Assembly: GCF_000949135.2 (NCBI RefSeq)
Contig: NZ_JTAN02000010.1
Coordinates: 124,001 to 188,000, forward strand
DNA from: Burkholderia sp. USMB20
GTDB taxonomy: Bacteria; Pseudomonadota; Gammaproteobacteria; Burkholderiales; Burkholderiaceae
Length of the DNA stretch: 64,000 nucleotides
Reading direction: 5' to 3'
Below, piece by piece: positions 1-64,000 of the stretch. The first letter of the stretch is position 1; each line of letters opens with the position of its first letter. The translations under genes were made by a program, and so were the position numbers. The notes under the pieces were generated by a model that had not been told where the DNA came from, did no database searches, and saw nothing but the letters and a program-made list of their open reading frames with translations.

Positions 1-148
1 TGCGGCGGCCATCCACGTGTACGAGAAATGCGGATTCCAGCACGAGGCGGAATTGAAGGAAGAATTTTTCGGAAACGGCGCATATCACAACGCTTATCGC
101 ATGTGCATTTTCCAGCGCGATTATTTCGAGCGCCCGCAAGCGATCTAA
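1..148 (+). CDS. GNAT-family N-acetyltransferase, C-terminal fragment (cut by window edge)
   Basis: Reading from base 2, an open frame gives about 48 residues and ends at a TAA (146-148). It contains the words IHVYEKCGF and NAYRMCIFQRDYF. The pattern Ala/hydrophobic-xx-YEKxGF followed by a Tyr-rich strand is the usual end of a GNAT fold, where the last helix and strands close the acetyl-CoA site. The substrate cannot be told from this fragment, and the start and most of the domain lie to the left of the window. The family call is fairly safe; anything more specific is not supported. Confidence 0.7.
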   Translation, partial: AAAIHVYEKCGFQHEAELKEEFFGNGAYHNAYRMCIFQRDYFERPQAI

Positions 149-640
149 ATAAGGTGGGGGTAAAAACACTGGCGAACGCCCCGCTGCGGCTCCGCTGCAG
201 CGGGCGCCAAGCCTGCCGGGGAAAATACGGGTAAATACGAGTGCGCTTATACCTGGCATTTTTCTTGTATCAGGTAAATCCGGTCCCGCACTGCGGTAAA
301 TTCAGATCGTTTCGGATGACTTTATGTGCAACGCATCAAAATGGTCCCGCTATTGAAATGAATTATCCAAACCGTTCAGCCGATGGACTGTAGTTTCTCC
401 GAAAGGCTTGCCGGATGAGGCTTTGCTTCCGGCGGCGCGGGCGAATCCGCCGGACGGCAGACGCCGCCGCAAGTGAAAAACCGGGTGCGTGCAGGGTGCG
501 ACAATTCGCCGCTATTGCGATCGCACAACAAATGTGCTTGATATCGCTTGCCGGTCTTCTAAAGTGAAAAACGCGGGTTCACGATCACCTTTAAACACAT
601 AGCTAACCGAGCCTGGTGCCCGCAAGCCTGGAGACAGAAC
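149..640. other. Gene-free interval, 492 bp
   Basis: No convincing coding frame lies between the GNAT stop and the ATG at 641. The stretch is less GC-rich than its surroundings. Its right end holds a candidate promoter (538-565) for the secreted-protein gene. No clear rho-independent terminator is visible after the GNAT gene. Confidence 0.6.
538..565 (+). promoter_or_regulatory. Candidate sigma-70 promoter for the small secreted protein
   Basis: A TTGATA box (538-543) and a TAAAGT box (560-565) are separated by 16 bp, about 75 bp ahead of the ATG at 641. The -35 box matches the consensus at 5 of 6 positions and the -10 box at 4 of 6. This rests on pattern matching only. Confidence 0.4.
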
Positions 641-988
641 ATGATGAAGCGTACCGGTGTCCTTTTTGCCCTCGTCGGCGCATTTTCCGTGGTGTCGATC
701 GCCCAGGCGGGCGGCGATGCGGCTGTCCAGCCGAAGCAGGAAATCCAGCTGACGAAGAATGCGTGGGGCTGTCTGTCGAAAGACAATCTGGACTCCGTAC
801 TGAGTCACGAACGTGACGGCAAGTCGCAGGCGAAGCAGCAGTACTTCGACGACTACCGTTGCCTGTCGGTGCCGGAAGGCCAGCGCTTCCGCGTGGTGTC
901 GGTCGATCAGGGCGACGTCCAGTTCGTCAGCGCCGACAACAGCGACCAGCAGGGCCTCTGGACCGATTCGCGCTTCGTCAAGCAGTAA
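641..988 (+). CDS. Small secreted protein of unknown function
   Basis: The product is 115 residues. It begins with two Met codons, Lys-Arg, a hydrophobic stretch and an Ala-Gln-Ala cut site near residue 22, which is a standard Sec signal peptide. A GGAGA ribosome site (630-634) lies six bases before the ATG. The mature part of roughly 93 residues is polar and has two cysteines (in WGCLS and YRCLS) that could form a disulfide in the periplasm. I recognise no domain. The gene stands alone, with a promoter-like element in front and a GC-rich hairpin behind. Export to the periplasm is well supported; its role is unknown. Confidence 0.8.
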   Translation: MMKRTGVLFALVGAFSVVSIAQAGGDAAVQPKQEIQLTKNAWGCLSKDNLDSVLSHERDGKSQAKQQYFDDYRCLSVPEGQRFRVVSVDQGDVQFVSADNSDQQGLWTDSRFVKQ

Positions 989-1049
989 CCCGCACGCGCA
1001 CCTCTCGCCCCCGCGCGCCTGCCGGAACCGCCGGCGGCGCGACCTGAAC

Positions 1050-1073
1050 ACGGCCCGGCCGATGCCGGGCCGT
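1050..1073 (+). terminator. Stem-loop after the secreted-protein gene
   Basis: A perfect 10-bp stem (1050-1059 with 1064-1073) has a four-base loop. No T run follows, so it may be a weak or Rho-assisted terminator, or only an mRNA-end stabiliser. Confidence 0.4.
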
Positions 1074-1165
1074 CGTGCTGTGGCGCGCCCGTCACGCGCC
1101 GGGCGGCGCGCATTCGGTATCATCACGGCCCGACCGAACCGAATGCCCGCCCGGGCCGTATCCGC

Positions 1166-1720
1166 ATGGCGCTGAAATCCACGATCTACAAAGCCGAGCT
1201 GCAAATCGCCGACATGGATCGGCACTACTATGGCGATCACGCGTTGACGGTCGCCCGTCACCCGTCCGAAACTGACGACCGGATGATGGTGCGCATCGTC
1301 GCGTTCGCGCTGTTCGCGCACGAGCGCCTCGAATTCTGCAAGGGGCTGTCGGACGTCGACGAGCCCGATCTGTGGCAGAAGGACCTGACGGGTGCGATCG
1401 ACGTATGGATCGAGGCCGGCCAGCCCGACGAACGGCGCATCTCGAAGGCGGCCGGCCGCGCCGGGCAGGTCACGGTGATCGCGTACGGCGGCAAGACTTC
1501 GGATATCTGGTGGCAGGGCGTGCGCAGCAAGGTGGAGCGGCTGCGCAACGTGCAGGTGCTGTCGCTGGCCGACGGCGTCGCGGCCGCGCTCGGGCGTCTC
1601 GCCGAGCGCACGATGCGCCTGCAGTGCACGGTGCAGGACGGCGCCGCCTGGATCTCGAGCGCCGACCACGATCCGGTCGCGGTCGAATGGACAGTGCTGA
1701 AGCCATTCGCCGACGCGTGA
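1166..1720 (+). CDS. yaeQ: YaeQ family protein
   Basis: The product is 184 residues, the usual length for YaeQ. Family features visible include the start MALKSTIYKAELQIADMDR, the HYYGDHALTVARHPSETDDRMM region, and a later stretch of Trp-, Ile- and Lys-rich strand ending in WTVLKPF. YaeQ proteins have a PD-(D/E)XK nuclease-like fold; a role in transcription elongation was proposed for the enterobacterial protein, but the biochemical function is unsettled. The gene is transcribed alone and converges on the VOC gene 15 bp downstream. Family assignment is firm, function is not. Confidence 0.9.
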   Translation: MALKSTIYKAELQIADMDRHYYGDHALTVARHPSETDDRMMVRIVAFALFAHERLEFCKGLSDVDEPDLWQKDLTGAIDVWIEAGQPDERRISKAAGRAGQVTVIAYGGKTSDIWWQGVRSKVERLRNVQVLSLADGVAAALGRLAERTMRLQCTVQDGAAWISSADHDPVAVEWTVLKPFADA

Positions 1721-1735
1721 CCGCCGGCGCGCCGC

Positions 1736-2149
1736 TCAGCCGAACGCGGCGGGCGGCCCCTTGAATTCCAGCATGTTCCCTTCGGGATCGAACAGATAGA
1801 TCGACGGCCCGTAGCCGCCGGCGCCGTAGCGATCGGCGGGGGCGCCGGGGCGCGCGCCATGCGCGGCGAAATGCTCGATCAGCGCGTCGGGGTCGAACGG
1901 CTCGACGCGCAGGCACAGATGGTCGAGGTTGCGGCCGGTGCCGGGCGGTCCGCTGTCGGGACGATCGATCGGGCCGCCGACCGACAGCAGGTCGATCAGC
2001 GCGTCGCCGGCGCGCAACTGCACGAGGCCCAGGTCGGGCTGTTCCTTCTCCACGTGGCAGCCGACGGCATCGCAGTAAAAGCGCGTCATCGCAGCCATGT
2101 CGGTCACGCGCAGCACGACGTGATCGATCGCGCGGATGGTCGGTTTCAT
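1736..2149 (-). CDS. VOC-family (glyoxalase/bleomycin-resistance fold) protein
   Basis: I start the protein at the ATG at 2147-2149 (137 residues). The frame can be extended upstream, but those residues are Arg-rich and unlike the family. The protein opens with IRAIDHVVLRVTDM and has the second half-motif LDHLCLRV and the end YLFDPEGNMLEFKG. His10 and the Glu near the end are the expected metal ligands of the two beta-alpha-beta-beta-beta modules. VOC proteins include glyoxalases, dioxygenases and drug-binding proteins, so the substrate cannot be named. It converges with yaeQ. Confidence 0.85.
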   Translation of the reverse strand: MKPTIRAIDHVVLRVTDMAAMTRFYCDAVGCHVEKEQPDLGLVQLRAGDALIDLLSVGGPIDRPDSGPPGTGRNLDHLCLRVEPFDPDALIEHFAAHGARPGAPADRYGAGGYGPSIYLFDPEGNMLEFKGPPAAFG

Positions 2150-2233
2150 GAGCGGGGCACTCCTTCGGATGGCGTGCACCGAGTGTAGACCGCGCCGGCG
2201 ACGGATGCCGCAATGCTGCACGATCGACGGACG

Positions 2234-2301
2234 AAAAAAAGCCCGTTCACGCAGAGCGGAACGGGCTTAATCCATATCAGGAGGAGACATGGAGGAGACA
2301 G
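2234..2301 (-). ncRNA. Candidate trans-acting small RNA with two anti-Shine-Dalgarno words
   Basis: Read on the minus strand, a consensus-like promoter (2307-2335) would start a transcript near 2300. It runs about 65-70 nt to a textbook terminator. The terminator has an 8-bp stem (2259-2266 with 2241-2248) and a 10-base loop, followed by seven T (2240-2234). The 5' part carries the word TGTCTCCTCC twice in a row, one base apart (complements of 2291-2300 and 2280-2289). Each copy is complementary to a strong ribosome-binding site. A single-stranded C/U-rich seed plus a U-tailed terminator is the general design of Hfq-dependent RNAs that block translation. It lies between the VOC gene and ada, on the opposite strand to ada. 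Identity with any named RNA is not claimed. Confidence 0.6.
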
Positions 2302-2306
2302 TTCCA

Positions 2307-2335
2307 ACTATACACACGGCGATGGTGCGTTGCAA
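2307..2335 (-). promoter_or_regulatory. Sigma-70 promoter of the candidate small RNA
   Basis: On the minus strand, a TTGCAA box (2335-2330) is followed after exactly 17 bp by TATAGT (2312-2307). The predicted start lies six to eight bases further, just before the repeated TCTCCTCC words. Confidence 0.6.
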
Positions 2336-2577
2336 TATTCCGAGTGTAAAAAATGGTCAGGACGGCGATTGGTCGCAGCCGCACTGCAGCAAAATGGTGA
2401 CGCGACGATGACGAAAGCGGTGCCGGAGCAGCGCTTTGCGCGGTGTTTCGTCCGATTGATCGATTGCGATGTGCCCCCGGTTTCGCCGGTGCGAATCACA
2501 GAGCAAGATTCAGGGCGCGACGGCCCATGCCGATGTCTAGAGTAGGCACCATCTACACTAGAGAGTGCGAGGTTCAG

Positions 2578-3669
2578 ATGAAAACCGCCTATCCGACCGA
2601 CGATGCCCGCTGGGGCGCCGTGACCGCCCGCGACCCGCATGCGGACGGCGCGTTCTTCTACGCCGTGCGCACGACCGGTGTGTTCTGCCGCCCGAGCTGC
2701 GCGTCGCGGCTGCCGCGGCGCGAGCATGTGTCCTTCTTTGCCAGTCCAGCCGACGCGCGCGCGGCCGGTTTTCGTCCGTGCAAGCGCTGCCAGCCGGAAG
2801 GGCTGCCGCGCGAGCTCGAGATCGTCAATCGTGCCTGCGCGGTGCTCGACGCGCATGCGGAGCGGCTCACGCTGCAGCAACTGAGCGACGCCGTGCACGT
2901 AAGCCCGTTCCACCTGCAGCGGCTGTTCAAGCGCGTGGTCGGCGTGTCGCCGCGGCAGTACCAGGCCGCGCAGCGCGGCGCCGCCTTGCGCGAGGCGCTG
3001 CAAAGCGGGCAGCCGGTCACGCAGGCGGCCGTCGACGCGGGTTTCAACTCGCCGTCGCGACTTTACGCATCGGTGCCGCGCGAACTGGGCATGGCGCCGT
3101 CCGCGTTCCGTCGCCAGGGCGCCGGCCTGCGGATCGACTACGCGACCGCGTCGACGCCGCTCGGCACGGTGCTCGTCGCCGCGACCGAACAGGGCATCTG
3201 CCGGATCGCGTTCGGCGACGAGCCGGCGTCGCTCGTCGGCGAACTGACGGATGCGTTCGCGCGTGCGGAACTGGTCGAATCGCCGTCGCGGCTCGCGCCG
3301 TTCGTCGCGCAGATCCGCGCCTACCTCGACGGCACGCGGCACGCGTTCGACCTGCCGCTCGACATCGCGCCGACCGCGTTCCAGCAGCGCGTCTGGGAAG
3401 CGCTGACGCACATCCCGTACGGCGAAACGCGCAGCTACTCGGAGATCGCCGAGGCACTGGGCGCGCCGCGTGCGGTGCGGGCCGTCGCATCGGCCTGCGC
3501 GTCGAACCCGGTCGCGCTCGCGATCCCGTGCCACCGTGTCGTGCAGAAGGGCGGCGCGCTCGCCGGGTATCGCTGGGGCGTGCGCCGCAAGGCGACGCTG
3601 CTCGCGTCCGAGGCGCGCCATGCGCACGACGATGAAACCGAAGCCGTTGCGGAGGGCAACGCAGTTTGA
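2578..3669 (+). CDS. ada: Bifunctional methylated-DNA repair protein and transcription activator Ada
   Basis: I start at the ATG at 2578 (MKTAYPTDDARWGAV, 363 residues), behind a GAGG site; upstream in-frame codons do not look like Ada. The N-terminal domain has the four zinc cysteines (Cys37, Cys41, Cys68, Cys71). Cys37 corresponds to the one that takes a methyl group from phosphotriesters and switches Ada on. An AraC-type helix-turn-helix follows (about 85-180). The C-terminal methyltransferase has the active site IPCHRVV with Cys318, which repairs O6-methylguanine. All key residues are present. The last bases overlap the start of alkA, so both are probably translated from one alkylation-induced mRNA. 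Confidence 0.95.
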   Translation: MKTAYPTDDARWGAVTARDPHADGAFFYAVRTTGVFCRPSCASRLPRREHVSFFASPADARAAGFRPCKRCQPEGLPRELEIVNRACAVLDAHAERLTLQQLSDAVHVSPFHLQRLFKRVVGVSPRQYQAAQRGAALREALQSGQPVTQAAVDAGFNSPSRLYASVPRELGMAPSAFRRQGAGLRIDYATASTPLGTVLVAATEQGICRIAFGDEPASLVGELTDAFARAELVESPSRLAPFVAQIRAYLDGTRHAFDLPLDIAPTAFQQRVWEALTHIPYGETRSYSEIAEALGAPRAVRAVASACASNPVALAIPCHRVVQKGGALAGYRWGVRRKATLLASEARHAHDDETEAVAEGNAV

Positions 3670-4640
3670 GCATCGAAAAAAACACGATTACGTCGAGCGC
3701 GGATGGCGGCCAGGTGCCGCCGTCCGCGCAGATGGAACTGCGCTTCAAGGCGCCGTACGACTGGGCGCGCGTGCTGCGCTTCTTCAGCGGACGGGCGATT
3801 CCGGGCGTCGAACAGGTCGTCGACGGCGTGTATCGCCGCATCGTCGACCTGCACGGCGAAGCGGGCCGGCTGACCGTCACGAAGCATCCGCGCCGGCATT
3901 GCCTGATCGCGACGGTCGACGGGGCGGCCGCGCGGCATGTCGACGATGCATTCGCGCGCCGCGTCGCGTCGATGTTCGACCTCGGCGCCGACCCGGCCGC
4001 GATCGGGAGCGGGCTTGCGCGCGATCCGTGGTTCGCGCCGCTCGTCGATGCAGCCCCGGGGCTGCGCGTGCCGGGCGCCTGGTCGGGATTCGAGCTCGCG
4101 GTGCGCGCGATCGTCGGTCAGCAGGTGAGCGTGAAGGCGGCGACGACGATCGTCGGCCGGCTCGTCCAGCGAGCCGGCGAGCGCGTCGCGCACGACGACG
4201 GCATGGCGGCGCCGGACGGCGTGCCCGCCTGGCGTTTCCCGACGCCGGACGCGCTCGCCGCCTGCGATCTGGAGAAGATCGGAATGCCCGGCAAGCGGGC
4301 CGCGGCGCTGACGGGCGTGGCGCGCGCGGTGGCGGCCGGCCACGTGCCGCTCGATCCCGCCCAGGCCGATCTCGCGACGCTGCGGAGCGCCTGGCTCGAC
4401 CTGCCCGGCATCGGCCCGTGGACCGTCGAATACATCGCGATGCGTGCGTGGCGCGACCCGGACGCATGGCCGGCGTCCGATCTCGTGCTGATGCAGTCGA
4501 TCACCGCGCGCGATCCGTCGCTCGACCGGCTCGCGAGCCAGAAGCGCCGCACCGAAGGCTGGCGGCCGTGGCGCGCGTATGCGGCGCTGCATCTGTGGAA
4601 CGACGTGGCCGACCGGGCCGGCGGCGCGCGCGGCGGATGA
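3666..4640 (+). CDS. alkA: DNA-3-methyladenine glycosylase II (AlkA type)
   Basis: The product is 324 residues from a TTG start at 3666 that overlaps the ada stop by four bases, which suggests translational coupling. It has an N-terminal AlkA-type domain and a helix-hairpin-helix GPD domain: LPGIGPWTVEYIAMRAW at about 246-262, then the catalytic Asp272 in PASDLVL. These enzymes cut alkylated bases such as 3-methyladenine from DNA, leaving abasic sites. It is longer than the E. coli enzyme (282), mostly at the N terminus and in a loop near 170-190. Pairing with ada matches the adaptive response. Confidence 0.9.
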   Translation: MSIEKNTITSSADGGQVPPSAQMELRFKAPYDWARVLRFFSGRAIPGVEQVVDGVYRRIVDLHGEAGRLTVTKHPRRHCLIATVDGAAARHVDDAFARRVASMFDLGADPAAIGSGLARDPWFAPLVDAAPGLRVPGAWSGFELAVRAIVGQQVSVKAATTIVGRLVQRAGERVAHDDGMAAPDGVPAWRFPTPDALAACDLEKIGMPGKRAAALTGVARAVAAGHVPLDPAQADLATLRSAWLDLPGIGPWTVEYIAMRAWRDPDAWPASDLVLMQSITARDPSLDRLASQKRRTEGWRPWRAYAALHLWNDVADRAGGARGG

Positions 4641-5117
4641 CGGCCGCCGCGGCCGGCCGGCGGGTGCGCGGGGCAGGGCCGCGCTGCGACCCGCAAACGG
4701 CGACGGGCCGGCAGCGATCGGTCGGCGGTGCTCACGGTTGCGACGCTTGACGGCGATCACCCGTTCCGGCGGCCGTCATCCCCCGGCGTGCGGGCGGCTC
4801 GAGCGTGACGGCGACGCATCGCGGGTTCGGCTGCGCGGGTTGCACCTGGCGGCGCCGTGGCGTGCACGGCTCATGTTACTTCCGACGAATTTCGCGTGAT
4901 CGTCGCGTCCGGCGGTGCCGACGGACGGTCCGCCGCGCGCGCGGCGATCGTCGTCATCGGCCCGCCCGGCGGCCCGCCGCGGCGGGCGCGCACCACCCGG
5001 AGTCACCTCAAGCGCGCGTGACGGCGAGATGTTAAAGTGCCCGCTACCAACGAAGCGACCAATAATCCAGCCGGCCGCGCGGCATCCTGCGCGCGGCCGT
5101 CACGCACTTGCGTCTCC
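4641..5117. other. Gene-free interval between alkA and gshA, 477 bp
   Basis: This stretch is very GC-rich and holds only short Arg-rich frames with no ribosome site or recognisable product. A GC-only hairpin can be drawn near 4960-4990. Promoter elements for gshA must lie in its right half, but none stands out. Confidence 0.55.
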
Positions 5118-6731
5118 ATGTCGAACACCATGACTCACCGCCAGTCCGAACTGCTGCTGAATCGTCTCGAAGCGCTGAGCTCGGGCCCGACGCGGCAGCA
5201 TCTGCCCGACGGCCTGCGCGGCATCGAAAAGGAAAGCCTGCGCGTGACGCGCGACGGGATGATCGCGTTCACGCCGCATCCGCGCGCGCTCGGTTCGGCA
5301 CTCACGCACCCGTCATTGACGACCGACTATTCCGAAGCACTGATCGAACTGATCACGCCGGCGGAAGCCGACGCGTCGATCACGCTCGAACGCCTCGACG
5401 ATCTGCACCGCTACGTGTATGCGTCGCTCGGCGACGAGATGCTGTGGAACGACTCGATGCCGGGCCTGCTGCCGGCCGACGATCAAATCCCGATCGCCGA
5501 CTACGGCACGTCGAACATCGGCCGCCTGAAGACGGTGTACCGGCGCGGCCTCGCGTATCGCTACGGCCGCACGATGCAGTGCATCGCCGGCATCCACTAC
5601 AACTACTCGCTGCACGAGGAAGTGTGGCGGCGCCTGCATGCGGAAGAGGGCTCGACTGCCACGCTGGTCGACTACCAGTCGGAGCGCTATCTCGCGCAGA
5701 TCCGCAACTTCCGCCGCCGCAGCTGGCTGTTGATGTACCTGTTCGGCGCGTCGCCCGCGCTCGACACGAAGTTCCTGCGCGGCAAGCCGCACAAGCTCGA
5801 CACGTTCGACGCCGATACGCTGTACCGGCCATATGCGACGAGCTTGCGGATGAGCGACCTCGGTTACTCGAACACGACCGCGCAGGCCGCGCTGCAAGTC
5901 GACTACAACACGCTGCCCGGCTATCTCGACGCGCTGTCGAAGGCCGTGAGCGAGCCGTATCCGCCGTACGAGGCGATCGGCACGCATCGCGACGGCGAGT
6001 GGATCCAGATCAACACGAACGTGCTGCAGATCGAGAACGAGTTCTACTCGACGATCCGGCCGAAGCGCGTCACGTATTCGGGCGAGCGGCCGCTGCATGC
6101 GCTCGCGTCGCGCGGCGTGCAGTACATCGAAGTGCGCTGCCTCGACATCGATCCGTTCGAGCCGACCGGCATCGCGCTGGAGACCGCGCGCTTCATCGAC
6201 GCATTCCTGCTCGCCTGCGCGCTCGACGAGAGCCCCGCGCTCGACTGCGACGCGTACAAGGAAGCGAACGCGAACTTCGGCAGCGTGACGATGGACGGGC
6301 GCAAGCCCGGGCTGACGCTGACGCGCGACGGCCAGCCGGTCACGCTGCAGGCCTGGGCGGACGACCTGATGACCGATATCGAAACCATCGGGCGCCGTCT
6401 CGACGAGATCCGCGGTGGCGACGAGCATGTGCGAGCGATTGCCGCGCAGCGCGAGAAGCTCGCCGATCCGGAGCGCACGCCGTCGGCGCGCGTGCTGCGC
6501 ACGATGCGCGAGAACGGGCAGTCGTTCCTCGCGTTCGCGTGCGCGCACAGCGAGGCGCATGCCGCGCATTTCCGCGCGAACCCGCCGTCGGCGGAGACGA
6601 TGCGCGCCGAGCAGGCGCTCGCCGCGAAGTCGCTGGCCGAGCAGGCCGAGCTCGAAGCGAAGGAGGCCGGATCGTTCGACGCGTTCGTCGCGGCCTATCG
6701 TGCGTATACGCTGAACCGCTTCAGCGTTTGA
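5118..6731 (+). CDS. gshA: Glutamate-cysteine ligase
   Basis: The enzyme joins glutamate and cysteine using ATP, the first and limiting step of glutathione synthesis in the cytoplasm. I start at the ATG at 5118 (MSNTMTHRQSELLLNRLEAL, 537 residues), although the frame stays open upstream. Family hallmarks are GLRGIEKESLRVT at the N terminus (Glu residues for Mg-ATP), CIAGIHYNYSLHEEVW in the middle, and EVRCLDIDPFEPTGI. Length and motifs match the proteobacterial GshA class 1 enzyme. It is monocistronic here; gshB is not in the window. Confidence 0.95.
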   Translation: MSNTMTHRQSELLLNRLEALSSGPTRQHLPDGLRGIEKESLRVTRDGMIAFTPHPRALGSALTHPSLTTDYSEALIELITPAEADASITLERLDDLHRYVYASLGDEMLWNDSMPGLLPADDQIPIADYGTSNIGRLKTVYRRGLAYRYGRTMQCIAGIHYNYSLHEEVWRRLHAEEGSTATLVDYQSERYLAQIRNFRRRSWLLMYLFGASPALDTKFLRGKPHKLDTFDADTLYRPYATSLRMSDLGYSNTTAQAALQVDYNTLPGYLDALSKAVSEPYPPYEAIGTHRDGEWIQINTNVLQIENEFYSTIRPKRVTYSGERPLHALASRGVQYIEVRCLDIDPFEPTGIALETARFIDAFLLACALDESPALDCDAYKEANANFGSVTMDGRKPGLTLTRDGQPVTLQAWADDLMTDIETIGRRLDEIRGGDEHVRAIAAQREKLADPERTPSARVLRTMRENGQSFLAFACAHSEAHAAHFRANPPSAETMRAEQALAAKSLAEQAELEAKEAGSFDAFVAAYRAYTLNRFSV

Positions 6732-6807
6732 CGGCCGCGGCCCGCTGCGCGTCGCGCGGCGGGCAGGCCGGTTGCGCAGTCACGCGCCCGGCCCGGTTTC
6801 GTCCGCT

Positions 6808-7119
6808 TCAGTGATGCGCGTACGTGTCGCGATCGACCACGTGCGGCAGTGCCGGTTTTCCTGATTCCACATTCGCATGGCCGTTGCTGCCGTAGCCGGC
6901 CGCGTCGCCGCGCGCATGCGCGGCGCGCTGCATGACCGCCTGCATGTTTTGCGGAAAGTCCGGGCTGCTGGCAAGACTCGGCCGGTAGCCGGCGGCCTGC
7001 AGTTCCGCGAGTTCCTGGCGAACTTGCGCGCGCGTCAGCGTCGACGCGGCCTGGGCCTGGGCGGCGACAGTCGAGCCGATCAGCAGGAATGCGCACGCCG
7101 CAAGTTTCATGGTCTTCAT
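6808..7119 (-). CDS. DUF4148-type small secreted protein
   Basis: The product is 103 residues from the ATG at 7117-7119, preceded by GGAG. A signal peptide runs over MKTMKLAACAFLLIGSTVAA with an Ala-rich cut site. The mature start STLTRAQVRQELAELQAAGY is the DUF4148 signature, a family greatly expanded in Burkholderia and relatives. The rest is polar and low in complexity. The proteins are small, exported and of unknown function. It lies antisense to and downstream of gshA. Confidence 0.85.
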   Translation of the reverse strand: MKTMKLAACAFLLIGSTVAAQAQAASTLTRAQVRQELAELQAAGYRPSLASSPDFPQNMQAVMQRAAHARGDAAGYGSNGHANVESGKPALPHVVDRDTYAHH

Positions 7120-7477
7120 CGTGTTTGCTCCGTGAGGTATCCGGCGCCGCGCCCTTCGTCGGCGCGGGCGGAATCGATGCAGCCAGTCTAGGCTTCGGAC
7201 GCCAAACGAAACACCCCGCGCACCGTCAGTCACCTTTGTCGCCTGAGCAACATTGCGTCGGCGGCTTGCTGGCGTGCGAGTCAGTGCGGCGCCAGCCGCC
7301 GTTCAGCGTGCGGCGGATTCCGTGTGTCGACGCCGCGCGCATCGGGCTTGCCCTCCTTGTGCAAGCGCGATGCGCCTCCTAACCTTTTTTAAGCGACCGA
7401 TCGGTCGGCGCTGCGGCATGGTTGCATGCGCAAGCGTCGGGCGATCTTCGCCGTCGTGGAACGCACGTTTGATACGG
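7120..7477. other. Gene-free interval upstream of the LctP permease
   Basis: No coding frame with a ribosome site is seen. The segment near 7383-7420 is richer in A/T and includes the palindrome ACCGATCGGT; it may hold regulatory sites. The next part (7478-7563) is a pair of repeated hairpins described separately. Confidence 0.5.
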
Positions 7478-7563
7478 GACAGGGGCAAGCGCTAAAGCGC
7501 TAACGCTTGTCGACCGCGAAGCATGGGACAGGAGTAAGCGCTAAAGCGCTAACTCCTGTCGAC
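7478..7563 (+). repeat. Two tandem near-identical stem-loops before the LctP permease
   Basis: Two 37-bp units (7478-7514 and 7527-7563) lie 49 bp apart, and most of their positions are the same. Each has the core AGCGCTAAAGCGCT flanked by arms that begin GACAGG and end TGTCGAC. In the second copy the arms form a perfect 9-bp stem (7527-7535 with 7552-7560). In the first copy the pairing is shorter, made by different bases in the same places. The second copy ends 18 bases before the permease ATG and just before its GGAGA site, so it is probably in the mRNA leader. It may be a regulatory RNA element, a protein operator or a genomic repeat. Confidence 0.6.
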
Positions 7564-7581
7564 ACGGAGACACGAGACACG

Positions 7582-9222
7582 ATGAATCCCACCGTAACCC
7601 TGCCGCCCGGCATCCTGTTCGCGCAGCCGTTGACGCCCGTCGCCAACTCGCTGTTCCTGTCGTTCCTCGTCGCGGTGATTCCGATCGCGGTCGCGCTGAT
7701 CGCGCTCGGCGTGCTGCGCCGGCCGGCATGGCAGGCGTCGCTCGCCGGCCTCGTCACCGGCCTCGCGGTCGCGATCGGCGCGTGGGGCATGCCGGCCGGC
7801 CTCGCGTTCAACGCGGTCGGCGCCGGCATGGCGCTCGCGGTCGTGCCGGTGATGTGGATCGTGTTCAACGCCTTGCTGCTGTACAACATCGCGGTGAAGT
7901 CGGGCCGCTTCGACCAGTTCCGGCAGTGGATGCTCGACCACCTGCCCGACGACCGCCGCCTCGTGCTGCTCGTCGTCGCGTTCTCTTTCGGCTGCCTGCT
8001 CGAAGGGATCTCCGGGTTCGGCACGCCGGTCGCGATCACCAGCGCACTCCTGATCGCGCTCGGCTTCCCCGCGCTCGAAGCGCTCACCTACACGCTGCTG
8101 TTCAACACGGCGCCAGTCGCGTTCGGCGCGCTCGGCGTGCCGATCACCGTGCTCGGCGCGGTCACGTCGCTGCCGCCCGCGACGCTCGGCGCGATGGTCG
8201 GCCGGCAACTGCCGTTCTTCGCGCTGCTGCTGCCGTTCTACGTGGTCGGCGCGTACGGCGGCCTGCGCTCGATCTCGAAACTGTGGCCCGCGCTGCTCGT
8301 GTCGGGCGCGAGCTTCGCGATCGCGCAGTTCGTCACGTCGAACTTCCTCGGCTACCAGCTCACCGACGTGCTGTCGTCGCTCACGTCGCTGATCGTCACG
8401 ATCGGCTTCCTGCAGGTGTGGAAGCCGCAGCCCGATCCGCAATACGCGCTCGCGCGCAGCGTGCCCGCGACGGCCGGCGCCGCGCGCGCGGGGTTCGGCG
8501 GCTGGCTGCCGTGGATCGTCGTGTCGGTGGTCGTGATCGTCTGGGTGCACGCGAACATCGCGGCGATCGGCGACGTGAAGATCAAGTGGCCGGGTCTGCA
8601 CAACGCGGTCTTCGTGTCGCTGTACCACAAGCCGTATGCGGCGATCTGGGACTTCCAGCCGCTCGGCACCGGCACCGCGATCCTCCTGTCGGCGATCATC
8701 ACGGCCGTGCTGACGCGCACCGGCGCCGGCGCGTTCCTCGAATGCGTGGTGAAGACGTGGCGGCAGACGTGGATCGCGATCATCACGGTGATGATGATCG
8801 TCGGGCTCGCGTACCTGTTGAACTACTCGGGAATCAGCTACACGCTCGGCACCGGTGTCGCGTCGACCGGCGCGCTGTTCCCGCTCGTGTCGGCGTCGCT
8901 CGGCTGGATCGCGGTGTTCCTGTCCGGCAGCGACACGTCCGGCAATGCGCTGTTCGGCAACCTGCAGGTGGTCGCCGCGCGGCAGCTCGGCCTCGATCCG
9001 GTACTGATGGCCGCGACCAACTCGTCGGGTGGCGTGATGGGCAAGATGATCTCGCCGCAGAACATCGCGACGGGCGTCTCGACGACCGACCTGAAGGGGC
9101 AGGAAGGCATCGTGTTCGCGCGCACCTTCTGGCACAGCGTGATCCTCACGCTGCTGCTCGGCGTGCTCGTGTTCCTGCAGCAGCACGTGCTGACGTGGAT
9201 GATCCCCGCGCTGGCGAAGTGA
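7582..9222 (+). CDS. lldP: LctP-family L-lactate/glycolate permease
   Basis: The product is 546 residues from the ATG at 7582, with GGAGA (7566-7570) in front. It is a very hydrophobic polytopic inner-membrane protein with roughly a dozen or more membrane spans. The words GCLLEGISGFGTPVAI and the late ATNSSGGVMGKMISPQNIA are signatures of the lactate permease family. These carriers take up L-lactate, D-lactate or glycolate with protons. No lactate dehydrogenase gene is next to it, so the exact substrate is not given by context. It converges on the LysR gene. The tandem hairpins in its leader suggest post-transcriptional or operator control. Confidence 0.85.
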   Translation: MNPTVTLPPGILFAQPLTPVANSLFLSFLVAVIPIAVALIALGVLRRPAWQASLAGLVTGLAVAIGAWGMPAGLAFNAVGAGMALAVVPVMWIVFNALLLYNIAVKSGRFDQFRQWMLDHLPDDRRLVLLVVAFSFGCLLEGISGFGTPVAITSALLIALGFPALEALTYTLLFNTAPVAFGALGVPITVLGAVTSLPPATLGAMVGRQLPFFALLLPFYVVGAYGGLRSISKLWPALLVSGASFAIAQFVTSNFLGYQLTDVLSSLTSLIVTIGFLQVWKPQPDPQYALARSVPATAGAARAGFGGWLPWIVVSVVVIVWVHANIAAIGDVKIKWPGLHNAVFVSLYHKPYAAIWDFQPLGTGTAILLSAIITAVLTRTGAGAFLECVVKTWRQTWIAIITVMMIVGLAYLLNYSGISYTLGTGVASTGALFPLVSASLGWIAVFLSGSDTSGNALFGNLQVVAARQLGLDPVLMAATNSSGGVMGKMISPQNIATGVSTTDLKGQEGIVFARTFWHSVILTLLLGVLVFLQQHVLTWMIPALAK

Positions 9223-9233
9223 CGCGCGGCGGC

Positions 9234-10142
9234 TCAGCGCGCGTGCACCGGCCGCGTCGCGTGCGTTGCGTCGCGGGTCGCGGACTGCGCCGGTACGATG
9301 CACCTGAGGAACGCATCGATCGCCGGGCTTTGGCGGCGCGCCTTCAGGTAGTACACGTATTCGTCGATCGTCGTGTCGACGCCGCGCAGCGCGACGACGC
9401 GCAGGTCCGGGTGACGCTCGGCCTCGCCGCGCGGAAACAGGCTTCCGCCCACGCCATGCAGGATCGCCTCGCGGATCGCTTCGCGGCTGCCGATCTCGGC
9501 GACCGACGTGGCCGCGACCCCGGCCGCCGCCAGGATCGTCTCCGTGCAGCGACGCGTGACCGACCCTTCCTCGCGAATCAGGAGCCGCACGTCGGCGAGC
9601 TGCGCGGCGTCGATCGCGTCGAAGCGTGCGAGCGGATGGTCGCGATGCACGACGAGCACGAGCGGATCGGTCGAGATCACCTTGCGTTCGAGGCCGTCCG
9701 CGTCATTGCGCTGCGACGACACCGCGAGGTCGATGCGGAACTCGTGCAGCGCCTGCAGGATTTCCTCGGAATTGCCGATCCGGCACGTGAGCGCGATCGA
9801 CGGATGCGCGTGCGAGAAGCGGCCGACCGCGTCCATGATGTAGTACGGCCCGGTCGCGCCGATCCGCAGATGGCCTTCGAACAGGCCGCCGACGTTGCGC
9901 AGCATGATGTCGGCCTGCGCCTCGAGCGCGATCATCTTCTCGACGAGCGGCAGCAGCTCGATGCCGGTCTCCGTGACCTCGAGCTTGCGGCCGCTGCGAT
10001 AGAACAGCTCGACGCCGTACAGCTGCTCGACCTGCCGGATCTGCGCGGCGATCGTCGGCTGGCTCACGCCCAGGTGGCGCGCGGCGCGCGTGATGCTGCC
10101 CTGCCGGACGGTCGCATGGAACGCCTTCAGCTGATCGAACAC
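9234..10142 (-). CDS. LysR-family regulator, resembling the aminoethylphosphonate-associated type
   Basis: The product is 302 residues. It has an N-terminal winged helix (residues 1-60, with GSITRAARHLGVSQPTIAAQI as the helix-turn-helix) and a LysR effector domain from about 90 to 290. The stretch LRIGATGPYYIMDAVGRF followed by GNSEEILQAL resembles the LysR subgroup associated with AEP catabolism genes (TIGR03339 as I remember it). It is divergent from the phospholipase C gene with 229 bp between, so it may control that gene, the phn genes a few kb away, or both. The regulator family is certain; the phosphonate link is inferred from resemblance and neighbourhood. Confidence 0.85.
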   Translation of the reverse strand: MFDQLKAFHATVRQGSITRAARHLGVSQPTIAAQIRQVEQLYGVELFYRSGRKLEVTETGIELLPLVEKMIALEAQADIMLRNVGGLFEGHLRIGATGPYYIMDAVGRFSHAHPSIALTCRIGNSEEILQALHEFRIDLAVSSQRNDADGLERKVISTDPLVLVVHRDHPLARFDAIDAAQLADVRLLIREEGSVTRRCTETILAAAGVAATSVAEIGSREAIREAILHGVGGSLFPRGEAERHPDLRVVALRGVDTTIDEYVYYLKARRQSPAIDAFLRCIVPAQSATRDATHATRPVHAR

Positions 10143-10243
10143 GACTCGGCTTCTCCCCCCTCTTCATCGCGCGTCAGCGTAGCGCATGCGTGTGTCGGCC
10201 ACATGAAAGGTGCGTCGTGCGCCGCTTCGAAAAAAAGCTGGGG

Positions 10244-10275
10244 GTGACCGCAAGAAACCTGCTGGAACCGGTCAC
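10244..10275. promoter_or_regulatory. Inverted repeat between the LysR and phospholipase C genes
   Basis: GTGACCG (10244-10250) and CGGTCAC (10269-10275) form perfect 7-bp arms with an 18-bp gap, inside the divergent intergenic region. The spacing is wider than a classical LysR box, so this is a weak operator candidate. Confidence 0.3.
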
Positions 10276-10371
10276 GGCCGGGACATGCCGGTGCGGAGTA
10301 ATAGCGGCAACGCACCGACCGCCGGCCCCGCTCGACCGGCGCCACCCTTACCGACCCACAGGATCCTCTTC

Positions 10372-12543
10372 ATGTCCGCCACCAATCGACGCGATTTCCT
10401 GCGCCTCGCCGCCCAGTCGGCCGGCGCGATGGCCGCCTACGCCGGCTTCCCGCCGGCGATCCGCAAGGCGCTCGCGATGCCGGCCGCCTATCGCACCGGC
10501 ACGATCCGCGACGTCGAACACGTCGTGATCTTCATGCAGGAAAACCGCTCGTTCGACCATTACTTCGGCGGGCTGCGCGGCGTGCGCGGCTTCAACGACC
10601 CGCGCCCGCACCTGCTGCCGAACGGCGCGCCGGTGTGGCAGCAGCCGCCGGCGTCGGTGTTCACGAAGAACTACCACTCGCGCGGGCTCGACCCGTCCGC
10701 GCCGTACGTGCTGCCGTTCTACCTCGACCCGAAGCAGACGACCGAATTCCAGCCGGGCACCAACCACGGCTGGAGCAGCGGCCACCTGTCCTGGAACAAC
10801 GGCCAGTGGGACCAGTGGGTGAACCAGAAGCAGGACGTGCTGACGATGGGCTACCTGAAGCGCCAGGACCTCACGTACCACTACGCGCTCGCCGACGCGT
10901 TCACGATCTGCGATTCGTACTTCTGCTCCGCGCACGCCGACACGGCGCCGAACCGCATCTACCTGTGGACCGGCACGATCGATTCGCGCAACGTGTACGG
11001 CACGCAGCCGAACGGCCCCGGCATCGGCGAGCGCAACAACACGAACGGCTACACGTGGACGACCTACGCGGAACGCCTCGAGAACGCGAAGATCAGCTGG
11101 AAGCTGTACCAGGGCGGCACGGGCATCCCGGGCGACCCGACCGACAACTACACCGACAACTCGCTGATGTTCTTCAAGCGCTTCCAGGTGAAGGAAGGCG
11201 CGAGCGGCCCGCTGGTCGACAAGGGCGCGTCGGACCATACGCTCGCCGAGCTGAAGGCCGACGTGCAGGCGAACCGGCTTCCGCAGGTGTCGTGGATCGT
11301 GTCGCCGTACAAGTACAGCGAACACCCGCAGGCGTCGCCGACCGACGGCGCGTTCTACATCAACATGGTGCTCGAGGCGCTGACGTCGAACCCGGAGGTG
11401 TGGGCGAAGACGGTGTTCATCCTCAATTACGACGAAAACGACGGGCTGTTCGACCACGTCGTGCCGCCGGTGCCGCCGGTCACGAGCGGCGTGGGCGGCC
11501 AGGGCATCGTGTCGTCGAACCTGCTGTCGAACCTCGGCGACGAACTGCTCGACCTGAACAAGTACCCGGGCGAGATGAGCCCGCTCGTGCCGGGTGCGGA
11601 CCCGGGCGGCATCCAGCCGATCGGCCTCGGGCCGCGCGTGCCGCTGATCATCATCTCGCCGTGGACGAAGGGCGGCTGGGTCTGCTCGGAGACGTTCGAC
11701 CACACGTCGGTGCTGCGTTTCCTCGAAGCGCGCTTCGGCGTGCAGGAGCCGAACATCAGCGCGTGGCGCCGGTCCATCTGCGGCGATCTCACGTCGGCAT
11801 TCGATTTCTCCGCGCGACCCGATACGCGCACGGTGAGCTTCGCGGTGCCGCAGCACATCCAGACGGCCGGCCAGGCGTACCAGGTGCCCGCGCAGCAGTC
11901 GATGCCGGCGCAGGAGCCCGGCACGCGTCCGGCGCGGGCGCTGCCGTACGAGCTGTTCGTGCATGCCCGCGTGAACGGCCGCGACGACAGCGTGTCGCTC
12001 GATTTCGCGAACTCGGGTGACGCGGGCGCCGCATTCTACGTGTACGACCGCCGCAATCCGGCGACGCCGCCGCGCCGCTACGCGGTGTCGTCGCACGACC
12101 GCTTCGCCGATACCTGGAGCACGTCGGCCGCGCGCGGCGACTACCATCTCGCCGCGTATGGCCCGAACGGCTATCTGTGCGAATTCCAGGGCAACACGCG
12201 GCTGGCCGCGGACGGCCGCCACGCGAACCCGGAAGCGAAGGTCGGCTACGACGTGCGCAACCGCCACGTATACCTGCAGCTGCGCAACAGCGGCGGCGCG
12301 GCGTGCCGCGTGGTCGTCGACAACGCGTACAGCCATGCGCATGCACGCAGCTACACGCTGGAGCCGGGCGAGCGCATCGAGGATCACTTCGAGCTGTCGT
12401 CGAGCCACGGCTGGTACGATCTGACGATCACCGCGACCACGCTGCGCGGTGGCGACGACAAGGTCGTGCGCCGCTTCGCGGGCCACGTCGAGACGGGGCG
12501 GCCGAGCCAGAGCGACCCGGGGCCGGTGAAGCAGACGGCCTGA
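10372..12543 (+). CDS. plcN: Phosphocholine-specific (non-haemolytic type) phospholipase C, Tat-exported
   Basis: The product is 723 residues from the ATG at 10372. It starts with a twin-arginine signal (NRRDFLRLAAQSAGAMAAYA). The phosphoesterase domain starts at VEHVVIFMQENRSFDHYFGGLRG, containing the metal- and phosphate-site residues of the PlcC/acid phosphatase superfamily. Other landmarks are SAHADTAPNR, ILNYDENDGLFDHVVPP and the late ETFDHTSVLRFLE. Two C-terminal beta-rich repeats (about 530-700) fit the usual DUF756 pair. The enzyme splits phospholipids outside the cytoplasm and frees phosphocholine or phosphoethanolamine, a phosphorus source. It sits beside phosphonate genes and is divergent from a LysR regulator. 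Haemolytic activity cannot be judged, so the symbol is given by resemblance. Confidence 0.9.
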   Translation: MSATNRRDFLRLAAQSAGAMAAYAGFPPAIRKALAMPAAYRTGTIRDVEHVVIFMQENRSFDHYFGGLRGVRGFNDPRPHLLPNGAPVWQQPPASVFTKNYHSRGLDPSAPYVLPFYLDPKQTTEFQPGTNHGWSSGHLSWNNGQWDQWVNQKQDVLTMGYLKRQDLTYHYALADAFTICDSYFCSAHADTAPNRIYLWTGTIDSRNVYGTQPNGPGIGERNNTNGYTWTTYAERLENAKISWKLYQGGTGIPGDPTDNYTDNSLMFFKRFQVKEGASGPLVDKGASDHTLAELKADVQANRLPQVSWIVSPYKYSEHPQASPTDGAFYINMVLEALTSNPEVWAKTVFILNYDENDGLFDHVVPPVPPVTSGVGGQGIVSSNLLSNLGDELLDLNKYPGEMSPLVPGADPGGIQPIGLGPRVPLIIISPWTKGGWVCSETFDHTSVLRFLEARFGVQEPNISAWRRSICGDLTSAFDFSARPDTRTVSFAVPQHIQTAGQAYQVPAQQSMPAQEPGTRPARALPYELFVHARVNGRDDSVSLDFANSGDAGAAFYVYDRRNPATPPRRYAVSSHDRFADTWSTSAARGDYHLAAYGPNGYLCEFQGNTRLAADGRHANPEAKVGYDVRNRHVYLQLRNSGGAACRVVVDNAYSHAHARSYTLEPGERIEDHFELSSSHGWYDLTITATTLRGGDDKVVRRFAGHVETGRPSQSDPGPVKQTA

Positions 12544-12593
12544 CGACAGGTCCGCATCGAGCGGTCCGGCGTGCTCACGCCGGCCGCACGATG

Positions 12594-12633
12594 CCGCGTG
12601 CCGGTTGCATTCCGGCACGCGGAACCGGTTTTT
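12594..12633 (+). terminator. Rho-independent terminator after plcN
   Basis: An 11-bp perfect stem (12594-12604 with 12612-12622) has a 7-base loop. A T run (12629-12633) follows a short gap. It separates plcN from the phnR promoter. Confidence 0.6.
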
Positions 12634-12648
12634 GGAAACTGAAAACTG

Positions 12649-12677
12649 TTGACAATGTATCGGGCCGAGGGTATATA
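12649..12677 (+). promoter_or_regulatory. Promoter of the phnR-type regulator
   Basis: A perfect TTGACA box (12649-12654) is followed after 17 bp by TATATA (12672-12677); the overlapping TATAAC is an alternative. The 10-mer TGTTGACAAT (12647-12656) covering the -35 box recurs exactly at 20547-20556 in the divergent phn promoter region. That is what one expects if the regulator controls both itself and the operon. Confidence 0.65.
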
Positions 12678-12738
12678 ACGATCATTCGCCGACATGGCGC
12701 CCTCGTTTTTCTTCCGCAGCGTCGCTGCCTGCCCGACC

Positions 12739-13464
12739 ATGACTGCCCCGAACGCGCTCAACGCCATCGAACTCCTGCAAAGCCAGTCGCTCGCGATGAT
12801 TGTCCAGGACATGCTCGAGCGCGCGATCGTGTCCGGCGAATATGCGCCGGGCGAGAAGCTCAACGAAGTCGATATCGCGACCAAGCTGAACGTGTCGCGC
12901 GGCCCCGTGCGCGAAGCATTCCGCGCGCTCGAGCAGGCCGGGCTGCTGCGCAACGAGAAGAACCGCGGCGTGACGGTGCGTGTCGTGCCGCTGCGCGAGG
13001 CCGAAGAGATCTACGAAGTGCGCGCGATGCTCGACGAGTCGGTCGCGCGCGCGCTCGCGAAACGCATTTCGCCCGACACGCTGAAGGTGCTGAAGGGCAT
13101 CATCCAGTCGATGAAGGATGCCGCGAAGACGCACGACGTCACGCGCTATACCGAGCTGAACGTGCAATTCCACGACGCGATGGTGGTCGGCGTCGGCAAT
13201 ACGCATCTCACCGACACCTATCGCCGGCTCGTGCGCCAGCTCGGGCTGCTGCGCCAGGCCGCGATCGAGGCCGAGGAGGATGCGATCGCGGTGTCGGCGG
13301 CCGAGCACGACAAGATCGTGCAGGCGCTCGCGAGCGGCGACGAGGAGAAGGCGGTCGCACTGGTGCGCGAGCACGTCGCGCACGGCCTCGCGCGGATGCG
13401 CCGCACGCACGAGCAGGGATTGCCTGCGGCGGGGAAGGCGGCGCGCGAGAAAGCCGGCGCGTGA
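12739..13464 (+). CDS. phnR: GntR-family regulator of phosphonate use (PhnR type)
   Basis: The likely start is the ATG at 12739 (MTAPNALNAIELLQSQSLAM, 241 residues); an in-frame ATG at 12694 would add 15 residues that look non-native. The N-terminal winged helix (about 15-80) has the GntR words GEYAPGEKLNEVDIA and SRGPVREAFRALEQAGLL. The C-terminal all-helical FCD effector domain (about 90-220) binds a small metabolite, often through a metal. It closely resembles the Burkholderia regulator family tied to AEP genes (TIGR03338 as I remember it). It lies close to the 3' end of the convergent phn arm. It probably represses the phn operons in the absence of an AEP-derived ligand; that direction of control is inferred. 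Confidence 0.85.
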   Translation: MTAPNALNAIELLQSQSLAMIVQDMLERAIVSGEYAPGEKLNEVDIATKLNVSRGPVREAFRALEQAGLLRNEKNRGVTVRVVPLREAEEIYEVRAMLDESVARALAKRISPDTLKVLKGIIQSMKDAAKTHDVTRYTELNVQFHDAMVVGVGNTHLTDTYRRLVRQLGLLRQAAIEAEEDAIAVSAAEHDKIVQALASGDEEKAVALVREHVAHGLARMRRTHEQGLPAAGKAAREKAGA

Positions 13465-13594
13465 GCGGGTTGCGGCGCGGGTTTCACCACGCGTCGATAG
13501 CGACAGGGCGCTGAACCGGTCGGTCAGCGCCTTTTGTGTTTACATCGTTCGCATGGTGACGTGCGGTGCGCGATGCGCGTTGTGCCTGGCGGGT

Positions 13595-13755
13595 TCAGTT
13601 CCTGCCGAAGATGACGAGATCCGAGCCGATTGGGGTGATCGTCGGCGCGTTGATCATTTGCCGCTCCGTTTATCAAAGAAATCGTCCAGGACCCAGCCGG
13701 TGCCAGTCTCGCAGCGCACCTGTGTGTAGGCCCCTTTATTGCATGGCGCCCGCCA
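13595..13755 (-). pseudogene. Possible decayed coding remnant downstream of the FAD oxidoreductase
   Basis: After the TGA of the FAD oxidoreductase gene, the same minus-strand frame stays open for about 33 codons to a stop at 13654-13656. It reads like real protein (GAYTQVRCETGTGWVLDDFF then DKRSGK), in the style of an SH3-like domain end. Its stop overlaps an ATG opening a 20-codon frame (13657-13595, MINAPTITPIGSDLVIFGRN). Neither piece has a ribosome site of note, and the DNA here is poorer in G/C than the neighbours. I take it as the tail of a lost gene. It could also be chance, or part of a small unrecognised gene. Confidence 0.3.
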
Positions 13756-15144
13756 TCACGCCTTGTCCGCCTTCCCCGCCGCGCTCGCGAACTTCGCGAG
13801 CCACGTGTCGACCATCGCCGGCCGCCGGCTTTCGTCTTCCGCACGCTCCTTGCGACGAATCGCATTGCGCACGACGTGCGCGCCCACATAGCGGATCGGC
13901 TCCGGCGGGAAATGGCCGAGCGGGCCGCGCACGATCGGGCTGCGCGTCCACGCGTTGTCGAGCCCGAGCACCAGCGACGACAGGATCTGTCCGCCCATGT
14001 AGGTCGGCCCGACGCCGTTGCCTGAATAGCCGAAGCCGTAGAACACGTTCGGCGCGCCGTCGAGGCGGCCGAAGAACGGGAAGCCCGTCACCGAACGGTC
14101 CGACGGGCCGTTCCAGCTCGCGGTGACCGGCACGCCCGCGAGCGAAGGAAAGAATTCGCGCAGGCTCTGCGTGAGCTGCGCCTCGTACGGCGAGCGCCGG
14201 TCGAACACCGGCGCGATGCGGCTGCGCCACGAGAACGTGTTGCCGCCCTTGCCGAGCATCAGCCGGCCGTCGGCGGTCGTGCGGTAGTAGTACACGAAGA
14301 TCCGCGAATCGAGCACCGACACGCCGTCGACGAGCCCGGTCCGTTCCAGCAGTCCCGGGCATTTCTCGGTGATGACCATGTCGCTCGACACGACCGCGAT
14401 CGTGCGCTCGAACTGCGGGAAGCGGCTCGCCATCCACGCGTTGATCGCGAACACCAGCTTGCCGGCGCGCACGCTGCCGGACGGCGTCCGAACGACGGCC
14501 GGCTGCCCCGGCGTGAAGTCGACGAGCGGCGTGCGCTCGTAGATCCGGATCCCCATCTCGAGCGCGACGCGGCGCAGCCCGCGCACGAGCTTGCCCGGAT
14601 GCACGGTCGCGGCGATCGGCGAATACACGCCGTCGAGATTGCGGGCGGAGCCCGAGCGGCGCGCGACTTCAGCGGCCGGCAGCGGCTCGTAGCTGTGGAT
14701 GCCGCACGCGGCGAGCGCGTCGAGCACCGGCGCGAGCGTGCCGACCTGCGCGCGCGACGTCGCGGTGTACAGCGTGCCGTCGAGCCGCAGTTCGGCATCG
14801 ATGCGATGCGTGCGACAGAAGTCGGCGATGTGCTGGACGGCCGCCTCCGACGCCTTCACGAGCCGGATCGCCTCCGCTTCGCCGAACAGGCGCCGCAGCG
14901 TCAGGAATTTGGCTGACCACGTGAGCAGGCACCCGCCGTTGCGCCCGCTCGCGCCGGCGCCGCACAGGTCGGCCTCGAGTATCGCGATGTCGAGCGCCGG
15001 GTTCTGCTGCTTCGCCTGGATCGCGGTCCAGAGTCCCGTGAAGCCGCCGCCGACGATGCAGACGTCGGCCTGCGTCGCGCCCTGCAGCGCGGGGGCGAGA
15101 TCGCCGTCGTTGAACAGTGCTTGTTCGATCCAGAAGGGTCGCAT
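13756..15144 (-). CDS. FAD-dependent oxidoreductase of the phosphonate cluster
   Basis: The product is 462 residues from the ATG at 15142-15144; residues upstream in the open frame are not family-like. The FAD-binding Rossmann motif DVCIVGGGFTGLWTAI (about 25-40) is followed by an acidic residue (ILEADLCGAGASGRNGG) that binds the adenosine ribose, typical of the DAO/GlpD family. The C-terminal GFGYSGNGVGPTYMGG closes the flavin site. This clade is repeatedly found in AEP operons (TIGR03329, putative aminophosphonate oxidoreductase). Such enzymes are proposed or shown to oxidise AEP or its N-alkyl derivatives to phosphonoacetaldehyde. It lies 133 bp after phnW and is probably the last gene of the operon. 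The exact substrate is not proven by sequence. Confidence 0.85.
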   Translation of the reverse strand: MRPFWIEQALFNDGDLAPALQGATQADVCIVGGGFTGLWTAIQAKQQNPALDIAILEADLCGAGASGRNGGCLLTWSAKFLTLRRLFGEAEAIRLVKASEAAVQHIADFCRTHRIDAELRLDGTLYTATSRAQVGTLAPVLDALAACGIHSYEPLPAAEVARRSGSARNLDGVYSPIAATVHPGKLVRGLRRVALEMGIRIYERTPLVDFTPGQPAVVRTPSGSVRAGKLVFAINAWMASRFPQFERTIAVVSSDMVITEKCPGLLERTGLVDGVSVLDSRIFVYYYRTTADGRLMLGKGGNTFSWRSRIAPVFDRRSPYEAQLTQSLREFFPSLAGVPVTASWNGPSDRSVTGFPFFGRLDGAPNVFYGFGYSGNGVGPTYMGGQILSSLVLGLDNAWTRSPIVRGPLGHFPPEPIRYVGAHVVRNAIRRKERAEDESRRPAMVDTWLAKFASAAGKADKA

Positions 15145-15277
15145 CGAATGTAGTGCCGGTAAGGGTCGAGAGAATTGCCGTGCCGCACACGGCGGTAAAA
15201 CGCAAAACGAAAGCGAACCCGCCGCACCGCAACGCACGGCGACCGGCCGCGCGCCGCGGTGTGGCGGATGCAGCGCG

Positions 15278-16408
15278 TCAGGCCGCCGCTTCGGCCGACA
15301 CGCGGCGCACGCCCATCGCCTTCAGCGTGTCGGCGATCGCGGCGACCGCGCCCGGAATGCCGGCCTCGCCGAAGTGGCCGATGCAGCCGACGCGGAACGT
15401 ATCGACTTCGGTCAGCTTGCCCGGATACAGAATGTAGCCGCGCTTTTTGACCTCCTGATAAAACCGCTTGAAGTCATAGTTCGGATCGTCCGGCGCATGG
15501 AACGTGACGATGATCGGCGCCTGGATCGCCGGATCGAGGAACGGCCGGAAGCCGAGCGCGCGCATCCCGTCGATCAGCGCACGGTAGTTGCGCTGGTAGC
15601 GGCCGCCGCGCGCGGCGAGGCCGCCTTCGTCGACGTATTGCGCGACGGCCGCATCGAGCGCCGCAACCACGTGCGTGGGCGGCGTGAAGCGCCACTGCGT
15701 CGTGCGCTGCATGTAGACCCACTGGTCGTACAGGTCCATCGCGAGCGAGTGGCTGTTGCCTTCGCAGCGTTCGAGCGCGGTGCGCTTCGCGATCACGAAG
15801 CCGAGCCCAGGCACGCCTTCGAGACACTTGCCGGACGCGGCGATCACCGCGTCGAACGGCGTCGTGCGCGCATCGATGTCGATCGCGCCGAACGAGCTCA
15901 TCGCGTCGACGATCAGCCCGCGGCCGTGTTTCGCGACGACCTGCGCGACCTCGTGCAGCGGGTTCAGCACGCCGGCGCCGGTTTCGCAGTGCACGAGCGC
16001 GACGTGCGTGATGGTCGGATCGCCGGCGAGCGCGCGCTCGACGTCGGCCGGATCGACGCGGCGGTCCTCGCTGTAGTCGATCGTCGTGAGCTTGCGGCCG
16101 AGCACGCGGCAGATCTTCGCGAGGCGCTGGCAGTACGCGCCGTTGTTCGGCACCAGCACGTGGCCGTCGCGCGGCACGAGCGTGCCGATCGCCGCCTCGA
16201 CCGAGAACGTGCCGCTACCCTGCAGCGGCACGCATTCGTGCGTGCCTTCGCCGTGCACGATCTGCAGCAGCCGTTCGCGCAGCCGCGCGGTGATCGCGTT
16301 GAAGTCGCTGTCCCACGAACCCCAGTCGCGCAGCATCGCGTCGCGCGTGCGCTCCGAGGTCGTCAGGGGGCCGGGGGTGAGCAGGATGGGCTGGGTGGCG
16401 AGCGTCAT
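15278..16408 (-). CDS. phnW: 2-aminoethylphosphonate-pyruvate transaminase
   Basis: The product is 376 residues from the ATG at 16406-16408, with GGAGA just upstream. It is a class V PLP enzyme: [18 protein letters not shown] at the N terminus is the PhnW signature, and the PLP lysine is in [15 protein letters not shown]. It moves the amino group of AEP to pyruvate, giving phosphonoacetaldehyde and alanine in the cytoplasm. The phosphonoacetaldehyde is then the substrate for the divergently encoded PhnY. No phnX (phosphonatase) is nearby, so this strain uses the PhnY-PhnA route here. It is transcribed with the importer genes. Confidence 0.95.
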
Positions 16409-16456
16409 GGTGTCTCCTTGGTGAAGTCGGGACGTCACGTGAATGCGGCGAACGGA

Positions 16457-18184
16457 TCAGCGGCGGTGCGGGGTGCGCCAGGCCTGCGTGCGGCGCAACA
16501 GGCGGTGCGAGATGCAGGCAAACAGCACGCACGCGAACGACGAGGTCGCGAGCACGAGCGTCGCCATCGCGGCGGCCGGGCCCATCTGGCCCGCGTCGTC
16601 GAGGTTCAGGATCGCGACGGAGGCGGGCTGCGTGTCCGGTGAGTACAGGAACGCGACGGCGGAGACCGTCGTCATCCCGTTGACGAACAGGTAGCGCGCG
16701 ATCAGCAGGATCGCCGGCAGGCACACGGGCACGGTCACGCGCAGGAAGGTCTTGTAGAACGGCACCTTCAGCGACGCGGACACGGCCTCGAACTCGCTGT
16801 CGATCTGCCGCAGCGCGGTGACGGCGGTCAGGTGGCTCGACGCGTAGTAGTGGACGACCGTGACGATCGCGAGCAGCCACAGCGACCCGTACAGCCCGTT
16901 CAGCGGATTGCCGGGCGCGTTGAACAGGAAGATGTAGCTGATGCCGAGCACGAGGCCCGGCACGCCCATCGGCAGGATCGCGCACAGGCTGATGAAGCCG
17001 CGCAGCCAGCGTGCACCGCGGGTCTTCTCGATCAGGTAGGCGCCGCCGAACACGACGATCGTGCCGCCGAGCGCGACGGTCGCGGCCATCCGCAGGCTGT
17101 TCTTGTACGCGTCGAAGATGCCGGCGCCGATCAGCCCCATCTCGTAGTGCTGCAGCCCGACGCTCATCTGGTACGGCCAGAACTTCACGAACGACGCGAA
17201 CACCGAGATGCCGACCACCGCGATGAAGAACGCGCACACCAGCGCGCAGTATGCGAGCATCGCGGCGTCGAAGCCGCGCGACGGCTTCGGCTGGTACGGC
17301 GTCGAGCGCGCGCCGAGCTGCGACTGCTGGCGGCGGCGGATGAAGAAGTCGACACCGAACGCGACGAGCGCCGGGCACAGCAGCATCAGGCTCACGACCG
17401 CGCTGCGGTTGAAGTCCTGCAGCCCGATGATCAGCTTGTAGATGTCGGTCGACAGCACGTTGTACGAACCGCCGATCACCACCGGCACGCCGAAGTCGTT
17501 GATGCACATCGTGAAGGCCACCATCGTCGCGCTGATCAGCCCGTACTTCGCGCCCGGCAGCGTGATCGTGAAGAACTTGCGGATGCGGCTCGTGCCCATC
17601 GCGTCGGCGGCTTCGTAGAGCCGGCCGTCCGCGAGCGACAGCGCGGTGACGAGGATCATCAGCACGTGCGGAAACGATGCGTACACCATGCTCAGCACGA
17701 TGCCCGGCAGTCCGTAGATCGAGTGGCCGTGCAGCAGCGGCTTGAGCAGCCCCGCGTTGCCGAACCAGTAGATGAACGACACGGCGGACAGCAGCGTCGG
17801 CGCGAGCAGCGGCAAGAGCGCGATCGTGCGTGCGGCGTTCTTCAGCGGCATGCACGAGCGCGTCAGCGCATACGCGAACGTGAACGCCATCGGCACGACG
17901 ATCATCGTGACGAGCGCGCCGACCGTCAGCGAATGGAGCATCGAGCGCAGCACGCCGCTGTCCTCGAGATACTCGACGAAGTTGTGTGCGCCGACGAAAC
18001 GGCCGTCCGTATCGACGAAGCATTTCTGCACGACGAGCGCGAGCGGCAGCAGCAGGAACAGCGACATCAGCGCGGCCATCGCAACGAGCGCGAGCTGTGC
18101 GATGCGGTCGTGCCAGTGCGTGAGCTGCCGCACGTCGGCGGAGGCGGCCGCGCCGCGGCGGCGTTCGGTGAGGACGGCGCTCAT
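16457..18184 (-). CDS. phnU: 2-aminoethylphosphonate ABC importer, fused double permease
   Basis: The product is 575 residues with around twelve predicted membrane spans. Two EAA-type loops, which touch the ATPase, are visible: YEAADAMGTSRIRKFFTITLP in the first half and EFEAVSASLKVPFYKTFLRV in the second. It is therefore two BPD permease modules in one chain, in place of separate PhnU and PhnV as in Salmonella. The ATG overlaps the stop of the ATPase gene by four bases, so the two are translated together. It sits in the inner membrane with PhnS and PhnT and likely brings in AEP. Confidence 0.9.
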   Translation of the reverse strand: MSAVLTERRRGAAASADVRQLTHWHDRIAQLALVAMAALMSLFLLLPLALVVQKCFVDTDGRFVGAHNFVEYLEDSGVLRSMLHSLTVGALVTMIVVPMAFTFAYALTRSCMPLKNAARTIALLPLLAPTLLSAVSFIYWFGNAGLLKPLLHGHSIYGLPGIVLSMVYASFPHVLMILVTALSLADGRLYEAADAMGTSRIRKFFTITLPGAKYGLISATMVAFTMCINDFGVPVVIGGSYNVLSTDIYKLIIGLQDFNRSAVVSLMLLCPALVAFGVDFFIRRRQQSQLGARSTPYQPKPSRGFDAAMLAYCALVCAFFIAVVGISVFASFVKFWPYQMSVGLQHYEMGLIGAGIFDAYKNSLRMAATVALGGTIVVFGGAYLIEKTRGARWLRGFISLCAILPMGVPGLVLGISYIFLFNAPGNPLNGLYGSLWLLAIVTVVHYYASSHLTAVTALRQIDSEFEAVSASLKVPFYKTFLRVTVPVCLPAILLIARYLFVNGMTTVSAVAFLYSPDTQPASVAILNLDDAGQMGPAAAMATLVLATSSFACVLFACISHRLLRRTQAWRTPHRR

Positions 18185-19272
18185 TGCAGTCGCTCCTTCG
18201 CGCTCGGGAACACGCGGACATGCTCGCGATCGAGCGCGAGGTCGATGCGCGCGCCGGCCTGCACGCCGGTGCGGTCGACGTCGCGATACGACAGGTCGGC
18301 GACGATTTCCTGGCCGTCGAGCCCGTCGATCCGGAAGCTCACGCGGCAGAACGCGCCGAGGAACTCGAGCTTCTCGACGCGGCCGGCCAGCACGTTGTCG
18401 GCCGCTTCACCCGGAATGCGGATGCGCAGATCCTCGGGCCGCACGTAGACCGACACGGCCGCGCCCTGGGCCGGCCGGGTCGCGCCATGCCGGCAGTCGA
18501 AGCCGACGCCGCCCGCGCGCAGCGTGCCGTCCTGCGCGACTTCGGCGGGAATCGTGTTGACGCGGCCGATGAAGTCCGCGACGAACGGCGACGCGGGCTG
18601 CCGGTAGATTTCGAGCGGCGTGCCGATCTGCTCGATCACGCCGTGATTCATCACGACGATGCGGTCCGCCATCGACAGCGCCTCTTCCTGGTCGTGCGTG
18701 ACCATGATCGTCGTCACGCCGAGCCGCTGCTGCAGCGCGCGGATTTCCTGGCGCAGCCGCACGCGCACGCGCGCATCGAGCGCCGACAGCGGCTCGTCGA
18801 GCAGCAGCAGGCCGGGCGACGTCGCGAGTGCGCGCGCGAGTGCGATGCGCTGCTGCTGGCCGCCGGACAATTGACCGGGATGCTTGCGATGACTGTCGGG
18901 CAGGCCGACCAGCGCGAGCAGCGTATGCACGCGCTCGTGGATCGCGTCGCGCTTCATCCTGCGGTTCACGAGCCCGTACGCGACGTTGTCGAAGACGGTG
19001 AGGTTCGGAAACAGCGCGTACGACTGGAACACGATCCCGTAGTCGCGCAGTTGCGGCGGCAGCCGCGAAATGTCGCGGCCGTCCTGCATGATGTGGCCGG
19101 CGCTTTGCGCCTCGAGCCCCGCGATGATCCGCAGCAGCGTGGTTTTCCCGCAGCCGGACGGCCCCAGGAAGCAGATCATCTCGCCCTTCATCACGCTCAG
19201 GTTGATGTCGGTGAGGACCTGTGTGTCGTTGTACCGCTTTTCGATGCGTTCTACGCTCAGATAGGGTGCCAT
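18181..19272 (-). CDS. phnT: 2-aminoethylphosphonate ABC importer, ATP-binding subunit
   Basis: The product is 363 residues from the ATG at 19270-19272; a GTG four codons earlier is possible. The Walker A motif is GPSGCGKTT (about 38-46), the Q-loop QSYALFPN, the ABC signature LSGGQQQRIALARAL, the Walker B LLLLDEPLSALDAR and the switch His in MVTHDQEEAL. A C-terminal TOBE-like domain (about 240-360) marks the spermidine/iron/phosphonate type of importer ATPase. It follows phnS after a 111-bp gap with two hairpins and overlaps the permease gene. Confidence 0.93.
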   Translation of the reverse strand: MAPYLSVERIEKRYNDTQVLTDINLSVMKGEMICFLGPSGCGKTTLLRIIAGLEAQSAGHIMQDGRDISRLPPQLRDYGIVFQSYALFPNLTVFDNVAYGLVNRRMKRDAIHERVHTLLALVGLPDSHRKHPGQLSGGQQQRIALARALATSPGLLLLDEPLSALDARVRVRLRQEIRALQQRLGVTTIMVTHDQEEALSMADRIVVMNHGVIEQIGTPLEIYRQPASPFVADFIGRVNTIPAEVAQDGTLRAGGVGFDCRHGATRPAQGAAVSVYVRPEDLRIRIPGEAADNVLAGRVEKLEFLGAFCRVSFRIDGLDGQEIVADLSYRDVDRTGVQAGARIDLALDREHVRVFPSAKERLQ

Positions 19273-19331
19273 GCACGCCTCCACGCTGCGGGCGGCCCGG
19301 ATGCGGGCCGGATACGACGATCGGAAGGGAG

Positions 19332-19382
19332 GCGGGGCGGCGCGTGTCGCGGCCCCGCTGCCTGGTGCGGCGTTAGCGCCGC
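19332..19382 (-). other. Two stem-loops in the phnS-phnT gap
   Basis: A 7-bp stem (19332-19338 with 19352-19358) and a 6-bp stem with a TTAG loop (19367-19372 with 19377-19382) lie right after the phnS stop. Neither is followed by a T run. Hairpins in this place often protect the binding-protein mRNA and lower expression of the membrane genes. Confidence 0.45.
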
Positions 19383-19383
19383 G

Positions 19384-20439
19384 TCATTGCTGTGCTTTCG
19401 CCCCGTAGCGCTTCTGCCAGGTATCGAGGATCGACTGACGGTTCTTCGCCGACCACACGAAGTCGTTCTTCACGAGCAGGTCCGCATAGTTGTCGGGGAT
19501 GCCGGCGAGCTTGCGCGCGACGCCCGGGTACGCGACGATCGCCCACCAGCGCGCGGTGATCTGGTTCGCGTCCTTGCTCGCCATGAAGTCCGCGAGCTTC
19601 TTCGCGGCGTCGGGCTGCCTGGTCGTCTTCATGATCGCGGTGCCTTCCATGTCCCAGCCGAGCCCTTCCTTCGGGAACACGAGATCGATCGGCGCGCCCT
19701 GCGCCTGCAGTTCATGGCCGCGGAACTCGAACGAGATGCCGATCGGGAATTCGCCGGTGCCGGCGAGCGTGCACGGCTTCGAGCCCGAATGCACGTACTG
19801 CGCGACGTTCTTGTCGAGCGCGTCCATGAACTTCCATCCCTTGTCGTCGCCGAAGGTCTGCAGCCACGCGGTGACGTCGAGATAGCCGGTGCCCGACGAC
19901 ACCGGGCTCGGCATCACGATCGCGCCTTTGTAGACCGGCTTCGTCAGGTCTTCCCACGACGTCGGCTTCGGGATGTTCTTCGCCTGCGCGGCGACGCGGT
20001 TGTAGCAGATCGTCGCGCCCCACACGTCCATGCCGACCCAGTGCGGCGGCGTGTTCGCGTCGCTGTACTTGCGCGTGAGCTGGTCGAAGCCCTTCGGCGC
20101 ATACGGCATCAGCATCCCCTGCAGGTCGAGCAGCGTGAGGCTCGAGGCGGCGAGGCCGAGGATGACGTCCGCGCGCGGGTTGTTCTTCTCCGCGAGCAGC
20201 TTCGCGGTGACCGAGCCGGTCGAGTCGCGCACCCAGCGGATCTCGATGTCGGGGTTCGCTTTCTCGAAGGCGTCCTTGTAGGGCTTCATCGCCTCGTCCT
20301 CCAGCGCGGTGTAGACGAGCAGCGACGTCTTCGCATGCGCCGCCTGCGCCGCGGCGAGCGCGACCGCGGCGGCCAGCGCGACGCGCGCCGCGCCCGTCGC
20401 CCATCCATTGAAACGCTTCTGTACCGGCACTTCGTTCAT
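19384..20439 (-). CDS. phnS: 2-aminoethylphosphonate ABC importer, periplasmic binding protein
   Basis: The product is 351 residues from the ATG at 20437-20439, preceded by AAGGGG; an upstream extension of the frame is ignored because the signal peptide starts here. A long Sec signal (basic start, then an Ala-rich core ending AQAAHA near residue 35) leads a mature protein that begins KTSLLVYTALEDEAM. It is an iron/spermidine-type solute-binding protein with YTALED, DVILGLAASSL and SSGTGYLDVTAW as pocket segments. In this operon the ligand should be AEP. It is the first gene of the leftward phn arm and has its own promoter. Confidence 0.9.
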   Translation of the reverse strand: MNEVPVQKRFNGWATGAARVALAAAVALAAAQAAHAKTSLLVYTALEDEAMKPYKDAFEKANPDIEIRWVRDSTGSVTAKLLAEKNNPRADVILGLAASSLTLLDLQGMLMPYAPKGFDQLTRKYSDANTPPHWVGMDVWGATICYNRVAAQAKNIPKPTSWEDLTKPVYKGAIVMPSPVSSGTGYLDVTAWLQTFGDDKGWKFMDALDKNVAQYVHSGSKPCTLAGTGEFPIGISFEFRGHELQAQGAPIDLVFPKEGLGWDMEGTAIMKTTRQPDAAKKLADFMASKDANQITARWWAIVAYPGVARKLAGIPDNYADLLVKNDFVWSAKNRQSILDTWQKRYGAKAQQ

Positions 20440-20546
20440 CTTCAGACCCCTTGACCGTGGCGCCGCGGGCTGCGGCGGATGAGTGGAGACCAGCCCTCTT
20501 CGTACTGCCTCGTGTTTCCGTCTTTTGCTTTCTGTTCTCTGCATGT

Positions 20547-21896
<1,350 letters not shown>

Positions 21897-21923
21897 CGCG
21901 GACGCATCCGCCAGGAGACACTC

Positions 21924-23378
21924 ATGAACGCCATTGCAGCATCGACGGAGGTTCGCACGGTTCATCGTGAAGCACTACGAATCGATGGTGAAAGGATTCA
22001 GCGCGATGCGGTGATCGAGGTACGCAACCCGTACGACGGCTCGCTCGTCGGCACCGTGCCGAAGGCGACGCTCGACGACGTGCGGCGCGCATTCGCGGTC
22101 GCGCGTGCGTACCGGCCGTCGCTCACGCGCCACGAACGCGCGGCGATCCTGCGCCGCGCGGCCGACATCGTGCGTGCGCGCACCGCCGCGATCGCGGCGC
22201 TGATCACGGCCGAGGCCGGCTTGTGCATCAAGGATTCGACGTACGAAGCCGGGCGCGTGGCCGACGTGCTCACATTCGGCGCGGGCGAAGTGCTGAAGGA
22301 CGACGGGCAGATCTTCTCGTGCGATCTGACGCCGCACGGCAAGAAGCGCCGCGTGTACACGCAGCGCGAACCGCTGCTCGGCGTGATTTCCGCGATCACG
22401 CCGTTCAACCATCCGATGAATCAGGTCGCGCACAAGGTCGTGCCGTCGGTCGCGACCAACAACCGGATCGTCGTGAAGCCGTCGGAGAAGGTGCCGCTGT
22501 CGTGCTACCTGTTCGCGGACATCCTGTATGAAGCCGGCCTGCCGCCGCAGATGCTGCAGGTGATCACCGGCGACCCGAAGGAGATCGCCGACGAGCTGAT
22601 CACGAACCCGGCGATCGACCTGATCACGTTCACCGGCGGCGTGTCGATCGGCAAGTCGATCGCGTCGCGGATGGGCTACCGGCGCGCGGTGCTGGAACTC
22701 GGCGGCAACGATCCGATCATCGTGATGGAGGACGCCGATCTCGACGAAGCGAGCACGCTGGCGGTGTCGGGTTCGTACAAGAACTCGGGGCAGCGCTGCA
22801 CCGCGATCAAGCGGATGCTCGTGCACGAGGCGGTGGCCGATCGCTTCACCGAGCTGGTCGTCGAGAAAACCCGCGCGTGGGCCTACGGGAACCCGGCCGA
22901 TCCGTCGGTCGACATGGGCACCGTGATCGACGAAGCGGCCGCGAAGTTCTGCGAGCAGCAGGTGAACGACGCGATTGCGCGCGGTGCGCGGCTGCTGGTC
23001 GGCAACGTGCGCGACGGGGCGCTGTATTCGCCGACCGTCGTCGATCGCGTGACGCCCGACATGCCGCTCGTGAAGTACGAGACGTTCGGGCCCGTGTCGC
23101 CGATCATGCGTTTTCGCGACATCGACGAGGCGATCCGGATGTCGAACAGCACCGACTATGCGTTGTCGTCGTCGGTCTGCACGAACCGCTTCGACAGCAT
23201 CACGCGCTTCATCACGGAGCTGGAAGTCGGCAGCGTGAACGTGCGCGAGGTGCCGGGCTACCGGCTCGAACTGACGCCGTTCGGCGGCGTGAAGGATTCG
23301 GGCCTCGGCTACAAGGAAGGCGTGCAGGAGGCGATGAAGAGCTTCACGAACACGAAGACCTACTCGCTGCCGTGGTAA
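21924..23378 (+). CDS. phnY: Phosphonoacetaldehyde dehydrogenase
   Basis: The product is 484 residues, with AGGAGA ahead of the ATG. It is an aldehyde dehydrogenase: SAITPFNHPMNQVAHKVVPS in the cofactor site, FTGGVSIGK, the general base Glu258 in LELGGNDP and the catalytic Cys292 in NSGQRCTA. It oxidises phosphonoacetaldehyde to phosphonoacetate with NAD(P)+, linking PhnW to PhnA. The motif positions match those of known PhnY enzymes, and the place next to phnA fixes the role. It ends the rightward arm. Confidence 0.93.
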   Translation: MNAIAASTEVRTVHREALRIDGERIQRDAVIEVRNPYDGSLVGTVPKATLDDVRRAFAVARAYRPSLTRHERAAILRRAADIVRARTAAIAALITAEAGLCIKDSTYEAGRVADVLTFGAGEVLKDDGQIFSCDLTPHGKKRRVYTQREPLLGVISAITPFNHPMNQVAHKVVPSVATNNRIVVKPSEKVPLSCYLFADILYEAGLPPQMLQVITGDPKEIADELITNPAIDLITFTGGVSIGKSIASRMGYRRAVLELGGNDPIIVMEDADLDEASTLAVSGSYKNSGQRCTAIKRMLVHEAVADRFTELVVEKTRAWAYGNPADPSVDMGTVIDEAAAKFCEQQVNDAIARGARLLVGNVRDGALYSPTVVDRVTPDMPLVKYETFGPVSPIMRFRDIDEAIRMSNSTDYALSSSVCTNRFDSITRFITELEVGSVNVREVPGYRLELTPFGGVKDSGLGYKEGVQEAMKSFTNTKTYSLPW

Positions 23379-23468
23379 GCGGTGTGTGATACACACGCGC
23401 CGGCTCGAAGGCCGGCGCGCGCAATTTCCCGATGGCGGGAGGCGGCCGCGACAGCCGCCTCGCGACGG

Positions 23469-23744
23469 TCAATCGTCGTCGTGATGGTGATGACGCCAGC
23501 CGCGATGCCAGCCGTTGTCGTGCCGGTAGTAGCGGTAGCGGTATTCGCCGTAGTACGGGCCGTAATAGGCGGGCGCCGGCTCGTACACGACGGGCGGCGG
23601 CGGCGCGTAGTAGACAGGCGGCGGCGCCTCGATCACGGGCCCCGGCACGCCGAAATACACGCCGACGTCGGCACGCGCGAACGCACTTGCCGACAGGCAG
23701 GCGGCCGCGATGCCGACGGCACTGGACAACAGGATGCGTCTCAT
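23469..23744 (-). CDS. Small secreted Tyr/Pro-rich protein
   Basis: The product is 91 residues from the ATG at 23742-23744. A signal peptide (RRILLSSAVGIAAACLSASA) is followed by GVYFGVPGP. Proline- and tyrosine-rich repeats of the form APPPPVVYEPAPAYYGPYYG come next, and the tail is His/Asp-rich. Similar small repeat proteins (PXPV or YXWGXW-like) are common in Burkholderia. The His/Asp tail could bind metals. The function is unknown. It converges with phnY and is divergent from the amino-acid importer. Confidence 0.75.
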   Translation of the reverse strand: MRRILLSSAVGIAAACLSASAFARADVGVYFGVPGPVIEAPPPVYYAPPPPVVYEPAPAYYGPYYGEYRYRYYRHDNGWHRGWRHHHHDDD

Positions 23745-24070
23745 TTGCCGTTCACTCCGTCCGCGGGGACCAGGCCCGCGAGCAATCGTTTTACCTGCCT
23801 TCATGGTACGTAGCGCATGCCCGATGGGTGATACCGCAGTGTCGCTTCTGTAACCGCAGGTAACGATTCGTCAGACGATCGCCGCGCTGCATCGCGTGGG
23901 ATTTCGTCTGCGGAATGGGCGCGACTCGCCGGCGCGTTATTCGACGCGCTCATATCGTTAGCGGATTTGCGTTTTTGCCGGATATCGGCGCGTCGGTAGA
24001 ATTCGCGGACCTCTCGCGCGGCCGTTCGGGCCGGCGGGTCCACTCCCTTCCATCGTTCGGGGTCCGCACC
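23745..24070. other. Divergent intergenic region, 326 bp, with a candidate promoter
   Basis: No coding frame is evident. Towards the right, TTGCCG (23975-23980) and TAGAAT (23997-24002) with 16 bp between form a weak promoter for the amino-acid importer about 70 bp before its ATG. The GTAACC/GGTAAC words near 23851-23864 are a possible regulator site. Confidence 0.4.
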
Positions 24071-24853
24071 ATGAAATTCCTTCGCTCCATCCTGGTCGTC
24101 GCATTGCTGCAGGCCACTGCCGTCACGAGCGCGCTGGCGGCCGACGATCTCGCGCAGATCAAGTCGGCCGGCGTGTTCCGGGTCGGCACCGAAGGCACGT
24201 ACGCACCGTTCACGTATCACGATGCGTCGGGCAAGCTGACCGGCTTCGACGTCGACATCGCGAGCGCGATCGCGCAACGGCTCGGCGTGAAGGCGGAGTT
24301 CGTCGAAGGCAAGTGGGACGGGCTGATCGCGGGCCTCGACGTGAACCGCTACGACGCGGTCGTCAACGAAGTGTCGATCACCGATGCGCGCAAGGCGAAA
24401 TACGATTTCTCGACGCCGTACATCACGTCCCGCGCGGTGCTGATCGTGCGTGCGGACAACACGTCGATCCGCTCGTTCGACGACCTGAAGGGCAAGAAAT
24501 CCGCGAACACGCTGACCAGCAATTTCGGCAAGCTCGCGGCCGCGCACGGCGCGGACGTGGTGCCCGTGCAGGGCTTCAACGAATCGATCGACCTGCTGAG
24601 CGCGGGGCGCGTCGACGCGACGATCAACGATTCGCTGTCGTACCTCGATTTCCGCAAGCACAAGCCCGACGCGAAACTGAAGATCGCGGCGACCGACACG
24701 AGCGGCGCCGGCGATGCATCGGGCGTGCTGCTGCGCAAGGGCAGTCCCGCGCTGGTGGCGGCGATCGACAGGGCGCTCGCGGACCTCAAGGCCGACGGCA
24801 CCTACGCGAAGATCTCGCAGAAGTACTTCGGCCGCGACGTGTCGCAGCCGTGA
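24071..24853 (+). CDS. Polar amino-acid (cystine-like) ABC transporter, substrate-binding protein
   Basis: The product is 260 residues from the ATG at 24071. The signal peptide KFLRSILVVALLQATAVTSA ends at ALAADD. The mature domain begins IKSAGVFRVGTEGTYAPFTYH, and GFDVDIASAIAQRLG is the family-3 solute-binding protein signature. It is the first gene of a three-gene importer. Resemblance is to the FliY/TcyJ cystine-binding group, but the ligand is not certain. It exists in the periplasm and delivers the ligand to the permease encoded 14 bp downstream. Confidence 0.88.
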   Translation: MKFLRSILVVALLQATAVTSALAADDLAQIKSAGVFRVGTEGTYAPFTYHDASGKLTGFDVDIASAIAQRLGVKAEFVEGKWDGLIAGLDVNRYDAVVNEVSITDARKAKYDFSTPYITSRAVLIVRADNTSIRSFDDLKGKKSANTLTSNFGKLAAAHGADVVPVQGFNESIDLLSAGRVDATINDSLSYLDFRKHKPDAKLKIAATDTSGAGDASGVLLRKGSPALVAAIDRALADLKADGTYAKISQKYFGRDVSQP

Positions 24854-24867
24854 CGCGGGGCTGACCG

Positions 24868-25544
24868 ATGCCGCCCTGGCTGCACTTGATGGCGGAATCG
24901 CTGCGGCCCCTGCTGGTGGCAGGGCTCGTGTTCACGGTTCCGCTCACGCTCGCGTCGTTCGCGATCGGCCTGCTGCTCGCGTTCGGCGCGGCGCTCGCGC
25001 GCCTGTTCGGGCCGCGCTGGGCGCAGGCCGCCATACGTTTCTACATCTGGCTGTTTCGCGGCTCGCCGCTGCTCGTGCAGCTGTTCGTGATCTTCTACGG
25101 ACTGCCGAACGTCGGCATCGTGCTCGATCCGCTGACCGCCGCCGTGATCGGCTTCTCGCTGAACGTCGGCGCGTACAACGCCGAGGTGATCCGCGGCGTG
25201 ATCGAATCGATCCCGAAAGGGCAGTGGGAAGCCGCGTACTCGATGGCGATGACGCGCGCGCAGGCGCTGCGCCGCGCGATCCTGCCGCAGGCCGCGCGCG
25301 TCGCGCTGCCCGCGCTGTCGAATTCGTTCATCTCGCTGGTAAAGGACACGTCGCTCGCGGCTGTACTGACCGTTCCCGAGATATTCCAGGCCGCGCAGCG
25401 CATCGCGGCCGTCACCTACGAGCCGCTGATCCTCTATACCGAAGCCGCGCTGATCTATCTGCTGTTCAGCTCGGTGCTCTCGTCGCTGCAACGTCGGCTC
25501 GAGCTCCGGTTCGGGCGCCATGCGCTGTTCCACGCGGAGTTGCG

Positions 25545-25548
<4 letters not shown>
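24868..25548 (+). CDS. Amino-acid ABC transporter permease
   Basis: The product is 226 residues with about five membrane spans. RGSPLLVQLFVIFYGLPNVG and the EAA loop EAAYSMAMTRAQALRRAILP are marks of HisM/GlnP-type permeases. The stop overlaps the ATG of the ATPase gene (ATGA at 25545-25548). A single permease gene here implies a homodimer in the membrane. Confidence 0.9.
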
Positions 25549-26303
<755 letters not shown>

Positions 26304-26332
26304 TCTGCCACGCCACGCGGCTGCGTGGGCGA

Positions 26333-27148
26333 TCATTCCTGTCCGTGTGTGTCGAGCACCGCGGCGACGATCGCCTCGGGCGCATCCTCCTGGACCAGGT
26401 GCCCCGCGCGCGGCACGCGGATCAGCTTTCCGCCCGCGATGCGATCGGCGAGCGCCTGCCCCTGTTCGCGCGGAATCCACGCGTCGTCCTCGCCCCACAC
26501 GATGCGCACCGGAAAGTCCGGCGGCGCATAACGCGCCTCGGCTTCCTCGATATAGCGCTGGCGCATCTGCGCGATCTGCCGATAGAACGCCGGCTGGCCG
26601 GCCGGCGTGAGCCACGGCGAGCGGTAGATCGACAGCACGTCGTCGCTCAACGGCCGTGCGACTGCATTGCCGATGTAGGCCGACACGAGTGCGTGATGCG
26701 CATACGCCGGCAGCCCGGTGAACGCGGCTTCGTGCTGCGCGACGTGGCGCACGAACGGCGAGCCTTGCGGCGCGATCGCGACGGGGTTCACGAGTGTCAG
26801 GTCCGAATACGCGATGCCGTCGAGGAAATGCGCGCGCAGCACGGTTGCGCCGCCGTAGTCGTGCGCGAGTACGCGCGGGCGTGAAAGTCTCCATTCGTCG
26901 AGCAGCGCGCCGAACAGCACGTTCTGCCGGCCGAGCGAGACGTCCGTGTCGGGCATGTCCGACTGGCCGTAGCCGAGCAGGTCGTAGAAGAACACGCGAT
27001 GACGCCGTGCGAGCCACGGCGCGATGCGGCGCCACACCTGCGACGAGAACGGCGTCCCGTGCACGAGCACCAGCGGCGGCCCTTCACCGAGCGCGCCCCA
27101 TGCGATCCGGTGACCTTCAAAATTGTAGCGATTGGCGAGCTCGAGCAT
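26333..27148 (-). CDS. Alpha/beta hydrolase with an Asp nucleophile (dehalogenase/epoxide-hydrolase type)
   Basis: The product is 271 residues. The N-terminal HGTP oxyanion motif (30-33) is followed by the nucleophile elbow LAHDYGGAT with Asp97 in place of the usual Ser. The acid is in WGEDDAWIP and the catalytic His in RAGHLVQEDAPE. An Asp nucleophile is typical of haloalkane and fluoroacetate dehalogenases and epoxide hydrolases, not of esterases. The substrate is unknown. It is divergent from a CGNR zinc-finger gene, with a perfect palindrome between them, so the two probably form a regulator-enzyme pair. Confidence 0.85.
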   Translation of the reverse strand: MLELANRYNFEGHRIAWGALGEGPPLVLVHGTPFSSQVWRRIAPWLARRHRVFFYDLLGYGQSDMPDTDVSLGRQNVLFGALLDEWRLSRPRVLAHDYGGATVLRAHFLDGIAYSDLTLVNPVAIAPQGSPFVRHVAQHEAAFTGLPAYAHHALVSAYIGNAVARPLSDDVLSIYRSPWLTPAGQPAFYRQIAQMRQRYIEEAEARYAPPDFPVRIVWGEDDAWIPREQGQALADRIAGGKLIRVPRAGHLVQEDAPEAIVAAVLDTHGQE

Positions 27149-27162
27149 CGGCGCCTCCGTGC

Positions 27163-27189
27163 TAACCTGTTTTGGTTGTTAACAGGTTA
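27163..27189. promoter_or_regulatory. Palindromic operator between hydrolase and CGNR genes
   Basis: TAACCTGTT (27163-27171) and AACAGGTTA (27181-27189) are perfect 9-bp inverted arms with a 9-bp centre. They lie in the 81-bp divergent gap, where a dimeric regulator could control both genes. Confidence 0.55.
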
Positions 27190-27229
27190 CGCCTGTTCAC
27201 TCGGATGTGAAACCGATAGGTGAAAATAA

Positions 27230-27844
27230 ATGGTTACTCGACACGAGCCTGCGCGAGCGGCGCATACATGGTGTGCGGCCGATTTCGTCGGCGGCCATCC
27301 GGCGCTCGATTTCCTGAACACGGTGGCCGACACGGGCAAGACGCGCGATGAGGACAAACTCGTCGACTGGCCGGCCGTGCGTGCCTGGGCCGGGAAGTCG
27401 GGGTTGCTGGCGGAGGCCGACCTGACGCGGTTTCTGCGTCATCCGCGGCAGGACGGCGCGGACGAACTCGCCGCGCTGCACGGTTTTCGCGAGGATGCGT
27501 ATGCGGCGCTCGCGCACCTGACGGCCGGCGAAGGCGGCAGTGCCGGCGCGCGAGCGGCGGACCGGCTCGCCGAGGCGATTCGCGATGCGATCGGGCGCAG
27601 CAGATTCGACGCGGTCGACGGCCGCTTCGCGTGGCGGCCCGATGCGCGCGCCGAGTCGCGATGGATCGACGCGGCCGCGCTCGGATTCGAGCATCTGCTG
27701 CGCGGCGACGATTTCGCGCGCGTGCGGCAGTGCGGCCGCTGTACGTGGTTCTTCGTCGATCGCGGCCGCGGCGTCGGACGCCGCTGGTGCGACATGCGCA
27801 CGTGCGGCAACCGCGCGAAGGTGGAGGCGTTCAGGGAGCGGTGA
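27230..27844 (+). CDS. CGNR zinc-finger (ABATE domain) regulator
   Basis: The product is 204 residues. The ABATE domain opens with FVGGHPALDFLNTVAD. The C-terminal zinc finger reads RQCGRCTWFFVDRGRGVGRR, then WCDMRTCGNRAKVEAFR, giving the CxxC and CxxxxC ligands and the name-giving CGNR motif. Members are thought to bind DNA as stress or metabolite-responsive regulators, often beside the enzyme they control. Here that would be the divergent hydrolase. Family assignment is firm; target and ligand are inferred. Confidence 0.88.
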   Translation: MVTRHEPARAAHTWCAADFVGGHPALDFLNTVADTGKTRDEDKLVDWPAVRAWAGKSGLLAEADLTRFLRHPRQDGADELAALHGFREDAYAALAHLTAGEGGSAGARAADRLAEAIRDAIGRSRFDAVDGRFAWRPDARAESRWIDAAALGFEHLLRGDDFARVRQCGRCTWFFVDRGRGVGRRWCDMRTCGNRAKVEAFRER

Positions 27845-27886
27845 AGCCGGGGCCGCGACGTTGACGGCCCGGTTCTTCCGCGTTCG

Positions 27887-28792
27887 TCATTCGGCGAGTT
27901 CGTGCGGTCGAGGCTCGGGCCACAGCGCCCCGACGACGAACAGTCCGGCGACGAGGAACGGCGCGCCGATCGCGAACAGGATGGCCGTGAGCCCCCACCG
28001 GTCCCAGAACCGGTCGATGACCGCGCGCTCGGGCGTGACGGGGTCGTACAGCACGTCGACCACCTCGCCTTCGTACAGCCCGGGGCGCGACGAGGTCGAG
28101 CCTTGCGCGAACGTGACGGGGCGGCCGCTGTCGGTCGTGAACGCGATGGTCGCCGAATAGAGCGACGTGCGCGTGCGGGACGACTGGGCGGTTTCGGCGA
28201 TCTCGACCACATGGCCGGTCGAGTGCGCGTAATGGCGGGCGATCTGCCACTGGCGCAGCCCGGCGGCGCCGGCGCCGGCCAGGAAGCCGGTGCCGATCGC
28301 GATCGGAATCAGCGCGATCGCGATGTTCCAGCGGCGCCGGACCCCTTTGCGGGCGGCCGGCGCGGGCAGCGCGTCGGCCTGCCGGCCGCGGCGCGCGTTC
28401 ACGTATAGCAGGCTGCCGATCGCCAGCGATGCGACTGCAAGCAGCGCCGGCACCGCGACGGGCAACCAGCGTTGCGTGAAATCGTCGATGAGCGCGGGAC
28501 GGTTCGGATGGGCCGGATCGACCAGGACGTCCACGCTTTCGCCGATGTCGTAGGCCGGGACCACCGATGCGGTATTGCCGGCGACTTCGCGGCGGCGGCC
28601 GTCGTTCGCCAAATAGGCGACGATCGGGCGGTATGCACGCATCGCGTCGCTGTCCTGCACGATGCGCACGACCGTGCCCGGCGTGCGGATCAGGTCGCCG
28701 GCCGCATGGCTCGCGGTGACGGCGAGCATGGCTGCGACCACGAGCAGCGCAACGCCGAGCGCGAGTGCGACGAGCGCGTCCTTACGCGGCAT
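27887..28792 (-). CDS. DUF3592 membrane protein with duplicated domain
   Basis: The product is 301 residues from the ATG at 28790-28792. It has four membrane spans (about 8-28, 109-129, 157-177 and 272-292). Two soluble beta-rich segments lie between them, each with the DUF3592 pattern: a strand starting GTVV or GHVVEI, then YRPIVAYL or YSATIAFTT, and ending VDVLVDPAHP or VDVLYDPVTP. The two halves are an internal duplication. The function is unknown. It has no operon partner. Confidence 0.8.
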   Translation of the reverse strand: MPRKDALVALALGVALLVVAAMLAVTASHAAGDLIRTPGTVVRIVQDSDAMRAYRPIVAYLANDGRRREVAGNTASVVPAYDIGESVDVLVDPAHPNRPALIDDFTQRWLPVAVPALLAVASLAIGSLLYVNARRGRQADALPAPAARKGVRRRWNIAIALIPIAIGTGFLAGAGAAGLRQWQIARHYAHSTGHVVEIAETAQSSRTRTSLYSATIAFTTDSGRPVTFAQGSTSSRPGLYEGEVVDVLYDPVTPERAVIDRFWDRWGLTAILFAIGAPFLVAGLFVVGALWPEPRPHELAE

Positions 28793-29125
28793 GGCCGGAT
28801 CCGTAGTGCGCGTCACGCGACGGGCCCGGATGCGATCGGGGGAAGGAGGCGACACGATGTGCGTGCCGTTGTCGGCGTGACCATGCCCTCTGAATGGTCG
28901 CGTCTCGTTCACATGATTCCATGTCTGACGTCCCATGCTCTCTCAGTGCCGGCGGCGATGCGGCGATCGCCGTCCGGTCGTGTGATATTTTGTCGGACGA
29001 TTCTAGCGGAAAGTATCTGGGCGAGGCATCAATGTGATTGCCTGTCGCGAGGAGGGGGAGAGGCCGGGCGGCGCCGGAAATGGAAAAAGGCCGGTCAGCT
29101 TGCGCTGACCGGCCTTTGAAATTCC
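28793..29125. other. Intergenic region, 333 bp
   Basis: It holds the leader of the DUF3592 gene and, at its right end, the tRNA-Lys terminator. The part from 28985 to 29040 is richer in A/T. No further gene is seen. Confidence 0.5.
29086..29117 (-). terminator. Terminator of tRNA-Lys
   Basis: A 14-bp stem (29104-29117 with 29086-29099) has a four-base loop. On the minus strand it runs into a T run (complement of 29084-29088), right after the tRNA gene. Confidence 0.75.
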
Positions 29126-29201
29126 TGGTGGGGCGTGAGTGACTCGAACACTCGACCTACGGATTAAGAGTCCGCTGCTCTACCAACTGAGCTAACGCCC
29201 C
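29126..29201 (-). tRNA. tRNA-Lys (anticodon CTT)
   Basis: On the minus strand a 76-nt cloverleaf starts GGGGCGT and ends ACGCCCC-A-CCA, with CCA encoded. The acceptor stem pairs fully. The D arm is GCTCAGTTGGTAGAGC, the anticodon loop is CTCTTAA with anticodon CTT, and the T loop is TTCGAGT. It reads AAG codons. A promoter at 29215-29243 and a terminator at 29086-29117 frame it as a single-gene unit. Confidence 0.96.
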
Positions 29202-29214
29202 CAACAGAAGAAAG

Positions 29215-29243
29215 ATTATGCCCGTGTATTTTGGACTTGGCAA
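29215..29243 (-). promoter_or_regulatory. Promoter of tRNA-Lys
   Basis: On the minus strand, TTGCCA (29243-29238) is followed after exactly 17 bp by CATAAT (29220-29215). The predicted start is a few bases before the mature tRNA end. Confidence 0.6.
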
Positions 29244-29392
29244 GCCCTTTCTGCGAATTTCCTCAAAATATTTCGTGGCGGCGACGGCGGCCGTCGCCGC
29301 GGTAATGAGCCATCGCAGTTGGCGCGCTCCCGGTATGATGACGTCCACACCCGTTGCGCGGCGGTCGCGCAACGTTTTCTGGACATTCGAAG

Positions 29393-29797
29393 ATGGACGA
29401 AAACGCAGTCCGCGAATTGCTGGATCGCCTGCTGGCCCCGTGGGTCCGCTCGCTCGGTCTGGTTCCCGTATCGATCGGCGACGACAGCGTCACGATGCGC
29501 CTGCCGTTTTCCGGCGAATTCCGTCATTCGGGCGGCGTCATCTGCGGCCAGGTGTTCACGGCCGCCGCCGACACCGCGATGGTGGTCGCGATCTCGGCCG
29601 CGCTCGGCGAGTTCCGGCCGATGACCACCGTCTCGCTGAACACGAACTTCATGCGTCCGGTGCGCAAGGGCGACGTGCTCGTCACCGCGCGCGTGCTGCG
29701 GATGGGCCGCAACCTGGTATTCGGCGAAGTCGAGCTGTTCGACGAGGACGGCAAGATGGCCGTTCACGCGACGTCGACCTACGCGCTCGTCAGCTGA
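29393..29797 (+). CDS. PaaI-type hotdog-fold thioesterase
   Basis: The product is 134 residues from the ATG at 29393. The hotdog fold is shown by FRHSGGVICGQVFTAAADTA (the central helix with HSGG) and by TTVSLNTNFMRPVRKGDVLV, which is the family end motif. Such enzymes hydrolyse acyl-CoA thioesters as tetramers or dimers in the cytoplasm. The acyl group is unknown. The patatin-like gene follows after eight bases, so they are likely co-transcribed, pointing to a role in lipid turnover. Confidence 0.87.
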   Translation: MDENAVRELLDRLLAPWVRSLGLVPVSIGDDSVTMRLPFSGEFRHSGGVICGQVFTAAADTAMVVAISAALGEFRPMTTVSLNTNFMRPVRKGDVLVTARVLRMGRNLVFGEVELFDEDGKMAVHATSTYALVS

Positions 29798-29805
29798 GCG
29801 GCGCG

Positions 29806-30672
29806 ATGTTCGACCAGATCGTCTTCGCGGGCGGCGGCAATCGCTGCTGGTGGCAGGCCGGCTTCTGGGACGTCGCGCAGCCGGCGCTCGGCCTGCGCCC
29901 GCGCGTGATCGCGGGGATCTCGGCCGGCGCGGCGACCGCCTGCATGCTGTATACACGCGACGCCGCGTGGGTGATGCGCTATTACGAGGAAGCGCTGCGC
30001 CACAACCGCAAGAACGCGTACTGGGGCAACCTGTTCGGCCGCGAGCCGGTGTTTCCGCATTACCGGATCTACCGTCAGGCGCTGCTCGACATCTACGGCG
30101 AGCCGTTCGCGCGGCTCGCCGACGCGCCGGAGATCCGCATCGGCGTGTCGCACGTGCCGCGCTGGCTCGGCGCGCGCAGCGCGGTCGCCGCGGGCCTCGT
30201 CGCATACAACATCGAAAAGTACCTGCGCAAGACGCTGCACCCGACGCTCGGGCGCACGCTCGGTTTCCGGCCCGAGTTCGTGCGCGCGCAGGCGTGCGCG
30301 AGTGTCGACGAACTCGCCGACCTGATCCTGCAGTCGTCGTGCACGCCGCCGTTCACGCCGGTGCTGCGCCGCGGCGGCCGGCCGGTGCTCGACGGCGGGA
30401 TGGTCGACAACGTGCCGGTCGACGCGCTCGACGCGTCGCCGGGCGACGTGCTGGTGCTCGTCACGCGGCTGTATCCGCGCCCGCAGATGTTCACGGTCGC
30501 GCACGGCGACCAGCGGCGGCTGTATGTACAGCCGTCGAGCAAGGTGCCGATTTCGAGCTGGGATTACACGAGTCCGTCGCAGATGCGGCATGCGTACGAC
30601 CTCGGACGGCGCGACGGCGAGCATTTCCTCACGCGCGTCGACGCGATGACGGGCGGCCGCGTGGCCGCCTGA
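29806..30672 (+). CDS. Patatin-like phospholipase
   Basis: The product is 288 residues from the ATG at 29806. The oxyanion-loop stretch is VFAGGGNRCWWQAGFW, the nucleophile elbow is IAGISAGAATA (Ser in GISAG), and the catalytic Asp is in LDGGMVDNVPVDAL. These are the marks of the Ser-Asp dyad of patatins, which act as acyl hydrolases on phospholipids or other lipids. No signal peptide is seen, so a cytoplasmic or membrane-edge role is likely. It is coupled to the thioesterase gene upstream. Confidence 0.88.
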   Translation: MFDQIVFAGGGNRCWWQAGFWDVAQPALGLRPRVIAGISAGAATACMLYTRDAAWVMRYYEEALRHNRKNAYWGNLFGREPVFPHYRIYRQALLDIYGEPFARLADAPEIRIGVSHVPRWLGARSAVAAGLVAYNIEKYLRKTLHPTLGRTLGFRPEFVRAQACASVDELADLILQSSCTPPFTPVLRRGGRPVLDGGMVDNVPVDALDASPGDVLVLVTRLYPRPQMFTVAHGDQRRLYVQPSSKVPISSWDYTSPSQMRHAYDLGRRDGEHFLTRVDAMTGGRVAA

Positions 30673-30760
30673 AGCGGGGAAGGCGGGAAGCCCGGCAGCA
30701 GCGCCGCGCGGCAAGCGCGGCCCGTGCCGGTCAGCACCGGTCGGAGTCGGTCGGAGTCGG

Positions 30761-31774
30761 TCAGCGCACGCGGCGCGGCGTCAGCGCTTCCGGATTGACG
30801 ACGCTCGACATATCGCCCTGGTCGAACGCGAGGATGTTCTTGAACGCCGCGCTGAAATAGAGCTCGTAGCTTTCGCGCTCGACGTAGCCGATGTGCGGCG
30901 TGCAGATCACGTTTTCCATCCGCAGCAGGCTGTAGCCTTGCAGGATCGGCTCGCTCTCGAACACGTCGATCGCGACCATCCCCGGGCGGTTGTGCGACAG
31001 CGCGTTGACGAGCGCGTTTTCCTCGAGCAGCTCGGCACGACTCGTGTTGACGAGCAGCGATGTCGGCTTCATCCGCATCAGGTCTTCCTGCTTGACGATC
31101 CCGCGCGTGTCGTCGTGCATGCGCAGGTGCAGCGACAGCACGTCGCTCTGCTCGAACAGCGCTTCGCGGCTCTCGGCGGCCGTGTAGCCGTCGGCGCGCG
31201 CGGCCTCGAGCGAATGCTCGCGGCCCCAGATCAGCACGTTCATCCCGAACGCCTTGCCGTAGCCGGCCACCAGCCGGCCGATCTTGCCGTAGCCCCAGAT
31301 GCCGAGCGTCTGGCCGCGCAGCACCTGGCCGAGGCCGAAGTTCGGCGGCAGCGCCGACGTCTTCAGGCCCGACTGCTGCCACGCACCCTGCTTCAGGTTC
31401 GCGACGTATTGCGGAATGCGGCGCTGGGCGGCCATCACGAGCGCCCAGGTCAGCTCGGCGGGCGCGACCGGCGAACCCGTGCCTTCGAGCACCGCGATGC
31501 CGCGGTCGGTACACGCTTCGAGGTCGATGTGGCTCGAGATGCGGCCGGTCTGGCTGATCATGCGCAGGTTCGGCAGCTTGGCGAGCAGTTGCGACGAAAT
31601 CGGTGTGCGCTCGCGAATCAGCACGAGCGCCTCGACTTCCGCCAGGCGGCTCGCGAGTTGCCCCAGGCCGCGTACCGTGTTGTTGAAGACCTTCACGTCG
31701 TGCTCGGCGAGCATCTCGAAGCAGTTCAGCTTGCGGACGGCGTCCTGGTAGTCGTCGAGGATGGCAATTTTCAT
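30761..31774 (-). CDS. D-isomer-specific 2-hydroxyacid dehydrogenase
   Basis: I start at the ATG at 31772-31774 (MKIAILDDYQDAVRKL, 337 residues), ignoring an Arg-rich extension. The NAD-binding motif is LGIWGYGKIGRLVAGYGKAF. The catalytic Arg is in NTSRAELL, the Glu in IDVFESEP and the His in CTPHIGYVE. The family reduces 2-oxoacids or oxidises D-2-hydroxyacids; examples are D-lactate, glyoxylate and phosphoglycerate dehydrogenases. The N-terminal LDDYQD form is a distinct subgroup whose substrate I cannot name. It is divergent from a LysR regulator. Confidence 0.88.
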   Translation of the reverse strand: MKIAILDDYQDAVRKLNCFEMLAEHDVKVFNNTVRGLGQLASRLAEVEALVLIRERTPISSQLLAKLPNLRMISQTGRISSHIDLEACTDRGIAVLEGTGSPVAPAELTWALVMAAQRRIPQYVANLKQGAWQQSGLKTSALPPNFGLGQVLRGQTLGIWGYGKIGRLVAGYGKAFGMNVLIWGREHSLEAARADGYTAAESREALFEQSDVLSLHLRMHDDTRGIVKQEDLMRMKPTSLLVNTSRAELLEENALVNALSHNRPGMVAIDVFESEPILQGYSLLRMENVICTPHIGYVERESYELYFSAAFKNILAFDQGDMSSVVNPEALTPRRVR

Positions 31775-32199
31775 GATCAGCGGGAGTCGCGCGTTGAAAG
31801 CGGCAGCGGCGGCGGCGCAGGTCGCGCACCCGTCCCGCCCGGCCGGGGCCGACATGATGCTACGTCGGCGCACGTCGTGGTGTCTTTTTAACAGGTTGTT
31901 ACGCTCCGCCGCAATCGGCGCCGGCCTGAGCCGGCGCCGCTCCCGTCGGGTGCGGCGGGGTGCGCTGCCGTGTCGCGTCAAATACGTCCTTCCTGATTCG
32001 GACGTTTCCTCGACGAGGTTCACCCAATTGTTGCTTCAATCAGAATAATTGGATCATCCATTCGCGATGAGTGAGGATTTTTGACTATTTTTATCGTCAA
32101 GGCGGCCCTTGTTGAGCAACTCTGCATCATTTCCGCTGTCGTAGGAGAATTACGCATTTGCTTCAACTTTTTGAAGTTGTAACAGCGGCAGGAGTCGTT
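31775..32199. other. Divergent intergenic region, 425 bp
   Basis: The left half is GC-rich, with frames that only extend the dehydrogenase reading frame. The right half (about 32020-32190) is distinctly AT-rich and holds CAACTT/AAGTTG (32164-32169 and 32174-32179), a small perfect inverted repeat 21 bp before the LysR ATG. This is a likely site for regulator binding and for divergent promoters. Confidence 0.45.
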
Positions 32200-33249
32200 A
32201 TGGATCATTTGCAGTCGATGCGCGTGTTCGTCAAGGTTGCGGATCTCGGCAGTTTCGCGCGGGCCGCGAGTGCAATGGATATTTCCAACGCGGTCGCGAC
32301 GCGTCACGTCGCCGATCTGGAAGGCCGGCTAGGCACGCGCCTGCTGAACCGCACCACGCGCAGCCTTTCGCTGACGGAGTCGGGCCAGGTCTATCTGGAG
32401 CGGGCGCGCCAGATTCTCGATGAGCTCGAGGATGTCGAGCAGATGGTCGTCGCGCGCAATCACGAGCCGGTCGGCACGTTGCGCATCGTCGCTCCGGTCG
32501 TGTTCGGCCTGCACAACCTCGCCCCCGTCCTGCAGTCGTACACCGAGAATTTCCCGAAAGTGGTGCCGGATCTGACGCTGGTCGACCGCCAGGTCGATCT
32601 CGTCGAGGAAGGTTTCGACGTCGGCATCGTCGTCACGCGCCAGATGCGCAGCGCGAGCATCGTCACGCGTCGGCTGACCACGGGCTGCATGACCGTGTGC
32701 GCGACGCCGAGCTACCTGGAAAAGCACGGCGTGCCGACCCATCCGGAGCATCTCGCCGAACACCCGGCGCTGAGCCTGCCGACCGAATACTGGGGCGACG
32801 AGCGCGTGTTCACCGGGCCGGACGGCGAAGTGCGCGTGCGCCCGACCAACGTGATCGTCGCGAACAATACCGCGATGCTGCGCCAGTTCGCGCTGCTCGG
32901 GATGGGCGTCGCGATCCTGCCCAGCTACCTGATCGGCAGCGACATCGCGCGCGGCGCGCTGGTCCGGCTGCTGCCGGATTTCCGGCTGCCGCAGGTCGAG
33001 ATCAACATCGCGTATCCGAGCCGGCGCCACCTGCCCGCGAAGGTGCGCACGTTCATCGACCACCTCGTCGAATATTTCAGCCACTCGACCGACGCGATGA
33101 TGGGCGAACAGTGGGCCGCACAGAGCGCGGCGCCTGCGCCGATCGGCGTCGAGATGCGTGCCGAGCCGCCCGAGTCGACCGACCCGAACCTGCAGCCGCG
33201 GCTCGCGCGTTCGCCGCGCGCGCGCGTCGCGGTGCCGTCGCCGCTGTAA
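32200..33249 (+). CDS. LysR-family regulator with a long C-terminal tail
   Basis: The product is 349 residues from the ATG at 32200, with GGAG before it. The helix-turn-helix is in LGSFARAASAMDISNAVATRHV (about 17-38), followed by the linker helix and effector domain of the CrgA/AaeR type (LRIVAPVVFG, GFDVGIVVT, TPSYLEKHG). About 40 residues at the end are rich in Pro, Ala and Arg and are beyond the usual LysR length (about 300). It is divergent from the hydroxyacid dehydrogenase, its likely target. A strong bidirectional terminator follows. Confidence 0.88.
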   Translation: MDHLQSMRVFVKVADLGSFARAASAMDISNAVATRHVADLEGRLGTRLLNRTTRSLSLTESGQVYLERARQILDELEDVEQMVVARNHEPVGTLRIVAPVVFGLHNLAPVLQSYTENFPKVVPDLTLVDRQVDLVEEGFDVGIVVTRQMRSASIVTRRLTTGCMTVCATPSYLEKHGVPTHPEHLAEHPALSLPTEYWGDERVFTGPDGEVRVRPTNVIVANNTAMLRQFALLGMGVAILPSYLIGSDIARGALVRLLPDFRLPQVEINIAYPSRRHLPAKVRTFIDHLVEYFSHSTDAMMGEQWAAQSAAPAPIGVEMRAEPPESTDPNLQPRLARSPRARVAVPSPL

Positions 33250-33294
33250 CGGCGCGGCGGCCGCGCACCGGCACGGCCGGCAGCAGGCACCAAG

Positions 33295-33331
33295 AAAAAA
33301 CGCGGATCGAGCGATCGATCCGCGTTTTTTT
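33295..33331. terminator. Bidirectional terminator between the LysR gene and topB
   Basis: A 9-bp perfect stem (33301-33309 with 33316-33324) with a six-base loop is flanked by six A on the left and seven T on the right. It can stop transcription from both converging genes. Confidence 0.85.
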
Positions 33332-33384
33332 ATCGCCGCTTCACCGGCGTACTGCGGGCCGGGGAAACCCCGGCGCCCGGAGCG

Positions 33385-35982
33385 TCAGGAGCCCGTCTTG
33401 CGCGCCGTCGTCTTGCGGGCGGCGGTCTTGCGCGCCGGTGCCGGTTTCTCGTCGGCGCCTTCCGTCACGGTTTCGGCATCCTTCGTCGCCGATTTTGCCG
33501 TTTTCTTCGCGGCAGCGGCCTTCGGCTCCTTCTTCTCGAACTCGAAACCGATCTTGCCGTCCGGCTGCTTCACGAGGAATGCCTTGAAGTTGCGGCCCGT
33601 GCGCGACGACTTGAAGTTCGGCAGCAGATCCGTGCGGCCGTCGGCCAGCAGTTTCGCCATCTGCTCGCGCGTGATTTCCTGCTGCAGGATCACCTTGCCC
33701 GAACGGAAGTCGCAGGTCTTCGGATTCGCGACCGAGTGCTCGCACACATAGCTCATCCCGTGCTCGAACACGCGGCCCTTGCATTTCGGGCATGCGCCGA
33801 CCGGTTCCTGCGCGGAGAAGTCGGGCGCTTCGCCTTCCTCGCCGCCCTGGTCCTGACCGAAGTCGAACTCGAGCTTGTAGTTCTTCGTTTCGTCGTCGAA
33901 CGAGAGCTTCAGGATCGCCGAGAACGGACGGCCCATCTTGCTGCGGAAGCCGGACAGCGGGCCGATGGTTTTTTCCCGCAGCAGCTCCTCGACTTCCGCG
34001 ATCTCGAACTGCCGGCTGCCCGGAATCTTCGAGATCGAGAACTCGCACTTCGTGCATGCGAAGCGGCGGTAGTTTTCCTTCACCTGGCCGCCGCAGTTCG
34101 GGCACGGCGTCTCGAGCGTCGCGTAATCGCCGGGGATCGTGTCGGAATCGTATTCCTTCGCGCGCTTGACGATCTGCTGCGTCATGCGGGCGATTTCCTG
34201 CATGAACGCGTCGCGCCCGAGGTTGCCGCGCTCCATCTGCGACAGCTTGTATTCCCATTCGCCGGTGAGCTCGGGCGCGGTCAGTTCCTTCACGCCGAGC
34301 CCGCGCAGCAGCGTCATCAGCTGGAATGCCTTCGCGGTCGGGATCAGCTCGCGGCCTTCGCGCACGAGATACTTCTCGCCGAGCAGGCCTTCGATGATCG
34401 CCGCGCGCGTCGCCGGCGTGCCGAGGCCCTTCGCGGCCATCGCCTCGCGCAGCTCGTCGTCCTCGACGAGCTTGCCCGCGCCTTCCATCGCGGACAGCAG
34501 CGTCGCTTCCGAGTAGCGTGCAGGCGGTTTCGTCACGAGCGCGACCGCGGCGATCTCGTCCGTCTTCACCTTCTCGTCCTTCTGCACCGGCACGAGGTTC
34601 GCGTCCGCGCCTTCGGCGTCGCGGCCGTACACCTGCAGCCAGCCCGGCTCGACGAGCACCTTGCCTTCGGTCTTGAAGTGATGGCCGGCGACTTCGGTGA
34701 TCCGCGTCGTGACGCGGAACTCGGCCGCCGGGAAGAACACCGCGAGGAAGCGCTTCACGACCATGTCGTACAGCTTCTGCTCCGGCTCGGACAGCGACTT
34801 CGGCGCCTGCAGCGTCGGGATGATGGCGAAGTGGTCGCTGATCTTCGAGTTGTCGAAGATCCGCTTGTTCGGCTTCACCCAGCCCTTGTCGAGCACCTGC
34901 TTCGCGTGCGGCAGGTAGTTGTGGCTCTCCTTGAGCATCTCGAGCGTGGACTGCACCGTCGAAATGTAGTCTTCCGGCAGCGCGCGCGCGTCGGTACGCG
35001 GGTACGTCAGTACCTTGTGCTTTTCATACAGCGCCTGCGCGAGACCGAGCGTGTTCTTCGCGGAGAAGCCGAAGCGGCTGTTCGCTTCGCGCTGCAGGCT
35101 CGTCAGGTCGAACAGCAGCGGCGACAGCTGGGTCGACGGCTTCGATTCCTCGGACACGGTGCCGACCTGGTCGCGGCACGCGGCGACGATCGTTTCGGCG
35201 GCCGGCAGGCTCCAGAGGCGCGAGTCGCGCTTTTCCGGATCGAATTCGTCGCGCTTGAATTTCGGGTCGAACCACTTGCCTTCGTAGAAGCCGCCCGCGC
35301 ATGCGAACTCGGCCTTCACTTCCCAGTAGTCGCGCGGGATGAAGCGGCGGATTTTCTCTTCACGTTCGACGACGATCGACAAGGTTGGCGTCTGAACGCG
35401 GCCGACGGTCGTCAGGAAGAAGCCGCCGCCCTTGCTGTTGAACGCGGTCATCGCGCGCGTGCCGTTGATCCCGACGAGCCAGTCGGCTTCCGAGCGGCAG
35501 CGTGCGGCGTCGGCGAGCGGCTGCATGTCCGAGTCGGTGCGCAGGTGCGCGAAACCGTCGCGGATCGCCTGCGGCGTCATCGACTGCAGCCACAGGCGCT
35601 GGACCGGCTGCTTCGCCTTCGCGTGCTGCACGATCAGGCGGAAAATCAGCTCGCCCTCGCGCCCCGCGTCACATGCGTTGATCAGGCGGTCGACGTCCTT
35701 GCGCTTCATCAGCTTGGTCAGGACTTTCAGGCGCGACTCGCTTTTTGCGATCGGGTTCAGGTCGAAATGCGGGGGGATGACGGGCAGATGAGCGAAGCTC
35801 CATTTCCCCCGCTTGACCTCGTACTCTTCCGGGGCGGCGATTTCCAGCAGGTGGCCGACCGCGGACGACAGGACGAATTCGTCGCTCTCGAAGTATTCGT
35901 CATGCTTGGTAAAGCCGCCCAAAGCGCGCGCGATGTCGTTCGCGACAGAAGGCTTTTCCGCAATGATCAGAGCTTTGGACAT
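33385..35982 (-). CDS. topB: DNA topoisomerase III
   Basis: The product is 865 residues. The TOPRIM domain opens with KALIIAEKPSVANDIARALGG and includes the acidic NACDAGREGELIFRL. The type IA core has the active-site Tyr in VLTYPRTDARALPEDY. Zinc-ribbon-like repeats follow near the C terminus (CPNCGG...CTKC and CPKCKG...C). A KFK-type repeat region and a Lys/Arg/Thr-rich tail (KTAARKTTARKTGS) complete the protein. It is far longer than the 653-residue E. coli TopB because of this C-terminal part, as is common in this lineage. The enzyme passes single strands to decatenate DNA. Confidence 0.93.
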   Translation of the reverse strand: MSKALIIAEKPSVANDIARALGGFTKHDEYFESDEFVLSSAVGHLLEIAAPEEYEVKRGKWSFAHLPVIPPHFDLNPIAKSESRLKVLTKLMKRKDVDRLINACDAGREGELIFRLIVQHAKAKQPVQRLWLQSMTPQAIRDGFAHLRTDSDMQPLADAARCRSEADWLVGINGTRAMTAFNSKGGGFFLTTVGRVQTPTLSIVVEREEKIRRFIPRDYWEVKAEFACAGGFYEGKWFDPKFKRDEFDPEKRDSRLWSLPAAETIVAACRDQVGTVSEESKPSTQLSPLLFDLTSLQREANSRFGFSAKNTLGLAQALYEKHKVLTYPRTDARALPEDYISTVQSTLEMLKESHNYLPHAKQVLDKGWVKPNKRIFDNSKISDHFAIIPTLQAPKSLSEPEQKLYDMVVKRFLAVFFPAAEFRVTTRITEVAGHHFKTEGKVLVEPGWLQVYGRDAEGADANLVPVQKDEKVKTDEIAAVALVTKPPARYSEATLLSAMEGAGKLVEDDELREAMAAKGLGTPATRAAIIEGLLGEKYLVREGRELIPTAKAFQLMTLLRGLGVKELTAPELTGEWEYKLSQMERGNLGRDAFMQEIARMTQQIVKRAKEYDSDTIPGDYATLETPCPNCGGQVKENYRRFACTKCEFSISKIPGSRQFEIAEVEELLREKTIGPLSGFRSKMGRPFSAILKLSFDDETKNYKLEFDFGQDQGGEEGEAPDFSAQEPVGACPKCKGRVFEHGMSYVCEHSVANPKTCDFRSGKVILQQEITREQMAKLLADGRTDLLPNFKSSRTGRNFKAFLVKQPDGKIGFEFEKKEPKAAAAKKTAKSATKDAETVTEGADEKPAPARKTAARKTTARKTGS

Positions 35983-36175
35983 GACAGATGTGTGTTGGTA
36001 GACCGGGTTCGCCGGCGTGGGTCCCTTTTACGACGGCTTTATAGCACACGCCGCAGCGACGGCGGCTCGGCGTGCAAAAAGCGGCTCATCATAGAGGGGG
36101 GGCGCAACGGCGGCAAGCGCACCCGGCGCGGCGGCACGCGCAACGGCGCGAAAAGCCGCCCGGCCGGTGCGCGGT

Positions 36176-36556
36176 TCACGCCTCGACGTTCAGGATATTG
36201 CGCAATTTCGGTGCGTGCGGCGCGCCGGGCACGGCGCTCAGGTCGGACAGCATTCGTTCGACGATCGTCGCGTGCGGCAGCACCGTGCCGAAGAAGCGCG
36301 CGGTGTTCGCGTCCTCGATCAGGATCGTCGGGAAATTCTCGACGTCGAGATCGTCGAGCCGGTCGGCATGGGTTTCGATGTCGATCCACGCGAAGCAGGC
36401 GTCGGGATGGGTATCGGCGAGCTGGTCGAAGGCCGTCCGGTAGTCACGGCAGGTGCCGCACCACTCGGCGCACAGGCAGGCGACCAGCAGCGTGTCGGGA
36501 TCGGCGAGGCGCTCGGCGATCCGATCGGCATCGGTGTCGAGATTCAGCGCGGGCAT
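36176..36556 (-). CDS. Thioredoxin-fold protein
   Basis: The product is 126 residues with a CxxC active site in CAEWCGTCRDYRTAF and the cis-Pro in VENFPTILIED. It lacks a signal peptide, so it acts in the cytoplasm. The first part (LNLDTDADRIAERLADPD) differs from thioredoxin A. It probably reduces disulfides; the partner is unknown. It lies between dprA and topB on the same strand. Confidence 0.85.
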   Translation of the reverse strand: MPALNLDTDADRIAERLADPDTLLVACLCAEWCGTCRDYRTAFDQLADTHPDACFAWIDIETHADRLDDLDVENFPTILIEDANTARFFGTVLPHATIVERMLSDLSAVPGAPHAPKLRNILNVEA

Positions 36557-36592
36557 GGAATTCCTTGGGTAGCGGCGGCGGCACGGGCCGCC

Positions 36593-37870
36593 CTATGCGG
36601 GGGACTGTAGCACGCCGGACGCGGGCGGAGTGGGCGCCACGTCAAGCCGCGCGAAGCGTCCGCCGGGCACGCTCGCGACGCGGCCGGCCAGTTCGAGCGC
36701 GAGCAACGCGCGATGCAGCGCGTCATCCGACAGGCCGCTGTGCTCGGCGAGCCACTCGTAAGTAACGGGGCCGTATCCCAGTGCGGCGAGCACGGATCGC
36801 TCGGCCGGGTCGTCGGGCGGCACGCCTTCGGTTCCGGCCGATGCGATGGATGGAACGGCGCAATCCGGTTTCCCGACATGCTCACCCGCGCGTCGCCCCA
36901 GCGTGCCGGCTGTTTCGCCGTTATCGGGGCGCGTACGCGAATTCGCCGCGGCGTGGGCGGTGTGCGTTGCCGGTTCGTCCAGCCCGTACTCCTCGAGCAC
37001 GTCGAGCGGTGTCGCGGTGAGCTTCGCGCCGTCGCGGATCAGCGCGTGGCAGCCCTGCGCGAGCGGCGCGTGGATCGAGCCCGGCATCGCGAACACGTCG
37101 CGGCCCAGCTCGTTCGCGAGGCGTGCGGTGATCAGCGAGCCGGAGCGCGGCGCGGCTTCGACGACGAGCACGCCGAGCGCGAGCGCGGCGATCAGCCGGT
37201 TGCGCTGAGGGAAATGCGACGCCCGCGCAGGCGTGCCGAGCGGCCATTCGGACAGGATCGCGCCGCGCGCGGCAATGTCGTGCGCAAGCGTGCGGTGCCG
37301 CGCCGGATAGACGAGATCGGCGCCCGTCGCGATCACCGCGACCGTGCCGGCGCGGCCGTCGAGCCCGCCGCGATGCGCGGCGCCGTCGATGCCGAGCGCG
37401 AGGCCGGAGACGATCGCGAGCCCCGCGTCGGACAGCGCATGGGCGAAGCGGGTGGCGTCGGCGAGCCCTTGCGGCGTCGCATGGCGGCTGCCGACCACGG
37501 CGAGCCCGCGTGCGTGCAGCAGGTCGAGCCTGCCCTTTACATATAGCAGCGGCGGCGGGTCGTGCAGGTCGCGCAGCCGTGGCGGATAGACGGGATCGTT
37601 GAGCGTTACGATCGCGTTGCCCGGTGTGTCGAGCCATGCCAGCGCGGCGTCGGTGCATGCGTCGAGGTCGTCCCGCTCGCTGGCGCGCACCGCCCGCGCG
37701 GCGGCAGCGCTGCTCGCCGCGCCGATGGCCTGGTCGGACGCGGCGAGCAGCGCTGCCGGCGAGCCGAATGCGTCGAGCAGCGCGTGCAGCACGGCGGGGG
37801 AGATGCCCGGCGCATGCGCGAGCTGCAGCCACGCGCGCAACGCGGAAGTCGTCAGCGCTTGCGGCGACAT
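36593..37870 (-). CDS. dprA: DNA-processing protein DprA
   Basis: I start at the ATG at 37868-37870, behind a GGGGAA site (425 residues); an earlier in-frame ATG at 37913-37915 would add 15. An N-terminal helical domain is followed by the Rossmann-like DprA core: AVVGSRHATPQG, IVSGLALGIDGAAHRGGL, GTVAVIATGADLVYPARH, SEWPLGTPARASHFPQRNRLIA and ELGRDVFAMPG. A C-terminal winged helix (about 350-415) ends the protein. DprA loads RecA on incoming single strands during natural transformation. It is divergent from def, a common arrangement in beta-proteobacteria. Confidence 0.92.
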   Translation of the reverse strand: MSPQALTTSALRAWLQLAHAPGISPAVLHALLDAFGSPAALLAASDQAIGAASSAAAARAVRASERDDLDACTDAALAWLDTPGNAIVTLNDPVYPPRLRDLHDPPPLLYVKGRLDLLHARGLAVVGSRHATPQGLADATRFAHALSDAGLAIVSGLALGIDGAAHRGGLDGRAGTVAVIATGADLVYPARHRTLAHDIAARGAILSEWPLGTPARASHFPQRNRLIAALALGVLVVEAAPRSGSLITARLANELGRDVFAMPGSIHAPLAQGCHALIRDGAKLTATPLDVLEEYGLDEPATHTAHAAANSRTRPDNGETAGTLGRRAGEHVGKPDCAVPSIASAGTEGVPPDDPAERSVLAALGYGPVTYEWLAEHSGLSDDALHRALLALELAGRVASVPGGRFARLDVAPTPPASGVLQSPA

Positions 37871-38100
37871 GAGGTTCCCCTCGAACGCGGCGGCCAGCGG
37901 AGCGCGTGGCGCCATGATAAAATTTTCATCATCCGAAATACTCGACAGGGCCGCGCGCACGAGCGCCCGGCCAATTGCAGGAGGCATGACCCGCGGCGTT
38001 GATATGCCGCGCGTCTGCCTCATCTTCATTGCATCCCGGCGGCGGCGCCAGCCGGCCGGATGGCCGATGCGGCACGCCGCTCCACCGAATACCGAATACC

Positions 38101-38604
38101 ATGGCTTTGCTGAACATTCTTCATTACCCCGACAAGCGGCTGCACAAGGTCGCGAAGCCCGTCGACAAGGTCGACGACCGGATCCGCAAGCTCGTCGCCG
38201 ACATGGCCGAAACCATGTACGCCGCGCCGGGCATCGGCCTCGCGGCGACGCAGGTCGACGTGCACGAGCGCGTGATCGTGATCGACGTCTCCGAGGAGAA
38301 GAACGAGCTGCGCGCGTTCATCAACCCCGAGATCGTCTGGTCGAGCGACGTGAAACAGGTCTACGAGGAGGGCTGCCTGTCGGTGCCCGGGATCTACGAC
38401 GAAGTCGAGCGTCCCGACCACGTCCGTGTACGTGCGCTCAACGAGCACGGCGAGACCTTCGAGCTCGACTGCGAGGGCCTCCTGGCCGTGTGCGTGCAGC
38501 ACGAGATGGATCACCTGATGGGGCGCGTGTTCGTCGAATATCTGTCGCCGCTGAAGCAGACCCGCATCAAGACGAAGATGAAGAAACTCGAACGCGCGAT
38601 GTGA
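38101..38604 (+). CDS. def: Peptide deformylase
   Basis: The product is 167 residues from the ATG at 38101. All three motifs are present: GIGLAATQ (44-51), EGCLS with the metal ligand Cys92, and QHEMDH with His134, Glu135 and His138. It removes the formyl group from new proteins, using iron. It is followed 35 bp later by fmt, which adds the formyl group to initiator tRNA, the classic def-fmt pair. Confidence 0.96.
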
Positions 38605-38638
38605 CGCGCGTGTGCCCAGCCCGATCCCGAACGCTGTC

Positions 38639-39631
38639 ATGACCCATACGTTGCGCGTGATTTTTGCCGGCACGCCGGAATTCGCCGCGGCCGCACTCGC
38701 CGCGATCCACGAGGCCGGTTTTCCGGTGCCGCTCGTGCTCACCCAGCCCGATCGCCCGGCCGGGCGCGGGATGAAACTGCAGGCGAGCGCCGTGAAGCGC
38801 TATGCCGTCGAGCACGGGATGCCGGTCGCGCAGCCGCCGTCGCTGCGCCGCGCGGGCAAGTACCCGGCGGAGGCGGCCGACGCGATCGAACTGCTGCGCG
38901 CGACCCCGCACGACGTGATGGTGGTCGCCGCATACGGCCTGCTGCTGCCGCAGGAAGTGCTCGACATTCCGCGTGCCGGCTGCATCAACATCCACGCGTC
39001 GCTGCTGCCGCGCTGGCGCGGCGCCGCGCCGATCCACCGCGCGATCGAGGCCGGTGACGCCGAGACGGGCGTCACGCTGATGCAGATGGACGTCGGCCTC
39101 GACACCGGCGCGATGATCGAGGAAGCGCGCGTCGCGATCGCGTCCGACGACACGACCGCCACGCTCCACGACCGGCTCGCCGCCGACGGCGCGCGGCTGA
39201 TCGTCGATGCGCTGGTGCGGCTCGAGCGCGACGGCACGCTGCCCGCCACGCCGCAGCCGGCCGACGGCGTGACCTATGCGGAAAAGATCGGCAAGCACGA
39301 AGCGGCGCTCGACTGGCGCAAGCCGGCCGACGTGCTCGCGCGCCAGGTGCGCGCGTTCGACCCGTTCCCGGGCGGCGTCGCCACGCTCGACGGCGCGGCC
39401 ATCAAGCTGTGGGCGGCCGAACCGGTGGCGGCGCGCGGCACGACGGTCGACGTGGCGCCCGGCACGATCGTCGAGGCTGCGCCGGAGGGCGTGGTCGTCG
39501 CCTGCGGCAGCGGCGCGCTGCGCGTCACGCAACTGCAGAAACCGGGCGGCAAGCGGCTGCCCGCGCGCGAATTCCTGGCCGGCTCGCCGCTCGCCGCGGG
39601 CCAGCGCTTCGCGTTGCCTGACGCGGCCTGA
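38639..39631 (+). CDS. fmt: Methionyl-tRNA formyltransferase
   Basis: The product is 330 residues from the ATG at 38639; an in-frame GTG at 38612 is less likely. The N-terminal formyltransferase domain starts [18 protein letters not shown] and holds the catalytic stretch [21 protein letters not shown] with Asn, His and, further on, Asp in [10 protein letters not shown]. The C-terminal OB-like domain (about 215-325) starts near [14 protein letters not shown]. It formylates Met-tRNA using 10-formyl-THF, and is in an operon with def. Confidence 0.95.
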
Positions 39632-39741
39632 GCGTCATTCGACACGGCATCGCGCCCGCGCGCAATCGGCCGGATGGCCGAGTCGCGCAGCGCGGCAGGC
39701 GCGCGTAGAATTTCCCTGCGCATTCCGGTTTCGAGGTTCTC

Positions 39742-40383
39742 ATGCTTGGCATCACCCATTTCGGCTTCTTCGTGCTCGCGGTCTTCCTGCTGAACGTCAC
39801 GCCCGGCCCCGATACGGCGTATATCGTTGGCCGCAGCGTCGCGCAGGGCCGTGGCGCGGGGCTGATGTCGGCGCTCGGCATCTCGGCCGGCTGCTGCGTG
39901 CACACGCTTGCGTGCGCATTCGGCCTGACCGCGCTGCTCGCGGCGTCGGCGGCCGCGTTCACGGCGATCAAGCTGGTCGGTGCCGCTTACCTGATCTACC
40001 TCGGCGTGCGCATGATCGTCACGAAGCAGGCCGCCGCGCCGGCAGGCGCCGAGGCGGCGCAGGCCACGGCCGCGAAGCCGCTGCGCCAGTTGTTCATGCA
40101 GGGTTTCTGGACCAACGTGCTGAATCCGAAGGTCGTGCTGTTCTTCGTGTCGTTCTTCCCGCAGTTCGTGTCGGCCGACAGCCCGCACAAGGCGCTGGCG
40201 TTCCTGGCCCTCGGTTCGGTGTTCCTCGTGATGAGCACCGTCTGGAGCTGCATCGTCGCGTGGGTCGCGGGTAGCGTCACACAGCGCTTTTCGGGCAAGC
40301 CGGGCGTCAGGAAATGGCTGGATCGCACGGTGGGCAGCGCCTTCGTCGGCCTCGGGCTGCGGCTCGCGGCGACGCAACGCTGA
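39742..40383 (+). CDS. LysE/RhtB-family amino-acid exporter
   Basis: The product is 213 residues with about six membrane spans. The N-terminal VFLLNVTPGPDTAYIVGRSV carries the family signature (NxTPGPD) that forms the transport path. FWTNVLNPKVVLFFVSFFPQF is the conserved mid-protein motif. The family exports amino acids such as lysine, threonine or homoserine lactones; the substrate is not known here. It follows fmt after 110 bp and may have its own promoter. Confidence 0.9.
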   Translation: MLGITHFGFFVLAVFLLNVTPGPDTAYIVGRSVAQGRGAGLMSALGISAGCCVHTLACAFGLTALLAASAAAFTAIKLVGAAYLIYLGVRMIVTKQAAAPAGAEAAQATAAKPLRQLFMQGFWTNVLNPKVVLFFVSFFPQFVSADSPHKALAFLALGSVFLVMSTVWSCIVAWVAGSVTQRFSGKPGVRKWLDRTVGSAFVGLGLRLAATQR

Positions 40384-40482
40384 AATTGAATTTTTCCGGC
40401 AAGACCTTATCTAACAAATCGCTTACAATTTTCCGCCGCGCACTGTGATGTCGGCGGGTCCCCTGACGGATAAGGAGTGGGT

Positions 40483-41340
40483 ATGTTCAATTGGGTCAAA
40501 ACGGCGATGCTGATGGCCGCGATCACGGCCCTGTTCATCGTGATCGGCGGCATGATCGGTGGCTCGCGCGGCATGACGATCGCGCTGCTGTTCGCGCTCG
40601 GCATGAATTTCTTCTCATACTGGTTCTCCGACAAGATGGTGCTGCGCATGTACAACGCGCAGGAAGTCGACGAGAACACGGCGCCGCAGTTCTACCGGAT
40701 GGTGCGCGAGCTCGCCACGCGCGCGAACCTGCCGATGCCGCGCGTCTATCTGATCAACGAGGACGCGCCGAACGCGTTCGCCACGGGCCGCAACCCCGAG
40801 CACGCGGCGGTCGCCGCGACGACGGGCATCCTGCGCGTGCTGTCCGAGCGCGAGATGCGCGGCGTGATGGCGCACGAGCTCGCGCACGTGAAGCACCGCG
40901 ACATCCTGATCTCGACGATCACCGCGACGATGGCGGGCGCGATTTCGGCGCTGGCCAACTTCGCGATGTTCTTCGGCGGCCGCGACGAAAACGGCCGTCC
41001 GGCCAATCCGATCGCGGGCATTGCGGTCGCGCTGCTCGCGCCGATCGCCGGTGCGCTGATCCAGATGGCGATCTCGCGGGCGCGCGAGTTCGAGGCCGAC
41101 CGCGGCGGCGCGCAGATCTCCGGCGATCCGCAGTCGCTCGCCACCGCGCTCGACAAGATCCATCGCTATGCGGCCGGCATCCCGTTCCAGGCGGCCGAAG
41201 CGCATCCGGCCACCGCGCAGATGATGATCATGAACCCGCTGCACGGCGGCGGCCTGCAGAACCTGTTCTCCACGCACCCGGCGACCGAGGAACGCATCGC
41301 GCGCCTGATGGAGATGGCCCGTACCGGCCGCTTCGATTGA
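40483..41340 (+). CDS. htpX: Membrane zinc metalloprotease HtpX
   Basis: The product is 285 residues. The ATG at 40483 has AAGGAG five bases before it; an in-frame GTG at 40477 is inside this site. Two N-terminal membrane spans (4-24 and 30-48) are followed by the catalytic HELAH (His131, Glu132, His135) and the third ligand Glu in REFEADRGG. Two further hydrophobic segments lie in between. It degrades damaged membrane proteins in the inner membrane under heat or envelope stress. A terminator follows. Confidence 0.94.
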
Positions 41341-41386
41341 TCCCCGGCGCATCGCGCGGCCATTGCCGCGCGGGGGCGCGATGCCA

Positions 41387-41415
41387 CCCCGCACGCTTCG
41401 CGCTGCGGGGTTTTT
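41387..41415 (+). terminator. Terminator after htpX
   Basis: A 7-bp stem (41387-41393 with 41404-41410) has a short inner helix in the loop and five T at 41411-41415. Confidence 0.7.
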
Positions 41416-41572
41416 CATTTCTGCGCGCCGTAAAGGGGCCAAAGGGTTCGCGCGGTCGCACGCTACAATGCGCGGTTTGGAATCGCGCGGCCTCGGGGCC
41501 GTTGCGATCCCGCCGTTTGCCGCCTGTGTTTGCCGTGCCTGCTTGCCGCGCTTGATTGCCGATTCCGTTCCG

Positions 41573-42961
41573 ATGACACGAACCCGTTCCTCCGCCCCGT
41601 CTTCCTCCGGCCGCCCGGCGCGCCCGTCCGCGCTGCATCTCGCGCCCGATTCGCTGGGCTTCGCGCTCGACGCGGCCGCGCAGGCAGTCGATGCGGTGCG
41701 GCGCGGCACCGCGCTGCCGGCGGCACTGGCCGCGGTGTTCGCGCAGATGCCGGCCGGCACGCAGGCGCTCGCGCGCGGCGCGACGCAGGACGTTGCGTAT
41801 CGGACGATGCGTCGTCTCGGGAGCGCCGATTGGCTGATCGGCCGGCTCGTCAGCAAAGCGCCGCCCGCGCATGTACATGCGGTGCTCGCCGGCGCATTCG
41901 CGCTGCTGCTCGATCCGGAGGAAACGGCTGCATATCCGGCGTTCACGATCGTCGACCAGGCCGTGACTGTAATCGGCGCGCGACGCGAATACGCGTTCGC
42001 GAAGGGGCTGGTCAACGCGGTGCTGCGGCGTTTCCTGCGCGAGCGCGATGCGCTCGTCGCGGCGCTGCAGGACGATCCGGTCGCGCGCTGGAATTACCGC
42101 GCCTGGTGGGTCGATGCAGTGAAGCGCGCATGGCCCGATGCATGGCAGGCGATCCTCGCGGCCGGCGAGCGCCAGGGGCCGCTGACGCTGCGCGTGAACG
42201 CGCGCCGCGCGAGCGTCGACGCGTATCTCGACACGCTGCGTGCGAGCGGGATCGACGCGACCGCGATCGGCCGTCACGCGGTGCGGCTCGCGTCGGCGCT
42301 GCCGGTCGATCGCATTCCGGGCTTCGCCGATGGCGTCGTGTCGGTGCAGGACGCCGGCGCGCAGCTCGCGGCCGAATGGCTCGGTGCGCGCGACGGCATG
42401 CGCGTGCTCGACGCGTGCGCGGCACCGGGCGGCAAGACCGGGCATATCCTCGAACTGGCCGACGCGGAAGTCGTTGCGCTCGAAAGCGACGCGACGCGCG
42501 CGGCGCGTATCGGCGAGAACCTCGCGCGCCTGTCGCTCGCGGCGGACGTGCGCGTCGGCGACGCGGGCGCACCGGACGCGTGGTACGACGGCCGTCCGTT
42601 CGATCGCATCCTGGCCGACGTGCCGTGCTCGGCGTCCGGCATCGTGCGCCGTCATCCCGACATCCGCTGGCTGCGCCGCGAAGCCGACATCGCCGCGCTC
42701 GTCGCGGAACAGCGCCGCATCCTGAGCGCGTTGTGGCCGCTGGTGAAACCGGGCGGCGAACTGCTCTACGTGACCTGTTCGATCTTCCCCGAGGAAGGTG
42801 AATTGCAGGCGCGCTGGTTTGAAGCGGCCTGTGAAGATGCGGTACGATTGGACGCGCCCGGCCAACTGCTGCCGGGCGGCGTGCACGGCGGGGCGGCCGG
42901 CGCACGCGACCAGAACACCGATCACGACGGATTTTTCTACGCGCGGTTTCAGAAACGGTGA
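41573..42961 (+). CDS. rsmB: 16S rRNA (cytosine-967 C5) methyltransferase RsmB
   Basis: I start at the ATG at 41573 (462 residues); the frame stays open upstream but does not resemble the family. The N-terminal NusB-like helical domain (about 20-160) is followed by the methyltransferase core. SAM binding is in VLDACAAPGGKTGHILEL, and the two cysteines of the m5C mechanism are in DVPCSASGIVRRHPDIRW and YVTCSIFPEEGE. It methylates 16S rRNA. The stop overlaps the GTG of the DUF4390 gene, starting a tightly packed unit that runs through ntrX. Confidence 0.93.
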   Translation: MTRTRSSAPSSSGRPARPSALHLAPDSLGFALDAAAQAVDAVRRGTALPAALAAVFAQMPAGTQALARGATQDVAYRTMRRLGSADWLIGRLVSKAPPAHVHAVLAGAFALLLDPEETAAYPAFTIVDQAVTVIGARREYAFAKGLVNAVLRRFLRERDALVAALQDDPVARWNYRAWWVDAVKRAWPDAWQAILAAGERQGPLTLRVNARRASVDAYLDTLRASGIDATAIGRHAVRLASALPVDRIPGFADGVVSVQDAGAQLAAEWLGARDGMRVLDACAAPGGKTGHILELADAEVVALESDATRAARIGENLARLSLAADVRVGDAGAPDAWYDGRPFDRILADVPCSASGIVRRHPDIRWLRREADIAALVAEQRRILSALWPLVKPGGELLYVTCSIFPEEGELQARWFEAACEDAVRLDAPGQLLPGGVHGGAAGARDQNTDHDGFFYARFQKR

Positions 42962-43548
42962 CGATCAAACACCTATTTCCACTTCGGCTTGCGGCCGTCC
43001 TGCTGGTCGCGTTGACGCTGTGCCTGACGGTCGTTCGGCCGGCGCGCGCCGAGTCGATCGCCGTGCAGCGCGCATCGCTGCAGGCTGACGGAAGCGGCTG
43101 GAGCCTCGATGCCCGCTTCGATTTCGAGCTGAATCCGAACCTCGAGGATGCCGTCAACAAGGGCATCCCGCTTTACTTCACGACCGACTTCGAACTGGGC
43201 CGCGCGCGCTGGTACTGGTTCGACGAGCAGCCGGTGTCGGTGTCGCAGACGATCCGGCTGTCGTTCCAGCCGCTCACGCGCGAGTACCGCGTGTCGACGG
43301 GCGGCCTGCAACTCGGCTTCCCGTCGCTGAAGGACGCGCTCGCGGTCGTCCGGCACATCACGTCGTGGCACGTGATCGACCGCAACCAGGTGCGTGCCGG
43401 CGAAACCTACACGGCCTCGGTGCGGATGCAGCTCGATACGGCGCTGATGCCGAAGCCGTTCCAGGTCGACGCGGTGAACAACCGCGACTGGACGCTCGGG
43501 TCGGACTGGAAGCGCTTTACCTTCACGGTGACCGAACGTGCTAAATAA
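42958..43548 (+). CDS. DUF4390 exported protein
   Basis: The product is 196 residues from a GTG at 42958 that overlaps the rsmB stop (GTGA). A signal peptide or anchor (LRLAAVLLVALTLCLTVV) ends at RPARAES. The rest is beta-rich, with GWSLDARFDFELNPNLEDAV and the end VDAVNNRDWTLGSDWKRFTF, the DUF4390 pattern. Its location between rsmB and ntrY is typical of beta-proteobacteria. It may be a periplasmic partner of the NtrY sensor, but this is only inferred from gene order. Confidence 0.88.
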   Translation: MTIKHLFPLRLAAVLLVALTLCLTVVRPARAESIAVQRASLQADGSGWSLDARFDFELNPNLEDAVNKGIPLYFTTDFELGRARWYWFDEQPVSVSQTIRLSFQPLTREYRVSTGGLQLGFPSLKDALAVVRHITSWHVIDRNQVRAGETYTASVRMQLDTALMPKPFQVDAVNNRDWTLGSDWKRFTFTVTERAK

Positions 43549-45952
43549 AGTGCGCCGCGCGGCCAGCGGGAAGAGCCTCCTCGTTCGCGTGATCGTCTCG
43601 ACCGTCGCGATCACCGCATTGCTGCTGCTCGTGCTGCTCGCGGCCGCGAGCGCGAACACCGAATTCTTCGACCGCTACTACTCGTGGCTGTACGCGACGA
43701 ACATTGTCGTCGCGCTCGTGTTCCTGCTCGTGGTGCTCGGGCTGATCGGGATGATCGTCGTGCGCCTGAGGAAGGGCAAGTTCGGCACGCGGCTGCTCGC
43801 GAAGCTCGCGGTGTTCTTCGCGCTCGTCGGCGTGGTGCCGGGCGGGATCATCTACATCGTGTCGTACCAGTTCGTGTCGCGCAGTATCGAGTCGTGGTTC
43901 GACGTGAACGTCGAGACCGCGCTGACGGCCGGCCTGAACCTCGGCCGCGGGATGCTCGACGCGTCGCTGTCCGACCTGCAGACGAAGGCGCGGCTGATGT
44001 CCGACCAGCTCGCGAGCGTCGATGCGAACACGAACGGCACGACGCTCACGCTCTTGCGCCTGCGCGACCAGTTCGGCGTGCAGGATGCGACGATCGTCGA
44101 GCCGAGCCGCGGCGGCTCCGGCGCGGCGCCCGACCTGCACATCGTCGCGCAGGCATCGGGCAATTTCGCCGCGCTGATTCCGGACGACCTGCCGACGCCG
44201 CTGATGCTGAGCCAGGCGCGCGAACACGGCGCGTATGCGGCGATCGAGGGCGAGGTCGACGGCGACCCGCGCGCGCACGGCGCGAAGGGCGCGCTGCGGC
44301 TGCGTGTCGTGCGGCCGATTCCCGACGCGACGACGTCGCTGCTGCAGCCGGCGGAGCGGTTCCTGCAGCTCACGCAGCCGGTGCCGCCCACGCTCGCGCA
44401 CAATGCGGACGCGGTGCAGCGCGCGTATCGCGAGTACCAGGAAAAATCGCTCGGCCGCACGGGCTTGCGCAAGATGTACATCGGCACGCTGACGCTCGCG
44501 CTGTTCCTCGCGACCTTCATCGCGATGATGCTCGCGCTCGCGCTCGGCCAGCAGCTCGCGCGGCCGCTGTTCCTGCTCGCGCAGGGCACGAAGGAGATCA
44601 CGGAAGGCGACTACACGCCGAAGCGCGAGATCAAGTCGCGCGACGAGCTCGGCTTCCTCACGCAGTCGTTCAATGCGATGACGCGCCAGCTGTCCGAGGC
44701 GCGGCTCGCGGTCGAGAAGAACCGGGTCGCGCTCGAGCATTCGAAGACCTATCTCGAGAGCATCCTCGCGAACCTGACCGCCGGCGTGTTCGTGCTCGAT
44801 CGCCAGTTCCGGCTGACGACGGCCAACCGCGGCGCCGAGCGCATTTTCCGCCAGCCGTTCGGCGCGATGATCGGCACGGCGCTCGACCGGATCGGCGTCG
44901 TCGCGGAATTCGGCGCGATGGTGCGCAAGGCGTTCGCCGATCGCGAAGCGGCGTCCGACGACGGCGGCGGCGACCGCGGCCACTGGCAGCAGCAGTTCGC
45001 GATCGAAGTGCCGGGCGAAGCCGATCCGCTGACCTTGCTCGTACGCGGCACGCGCCTCGTATCGACCGTCGAGGGCGAGGCCGACGATCCGCAAACGTCC
45101 GGCTACGTCGTCGTGTTCGACGACATCTCCGACGTGATTTCCGCGCAGCGTTCGGTCGCGTGGGGCGAGGTCGCGCGGCGGCTCGCGCACGAGATCAAGA
45201 ACCCGCTGACGCCGATCCAGCTGTCGGCCGAGCGCCTGCAGATGAAGCTGTCCGACAAGCTCGCGCCGCCCGATGCCGACGTGCTCAAGCGCGGCGCGAC
45301 GATGATCGTCAACCAAGTGGCCGCGATGAAGCGCATGGTCGACGACTTCCGCGAATATGCGCGCACGCCGCCGGCGGTGCTCGCCAACCTGCAGCTGAAC
45401 GAACTGGCGAGCGAGGTGCTCGGGCTGTATGGTGTCGGCGAAGGCAAGAGCGCGATCGTCGCCGAACTCGCGCCGTCGCTGCCGGTGATCCGCGGCGACG
45501 CGACGCAACTGCGCCAGGTGATTCACAACCTGCTGCAGAACGCGCAGGATTCGGTCGCGGAAGTCGCGCATCCGCGTGTGTTGATCGAAACCAAGACAGT
45601 AGAATATGGCGACCCCGACGCCGAGGGCAAAACGCGCGTCGCGGTACGTCTTACCGTGTCCGACAACGGGCCCGGTTTTCCGGCACGCATCCTGACCCGT
45701 GCGTTCGAGCCTTACGTGACGACGAAGGCGAAGGGCACGGGGCTCGGATTGGCCACGGTCAAGAAAATCGTCGATGAGCACGGCGCGCGGATCGATCTGC
45801 GCAATCGCATGCACGGCGAGACCGTCGAGGGTGCGCAGGTGTCGATCCTGTTCCTGCAGATGGCGAGCGATACGCCAGGCGTCGAATCCGGCGCGCAGGG
45901 CGGGGCGGCTCCCGCCAAGACAAAAGCAAGTGTGCAGACAAAGGCAGCGTAA
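43538..45952 (+). CDS. ntrY: NtrY-type membrane sensor histidine kinase
   Basis: The product is 804 residues from a GTG at 43538 that lies within the last codons of the DUF4390 gene (11-base overlap). Membrane spans at about 13-37, 52-75, 88-112 and 312-335 enclose a periplasmic loop of about 200 residues. A HAMP domain (about 336-390), a PAS domain (about 400-510) and the kinase core follow. The phosphorylated residue is His551 in RRLAHEIKNPLTP. The N box is near VIHNLLQNAQDSVAEV and the G boxes are DNGPGFP and GTGLGLATVKKIVD. The NtrY/NtrX pair senses nitrogen, redox or envelope state in proteobacteria. Confidence 0.93.
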   Translation: MLNKVRRAASGKSLLVRVIVSTVAITALLLLVLLAAASANTEFFDRYYSWLYATNIVVALVFLLVVLGLIGMIVVRLRKGKFGTRLLAKLAVFFALVGVVPGGIIYIVSYQFVSRSIESWFDVNVETALTAGLNLGRGMLDASLSDLQTKARLMSDQLASVDANTNGTTLTLLRLRDQFGVQDATIVEPSRGGSGAAPDLHIVAQASGNFAALIPDDLPTPLMLSQAREHGAYAAIEGEVDGDPRAHGAKGALRLRVVRPIPDATTSLLQPAERFLQLTQPVPPTLAHNADAVQRAYREYQEKSLGRTGLRKMYIGTLTLALFLATFIAMMLALALGQQLARPLFLLAQGTKEITEGDYTPKREIKSRDELGFLTQSFNAMTRQLSEARLAVEKNRVALEHSKTYLESILANLTAGVFVLDRQFRLTTANRGAERIFRQPFGAMIGTALDRIGVVAEFGAMVRKAFADREAASDDGGGDRGHWQQQFAIEVPGEADPLTLLVRGTRLVSTVEGEADDPQTSGYVVVFDDISDVISAQRSVAWGEVARRLAHEIKNPLTPIQLSAERLQMKLSDKLAPPDADVLKRGATMIVNQVAAMKRMVDDFREYARTPPAVLANLQLNELASEVLGLYGVGEGKSAIVAELAPSLPVIRGDATQLRQVIHNLLQNAQDSVAEVAHPRVLIETKTVEYGDPDAEGKTRVAVRLTVSDNGPGFPARILTRAFEPYVTTKAKGTGLGLATVKKIVDEHGARIDLRNRMHGETVEGAQVSILFLQMASDTPGVESGAQGGAAPAKTKASVQTKAA

Positions 45953-46654
45953 ATGGCAACCATCCTGGTGGTAGATGATGAAATGGGCATCCGGGAATTG
46001 CTCTCGGAGATCCTCAGCGATGAAGGACATGTCGTCGAGGCGGCGGAAAACGCGCAGGCCGCGCGGGAATACCGTCTGAATCAGGCGCCCGATCTCGTGC
46101 TGCTCGATATCTGGATGCCCGATACCGACGGCGTCACGCTGCTCAAGGAATGGGCGGCGCAGGGCCTGTTGACGATGCCCGTGATCATGATGTCCGGGCA
46201 CGCGACGATCGATACCGCCGTCGAGGCGACGAAGATCGGCGCACTCGATTTCCTCGAGAAGCCGATCGCGCTGCAGAAGCTGCTGAAGTCGGTCGAGCAC
46301 GGTCTCGCGCGCGGCGCGGCACCGGTGTCTGCCAATGCGGCGGCGAAGGCGGGCGGCGGCCAGGCATCGGGCCCGGCGGCGGTCGCGTCCGCGGCCGCGC
46401 TGCCGACGCTCGGCGACGACATGGCCGCGGCGCTCGGCCTCGCGGGCCAGACGGCCGCGATTCCGTTCGACATCCCGTTGCGCGAAGCGCGCGACGCGTT
46501 CGAACGCGCGTACTTCGAATATCACCTCGCGCGCGAGAACGGCAGCATGACGCGCGTCGCGGAGAAGACGGGCCTCGAGCGCACGCACCTGTATCGCAAG
46601 CTCAAGCAGCTCGGCGTCGAGCTCGGCAAGAAGCCGTCGGAAGGGGCCGTATAA
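45953..46654 (+). CDS. NtrX-like response regulator lacking the AAA+ domain
   Basis: The product is 233 residues and starts right after the ntrY stop. The receiver domain (4-115) has the acidic pair in VVDDE, the phosphorylation site Asp52 in LLDIWMPDTDG, and Lys in FLEKPI. An Ala/Gly-rich linker (about 118-175) leads to a Fis-type helix-turn-helix (about 178-222, GSMTRVAEKTGLERTHLYRK). The usual NtrX (about 450 residues) has a sigma-54-activating AAA+ ATPase between these parts, and this one has none. It may act as a repressor or as an activator with ordinary sigma factors. It pairs with NtrY. Confidence 0.9.
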   Translation: MATILVVDDEMGIRELLSEILSDEGHVVEAAENAQAAREYRLNQAPDLVLLDIWMPDTDGVTLLKEWAAQGLLTMPVIMMSGHATIDTAVEATKIGALDFLEKPIALQKLLKSVEHGLARGAAPVSANAAAKAGGGQASGPAAVASAAALPTLGDDMAAALGLAGQTAAIPFDIPLREARDAFERAYFEYHLARENGSMTRVAEKTGLERTHLYRKLKQLGVELGKKPSEGAV

Positions 46655-46672
46655 GAAATTTCACGAAACCCC

Positions 46673-46701
46673 TTGTGCGACACAATAAAGCTCGATATAC
46701 T
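46673..46701 (+). promoter_or_regulatory. Promoter of tRNA-Phe
   Basis: TTGTGC (46673-46678) is followed after 17 bp by TATACT (46696-46701). The predicted start is just before the tRNA at 46715. Confidence 0.55.
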
Positions 46702-46714
46702 TTGTTTCTTCGTT

Positions 46715-46790
46715 GGCCCGGTAGCTCAGTTGGTAGAGCAGCGGATTGAAAATCCGCGTGTCGATGGTTCGATTCCGTCCCAGGCCACCA
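46715..46790 (+). tRNA. tRNA-Phe (anticodon GAA)
   Basis: This is a 76-nt cloverleaf with CCA encoded. The D arm is GCTCAGTTGGTAGAGC, the anticodon stem is GCGGA/TCCGC with loop TTGAAAA (anticodon GAA), and the T loop is TTCGATT. The acceptor strands GGCCCGG and CCAGGCC pair except for one C-A mismatch (positions 5 and 68). It reads UUC and UUU codons. A promoter lies in front and a terminator behind. Confidence 0.96.
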
Positions 46791-46798
46791 GCAGTTCC

Positions 46799-46831
46799 AA
46801 CCCCAAGAATCGGAAGGTTCTTGGGGTTTTT
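46799..46831 (+). terminator. Terminator of tRNA-Phe
   Basis: A 9-bp stem (46801-46809 with 46818-46826), extended by A-T pairs, has an 8-base loop and five T. Confidence 0.85.
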
Positions 46832-47140
46832 CGTTTGTGGTGGGTTTGCGCGGCATTGGCGGCGCGCCCGGCAGCATTCGTCGGGGCGTGATAAAATCCG
46901 TGCCCGCTCAATGACTTAGCGCATCGCTTCATGCGCACGGCAAGGCTGCCCGCAGGCGCTGCCGTGATGTGCGGCAACGATGCCGCGCGATGGGCGGTAT
47001 AAGCGCTCCGCCGCGTTCGCGGCCGACCGCGCTGCCTATACTGGTCGAGCCGGCGCAGGCCGGCACGCGTCGGGCCGCCCGGCGGCAGCCGGCCCCGGGG
47101 CGCAGCGCGACGCGAGCCTACACATTCACGGAGTATCACG
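46832..47140. other. Intergenic region before queC, 309 bp
   Basis: No gene is seen. I looked for a preQ1 riboswitch because queC follows, and found neither the short hairpin nor the A-rich tail. GATAAAAT near 46888 and TATACT near 47037 are weak -10 candidates. Confidence 0.45.
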
Positions 47141-47875
47141 GTGATTCGGACAGACGCTAAAGACGGCGCGCTCGTGTTGTTTTCCGGCGGGCAGGACTCG
47201 GCCACGTGCGTGGCCTGGGCCCTCGAACGCTACCAGACGGTCGAGACGCTCGGCTTCGATTACGGCCAGCGCCACCGCGTCGAACTCGAATGTCGCGAAG
47301 GCGTGCGCGACGCGCTGAAGCGTCAGTTTCCCGCGTGGGCCGATCGTCTCGGCGACGATCACATGGTCGACCTGTCGGTGCTCGGCGCGATCAGCGATAC
47401 CGCGATGACCCGCACGATCGAGATCGAGACCGCGGCGAACGGCTTGCCGAACACGTTCGTGCCGGGCCGCAACCTGCTGTTCATGACGATCGCGGCCGCG
47501 ATCGCCTATCGCCGCGGCTTGCGCGTGCTGGTCGGCGGGATGTGCGAGACCGATTTCTCGGGCTACCCGGACTGCCGCGACGATACGATGAAGGCGCTGC
47601 AGGTCGCGCTGAACCTCGGCATGGACACGCGCATGGTGCTCGAGACGCCGCTGATGTGGCTGGACAAGGCACAGACCTGGCAACTCGCCGAACAGCTCGG
47701 CGGCGAGGCGCTCGTCGAGCTGATCCGCGTCGAGACGCACACGTGCTACGTGGGCGAGCGCGCGGAACTGCACGACTGGGGCTTCGGCTGCGGCGAATGC
47801 CCGGCCTGCAAGCTGCGCAAGCGCGGCTACGAGGCCTACCTGAAGGGCGAGCGCGTGACCGAAGCACCGCTGTGA
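47141..47875 (+). CDS. queC: 7-cyano-7-deazaguanine synthase
   Basis: The product is 244 residues from a GTG at 47141 with GGAG ahead. The ATP-pyrophosphatase P-loop is [16 protein letters not shown], followed by [11 protein letters not shown]. The zinc site uses cysteines in [16 protein letters not shown]. It turns 7-carboxy-7-deazaguanine into preQ0 with ammonia and ATP, a step in queuosine synthesis. It starts the queC-queE-queD group. Confidence 0.95.
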
Positions 47876-47950
47876 CGCGGGTGCGCCGGCAGCGCCGGAT
47901 GGATAACGGATTCTGATCGACAACGAGCGGCGCGAGCCGGACGAAGCACG

Positions 47951-48583
47951 ATGACTTACGCGGTCAAGGAAATTTTCTACACGTTGCAGGGCGAGGGCGC
48001 GAACGCGGGCCGTCCGGCCGTGTTCTGCCGGTTCGCCGGCTGCAATCTGTGGTCGGGTCGCGAAGAGGATCGGGCGGACGCCGTGTGCCGCTTCTGCGAT
48101 ACCGACTTCGTCGGCACCGACGGCGAGAACGGCGGCAAGTTCAAGGACGCCGACGCGCTCGTCGCGACGATCGCGGGCCTGTGGCCGGACGGTGAGGCGC
48201 ACCGCTTCGTCGTCTGCACGGGCGGCGAGCCGATGCTGCAGCTCGACCAGCCGCTCGTCGACGCGCTGCACGCGGCGGGCTTCGAGATCGCGATCGAGAC
48301 CAACGGCTCGCTGCCGGTGCTCGAGACGATCGACTGGATCTGCGTGAGCCCGAAGGCCGACGCGCCGCTCGTCGTCACGAAGGGCAACGAACTGAAGGTC
48401 GTGATCCCGCAGGACAACCAGCGGCTGGCCGATTACGCGAAGCTCGATTTCGAGTATTTTCTCGTGCAGCCGATGGACGGCCCGTCGCGCGACCTCAATA
48501 CGAAGCTCGCGATCGACTGGTGCAAGCGGCATCCGCAGTGGCGGCTGTCGATGCAGACCCACAAATATCTGAACATTCCCTGA
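47951..48583 (+). CDS. queE: 7-carboxy-7-deazaguanine synthase
   Basis: The product is 210 residues. It is a radical-SAM enzyme with an unusual cluster motif, Cx14CxxC (C31, C46 and C49 in CNLWSG...VCRFC), instead of CxxxCxxC; this form is known in QueE of several proteobacteria. CTGGEPMLQ and IETNGSLP bind SAM. It contracts the ring of carboxy-tetrahydropterin to carboxy-deazaguanine. It receives its substrate from QueD and gives its product to QueC. Confidence 0.94.
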   Translation: MTYAVKEIFYTLQGEGANAGRPAVFCRFAGCNLWSGREEDRADAVCRFCDTDFVGTDGENGGKFKDADALVATIAGLWPDGEAHRFVVCTGGEPMLQLDQPLVDALHAAGFEIAIETNGSLPVLETIDWICVSPKADAPLVVTKGNELKVVIPQDNQRLADYAKLDFEYFLVQPMDGPSRDLNTKLAIDWCKRHPQWRLSMQTHKYLNIP

Positions 48584-48601
48584 GCCACGGCTTTTGACAT
48601 C

Positions 48602-49054
48602 GTGCTGATTACCCGAAAACTCGAATTCGACGCGGGCCACCGCATTCCCGATCACCGCAGCCAGTGCCGCAACCTGCACGGCCATCGCTACGTGCTCGAA
48701 GTCACGCTGCGCGGCGATCTCGTCGATACCGAGGGGGCGCCCGACCGCGGCATGGTGATGGACTTCGCCGACGTGAAGGCGCTCGCGGTCGAGCACCTCG
48801 TCAACAAGTGGGATCACGCGTTCCTGGTCTACGCGCGCGACGAAGTCGTGCGCTCGTTCCTCGAGCAGATGGCCGACCACAAGACCGTCGTGCTCGACCG
48901 GATCCCGACCGTCGAGAACCTCGCGGCGATCGCGTTCGACATCCTCGCGAACGTGTACGACGCGCACTACGGCGTGAACCTGCGCCTGGAGCGCGTGCGC
49001 CTGTACGAAACGCCGAACTGCTGGGCCGACGTCGAGCGCCAGCCCGGCCGCTGA
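48602..49054 (+). CDS. queD: 6-carboxy-5,6,7,8-tetrahydropterin synthase
   Basis: The product is 150 residues from a GTG at 48602, 18 bases after queE. The zinc ligands His13, His26 and His28 and the catalytic Cys22 are in FDAGHRIPDHRSQCRNLHGHRY-type order. NKWDHAFLVY holds the second catalytic pair, and Glu in RLYETPNCWA binds the pterin. It converts dihydroneopterin triphosphate to carboxy-tetrahydropterin, the first committed step of queuosine synthesis. Confidence 0.94.
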   Translation: MLITRKLEFDAGHRIPDHRSQCRNLHGHRYVLEVTLRGDLVDTEGAPDRGMVMDFADVKALAVEHLVNKWDHAFLVYARDEVVRSFLEQMADHKTVVLDRIPTVENLAAIAFDILANVYDAHYGVNLRLERVRLYETPNCWADVERQPGR

Positions 49055-49360
49055 TCCTGCCTTCCCGGCAGCCCCGCCAGCCAGCGCGGGCTGCCTGCCG
49101 CCGCGCCGCGCGGCCTCGCCCGGCGCCGTTCCCCGCCTGGTCCCACATTCCGCGTGACGCCGCGCTATGATCGTTGCGTGGCACCGGAAAACGCATCCGT
49201 GCGACATCGCGCGGCCCGCGCTGTCAGATCGGCTGCTCACGACCGACTGACGTTCCAGGGCCCGGTCCGGCGCCGCCGGGCATCGCGGCCCGGCGTATCG
49301 CGCCCGCTTCGCCCGTTGCTTGTCCCGTTCGATTGCCGTTCCGTCCAGGAGCCCGTATCG
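49055..49360. other. Intergenic region between queD and the aldolase gene, 306 bp
   Basis: This stretch is GC-rich, with only Arg/Pro-rich frames. No promoter or terminator is clear. Confidence 0.45.
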
Positions 49361-50146
49361 ATGAGCACGCTCACCAATTCCCTCAAACAACGCCTGCACG
49401 ACGGCGACGAGCCGCTGTACGGCCTGTGGCTGTCGCTCGGCTGCGATTCGGCCGCGGAAGCGCTCGCCCACGCCGGCTACGACTGGCTCTGCATCGACAT
49501 GGAGCATGCGCCGAACGACAGCCGCGACGTCGCGTCGCAACTGCGCGCGCTGGCCGCCGCGCACCTGCCGAGCGAGCCCGTCGTGCGTGTACCGGGGCGC
49601 GAGCCGTGGCTCGTGAAGCGCGCGCTCGACGCCGGCGCGCGCACGCTGATGTTCCCGTGCATCGAGACGCCCGACGAGGCCGCGCACGCGGTGCGGCTCA
49701 CGCGCTTCCCGTCGCCGGATTCCCCCGACGGGCTGCGTGGCGTGGCCGGCATGGTGCGTGCGGCGGCGTTCGGCATGCGCCGCGATTACCTGCAGACGGC
49801 GAACGCGCAGGTCGCGGTGATCGTGCAGATCGAATCGGCGCGCGGCATCGACGAAGTCGAGCGGATCGCCGCGACGCCGGGCGTCGACTGCCTGTTCGTC
49901 GGCCCGGCCGATCTGGCGGCGAGCCTCGGGCACCTCGGCGACAGCCGCCATCCGGACGTCGAAACCGCGATCGCGCGCGTGCTCGCGGCCGGCAAGCAGG
50001 CCGGCGTCGCGGTCGGCATCTTTGCGAGCGATACCGCAACCGCGCGCCAGTATCGTGAGGCCGGCTTCCGGATGATCACGCTGTCGGCCGACGTGAGCTG
50101 GCTGCTGCGTGCGACGCGGCAGGCATTGCAGGAGGTGCGGTCATGA
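49361..50146 (+). CDS. HpcH/HpaI-family aldolase
   Basis: The product is 261 residues from the ATG at 49361; the frame upstream is Arg-rich and rejected. YGLWLSLGCDSAAEALAHAG and YDWLCIDMEHAPND open the TIM barrel. The metal-binding Glu is in VIVQIESARGID and the Asp in LFVGPADLAASLG. The family splits 4-hydroxy-2-oxo acids to pyruvate and an aldehyde with a divalent metal; homoprotocatechuate and rhamnose pathways use such enzymes, and context here does not tell which. The stop overlaps the ATG of the Sel1 gene. Confidence 0.9.
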   Translation: MSTLTNSLKQRLHDGDEPLYGLWLSLGCDSAAEALAHAGYDWLCIDMEHAPNDSRDVASQLRALAAAHLPSEPVVRVPGREPWLVKRALDAGARTLMFPCIETPDEAAHAVRLTRFPSPDSPDGLRGVAGMVRAAAFGMRRDYLQTANAQVAVIVQIESARGIDEVERIAATPGVDCLFVGPADLAASLGHLGDSRHPDVETAIARVLAAGKQAGVAVGIFASDTATARQYREAGFRMITLSADVSWLLRATRQALQEVRS

Positions 50147-50922
50147 ACGATGGCGACGGCGCGGGGCACGAAGGTGTGCGGCTTACGGCCGGCGTACGCG
50201 GGCGGATCGGCGCGCTGCTCGGGCTGTGGGCCGTATGCGTCGCGGCGGTTGCGCAGAATGTGCCGCACGCGAAGCCGGACCCGGCGCGCGAGACGCAATC
50301 CGCAGTGGCCGACTACAACGCGGGCGACTATCGCGCGGCGCTGGTGCAGTTCCACGACGCGGCCGAACGCGGCGACCGGCTCGCGCAGTTCAACTACGCG
50401 ATGATGCTGCTCACGGGTGTCGGCGTGAGCGCGAACGTCGACGAAGGGCTGCGCTGGCTGAAGCGGGCGGCCGACGCGAACATGTCGCATGCGCAGTACG
50501 TGTACGGGCGCATGTTCGACGACGGCGAGTTCGTTGCGCGCAACCCGGCCGAAGCGCACCGCTGGTTCCTGCGCGCGGCGAAGCAGGGGCACGTGCAGGC
50601 CGAGCTGTCGCTCGCGAACCAGTTCCTCGACGGGCGCGGCACGCCGCGCGACAACCGGCGGGCGTTCGAGTGGTACAAGCAGGCGGCCGACGCGGGCGAG
50701 CCGACCGCGCAGTACGTGACCGCGTCGTTCTACGAGCGCGGTGGCGACGGCGTCACGCAGAACCTGAACATCGCGCGCGCGTATTACGCGGCCGCGGCCG
50801 CGCAGGGCGACGAGACGGCCGGGCTGAAATTCAAGGAACTGAGCGCGCGGCTGAGAGCGCAGGAGCCTGCTTCGGGCGCGGGTACGGATCATGGGAGCCC
50901 GCGCGCGACGCCACCGCAGTGA
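50143..50922 (+). CDS. Exported Sel1-repeat (TPR-like) protein
   Basis: The product is 259 residues; ATGA overlap with the aldolase gene suggests coupling. A hydrophobic segment (IGALLGLWAVCVAAVA, about 22-37) ending before QNVPHA is a signal peptide or anchor. About five Sel1-like repeats of some 36 residues follow, with phrases such as GLRWLKRAADANMSHAQYVY, AHRWFLRAAKQGHVQAELSL and AFEWYKQAADAGEPTAQYV. Such solenoids bind proteins in the envelope. No specific partner can be named. Confidence 0.87.
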   Translation: MNDGDGAGHEGVRLTAGVRGRIGALLGLWAVCVAAVAQNVPHAKPDPARETQSAVADYNAGDYRAALVQFHDAAERGDRLAQFNYAMMLLTGVGVSANVDEGLRWLKRAADANMSHAQYVYGRMFDDGEFVARNPAEAHRWFLRAAKQGHVQAELSLANQFLDGRGTPRDNRRAFEWYKQAADAGEPTAQYVTASFYERGGDGVTQNLNIARAYYAAAAAQGDETAGLKFKELSARLRAQEPASGAGTDHGSPRATPPQ

Positions 50923-50958
50923 GCAGGCAGCGCGGGCGCCATGCGATACGCGCAGAAC

Positions 50959-50986
50959 GAAAAAACGGCGCCGAGGCGCCGTTTTT
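50959..50986. terminator. Bidirectional terminator between the Sel1 gene and rodA
   Basis: CGGCGC (50966-50971) pairs with GCGCCG (50976-50981) around a four-base loop, with seven A before and five T after. Confidence 0.8.
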
Positions 50987-51023
50987 CATTACTTGCGACT
51001 GCGTGCAGTGTCGTGCCGCGCCG

Positions 51024-52172
51024 TCAGCTCTTCATCAGCCGCCGCTGTCGCCCGACGCTCATGATCATGCCGATCGCGACACCGAGCGTCGCGAGTGCGG
51101 TGCCGCCGTAACTCATGAACGGCAACGGCACGCCGACGACGGGCAGCACGCCGCTCACCATCCCGATGTTGACGAACGCGTAGACGAAGAACGCGAGTGT
51201 GAGCGAGCCCGCGAGCAGCCGGCCGAACAGCGTCGCGCCCTGCGCGGCGATATAGAGCCCGCGTGCGATCAGCGCCATGTACAGCGTCAGCAGCACGAGG
51301 CCGCCGGCGAGCCCCCATTCTTCCGAGAACACCGCGAAGATGAAGTCGGTGTGCTTCTCCGGAATGAATTCGAGGTGGGCCTGGGTGCCCTTCAGGTAGC
51401 CCTTGCCGAGCGCGCCGCCCGAGCCGATCGCGATCACGGCCTGGATCGTGTGGAAGCCCTTGCCGAGCGGGTCGGAGGTCGGGTCGAGCAGCGTGCACAC
51501 GCGGTGCTTCTGGTAGTCGTGCATCAGCGGCCACTGCACTTCGGGCTGGCAGATGCGCTCTTCGAACACGGCGATCGAGCCGACCGCGATCACGCCCGCG
51601 ACGAGCACCGGCACGATCAGCTTGAACGACAGGCCCGCGAGGTAGATCACGAAGAAGCCGGCCGCGAACACGAGCAGGCCCGTGCCGAGGTCGGGCTGCT
51701 TCGCGATCAGGCCGACCGGCACCAGCAGGATCGCGAACGCGGCGATGAAGTCGTACCAGCGCAGCCCGCCTTCGCGGCGCTGGTAGTACCACGCGAGCAT
51801 CAGCGGTGTCGCGATCTTGAGGATTTCCGACGGCTGGATCACGACGCCGACGTTCAGCCAGCGCTTCGCGCCCTTCTTGGTCATCCCGAACAGCGCGACG
51901 GCGACCAGCAGCGTGACCCCGAACGTATAGAGCGGGACCGCGAAGCGCATCAGTGTCGTCGGCGGGATGTTGGCGATCACCCACATCAGCACGAACGTCA
52001 GCAGGATGTTGCGCAGCTGATCCTCGACGCGGCCCGGCATGTCGATCGACGCGCTGTACAGCGTGACGATGCCGACGCACAGCAGCAGGAACACGATGAG
52101 GGCGAGCGGGCGGTCGAAGCCCGCGAACATCTGCTTGATCTTGTCGAGCCAGGCGCGCTTGTCGAATTGCAT
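51024..52172 (-). CDS. rodA: Rod-shape peptidoglycan glycosyltransferase RodA
   Basis: The product is 382 residues from the ATG at 52170-52172, with about ten membrane spans. It is a SEDS protein: LNVGVVIQPSEILKIATPLM, the catalytic-site AKQPDLGTGLLVFAAG with its Asp, EKHTDFIFAVFSEEWG, and the end PLPFMSYGGTALATLGVAIG. It polymerises glycan strands from lipid II in the inner membrane together with PBP2, encoded just upstream, to elongate the cell wall. It is the last gene of the mre-mrd cluster. Confidence 0.95.
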   Translation of the reverse strand: MQFDKRAWLDKIKQMFAGFDRPLALIVFLLLCVGIVTLYSASIDMPGRVEDQLRNILLTFVLMWVIANIPPTTLMRFAVPLYTFGVTLLVAVALFGMTKKGAKRWLNVGVVIQPSEILKIATPLMLAWYYQRREGGLRWYDFIAAFAILLVPVGLIAKQPDLGTGLLVFAAGFFVIYLAGLSFKLIVPVLVAGVIAVGSIAVFEERICQPEVQWPLMHDYQKHRVCTLLDPTSDPLGKGFHTIQAVIAIGSGGALGKGYLKGTQAHLEFIPEKHTDFIFAVFSEEWGLAGGLVLLTLYMALIARGLYIAAQGATLFGRLLAGSLTLAFFVYAFVNIGMVSGVLPVVGVPLPFMSYGGTALATLGVAIGMIMSVGRQRRLMKS

Positions 52173-52183
52173 GCCTTTCTCCG

Positions 52184-54469
52184 TTAATGAGCGGTGCCGG
52201 CGTTCACCGCTTTCGCGGCGGCCGTGACACGGAAGTTGTCGTCGCGCGGCGCGGCGGCGAGCGGTTGCGCGTCGCTGGCGGGCCGGCGCGGCCGGTGCGG
52301 GCGCCGGATCGGCGGCAGGCTCGCGGCCCTCGGCGCCGCGGCACTCGCGTCGGCGGGCTGCGCCGCGCTTGCCGCGGCCGCACCCGACGCATCGGGCGCC
52401 GACGCGGCCGATGCCGCATCCGCCGCGCTGGCCGCGGCCGGCACGACAGGCTGCGGCAGCGCCTTGAAGCCGGCCGCAACGGACACGGCCTTCGAGGCAT
52501 CGCCGATCACCGGTGCGCTGATCGGCTCGGTCGCCGACGCGGCGGCGGCGACGGCAGCCGCCTCGTTCTCCGGTTTCTGGCGCTCGACGAGGTAGAAGTC
52601 GAGCACGCGGCGCGCGATCGGGCCCGCGGCCTGCGCGCCCCAGCCGCCGTTCTCGACGACCAGCGCGAGCGCGATCTGCGGATGGTCGACCGGCGCGTAC
52701 GCGATGAACAGCGCGTGGTCGCGCAGGTGCTCGGCGAGCAGGTGGCCCTTGTAGTTCGAGCCCTGCAGCGAGAACACCTGCGCGGTACCGGTCTTGCCGG
52801 CCGCGAGGTACGACGCGCCGCGGAACACCTTGTACGCGGTGCCGGACGGATTCTCGATCACGTTCTCCATCCCGCGCTTCACGACGTCGATGTCGGCCTG
52901 CTTGAGCGGGATCGTTTCGCTTTCCTTCGGCACGGTCAGGTGGCGCCCGCGCGTGATCGGATCCTCGACTTCCTTCACGAGGTGGGGCTTCATCACGACG
53001 CCGTTGTTCGCGAGCGTCGCGGTGGCATGCGCGAGCTGCAGGATCGTGTACGAGTTGTAGCCCTGGCCGATCCCGAGGCTGATCGTCTCGCCGTCGAACC
53101 ACTTCTGCTGCGCGGCCTTCTTGAACGCCTTCTTCTTCCAGTCGGTCGACGGCAGGATCCCGCGCGCCTCGCCCTGGATGTCGATGCCGGTGATCTGGCC
53201 GAAGCCGAACGGCTTCATGAAGTTCGCGATCGCGTTCACACCGAGATCGCGCGCGAGCATGTAGAAGTAGGTGTCGTTCGACACCATGATCGCCTTGTTC
53301 ATGTCGACCCAGCCCTGGCCCGAGCGCACGTCGTTGCGGAACGTGTGCCCGCCGAACGTGAAGTAGCCGGGATCCTGGAAGCCCCAGCCCGGCGTGCGCT
53401 TGCCGAGCGTCAGGCCGGCCAGCGCCATGAACGGCTTGTACGTCGAGCCGGGCGGGTAGGTGCCGTGCAGCGGGCGGTTCAGGAGCGGCTTGTCGGGCGA
53501 GTTGTTCAGTTCGTCCCAGGTCTGCTGGTCGATGCCGTCGACGAACGAGTTCGGGTCGAAGCTCGGCGACGACACGAACGCGAGCACGTCGCCCGTCTTC
53601 GGTTCGATCGCGACGAGCGCGCCGCGCTTGCCGGCGAACGCCTGCTCGGCGACCTGCTGCAGCGCGATGTCGAGCGACAGCACGAGGTTGTTGCCGGGCG
53701 TCGCCTGCGTGCGCGACAGCGTGCGCACGGGCCGGCCGCCGGCCGTCACCTCGACTTCCTCGAAGCCCGTGAGGCCGTGCAGCTCGGTTTCGTAGCTCTG
53801 CTCGACGCCGATCTTGCCGATGTAGTCGGTGCCCTTGTAGTTGTTCGCGTCGCGGCGCGGATCGTAGTGTTCCTGGTCGCTGTCGTTGTCGTCGCTCATC
53901 GCGTCGATGCGATCCTGGTCGCGCTTCGAGATCCGGCCGATGTAGCCGATCACGTGCGCGGCCGTCATGCCGAGCGGGTACTGGCGGAACAGCCGCGCGC
54001 GCACGTCGACGCCGGGAAAGCGGAAGCGCTGCGCGGTGAAGCGCGCGACTTCCGCGTCGGTGAGGCGCGTGCGGATCGGCAGGCTCTCGAAGTTCTTCGA
54101 GTCTTCCTGCAGCTTCTTGAAGCGGCGGCGGTCGCGCGCGTCGATCGGGATGATCTCGGACAGTTTGTCGATCGTGTTGTCGAGCGTGTCGTCGAGCTTC
54201 GACGGCGTGATCTCGAGCGTGTAGGCCGAATAGTTCTTCGCGAGGACCACGCCGTTGCGGTCGGTGATGATCCCGCGGTTCGGCACGATCGGCGCGACCG
54301 AGATGCGGTTTTCCTCGGCCTGCAGCGCGTATTTGCCGTGCTGCATCAGCTGCAGGTAGAAGAAGCGGCTCGCGAGCAGCCCGAAGCAGACGAACACGAA
54401 CACGCCCGCCGCCGCGACGCGCAGGCGGAACTTCGAGAGCTGCTGTTGGGTGTCGTTGAATTCGGTCAT
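52184..54469 (-). CDS. mrdA: Penicillin-binding protein 2
   Basis: The product is 761 residues. A membrane anchor (about 17-37) and a pedestal domain are followed by the transpeptidase with Ser342-xx-Lys345 in PPGSTYKPF, SND at 397-399 and KTG at 559-561. It cross-links peptidoglycan of the lateral wall with RodA. It is longer than the E. coli protein (633): about 125 residues after residue 635 are rich in Ala, Pro and Ser and predicted disordered, in the periplasm. It precedes rodA by 11 bp. Confidence 0.95.
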   Translation of the reverse strand: MTEFNDTQQQLSKFRLRVAAAGVFVFVCFGLLASRFFYLQLMQHGKYALQAEENRISVAPIVPNRGIITDRNGVVLAKNYSAYTLEITPSKLDDTLDNTIDKLSEIIPIDARDRRRFKKLQEDSKNFESLPIRTRLTDAEVARFTAQRFRFPGVDVRARLFRQYPLGMTAAHVIGYIGRISKRDQDRIDAMSDDNDSDQEHYDPRRDANNYKGTDYIGKIGVEQSYETELHGLTGFEEVEVTAGGRPVRTLSRTQATPGNNLVLSLDIALQQVAEQAFAGKRGALVAIEPKTGDVLAFVSSPSFDPNSFVDGIDQQTWDELNNSPDKPLLNRPLHGTYPPGSTYKPFMALAGLTLGKRTPGWGFQDPGYFTFGGHTFRNDVRSGQGWVDMNKAIMVSNDTYFYMLARDLGVNAIANFMKPFGFGQITGIDIQGEARGILPSTDWKKKAFKKAAQQKWFDGETISLGIGQGYNSYTILQLAHATATLANNGVVMKPHLVKEVEDPITRGRHLTVPKESETIPLKQADIDVVKRGMENVIENPSGTAYKVFRGASYLAAGKTGTAQVFSLQGSNYKGHLLAEHLRDHALFIAYAPVDHPQIALALVVENGGWGAQAAGPIARRVLDFYLVERQKPENEAAAVAAAASATEPISAPVIGDASKAVSVAAGFKALPQPVVPAAASAADAASAASAPDASGAAAASAAQPADASAAAPRAASLPPIRRPHRPRRPASDAQPLAAAPRDDNFRVTAAAKAVNAGTAH

Positions 54470-54578
54470 GCGGTTACGATCGATCTGGCCCGTGCGCGGC
54501 GAGCGCGCGCGGGCGAGGAGCCGCCCCGGAGCGCGGCGCGCGGGCGTGGGAGCGGCGGGTATTCAAGGTCGGTCCGAC

Positions 54579-55091
54579 TCAGATGGGGCGCGTATCGTCC
54601 GGGTCGACCGGGCGGCGTTGCGGCATCAGCAGCAGGTGGCTCGCGATCGGCCACAGCGCGGCCTCGACGAAGCCGTCCACCAGATAGCGCCAGCCGGGAA
54701 ACGCGGCGCCCATCACGAGGCGGATCACGAACGGCACCAGCTGCGCGACGACGAGCAGCGGCGTGACGTACAGCACCTGCACGCCGATCGGCATCCACAG
54801 CACGCGGCGGTGGATCGTGATCGCGCCGTACGACAGCAGCGTATAGGCGAGCGCATGCTCGCCGAGCAGCCCCGCGTCATGCACGTCCATCAGGATGCCG
54901 AGCGCGAACGCGACGCCCATTCCGACCTTGCGCGGCTGGTGGATGTTCCAGAACAGCAGCACGAGCGCGACGAAGTCGGGCACGCCGGGCAGGCGGCCCC
55001 ACGGCATCAGGTTCAGCAGGAACGCGGCGGCGAGGCTGAAGACGATGAAGTACGGGTTGACCGGCTGCAGGATGTATTGCGGGCGGTTCAT
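54579..55091 (-). CDS. mreD: Rod shape-determining protein MreD
   Basis: The product is 170 residues, mostly hydrophobic, with five or six membrane spans. PDFVALVLLFWNIHQPRKVG and MGVAFALGILMDVHDAGLLGEHALAY are family signatures. It links MreC and MreB to the wall machinery. The ATG overlaps the mreC stop by four bases. Confidence 0.92.
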   Translation of the reverse strand: MNRPQYILQPVNPYFIVFSLAAAFLLNLMPWGRLPGVPDFVALVLLFWNIHQPRKVGMGVAFALGILMDVHDAGLLGEHALAYTLLSYGAITIHRRVLWMPIGVQVLYVTPLLVVAQLVPFVIRLVMGAAFPGWRYLVDGFVEAALWPIASHLLLMPQRRPVDPDDTRPI

Positions 55092-56179
55092 CGCTGGGCT
55101 CCTGGTTGCCCGGCCGCGGGCTTCGCGGGCGCGGCGGCGGGCTTGGCCGGAGCGGCGGGGGCGGCGGGGGCGGCAGGTGCAGCCGCCGCCGGTTTCGCGC
55201 CGGGTGCGGCCGCGGCGGCCGGCTTCGCGTTCGCGTCGGCCTTCTCGGCCTTGTCGGACTTGTCGCCCTTCGCGGCGGCCTTGGCGCCCTTCTTGCCCTT
55301 CGCGTTCTTGTCGGCCGGCTCGGGCTCGGCCGGGCGCGGCGGGACATCGTTCTGGTAATGCAGCACGAGCATCTGCCGCGCGCCGCGCACGGCGGCGACC
55401 GGCGCGCAGGTCACGCGCGCGAACGCGGTATCGGCGAGCTTGTCGACCTTCGCGACCTTCGCGACCGGCAGGCCCGGCGGATAGACGCCATCGAGGCCAC
55501 TCGTGACGAGTTCGTCGCCCGCGACGAGGTCCGAGCTCGTCGGCACGAAGCGCAGGTCGAGCGAATCGCCCTTCGGCGTGCCGTAGATCACGCTGCGCAG
55601 GCCGGTGCGCAGCACCTGCACGGGAATCGCGAGATCGCGGTCGGTGATCAGCGTGACTTCGGCCTGCAGCGGGAACACGCGCGTGACCTGGCCGATCACG
55701 CCGTCCTCGCTGACGACCGGCGCGCCGTTCTGGATGCCCTGCTGCGAACCCTGGCCGATCACGATCTTCTGCGTGAACGGGTCGCTGGTGTCGTACTGGA
55801 TCTCGACCGGCGTCGAATGCGTCGCGATGTGCTGGCGCAGTTCGAGCACCGCGCGCAGATGCGTGTTCTCCTGCGCGAGCACCGCGGCCTGGTTGGCCTG
55901 CGTGGACAGCTGCAGGTTGCGCTTGCGCAGCGCGTCGTTCTCGTGGCGCAGCGACGCACCGGTGACGGCGATGTCGGCCGCGCCCATGAACAGGTCGCGC
56001 GGCACGAGCGCCGCGCGCTGCAGCGGGTACAGCACGGTGCCGAGCACGCCGCGGACGATTTCGAGCGTGCTGAAGCGCGCGTCCGATACGAGAAGCGCGA
56101 TGGCGAGGGCGACGAAGAAGATGAGCCGCGCGAGCGCGGGCGGACCTTGCTTGAAGAGGGGCGGCGGACTGTATTCCAT
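55088..56179 (-). CDS. mreC: Rod shape-determining protein MreC
   Basis: The product is 363 residues. A membrane anchor (about 17-35) is followed by a coiled coil (about 70-112, ALRKRNLQLSTQANQAAVLAQ). The two beta domains follow (VIGQGSQQGIQNGAPVVSEDG and VTLITDRDLAIPVQ, then GDSLDLRFVP). About 85 residues at the end are rich in Lys, Ala and Pro, an extension beyond the usual fold. It forms filaments in the periplasm that organise PBP2 and RodA. Confidence 0.93.
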   Translation of the reverse strand: MEYSPPPLFKQGPPALARLIFFVALAIALLVSDARFSTLEIVRGVLGTVLYPLQRAALVPRDLFMGAADIAVTGASLRHENDALRKRNLQLSTQANQAAVLAQENTHLRAVLELRQHIATHSTPVEIQYDTSDPFTQKIVIGQGSQQGIQNGAPVVSEDGVIGQVTRVFPLQAEVTLITDRDLAIPVQVLRTGLRSVIYGTPKGDSLDLRFVPTSSDLVAGDELVTSGLDGVYPPGLPVAKVAKVDKLADTAFARVTCAPVAAVRGARQMLVLHYQNDVPPRPAEPEPADKNAKGKKGAKAAAKGDKSDKAEKADANAKPAAAAAPGAKPAAAAPAAPAAPAAPAKPAAAPAKPAAGQPGAQR

Positions 56180-56318
56180 GGTCGGCGCCGGGCGCGTGGC
56201 GATCGGTTAAATAATGCTCAGACGCGCGAACGGCGTGGCGGTTCGTTCTGAACGAGCGATCCGGCCACGCCGCGGGTGCGCCATATCAAACGGGACTGCT
56301 TAGGCGATCACTCGTCGA

Positions 56319-57362
<1,044 letters not shown>

Positions 57363-57730
57363 TCAGAATCCTGTTTCGCTCTGGGCCGGCCCTGCATAGC
57401 GAACGCTGAGGGCGGGCAGCGGAAAAAATAACAGCCTCGGGAAGCGTGGCGGAAGCGGCCGCCGCGGCGCACGAAGCTGCGAGTGATGTCTACCGGGAAT
57501 CGCACGAAGCACGCACGGCTTGCCGAAGCGGGGCGAAACGGTGCGGGAAAAGGCTGCCGGGTTTGGGTCGAACGCGTAATGATACCTTATAATTTCGCGG
57601 TATTTGAATCGAAACGGACGGTATTTTTGCCGCTTCGGCCCTGATTTTTGAGGGTGGGATCGTACCCTCCAACCCCCCGCCGCAGCGCGGTTTTTAATGC
57701 GCTGCGCAGCCTTGTTTTTCCGGTGATCGC
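57363..57730. other. Divergent intergenic region between mreB and gatC, 368 bp
   Basis: A rightward TATAAT (57588-57593) lies 138 bp before gatC, with only a weak -35 match. Leftward -10-like words overlap it. A perfect 8-bp hairpin (57681-57688 with 57699-57706) sits in the predicted gatC leader, followed within about 10 bp by five T (57715-57719), which could act as an attenuator. Confidence 0.45.
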
Positions 57731-58030
57731 ATGGCCCTGACCCTGACCGATGTGAAACGCATCGCGCACCTCGCGCGACTCGAAATGGCCGACGCCGACG
57801 CCGAGCATACGCTCGGCCAGCTCAATGAATTCTTCGGCCTCGTCGAGCAGATGCAGGCGGTCGACACCGCCGGCATCGCGCCGCTCGCCCACCCGATCGA
57901 ACAGATCCAGGAAGTCGCGCAGCGCCTGCGCGACGACGCCGTGACGGAAGTCGTCAATCGCGACGACAACCAGCGTCCGGCGCCGGCCGTCCAGGACGGC
58001 CTCTATCTCGTGCCGAAGGTGATCGAGTAA
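57731..58030 (+). CDS. gatC: Asp/Glu-tRNA amidotransferase subunit C
   Basis: The product is 99 residues, the typical size. [20 protein letters not shown] and the end [20 protein letters not shown] with [11 protein letters not shown] are family marks. It wraps around GatA and GatB and stabilises the complex that makes Gln-tRNA and/or Asn-tRNA from misacylated tRNA. It is the first gene of gatCAB. Confidence 0.96.
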
Positions 58031-58099
58031 GCATTCGATGAGAAGCGCGCCGGCCGGCCTGCGCCGCGCGCCACCCAGAATTCCCAGGAAAACCACTCA

Positions 58100-59590
58100 A
58101 TGCACGCAAAAAGCCTGACCGAACTGCGCGCCGCGCTCGCCGCCAAGGAATGCTCGGCCGTCGAGCTCGCGCAGCTCTACCTGAAACGGATCGACGCGGC
58201 ACGCGACCTGAACGCGTTCGTCCATGTCGATGCCGACCTCACCCTTGCGCAGGCGAAGGCCGCCGACGCCGAGCTCGCGCGCGGCGCGGGCGGCGCGCTG
58301 ACCGGCCTGCCGATCGCGCACAAGGACGTGTTCGTCACGCGCGGCTGGCGCTCGACCGCCGGCTCGAAGATGCTCGCGAACTACGAAAGCCCGTTCGACG
58401 CGACCGTCGTCGCCCGCCTGCAGGCGGCCGGCATGGTCACGCTCGGCAAGACCAACATGGACGAGTTCGCGATGGGCTCGTCCAACGAGAACTCGGCGTT
58501 CGGCGCGGTGAAGAACCCGTGGGACACGAACGCCGTGCCGGGCGGCAGCTCGGGCGGCAGCTCGGCGGCCGTCGCCGCGCGCCTCGCGCCGGCCGCGACC
58601 GGCACCGACACCGGCGGCTCGATCCGTCAGCCCGCGTCGTTCGCGGGCGTGACGGGCATCAAGCCGACCTACGGCCGCGTGTCGCGCTACGGGATGATCG
58701 CGTTCGCGTCGTCGCTCGACCAGGGCGGCCCGATGGCGCAGAGCGCGTCCGACTGCGCGCTGCTGCTGAACGCGATGGCCGGCTTCGACGAGCGCGACTC
58801 GACGAGCCTCGAGCGCGACGACGAGGATTTCACGCGTCATCTCGGCCAGCCGTGGACGGCCGGCAACGACGCGGCCAAGCCGCTCGCGGGGCTGCGCATC
58901 GGCCTGCCGAACGAGTATTTCGGTGATGGTCTGGCCGACGACGTGCGTGCGTCGATCGACGCGGCGCTCAAGCAATATGAGGCGCTCGGTGCGACGCTCG
59001 TGCCGGTGTCGCTGCCGAAGACGGAACTGTCGATTCCCGTGTACTACGTGATCGCACCGGCGGAAGCCTCGTCGAACCTGTCGCGTTTCGACGGCGTGCG
59101 CTTCGGCCACCGCGCCGCGCAGTACGGCGACCTGCTCGACATGTACAAGAAGTCGCGCGCCGAAGGCTTCGGCCCCGAGGTGAAGCGCCGGATCCTGGTC
59201 GGCACCTACGTGCTGTCGCACGGCTACTACGACGCGTACTACCTGCAGGCGCAGAAGATCCGCCGCATCATCGCGAACGATTTCCAGGAAGCGTTCAAGT
59301 CCTGCGACGTGATCATGGGCCCGGCGTCGCCGACGGTCGCATGGGATCTCGGCGCGAAGGGCGACGATCCGGTGCAGATGTATCTCGCGGATATCTACAC
59401 GCTGTCGGTGAGCCTCGCGGGTCTTCCCGGCATGAGCGTGCCGTGCGGCTTCGGCGCCGGCGCGAACGCGAAGCGCCCGGTCGGTCTGCAGATCATCGGC
59501 AACTATTTCAACGAAGCCCGGATGCTGCAGGTCGCCGACGCGTTCCAGCGCGCGACCGACTGGCACAAGCAAGTTCCGGCAGGGGTGTAA
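58100..59590 (+). CDS. gatA: Asp/Glu-tRNA amidotransferase subunit A
   Basis: The product is 496 residues. It is an amidase-signature enzyme with the triad Lys75 (IAHKDVF), cis-Ser150 (GGSSGGS) and nucleophile Ser174 ([13 protein letters not shown]). It frees ammonia from glutamine for GatB. It lies 69 bp after gatC and 3 bp before gatB. Confidence 0.97.
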
Positions 59591-59593
59591 GCA

Positions 59594-61069
59594 ATGACTA
59601 CGCAATGGGAAGTCGTCATCGGTCTCGAGACGCACGCGCAACTGTCGACCGTCTCGAAGATTTTCTCGGGCGCGTCGACGCAGTTCGGCGCGGAGCCGAA
59701 CACGCAGGCTTGCCCGGTCGACCTGGCGCTGCCGGGCGTGCTGCCGGTGCTGAACCGCGGCGCGGTCGAGCGCGCGATCCGCTTCGGCCTCGCGATCGGC
59801 TCGACCATCGCGCCGCGCAGCATCTTCGCGCGCAAGAATTACTTCTACCCCGATCTGCCGAAGGGCTATCAGATCAGCCAGTACGAGATTCCGGTCGTGC
59901 AGGGCGGCCAGATCACGATCCAGGTGCCCGCCAACGAAAAGGCCGGCAAGGAAGCGTACGAAAAGACCGTCAACCTGACCCGCGCGCACCTCGAGGAAGA
60001 TGCGGGCAAGTCGCTGCATGAAGACTTCGCCGGGATGACCGGGATCGACCTGAACCGCGCGGGCACGCCGCTGCTCGAGATCGTCACCGAGCCGGAAATG
60101 CGCAGCGCGGCCGAGGCCGTCGCGTATGCGAAGGCGCTGCACGCGCTCGTCGTGTGGCTCGGCATCTGCGACGGCAACATGCAGGAAGGCTCGTTCCGCT
60201 GCGACGCGAACGTGTCGGTGCGCCCGGTCGGCCAGGAAAAGTTCGGCACGCGTGCCGAGATCAAGAACCTGAACTCGTTCCGGTTCCTTGAAGAGGCGAT
60301 CAACTACGAAGTGCGCCGCCAGATCGAGCTGATCGAGGACGGCGGCGAAGTCGTGCAGGAAACGCGCCTCTACGATCCGGACAAGCGCGAGACGCGTTCG
60401 ATGCGCAGCAAGGAAGACGCGCACGACTACCGCTACTTCCCCGACCCCGACCTGATGCCGCTCGTGATCGGCCGTGACTGGGTCGAGCGCGTGCAGGCCG
60501 GCATGCCCGAGCTGCCGGCCGCGATGCAGCAGCGCTTCGTCGAGCAGTACGGCGTGTCCGCGTACGACGCGGGCGTGCTGACGTCGAGCAAGGCGATGGC
60601 TGCCTACTTCGAGGCGGTGGTCGCGAAGGCCGGCGCCGCGAACGCGAAGATCGCCGCGAACTGGCTGATGGGCGACGTGTCGTCGCAGCTGAACCGCGAC
60701 GGCATCGAGATCGACGCGATTCCCGTGTCGGCCGCGCAGCTCGCGCTGGTGCTGCAGCGCATCGCCGACGGCACGATCTCGAACAAGATCGCGAAGGAAA
60801 TCTTCGCGACGATCTGGGACGAGAAGGCGACCGACGAAGGCGCGGCCGACCGCATCATCGACGCGAAGGGCCTGAAGCAGATTTCCGACACCGGCGCGCT
60901 GGAAGCGATCATCGACGAGGTGCTGGCGGCGAACGCGAAGTCGGTCGAGGAGTTCCGCGCGGGCAAGGAAAAGGCGTTCAACGCGCTGATCGGCCAGGCG
61001 ATGAAGGCGACCAAGGGCAAGGCCAATCCGCAGCAGGTCAACGAGCTGCTGAAGAAGAAACTCGGCTGA
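59594..61069 (+). CDS. gatB: Asp/Glu-tRNA amidotransferase subunit B
   Basis: The product is 491 residues. The kinase-like cradle begins [20 protein letters not shown] and includes NPLOTS-type motifs such as [33 protein letters not shown] and [13 protein letters not shown]. The tail (about 340-490) is the tRNA-binding YqeY-like domain, ending [14 protein letters not shown]. It activates the side chain of misacylated tRNA with ATP. A terminator follows. Confidence 0.97.
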
Positions 61070-61100
61070 GCATGGCCGCGCGCCTGAACCGCGCCTGACC

Positions 61101-61141
61101 ACGGGCCGCCGCCGAACCTGTTCGGGGCGGCCCGTCGTTTT
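61101..61141 (+). terminator. Terminator after gatCAB
   Basis: A 10-bp stem (61101-61110 with 61126-61135) contains a second 5-bp stem (61112-61116 with 61121-61125) and is followed by four T at 61138-61141. Confidence 0.75.
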
Positions 61142-61195
61142 GGTGCATGCGTTATCGTGTGCGCGTGTGCATCGCACCGTCCAACGGAGGAACGA

Positions 61196-62035
61196 ATGGC
61201 GAAACAACCGTCGCTCGACGATTTCCGCGTGCCGTACAGCACGCGCGAGAAGGAAGCTGCCGCATTCAAGCTCGATGCGTTCGATCCGGCCGCGAAGCCG
61301 TTTTCGTCGGGGTCGAAGGACGCCGACCGCGAACGGCTGTCCGCCGTATCGACCGAGCTCGACGTCCAGCAGGAGCGCCTGCACACGCAGCAGAAGAAGC
61401 GCGTGCTGCTCGTGCTGCAGGGGATGGATACCAGCGGCAAGGACGGCACCGTGCGCGCCGTGTTCCGCGAGGTCGATCCGCTCGGCCTGCGCGTCGTGTC
61501 GTTCAAGGCGCCGACGCCGATCGAGGCCGCGCACGACTTCCTCTGGCGCGTGCATCTGCAGGTACCGGCCGCGGGCGAGCTCGCGATCTTCAACCGCAGC
61601 CACTACGAAGACGTGCTCGTGCCGCGCGTGATCGGCGCGATCGATGACAAGGAATGCGAGCGCCGCTACCGGCAGATCCGCGATTTCGAGACGATGCTGT
61701 TCGAGAACGGCACGACGATCGTCAAGTGCTTCCTGCACATCTCGAAGGACGAGCAGCGCGAGCGGCTGCAGGCGCGCATCGACGATCCGACCAAGCACTG
61801 GAAGTTCGACATCGCCGATCTCGACGCGCGCAAGCACTGGGAGGCGTACCAGTCGGCGTACCGCGATGCGCTCGCCGCGACGTCGGCCGAGCATGCGCCG
61901 TGGTACGTGATCCCGGCGAACTCGAAGACGCACCGCAACGTGATGATCGCCGAGCTGCTGCTGCGCACGATGACCGACATGAAGCTCGAATTCCCGCCGC
62001 CGAAGCCGGAACTCGAAGGCGTGAAGATCCGCTAG
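61196..62035 (+). CDS. Polyphosphate kinase 2 family protein
   Basis: I start at the ATG at 61196, with GGAGG ahead (279 residues). The Walker A motif is LVLQGMDTSGKDGTVRAVF, the lid/Walker B region is IFNRSHYEDVLVPRV, and HFLWRVH-type and ISKDEQRERLQARIDDPTKHWKF-type segments follow. PPK2 enzymes use polyphosphate to make nucleotides. The single domain and the wording around Walker A look like class III, which can phosphorylate both AMP and ADP, but the class is inferred. It has no operon partner. Confidence 0.88.
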   Translation: MAKQPSLDDFRVPYSTREKEAAAFKLDAFDPAAKPFSSGSKDADRERLSAVSTELDVQQERLHTQQKKRVLLVLQGMDTSGKDGTVRAVFREVDPLGLRVVSFKAPTPIEAAHDFLWRVHLQVPAAGELAIFNRSHYEDVLVPRVIGAIDDKECERRYRQIRDFETMLFENGTTIVKCFLHISKDEQRERLQARIDDPTKHWKFDIADLDARKHWEAYQSAYRDALAATSAEHAPWYVIPANSKTHRNVMIAELLLRTMTDMKLEFPPPKPELEGVKIR

Positions 62036-62084
62036 GCTGCGATCCCGCAACCACATCGAACTGAACTGAACAACGGAACCCGAC

Positions 62085-62858
62085 ATGATGCGAGTGATTA
62101 CCGCCAACCTGAACGGCATCCGCTCCGCCGCGAAGAAGGGCTTCTTCGAATGGCTCGGCGAACAGAATGCCGACTGCGTGTGCGTGCAGGAAATCAAGGT
62201 ATCGGCCGACGACCTGCCGGCCGAATTCGTCGAGCCGCACGGCTTCAGGAGCTACTTCCATCACGCCGAGAAGAAGGGCTACAGCGGCGCGGGCGTGTAC
62301 AGCCGCCACGAGCCCGATGACGTGATCATCGGCTTCGGCAGCAGCGAATTCGACTCCGAGGGGCGCTACGTCGAGGCGCGCTACGGCAAGCTGTCGGTCG
62401 TGTCGGTGTACGTGCCGTCCGGCTCGAGCGGCGAAGAGCGCCAGCAGGCGAAGTACCGCTTCATGGACGAGTTCATGCCGCACCTCGCCGAGCTGAAGAA
62501 GAAGCGCGAGGTGATCCTGTGCGGCGACGTGAACATCGTGCACAAGGAAATCGACATCAAGAACTGGAAGAGCAACCAGAAGAATTCGGGCTGCCTGCCG
62601 GAAGAGCGCGCGTGGCTCACGCAGCTGTTCGACGATGTCGGCTACGTCGACGTGTTCCGCACGCTCGATCCGCGCCCCGAGCAGTACACGTGGTGGAGCA
62701 ATCGCGGCCAGGCGTACGCGAAGAACGTCGGGTGGCGGATCGATTACCAGATCGCGACGCCGGGCGTGGCCGGCACCGCGAAGCGCACGTCGATCTTCAA
62801 GGACATCAAGTTCAGCGATCACGCGCCGCTGACGGTGGATTACGACTACAAGAAGTGA
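62085..62858 (+). CDS. xth: Exodeoxyribonuclease III
   Basis: The product is 257 residues; two ATG codons in a row (62085, 62088) are both possible starts. It has the EEP nuclease motifs: ANLNGIRSA, VQEIK with the metal ligand Glu36, SVYVPSGS, CGDVNIVHKEID, and the end KFSDHAPLTVDYD with the catalytic Asp-His. It cuts DNA at abasic sites and degrades 3' ends. It would act after glycosylases such as AlkA, encoded 58 kb to the left. Confidence 0.94.
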   Translation: MMRVITANLNGIRSAAKKGFFEWLGEQNADCVCVQEIKVSADDLPAEFVEPHGFRSYFHHAEKKGYSGAGVYSRHEPDDVIIGFGSSEFDSEGRYVEARYGKLSVVSVYVPSGSSGEERQQAKYRFMDEFMPHLAELKKKREVILCGDVNIVHKEIDIKNWKSNQKNSGCLPEERAWLTQLFDDVGYVDVFRTLDPRPEQYTWWSNRGQAYAKNVGWRIDYQIATPGVAGTAKRTSIFKDIKFSDHAPLTVDYDYKK

Positions 62859-62912
62859 GCGTCGGCGCGGCGCGCTTCGCGTCGCTGCCAAGTCGTCCGG
62901 TCACCGGACGCA

Positions 62913-62947
62913 AAACGGGGCCGCATGTCGAACATGCGGCCCCGTTT
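62913..62947. terminator. Strong stem-loop between xth and the alcohol dehydrogenase gene
   Basis: A 16-bp perfect stem (62913-62928 with 62932-62947) has a three-base loop. It starts with AAA and ends with TTT, so it can serve both converging genes. Confidence 0.75.
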
Positions 62948-62962
62948 CGTTTGGTGCGTCGC

Positions 62963-64000
62963 TTACTGCTTGATCGACGCCATGTCGATCACGAACCGGT
63001 ACTTCACGTCGCTCTTCAGCATCCGCTCGTAAGCGGCATTGATCTGCTGCATCGGAATCGTTTCGATATCCGACGTAATGCCGTGCTCCGCGCAGAAGTC
63101 GAGCATTTCCTGCGTTTCCGCGATCCCGCCGATCAGCGAGCCCGCGAGGCGGCGGCGCTTGAAGATCAGGTTGAATACCTGCGGCGACGGGTGATCGTGC
63201 TCCGGCGCGCCGACGAGCGTCATCGTGCCGTCGCGCTTCAGCAGGTGCAGGAACGGGTTCAGGTCGTGCTGCGCGGCGACCGTGTTCAGGATGAAATCGA
63301 AGCTGTTCAGGTGCGCGTTCATCTGCGCTTCGTCCTTCGAGATCACCACCTCATGCGCGCCGAGACGCTTGCCGTCCTCGATCTTCGACGGCGACGTCGT
63401 GAACAGCACGACGTGCGCGCCCATCGCGCGCGCGAGCTTCACGCCCATGTGACCGAGGCCGCCCAGGCCGACGATCCCGACCTTCTTGCCGGGCCCGACG
63501 TTCCACTGGCGCAGCGGCGAATAAGTCGTGATCCCCGCGCACAAGAGCGGCGCGGCACCGGCCGGGTCGAGCGTCTCGGGCACCCGCAGCACGAACGCCT
63601 CGTCGACGACGAGCTGTGTCGAATAGCCGCCGTACGTGATGTCGCCGGTCACGCGGTCCTGGCCGTTGTAGGTGCCGACGAAGCCGTTCTCGCAATACTG
63701 CTCGAGGCCTTCCGCGCAGCTCGGGCAGGTGCGGCACGAATCGACGAGACAGCCGACGCCGGCCAGCTCGCCGACCTTGAAGCGCGAAACCTGCGGGCCG
63801 GTCGCGGTCACGCGGCCGACGATTTCATGGCCCGGCACGACCGGGTAGATCGTGTTGCGCCATTCGTTGCGGGCCTGGTGCAGGTCCGAGTGGCAGACGC
63901 CGCAGTAGAGCACCGCGATCTGGACGTCGAGGTCGCGCAGCGCGCGGCGCTGGAATTCGAACGGGGCGAGCGGCGAGCGCGCGTCGGTCGCCGCGTAAGC
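62963..64000 (-). CDS. Zinc-dependent NAD(P) alcohol dehydrogenase (YahK/CAD type), N terminus cut by window edge
   Basis: The frame is open to the window edge, giving 345 residues, and probably lacks only a few at the start (visible from AYAATDARSPLAPFEFQRRA). The catalytic zinc ligands are in LYCGVCHSDLHQ and PGHEIVGRV. Four structural-zinc cysteines are in GCLVDSCRTCPSCAEGLEQYC. The cofactor motif is VGIVGLGGLGHMGVKLARAMG. It resembles broad-range aldehyde reductases that use NADPH. It is convergent with xth, and its promoter is outside the window. Confidence 0.93.
   Translation of the reverse strand, partial: AYAATDARSPLAPFEFQRRALRDLDVQIAVLYCGVCHSDLHQARNEWRNTIYPVVPGHEIVGRVTATGPQVSRFKVGELAGVGCLVDSCRTCPSCAEGLEQYCENGFVGTYNGQDRVTGDITYGGYSTQLVVDEAFVLRVPETLDPAGAAPLLCAGITTYSPLRQWNVGPGKKVGIVGLGGLGHMGVKLARAMGAHVVLFTTSPSKIEDGKRLGAHEVVISKDEAQMNAHLNSFDFILNTVAAQHDLNPFLHLLKRDGTMTLVGAPEHDHPSPQVFNLIFKRRRLAGSLIGGIAETQEMLDFCAEHGITSDIETIPMQQINAAYERMLKSDVKYRFVIDMASIKQ

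Follow-up and report, generated by a model that had tools for sequence, protein, structure and literature searches.

The window, by which we mean the whole stretch of 64,000 nucleotides from Burkholderia sp. USMB20 that was analysed, contains a small RNA gene on the minus strand, situated between a glyoxalase/VOC-fold gene and the divergently oriented ada (Table 1). An Rfam scan of the whole window assigned this gene over its full length to RF02278 (Betaproteobacteria toxic sRNA) with 75.8 bits at a threshold of 50, so that the RNA is of a kind already known. The transcript is predicted to comprise ~67 nt, running from 2300 to 2234, and its promoter has the form TTGCAA-17 bp-TATAGT (9/12 matches). 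The RNA starts with TGTCTCCTCC A TGTCTCCTCC, a word that occurs exactly twice in the 64 kb compared to a mean of 0.07 in 100 dinucleotide shuffles, none of which contained two copies. An earlier note on this DNA had proposed a free-standing small RNA with this promoter, an exact tandem 10-mer and a U-run, all of which we found on the minus strand between 2335 and 2234, and the published expression of the family agrees with a free-standing RNA. Of the terminator proposed there, the seven U residues stood, but the 8-bp stem gave way on folding to 10 bp and a further 3 bp past a bulge. A consensus terminator scan did not return the terminator of this RNA, which is visible in the folding and in the Rfam alignment.

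Table 1 Features of the RF02278 locus and its flanking genes, with positions in the window.
Feature	Position	Strand	Basis
RF02278 small RNA (ncS05 type)	2233..2300	-	cmscan 75.8 bits, model 1-64 of 64
-35 hexamer TTGCAA	2330..2335	-	promoter scan
-10 hexamer TATAGT	2307..2312	-	promoter scan
First anti-SD word TGTCTCCTCC (RNA 5' end)	2291..2300	-	first 7 nt unpaired on folding
Second anti-SD word TGTCTCCTCC	2280..2289	-	TGTC in stem, TCCTCC in loop on folding
5' hairpin, 8 bp, 7-nt loop UCCUCCU	2271..2293	-	folding and two-sided stem changes
Terminator hairpin, 10 bp + 3 bp past bulge	2239..2268	-	folding and Rfam alignment
Terminator U-run, 7 U	2234..2240	-	sequence
Proximal PhaR-like palindrome ATATTGCAACGCACCAT, -35 box within	2322..2338	-	3/14 mismatches
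Distal PhaR-like palindrome TTGCTGCAGTGCGGCTG	2376..2392	-	2 mismatches
Glyoxalase/VOC-fold gene, downstream neighbour	1736..2149	-	Pfam PF00903, 5.4e-15
ada, divergent neighbour (Ada zinc-binding, AraC-type HTH and methyltransferase domains)	2578..3669	+	Pfam PF02805, PF12833, PF01035

The traits of RF02278, i.e., two hairpins, a CU-rich unpaired 5' end and loop, and an own conserved intergenic promoter, are all present here. The gene, whose place the earlier note found explained by neither neighbour, is not without explanation: judging from gene order and length, it is almost certainly the ortholog of ncS05 of B. cenocepacia. In strain J2315, for which four RF02278 copies have been published, ncS05 is a 67-nt RNA on the complement strand within a reverse, reverse, forward gene arrangement (PMC4603805). 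The order of the glyoxalase/VOC gene, the RNA and ada in the window is the same, with BCAL0436/0437 being compared by strand order alone. Both RNAs also share the two hairpins, the CU-rich unpaired stretches and the folding energy (-30.9 kcal/mol here and -30.3 as published; PMC5688073); ncS05 belongs to another Burkholderia genome, and the comparison covered its published length, gene order and fold. The transcript sought for this gene is on record for the ortholog, a B. cenocepacia RNA, but not for the USMB20 genome: a transcription start has been published for the ortholog or relatives and a short transcript reported for ncS05 (PMC4603805, PMC5688073). The reported level of ncS05 rises 3.5-fold in biofilm, 3.9-fold upon starvation and 6.9-fold in glucose medium, in which ncS03 and ncS27 rise 8.0- and 4.3-fold, respectively. 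RF02278 RNAs are also up in biofilm and starvation, and RNAs outside the family increase in glucose medium as well (ncS06 3.6, ncS35 3.5 and ncS25 2.1 fold; PMC5688073).

Several relatives have been characterized further. Overexpression of ncS27 is reported to attenuate growth, and ncS27 affects carbon-source use (PMC5688073). It shares the 5' word and the CU-rich loop with the window RNA but differs in its hairpin stem, its processed 92-nt transcript and its genomic place. In a transposon screen of B. cenocepacia H111 in two host models, ncS03 and ncS27 were among the genes whose loss was favoured (PMC12013268). S17 of Bordetella pertussis, whose 5' end closely matches the RF02278 RNA bdhR1, directly represses a 5'UTR target, as supported by compensatory mutations. 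S17 is Hfq-dependent, and pairing with ribosome-binding sites is predicted for both its Site 1 (5' end) and its Site 2 (loop); most of the repression comes from the 5' site, and a further loop possibly contributes. In contrast to the RNA of the window, S17 is released from a 190-nt precursor by RNase E and is higher in the Bvg+ mode, and an unidentified repressor has been postulated (PMC11722255). Anti-hemB (RF02837) and NmsRb (RF02877) are, as judged from their alignments, also short RNAs with a CU-rich word ahead of the terminator, and both were rejected as identities of the window RNA with 25.5 bits against 49.5 and 22.8 bits against 52, respectively. Pseudomon-1/ErsA, ar14, mmgR and the other Rfam families in the scan all remained under their own thresholds.

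None of 200 shuffles was as stable as the two hairpins into which the RNA folds (z -8.25). The 5' hairpin (2293-2271) includes the last 3 nt of the first TGTCTCCTCC, and its 8 bp, missed by the earlier note, make the leader structured rather than linear. A reading of the two tandem words as equal seeds was dropped as well: the first word forms the free 5' end and the second is divided between stem and loop of the hairpin. Several paralogs have a shorter second word or lack it. More precisely, 9 nt of the second word are kept in ncS03 and 7 nt in ncS62, it is altered in ncS27, and it is absent from two paralogs scoring 42 and 32 bits, one of which also has an altered 5' word. The 5' word is common to the ncS03, ncS05, ncS27 and ncS62 types, with a few copies having C as the first base, and is the sole constant word among the main paralogs. 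GTCTCCTCC was invariant in 31 distinct 5' halves, which had been collected with a pattern demanding GTCTCCTCC. In the weak 32-bit paralog (L242, L243) the 5' word reads TGACACCTCC and the first hairpin is shortened, and this copy is perhaps a diverged or decaying member.

Among 14 different hairpins, 17 stem cells carry two-sided changes and 88% of the cells are paired; none of 500 shuffles reached either value. Two other measures of covariation on these 14 hairpins stayed within the range of shuffles, the pairs with two-sided change being matched in 183/500 and the further pair types in 211/500. The inner two pairs of the stem are broken in 7 and 4 of the 14 sequences. Family members differ in both arms of the stem, so the perfect match between the two 10-mers is in part a consequence of stem pairing. 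From the comparison of words among paralogs and the stem statistics, the constant features are the 5' word and the hairpin, the CU-rich loop being common and not universal.

A pattern scan with a 32-nt core returned at least 120 loci in named genomes, and 80 loci among the matches listed belong to Burkholderia, Paraburkholderia, Caballeronia, Trinickia, Pararobbsia and Pandoraea. In 111 of the 120 core-scan loci listed (at least 120 in all), ada lies upstream and opposite. Five of the other nine carry the VOC and yaeQ genes, one carries only yaeQ, and the remaining three lack all four of the window's genes; several of the nine sit at locus ends, including one of these three. As a test independent of the core, we reached the loci through ada in 65 Burkholderia genomes, all of which have ada. 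Beside it, the exact core was found in 63/65 genomes, a single change in one, and none in L195 (genome G022, an incomplete stretch), and G022 has an equal-scoring copy on another contig. The RNA therefore adjoins ada in 64/65 genomes of the genus, with promoter and words kept, so that the loss in close relatives named by the earlier note as a refutation was not observed. Rfam copies were present in 65/65 of these genomes at 3 to 7 each (E 0.001 or better). Mean column identity over the 64 genus loci was 0.99 at -16 to -7 and 0.96 at -37 to -23; -100 to -54 (0.88) and -53 to -38 (0.84) were also well conserved, and values of 0.57 and 0.67 were obtained for -200 to -101 and +70 to +100, respectively. 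TATAGT was returned by the scan in 63/64 loci, and the 64th (L271) also reads TATAGT. Conservation of 100% within the core, and nearly so in the 64-locus identities, arises by construction because loci were selected via the 32-nt core. The 116-sequence profile discussed below was built from exact-core loci, and the loci reached through ada represent the unbiased test.

With regard to possible targets, four genomes contain 66 occurrences of GGAGGAGACA with an ATG in the next 10 nt, and the reversed control contains none; the 66 include two antisense hits to a paralog, and three sites were counted twice for two ATGs. In genome G011, ACA follows GGAGGAG before ATG in 13/100 cases (14/101 including the ncS62 antisense) compared to 1/90 after GGAGGTG, as counted by eye (Fisher p 0.0012). 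The corresponding numbers in G002 are 14/90 after GGAGGAG and one among the 60 places listed of 67 for GGAGGTG. Causes other than the RNA could also account for a preference for ACA. Proteins were examined at 14 of the 30 fetched GGAGGAGACA places. They comprise three MFS transporters and a fourth, MFS-like protein (below NCBIfam cut-offs), a lactate-permease-family protein, an OmpW protein, a LysR regulator, a CoA-transferase, a fatty-acid-hydroxylase-family protein, one solute-binding protein and a possible second (below cut-off), and an indolepyruvate-oxidoreductase-like fragment (below cut-off). Two had no match, L361 in both libraries and L368 in NCBIfam only. Published target predictions for ncS03 and ncS05 point to organic-acid transport (PMC5688073). 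The window alone offers six places with at least 9 nt of seed complement, two of them being the gene's own antisense, and none is convincing. The earlier expectation of targets at ribosome sites gains from the excess of GGAGGAGACA before starts in the four genomes but not from the window itself. That the words are complementary to ribosome-binding sites holds true, and the relative S17 represses directly. The CU-rich words likely block the ribosome-binding sites of transporter and catabolic mRNAs.

Upstream of the RNA, a conserved block spans -37 to -23 in 116 unique multi-genus sequences (core-scan loci and the window). It is formed by T at -37, TTGC at -35 to -32 (97-100% per column), a purine at -31, CGC at -29 to -27 and CA at -24/-23, and extends past the needs of a -35 box. 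The consensus reported for PhaR of R. eutropha is YTKNTGCRNYGCANMAR, in which positions 1-4 and 7 from the centre are best conserved (PMC12849132), and that for PhbF of H. seropedicae is TG[N]TGC[N]3GCAA (PMC3206438). In the window, the corresponding sequences are TGCAACGCA at -34 and TGCAGTGCG at -88. Counted over the 14 positions at which the R. eutropha consensus is informative, the proximal site has 3 and the distal site 2 mismatches, with up to 3 being the limit used for PhaR sites in PMC12849132. TGCRNYGCR is located exactly at -34 in 108/118 sequences and anywhere in -42..-28 in 110/118, compared to 0.27% of base shuffles. The distal site, mostly limited to the genus, was found in 25/118 multi-genus sequences compared to 1.3% of shuffles.

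Among the 64 genus loci of ncS05, the best-scoring site is the distal one (-92) in 57. Sites with at most 2 mismatches accompany ncS05 in 52/64, ncS03 in 15/15 and ncS27 in 14/14 loci, and among 60 permuted palindromes one reached the ncS03 count and none the other two. They are mostly absent from ncS62 (2/12) and the 42-bit paralog (0/12). The best-scoring match of ncS27 lies at -25 in 13/14 loci and probably falls inside its own transcript. Control rates at this threshold were 0.7% for base-shuffled promoters and 2.2% for random 105-bp windows from the 120 loci, the latter being too high because the promoter itself is part of these loci. The PhaR motif was chosen after the conserved block had been seen, and orthologs and paralogs are not independent. 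The loose pattern TTGCRNYGCRNNA showed no excess over the reversed control in four genomes; the motif alone is therefore not specific, and the case rests on conservation and position. In the same four genomes, strong phasin loci each have both a 0- and a 1-mismatch site upstream (4/4), and the stretch upstream of phaR has a 1-mismatch site in 3/3 cases, this being a presumed pha operon recognised by its PF05233 gene alone. Six weaker phasin-like loci (L287-L292) had no site at up to 2 mismatches. The conserved palindrome, which resembles a PhaR site and holds the -35 box, looks like a new aspect of this RNA. PhaR has 0 occurrences in the main texts of PMC5688073 and PMC11722255, and in the literature listings searched no paper linked PhaR with RF02278, although Sass 2019 (NcS27) or Kimelman 2012 may mention PhaR.

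The upstream regions also share a second element. It reads GGGTTTTCCCTTAAA near the start of 12/12 ncS62-type copies (L217-L228), a similar stretch is seen near -50 in many ncS05 orthologs (multi-genus consensus -56 to -42), and GGGAAAATCC upstream of many ncS03 copies was grouped with it.

In family f4, the RNA was detected in 29/31 genomes, 25 of which have a single match. Within 220 bp upstream, a site with up to 2 mismatches is present in 22/30 loci and one with up to 3 in 28/30 (29 genomes, each another genus), compared to 8.4% and 31% of random stretches; 1/100 permuted motifs reached either count. A first scan over 110 bp had yielded a site with up to 2 mismatches in 2/29 loci only, and the stretch was widened after this result because S17 is cut from a 190-nt precursor. 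Loci scored were 29/30 in the earlier scans and 30 in the final one. In 22 of the 28 site-bearing loci, the site ends 9 bp ahead of a -10-like hexamer, and the window shows the same 9-bp spacing (site to 2322, -10 from 2312). In family f8, 11/27 loci have a site at up to 2 mismatches, reached by 1/100 permuted motifs, and 7/15 in a smaller set, reached by 0/60 permutations. The f8 loci scored were 21/30, then 15 (those with GTCTCCTCT before the word being excluded) and then 27, the others being without the search word.

PhaR itself (PF07879) is encoded in 36/38 genomes, i.e., 31 of f4 and 7 of f8 picked for their site-bearing copies. The two f4 genomes G109 and G125 are the only ones of their family without PhaR and without the RNA, and 29/31 have both (Fisher p 0.002). 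Since both genomes are small (0.8 and 1.7 Mb), shared genome reduction may be the cause of both losses. The f8 genomes G096, G101, G078, G075, G088, G082 and G090 contain 10-19 RF02278 matches each. Tandem runs were observed, with a spacing of ~185 bp at G087:C1 961093-961529 and with six listed copies in 16 kb of G078:C113. In an f8 variant (L297, L298, L303, L308, L317, L324), GTCTCCTCT is followed by ATGTCTCCTCC just downstream of a TATA-like box, which is the tandem-word layout again with the first word changed.

Taken together, the locus encodes an ncS05-type double-hairpin RNA that probably has anti-SD action on transporter and catabolic mRNAs and whose promoter would probably be repressed by PhaR and released by PHB. 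The free 5' word, aided by the loop word and probably by Hfq, would pair with ribosome-binding sites and lower the translation of transporters and catabolic genes. Judging from the conserved DNA, PhaR may occupy the palindrome containing the -35 box and thereby repress the promoter. Under carbon excess, PHB granules would form and draw PhaR away, the promoter would open, and the released RNA would lower further uptake and catabolism. It is the conserved PhaR-like site at the promoter that leads us to infer PHB accumulation as the switch. Many RF02278 RNAs in the examined Burkholderiales families may well be an arm of the PHB-granule sensor PhaR that shuts nutrient uptake, as far as their upstream sequences tell.

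In an alternative that we consider rather unlikely, the RNA would still block ribosome sites, but its palindrome would serve a different regulator from PhaR or its promoter would mainly follow growth phase. Short GC palindromes are bound by many regulators, and the proximal site of the window shows 3 differences from the R. eutropha consensus. Moreover, the published induction spans several stresses and is common to RNAs outside RF02278, and the authors call the cause of RF02278 RNA accumulation in Burkholderia unknown (PMC5688073). However, conservation falls largely on the positions published for PhaR (1-4 and 7 from the centre), the same genomes carry this motif ahead of phasin genes and within their presumed pha operon, and PhaR and the RNA are either both present or both absent in 31/31 f4 genomes (29 with both, 2 with neither). 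An RNA acting as a broad Shine-Dalgarno decoy, i.e., a free copy of the 16S tail CCUCC that causes a general drop in translation and hence toxicity in E. coli, appears improbable. Kimelman is said to have reported in 2012 that RF02278 RNAs inhibit growth when expressed in E. coli. The family owes its name to toxicity on cloning in E. coli (PMC4603805, PMC5688073), and the hairpin loop contains CCUCC, given as the anti-SD core in a published abstract. A decoy is at odds with the unimpaired exponential growth of E. coli BL21 upon S17S overexpression, with the compensatory mutations supporting repression of a target by S17 (PMC11722255), and with the enrichment before starts of an ACA extension past the SD core.

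The constant company of ada, seen in 111/120 listed loci (at least 120 in all) and in 64/65 genus genomes, could also indicate a cis element acting on this gene by antisense pairing or promoter interference. We rejected this very improbable reading since the transcripts diverge, with no overlap needed, and paralogs with the same 5' word are located elsewhere in the same genomes; moreover, none of the four window genes is found near the RNA in 3 of the 120 listed loci (at least 120 in all), one of these three lying at a locus end. Hardly credible is a small protein on the plus strand started by AGGAGGAGACATG, with the repeats being its ribosome site and first codons. Although a 40-aa ORF with a MEET start at 2289 lies behind AGGAGGAGAC, the ORF varies from 7 to 96 aa across 184 loci, for which it was rejected, and conservation tracks the minus-strand promoter and the RNA stem.

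A PhaR-like site within the promoter makes the question of the regulator directly testable. Control by PhaR would fit the rise in glucose medium and the predicted transporter and catabolic targets. It would supply a regulator of the Burkholderia copies and perhaps also the repressor postulated for S17. In Sinorhizobium meliloti, PhaR/AniA likewise represses a small RNA linked to PHB storage, MmgR (RF00519; PMC12542648), so that such wiring may have arisen more than once; the RNA of the window is not an RF00519 member (15.6 bits against 41 needed). If true, one circuit would join carbon storage to translational control.
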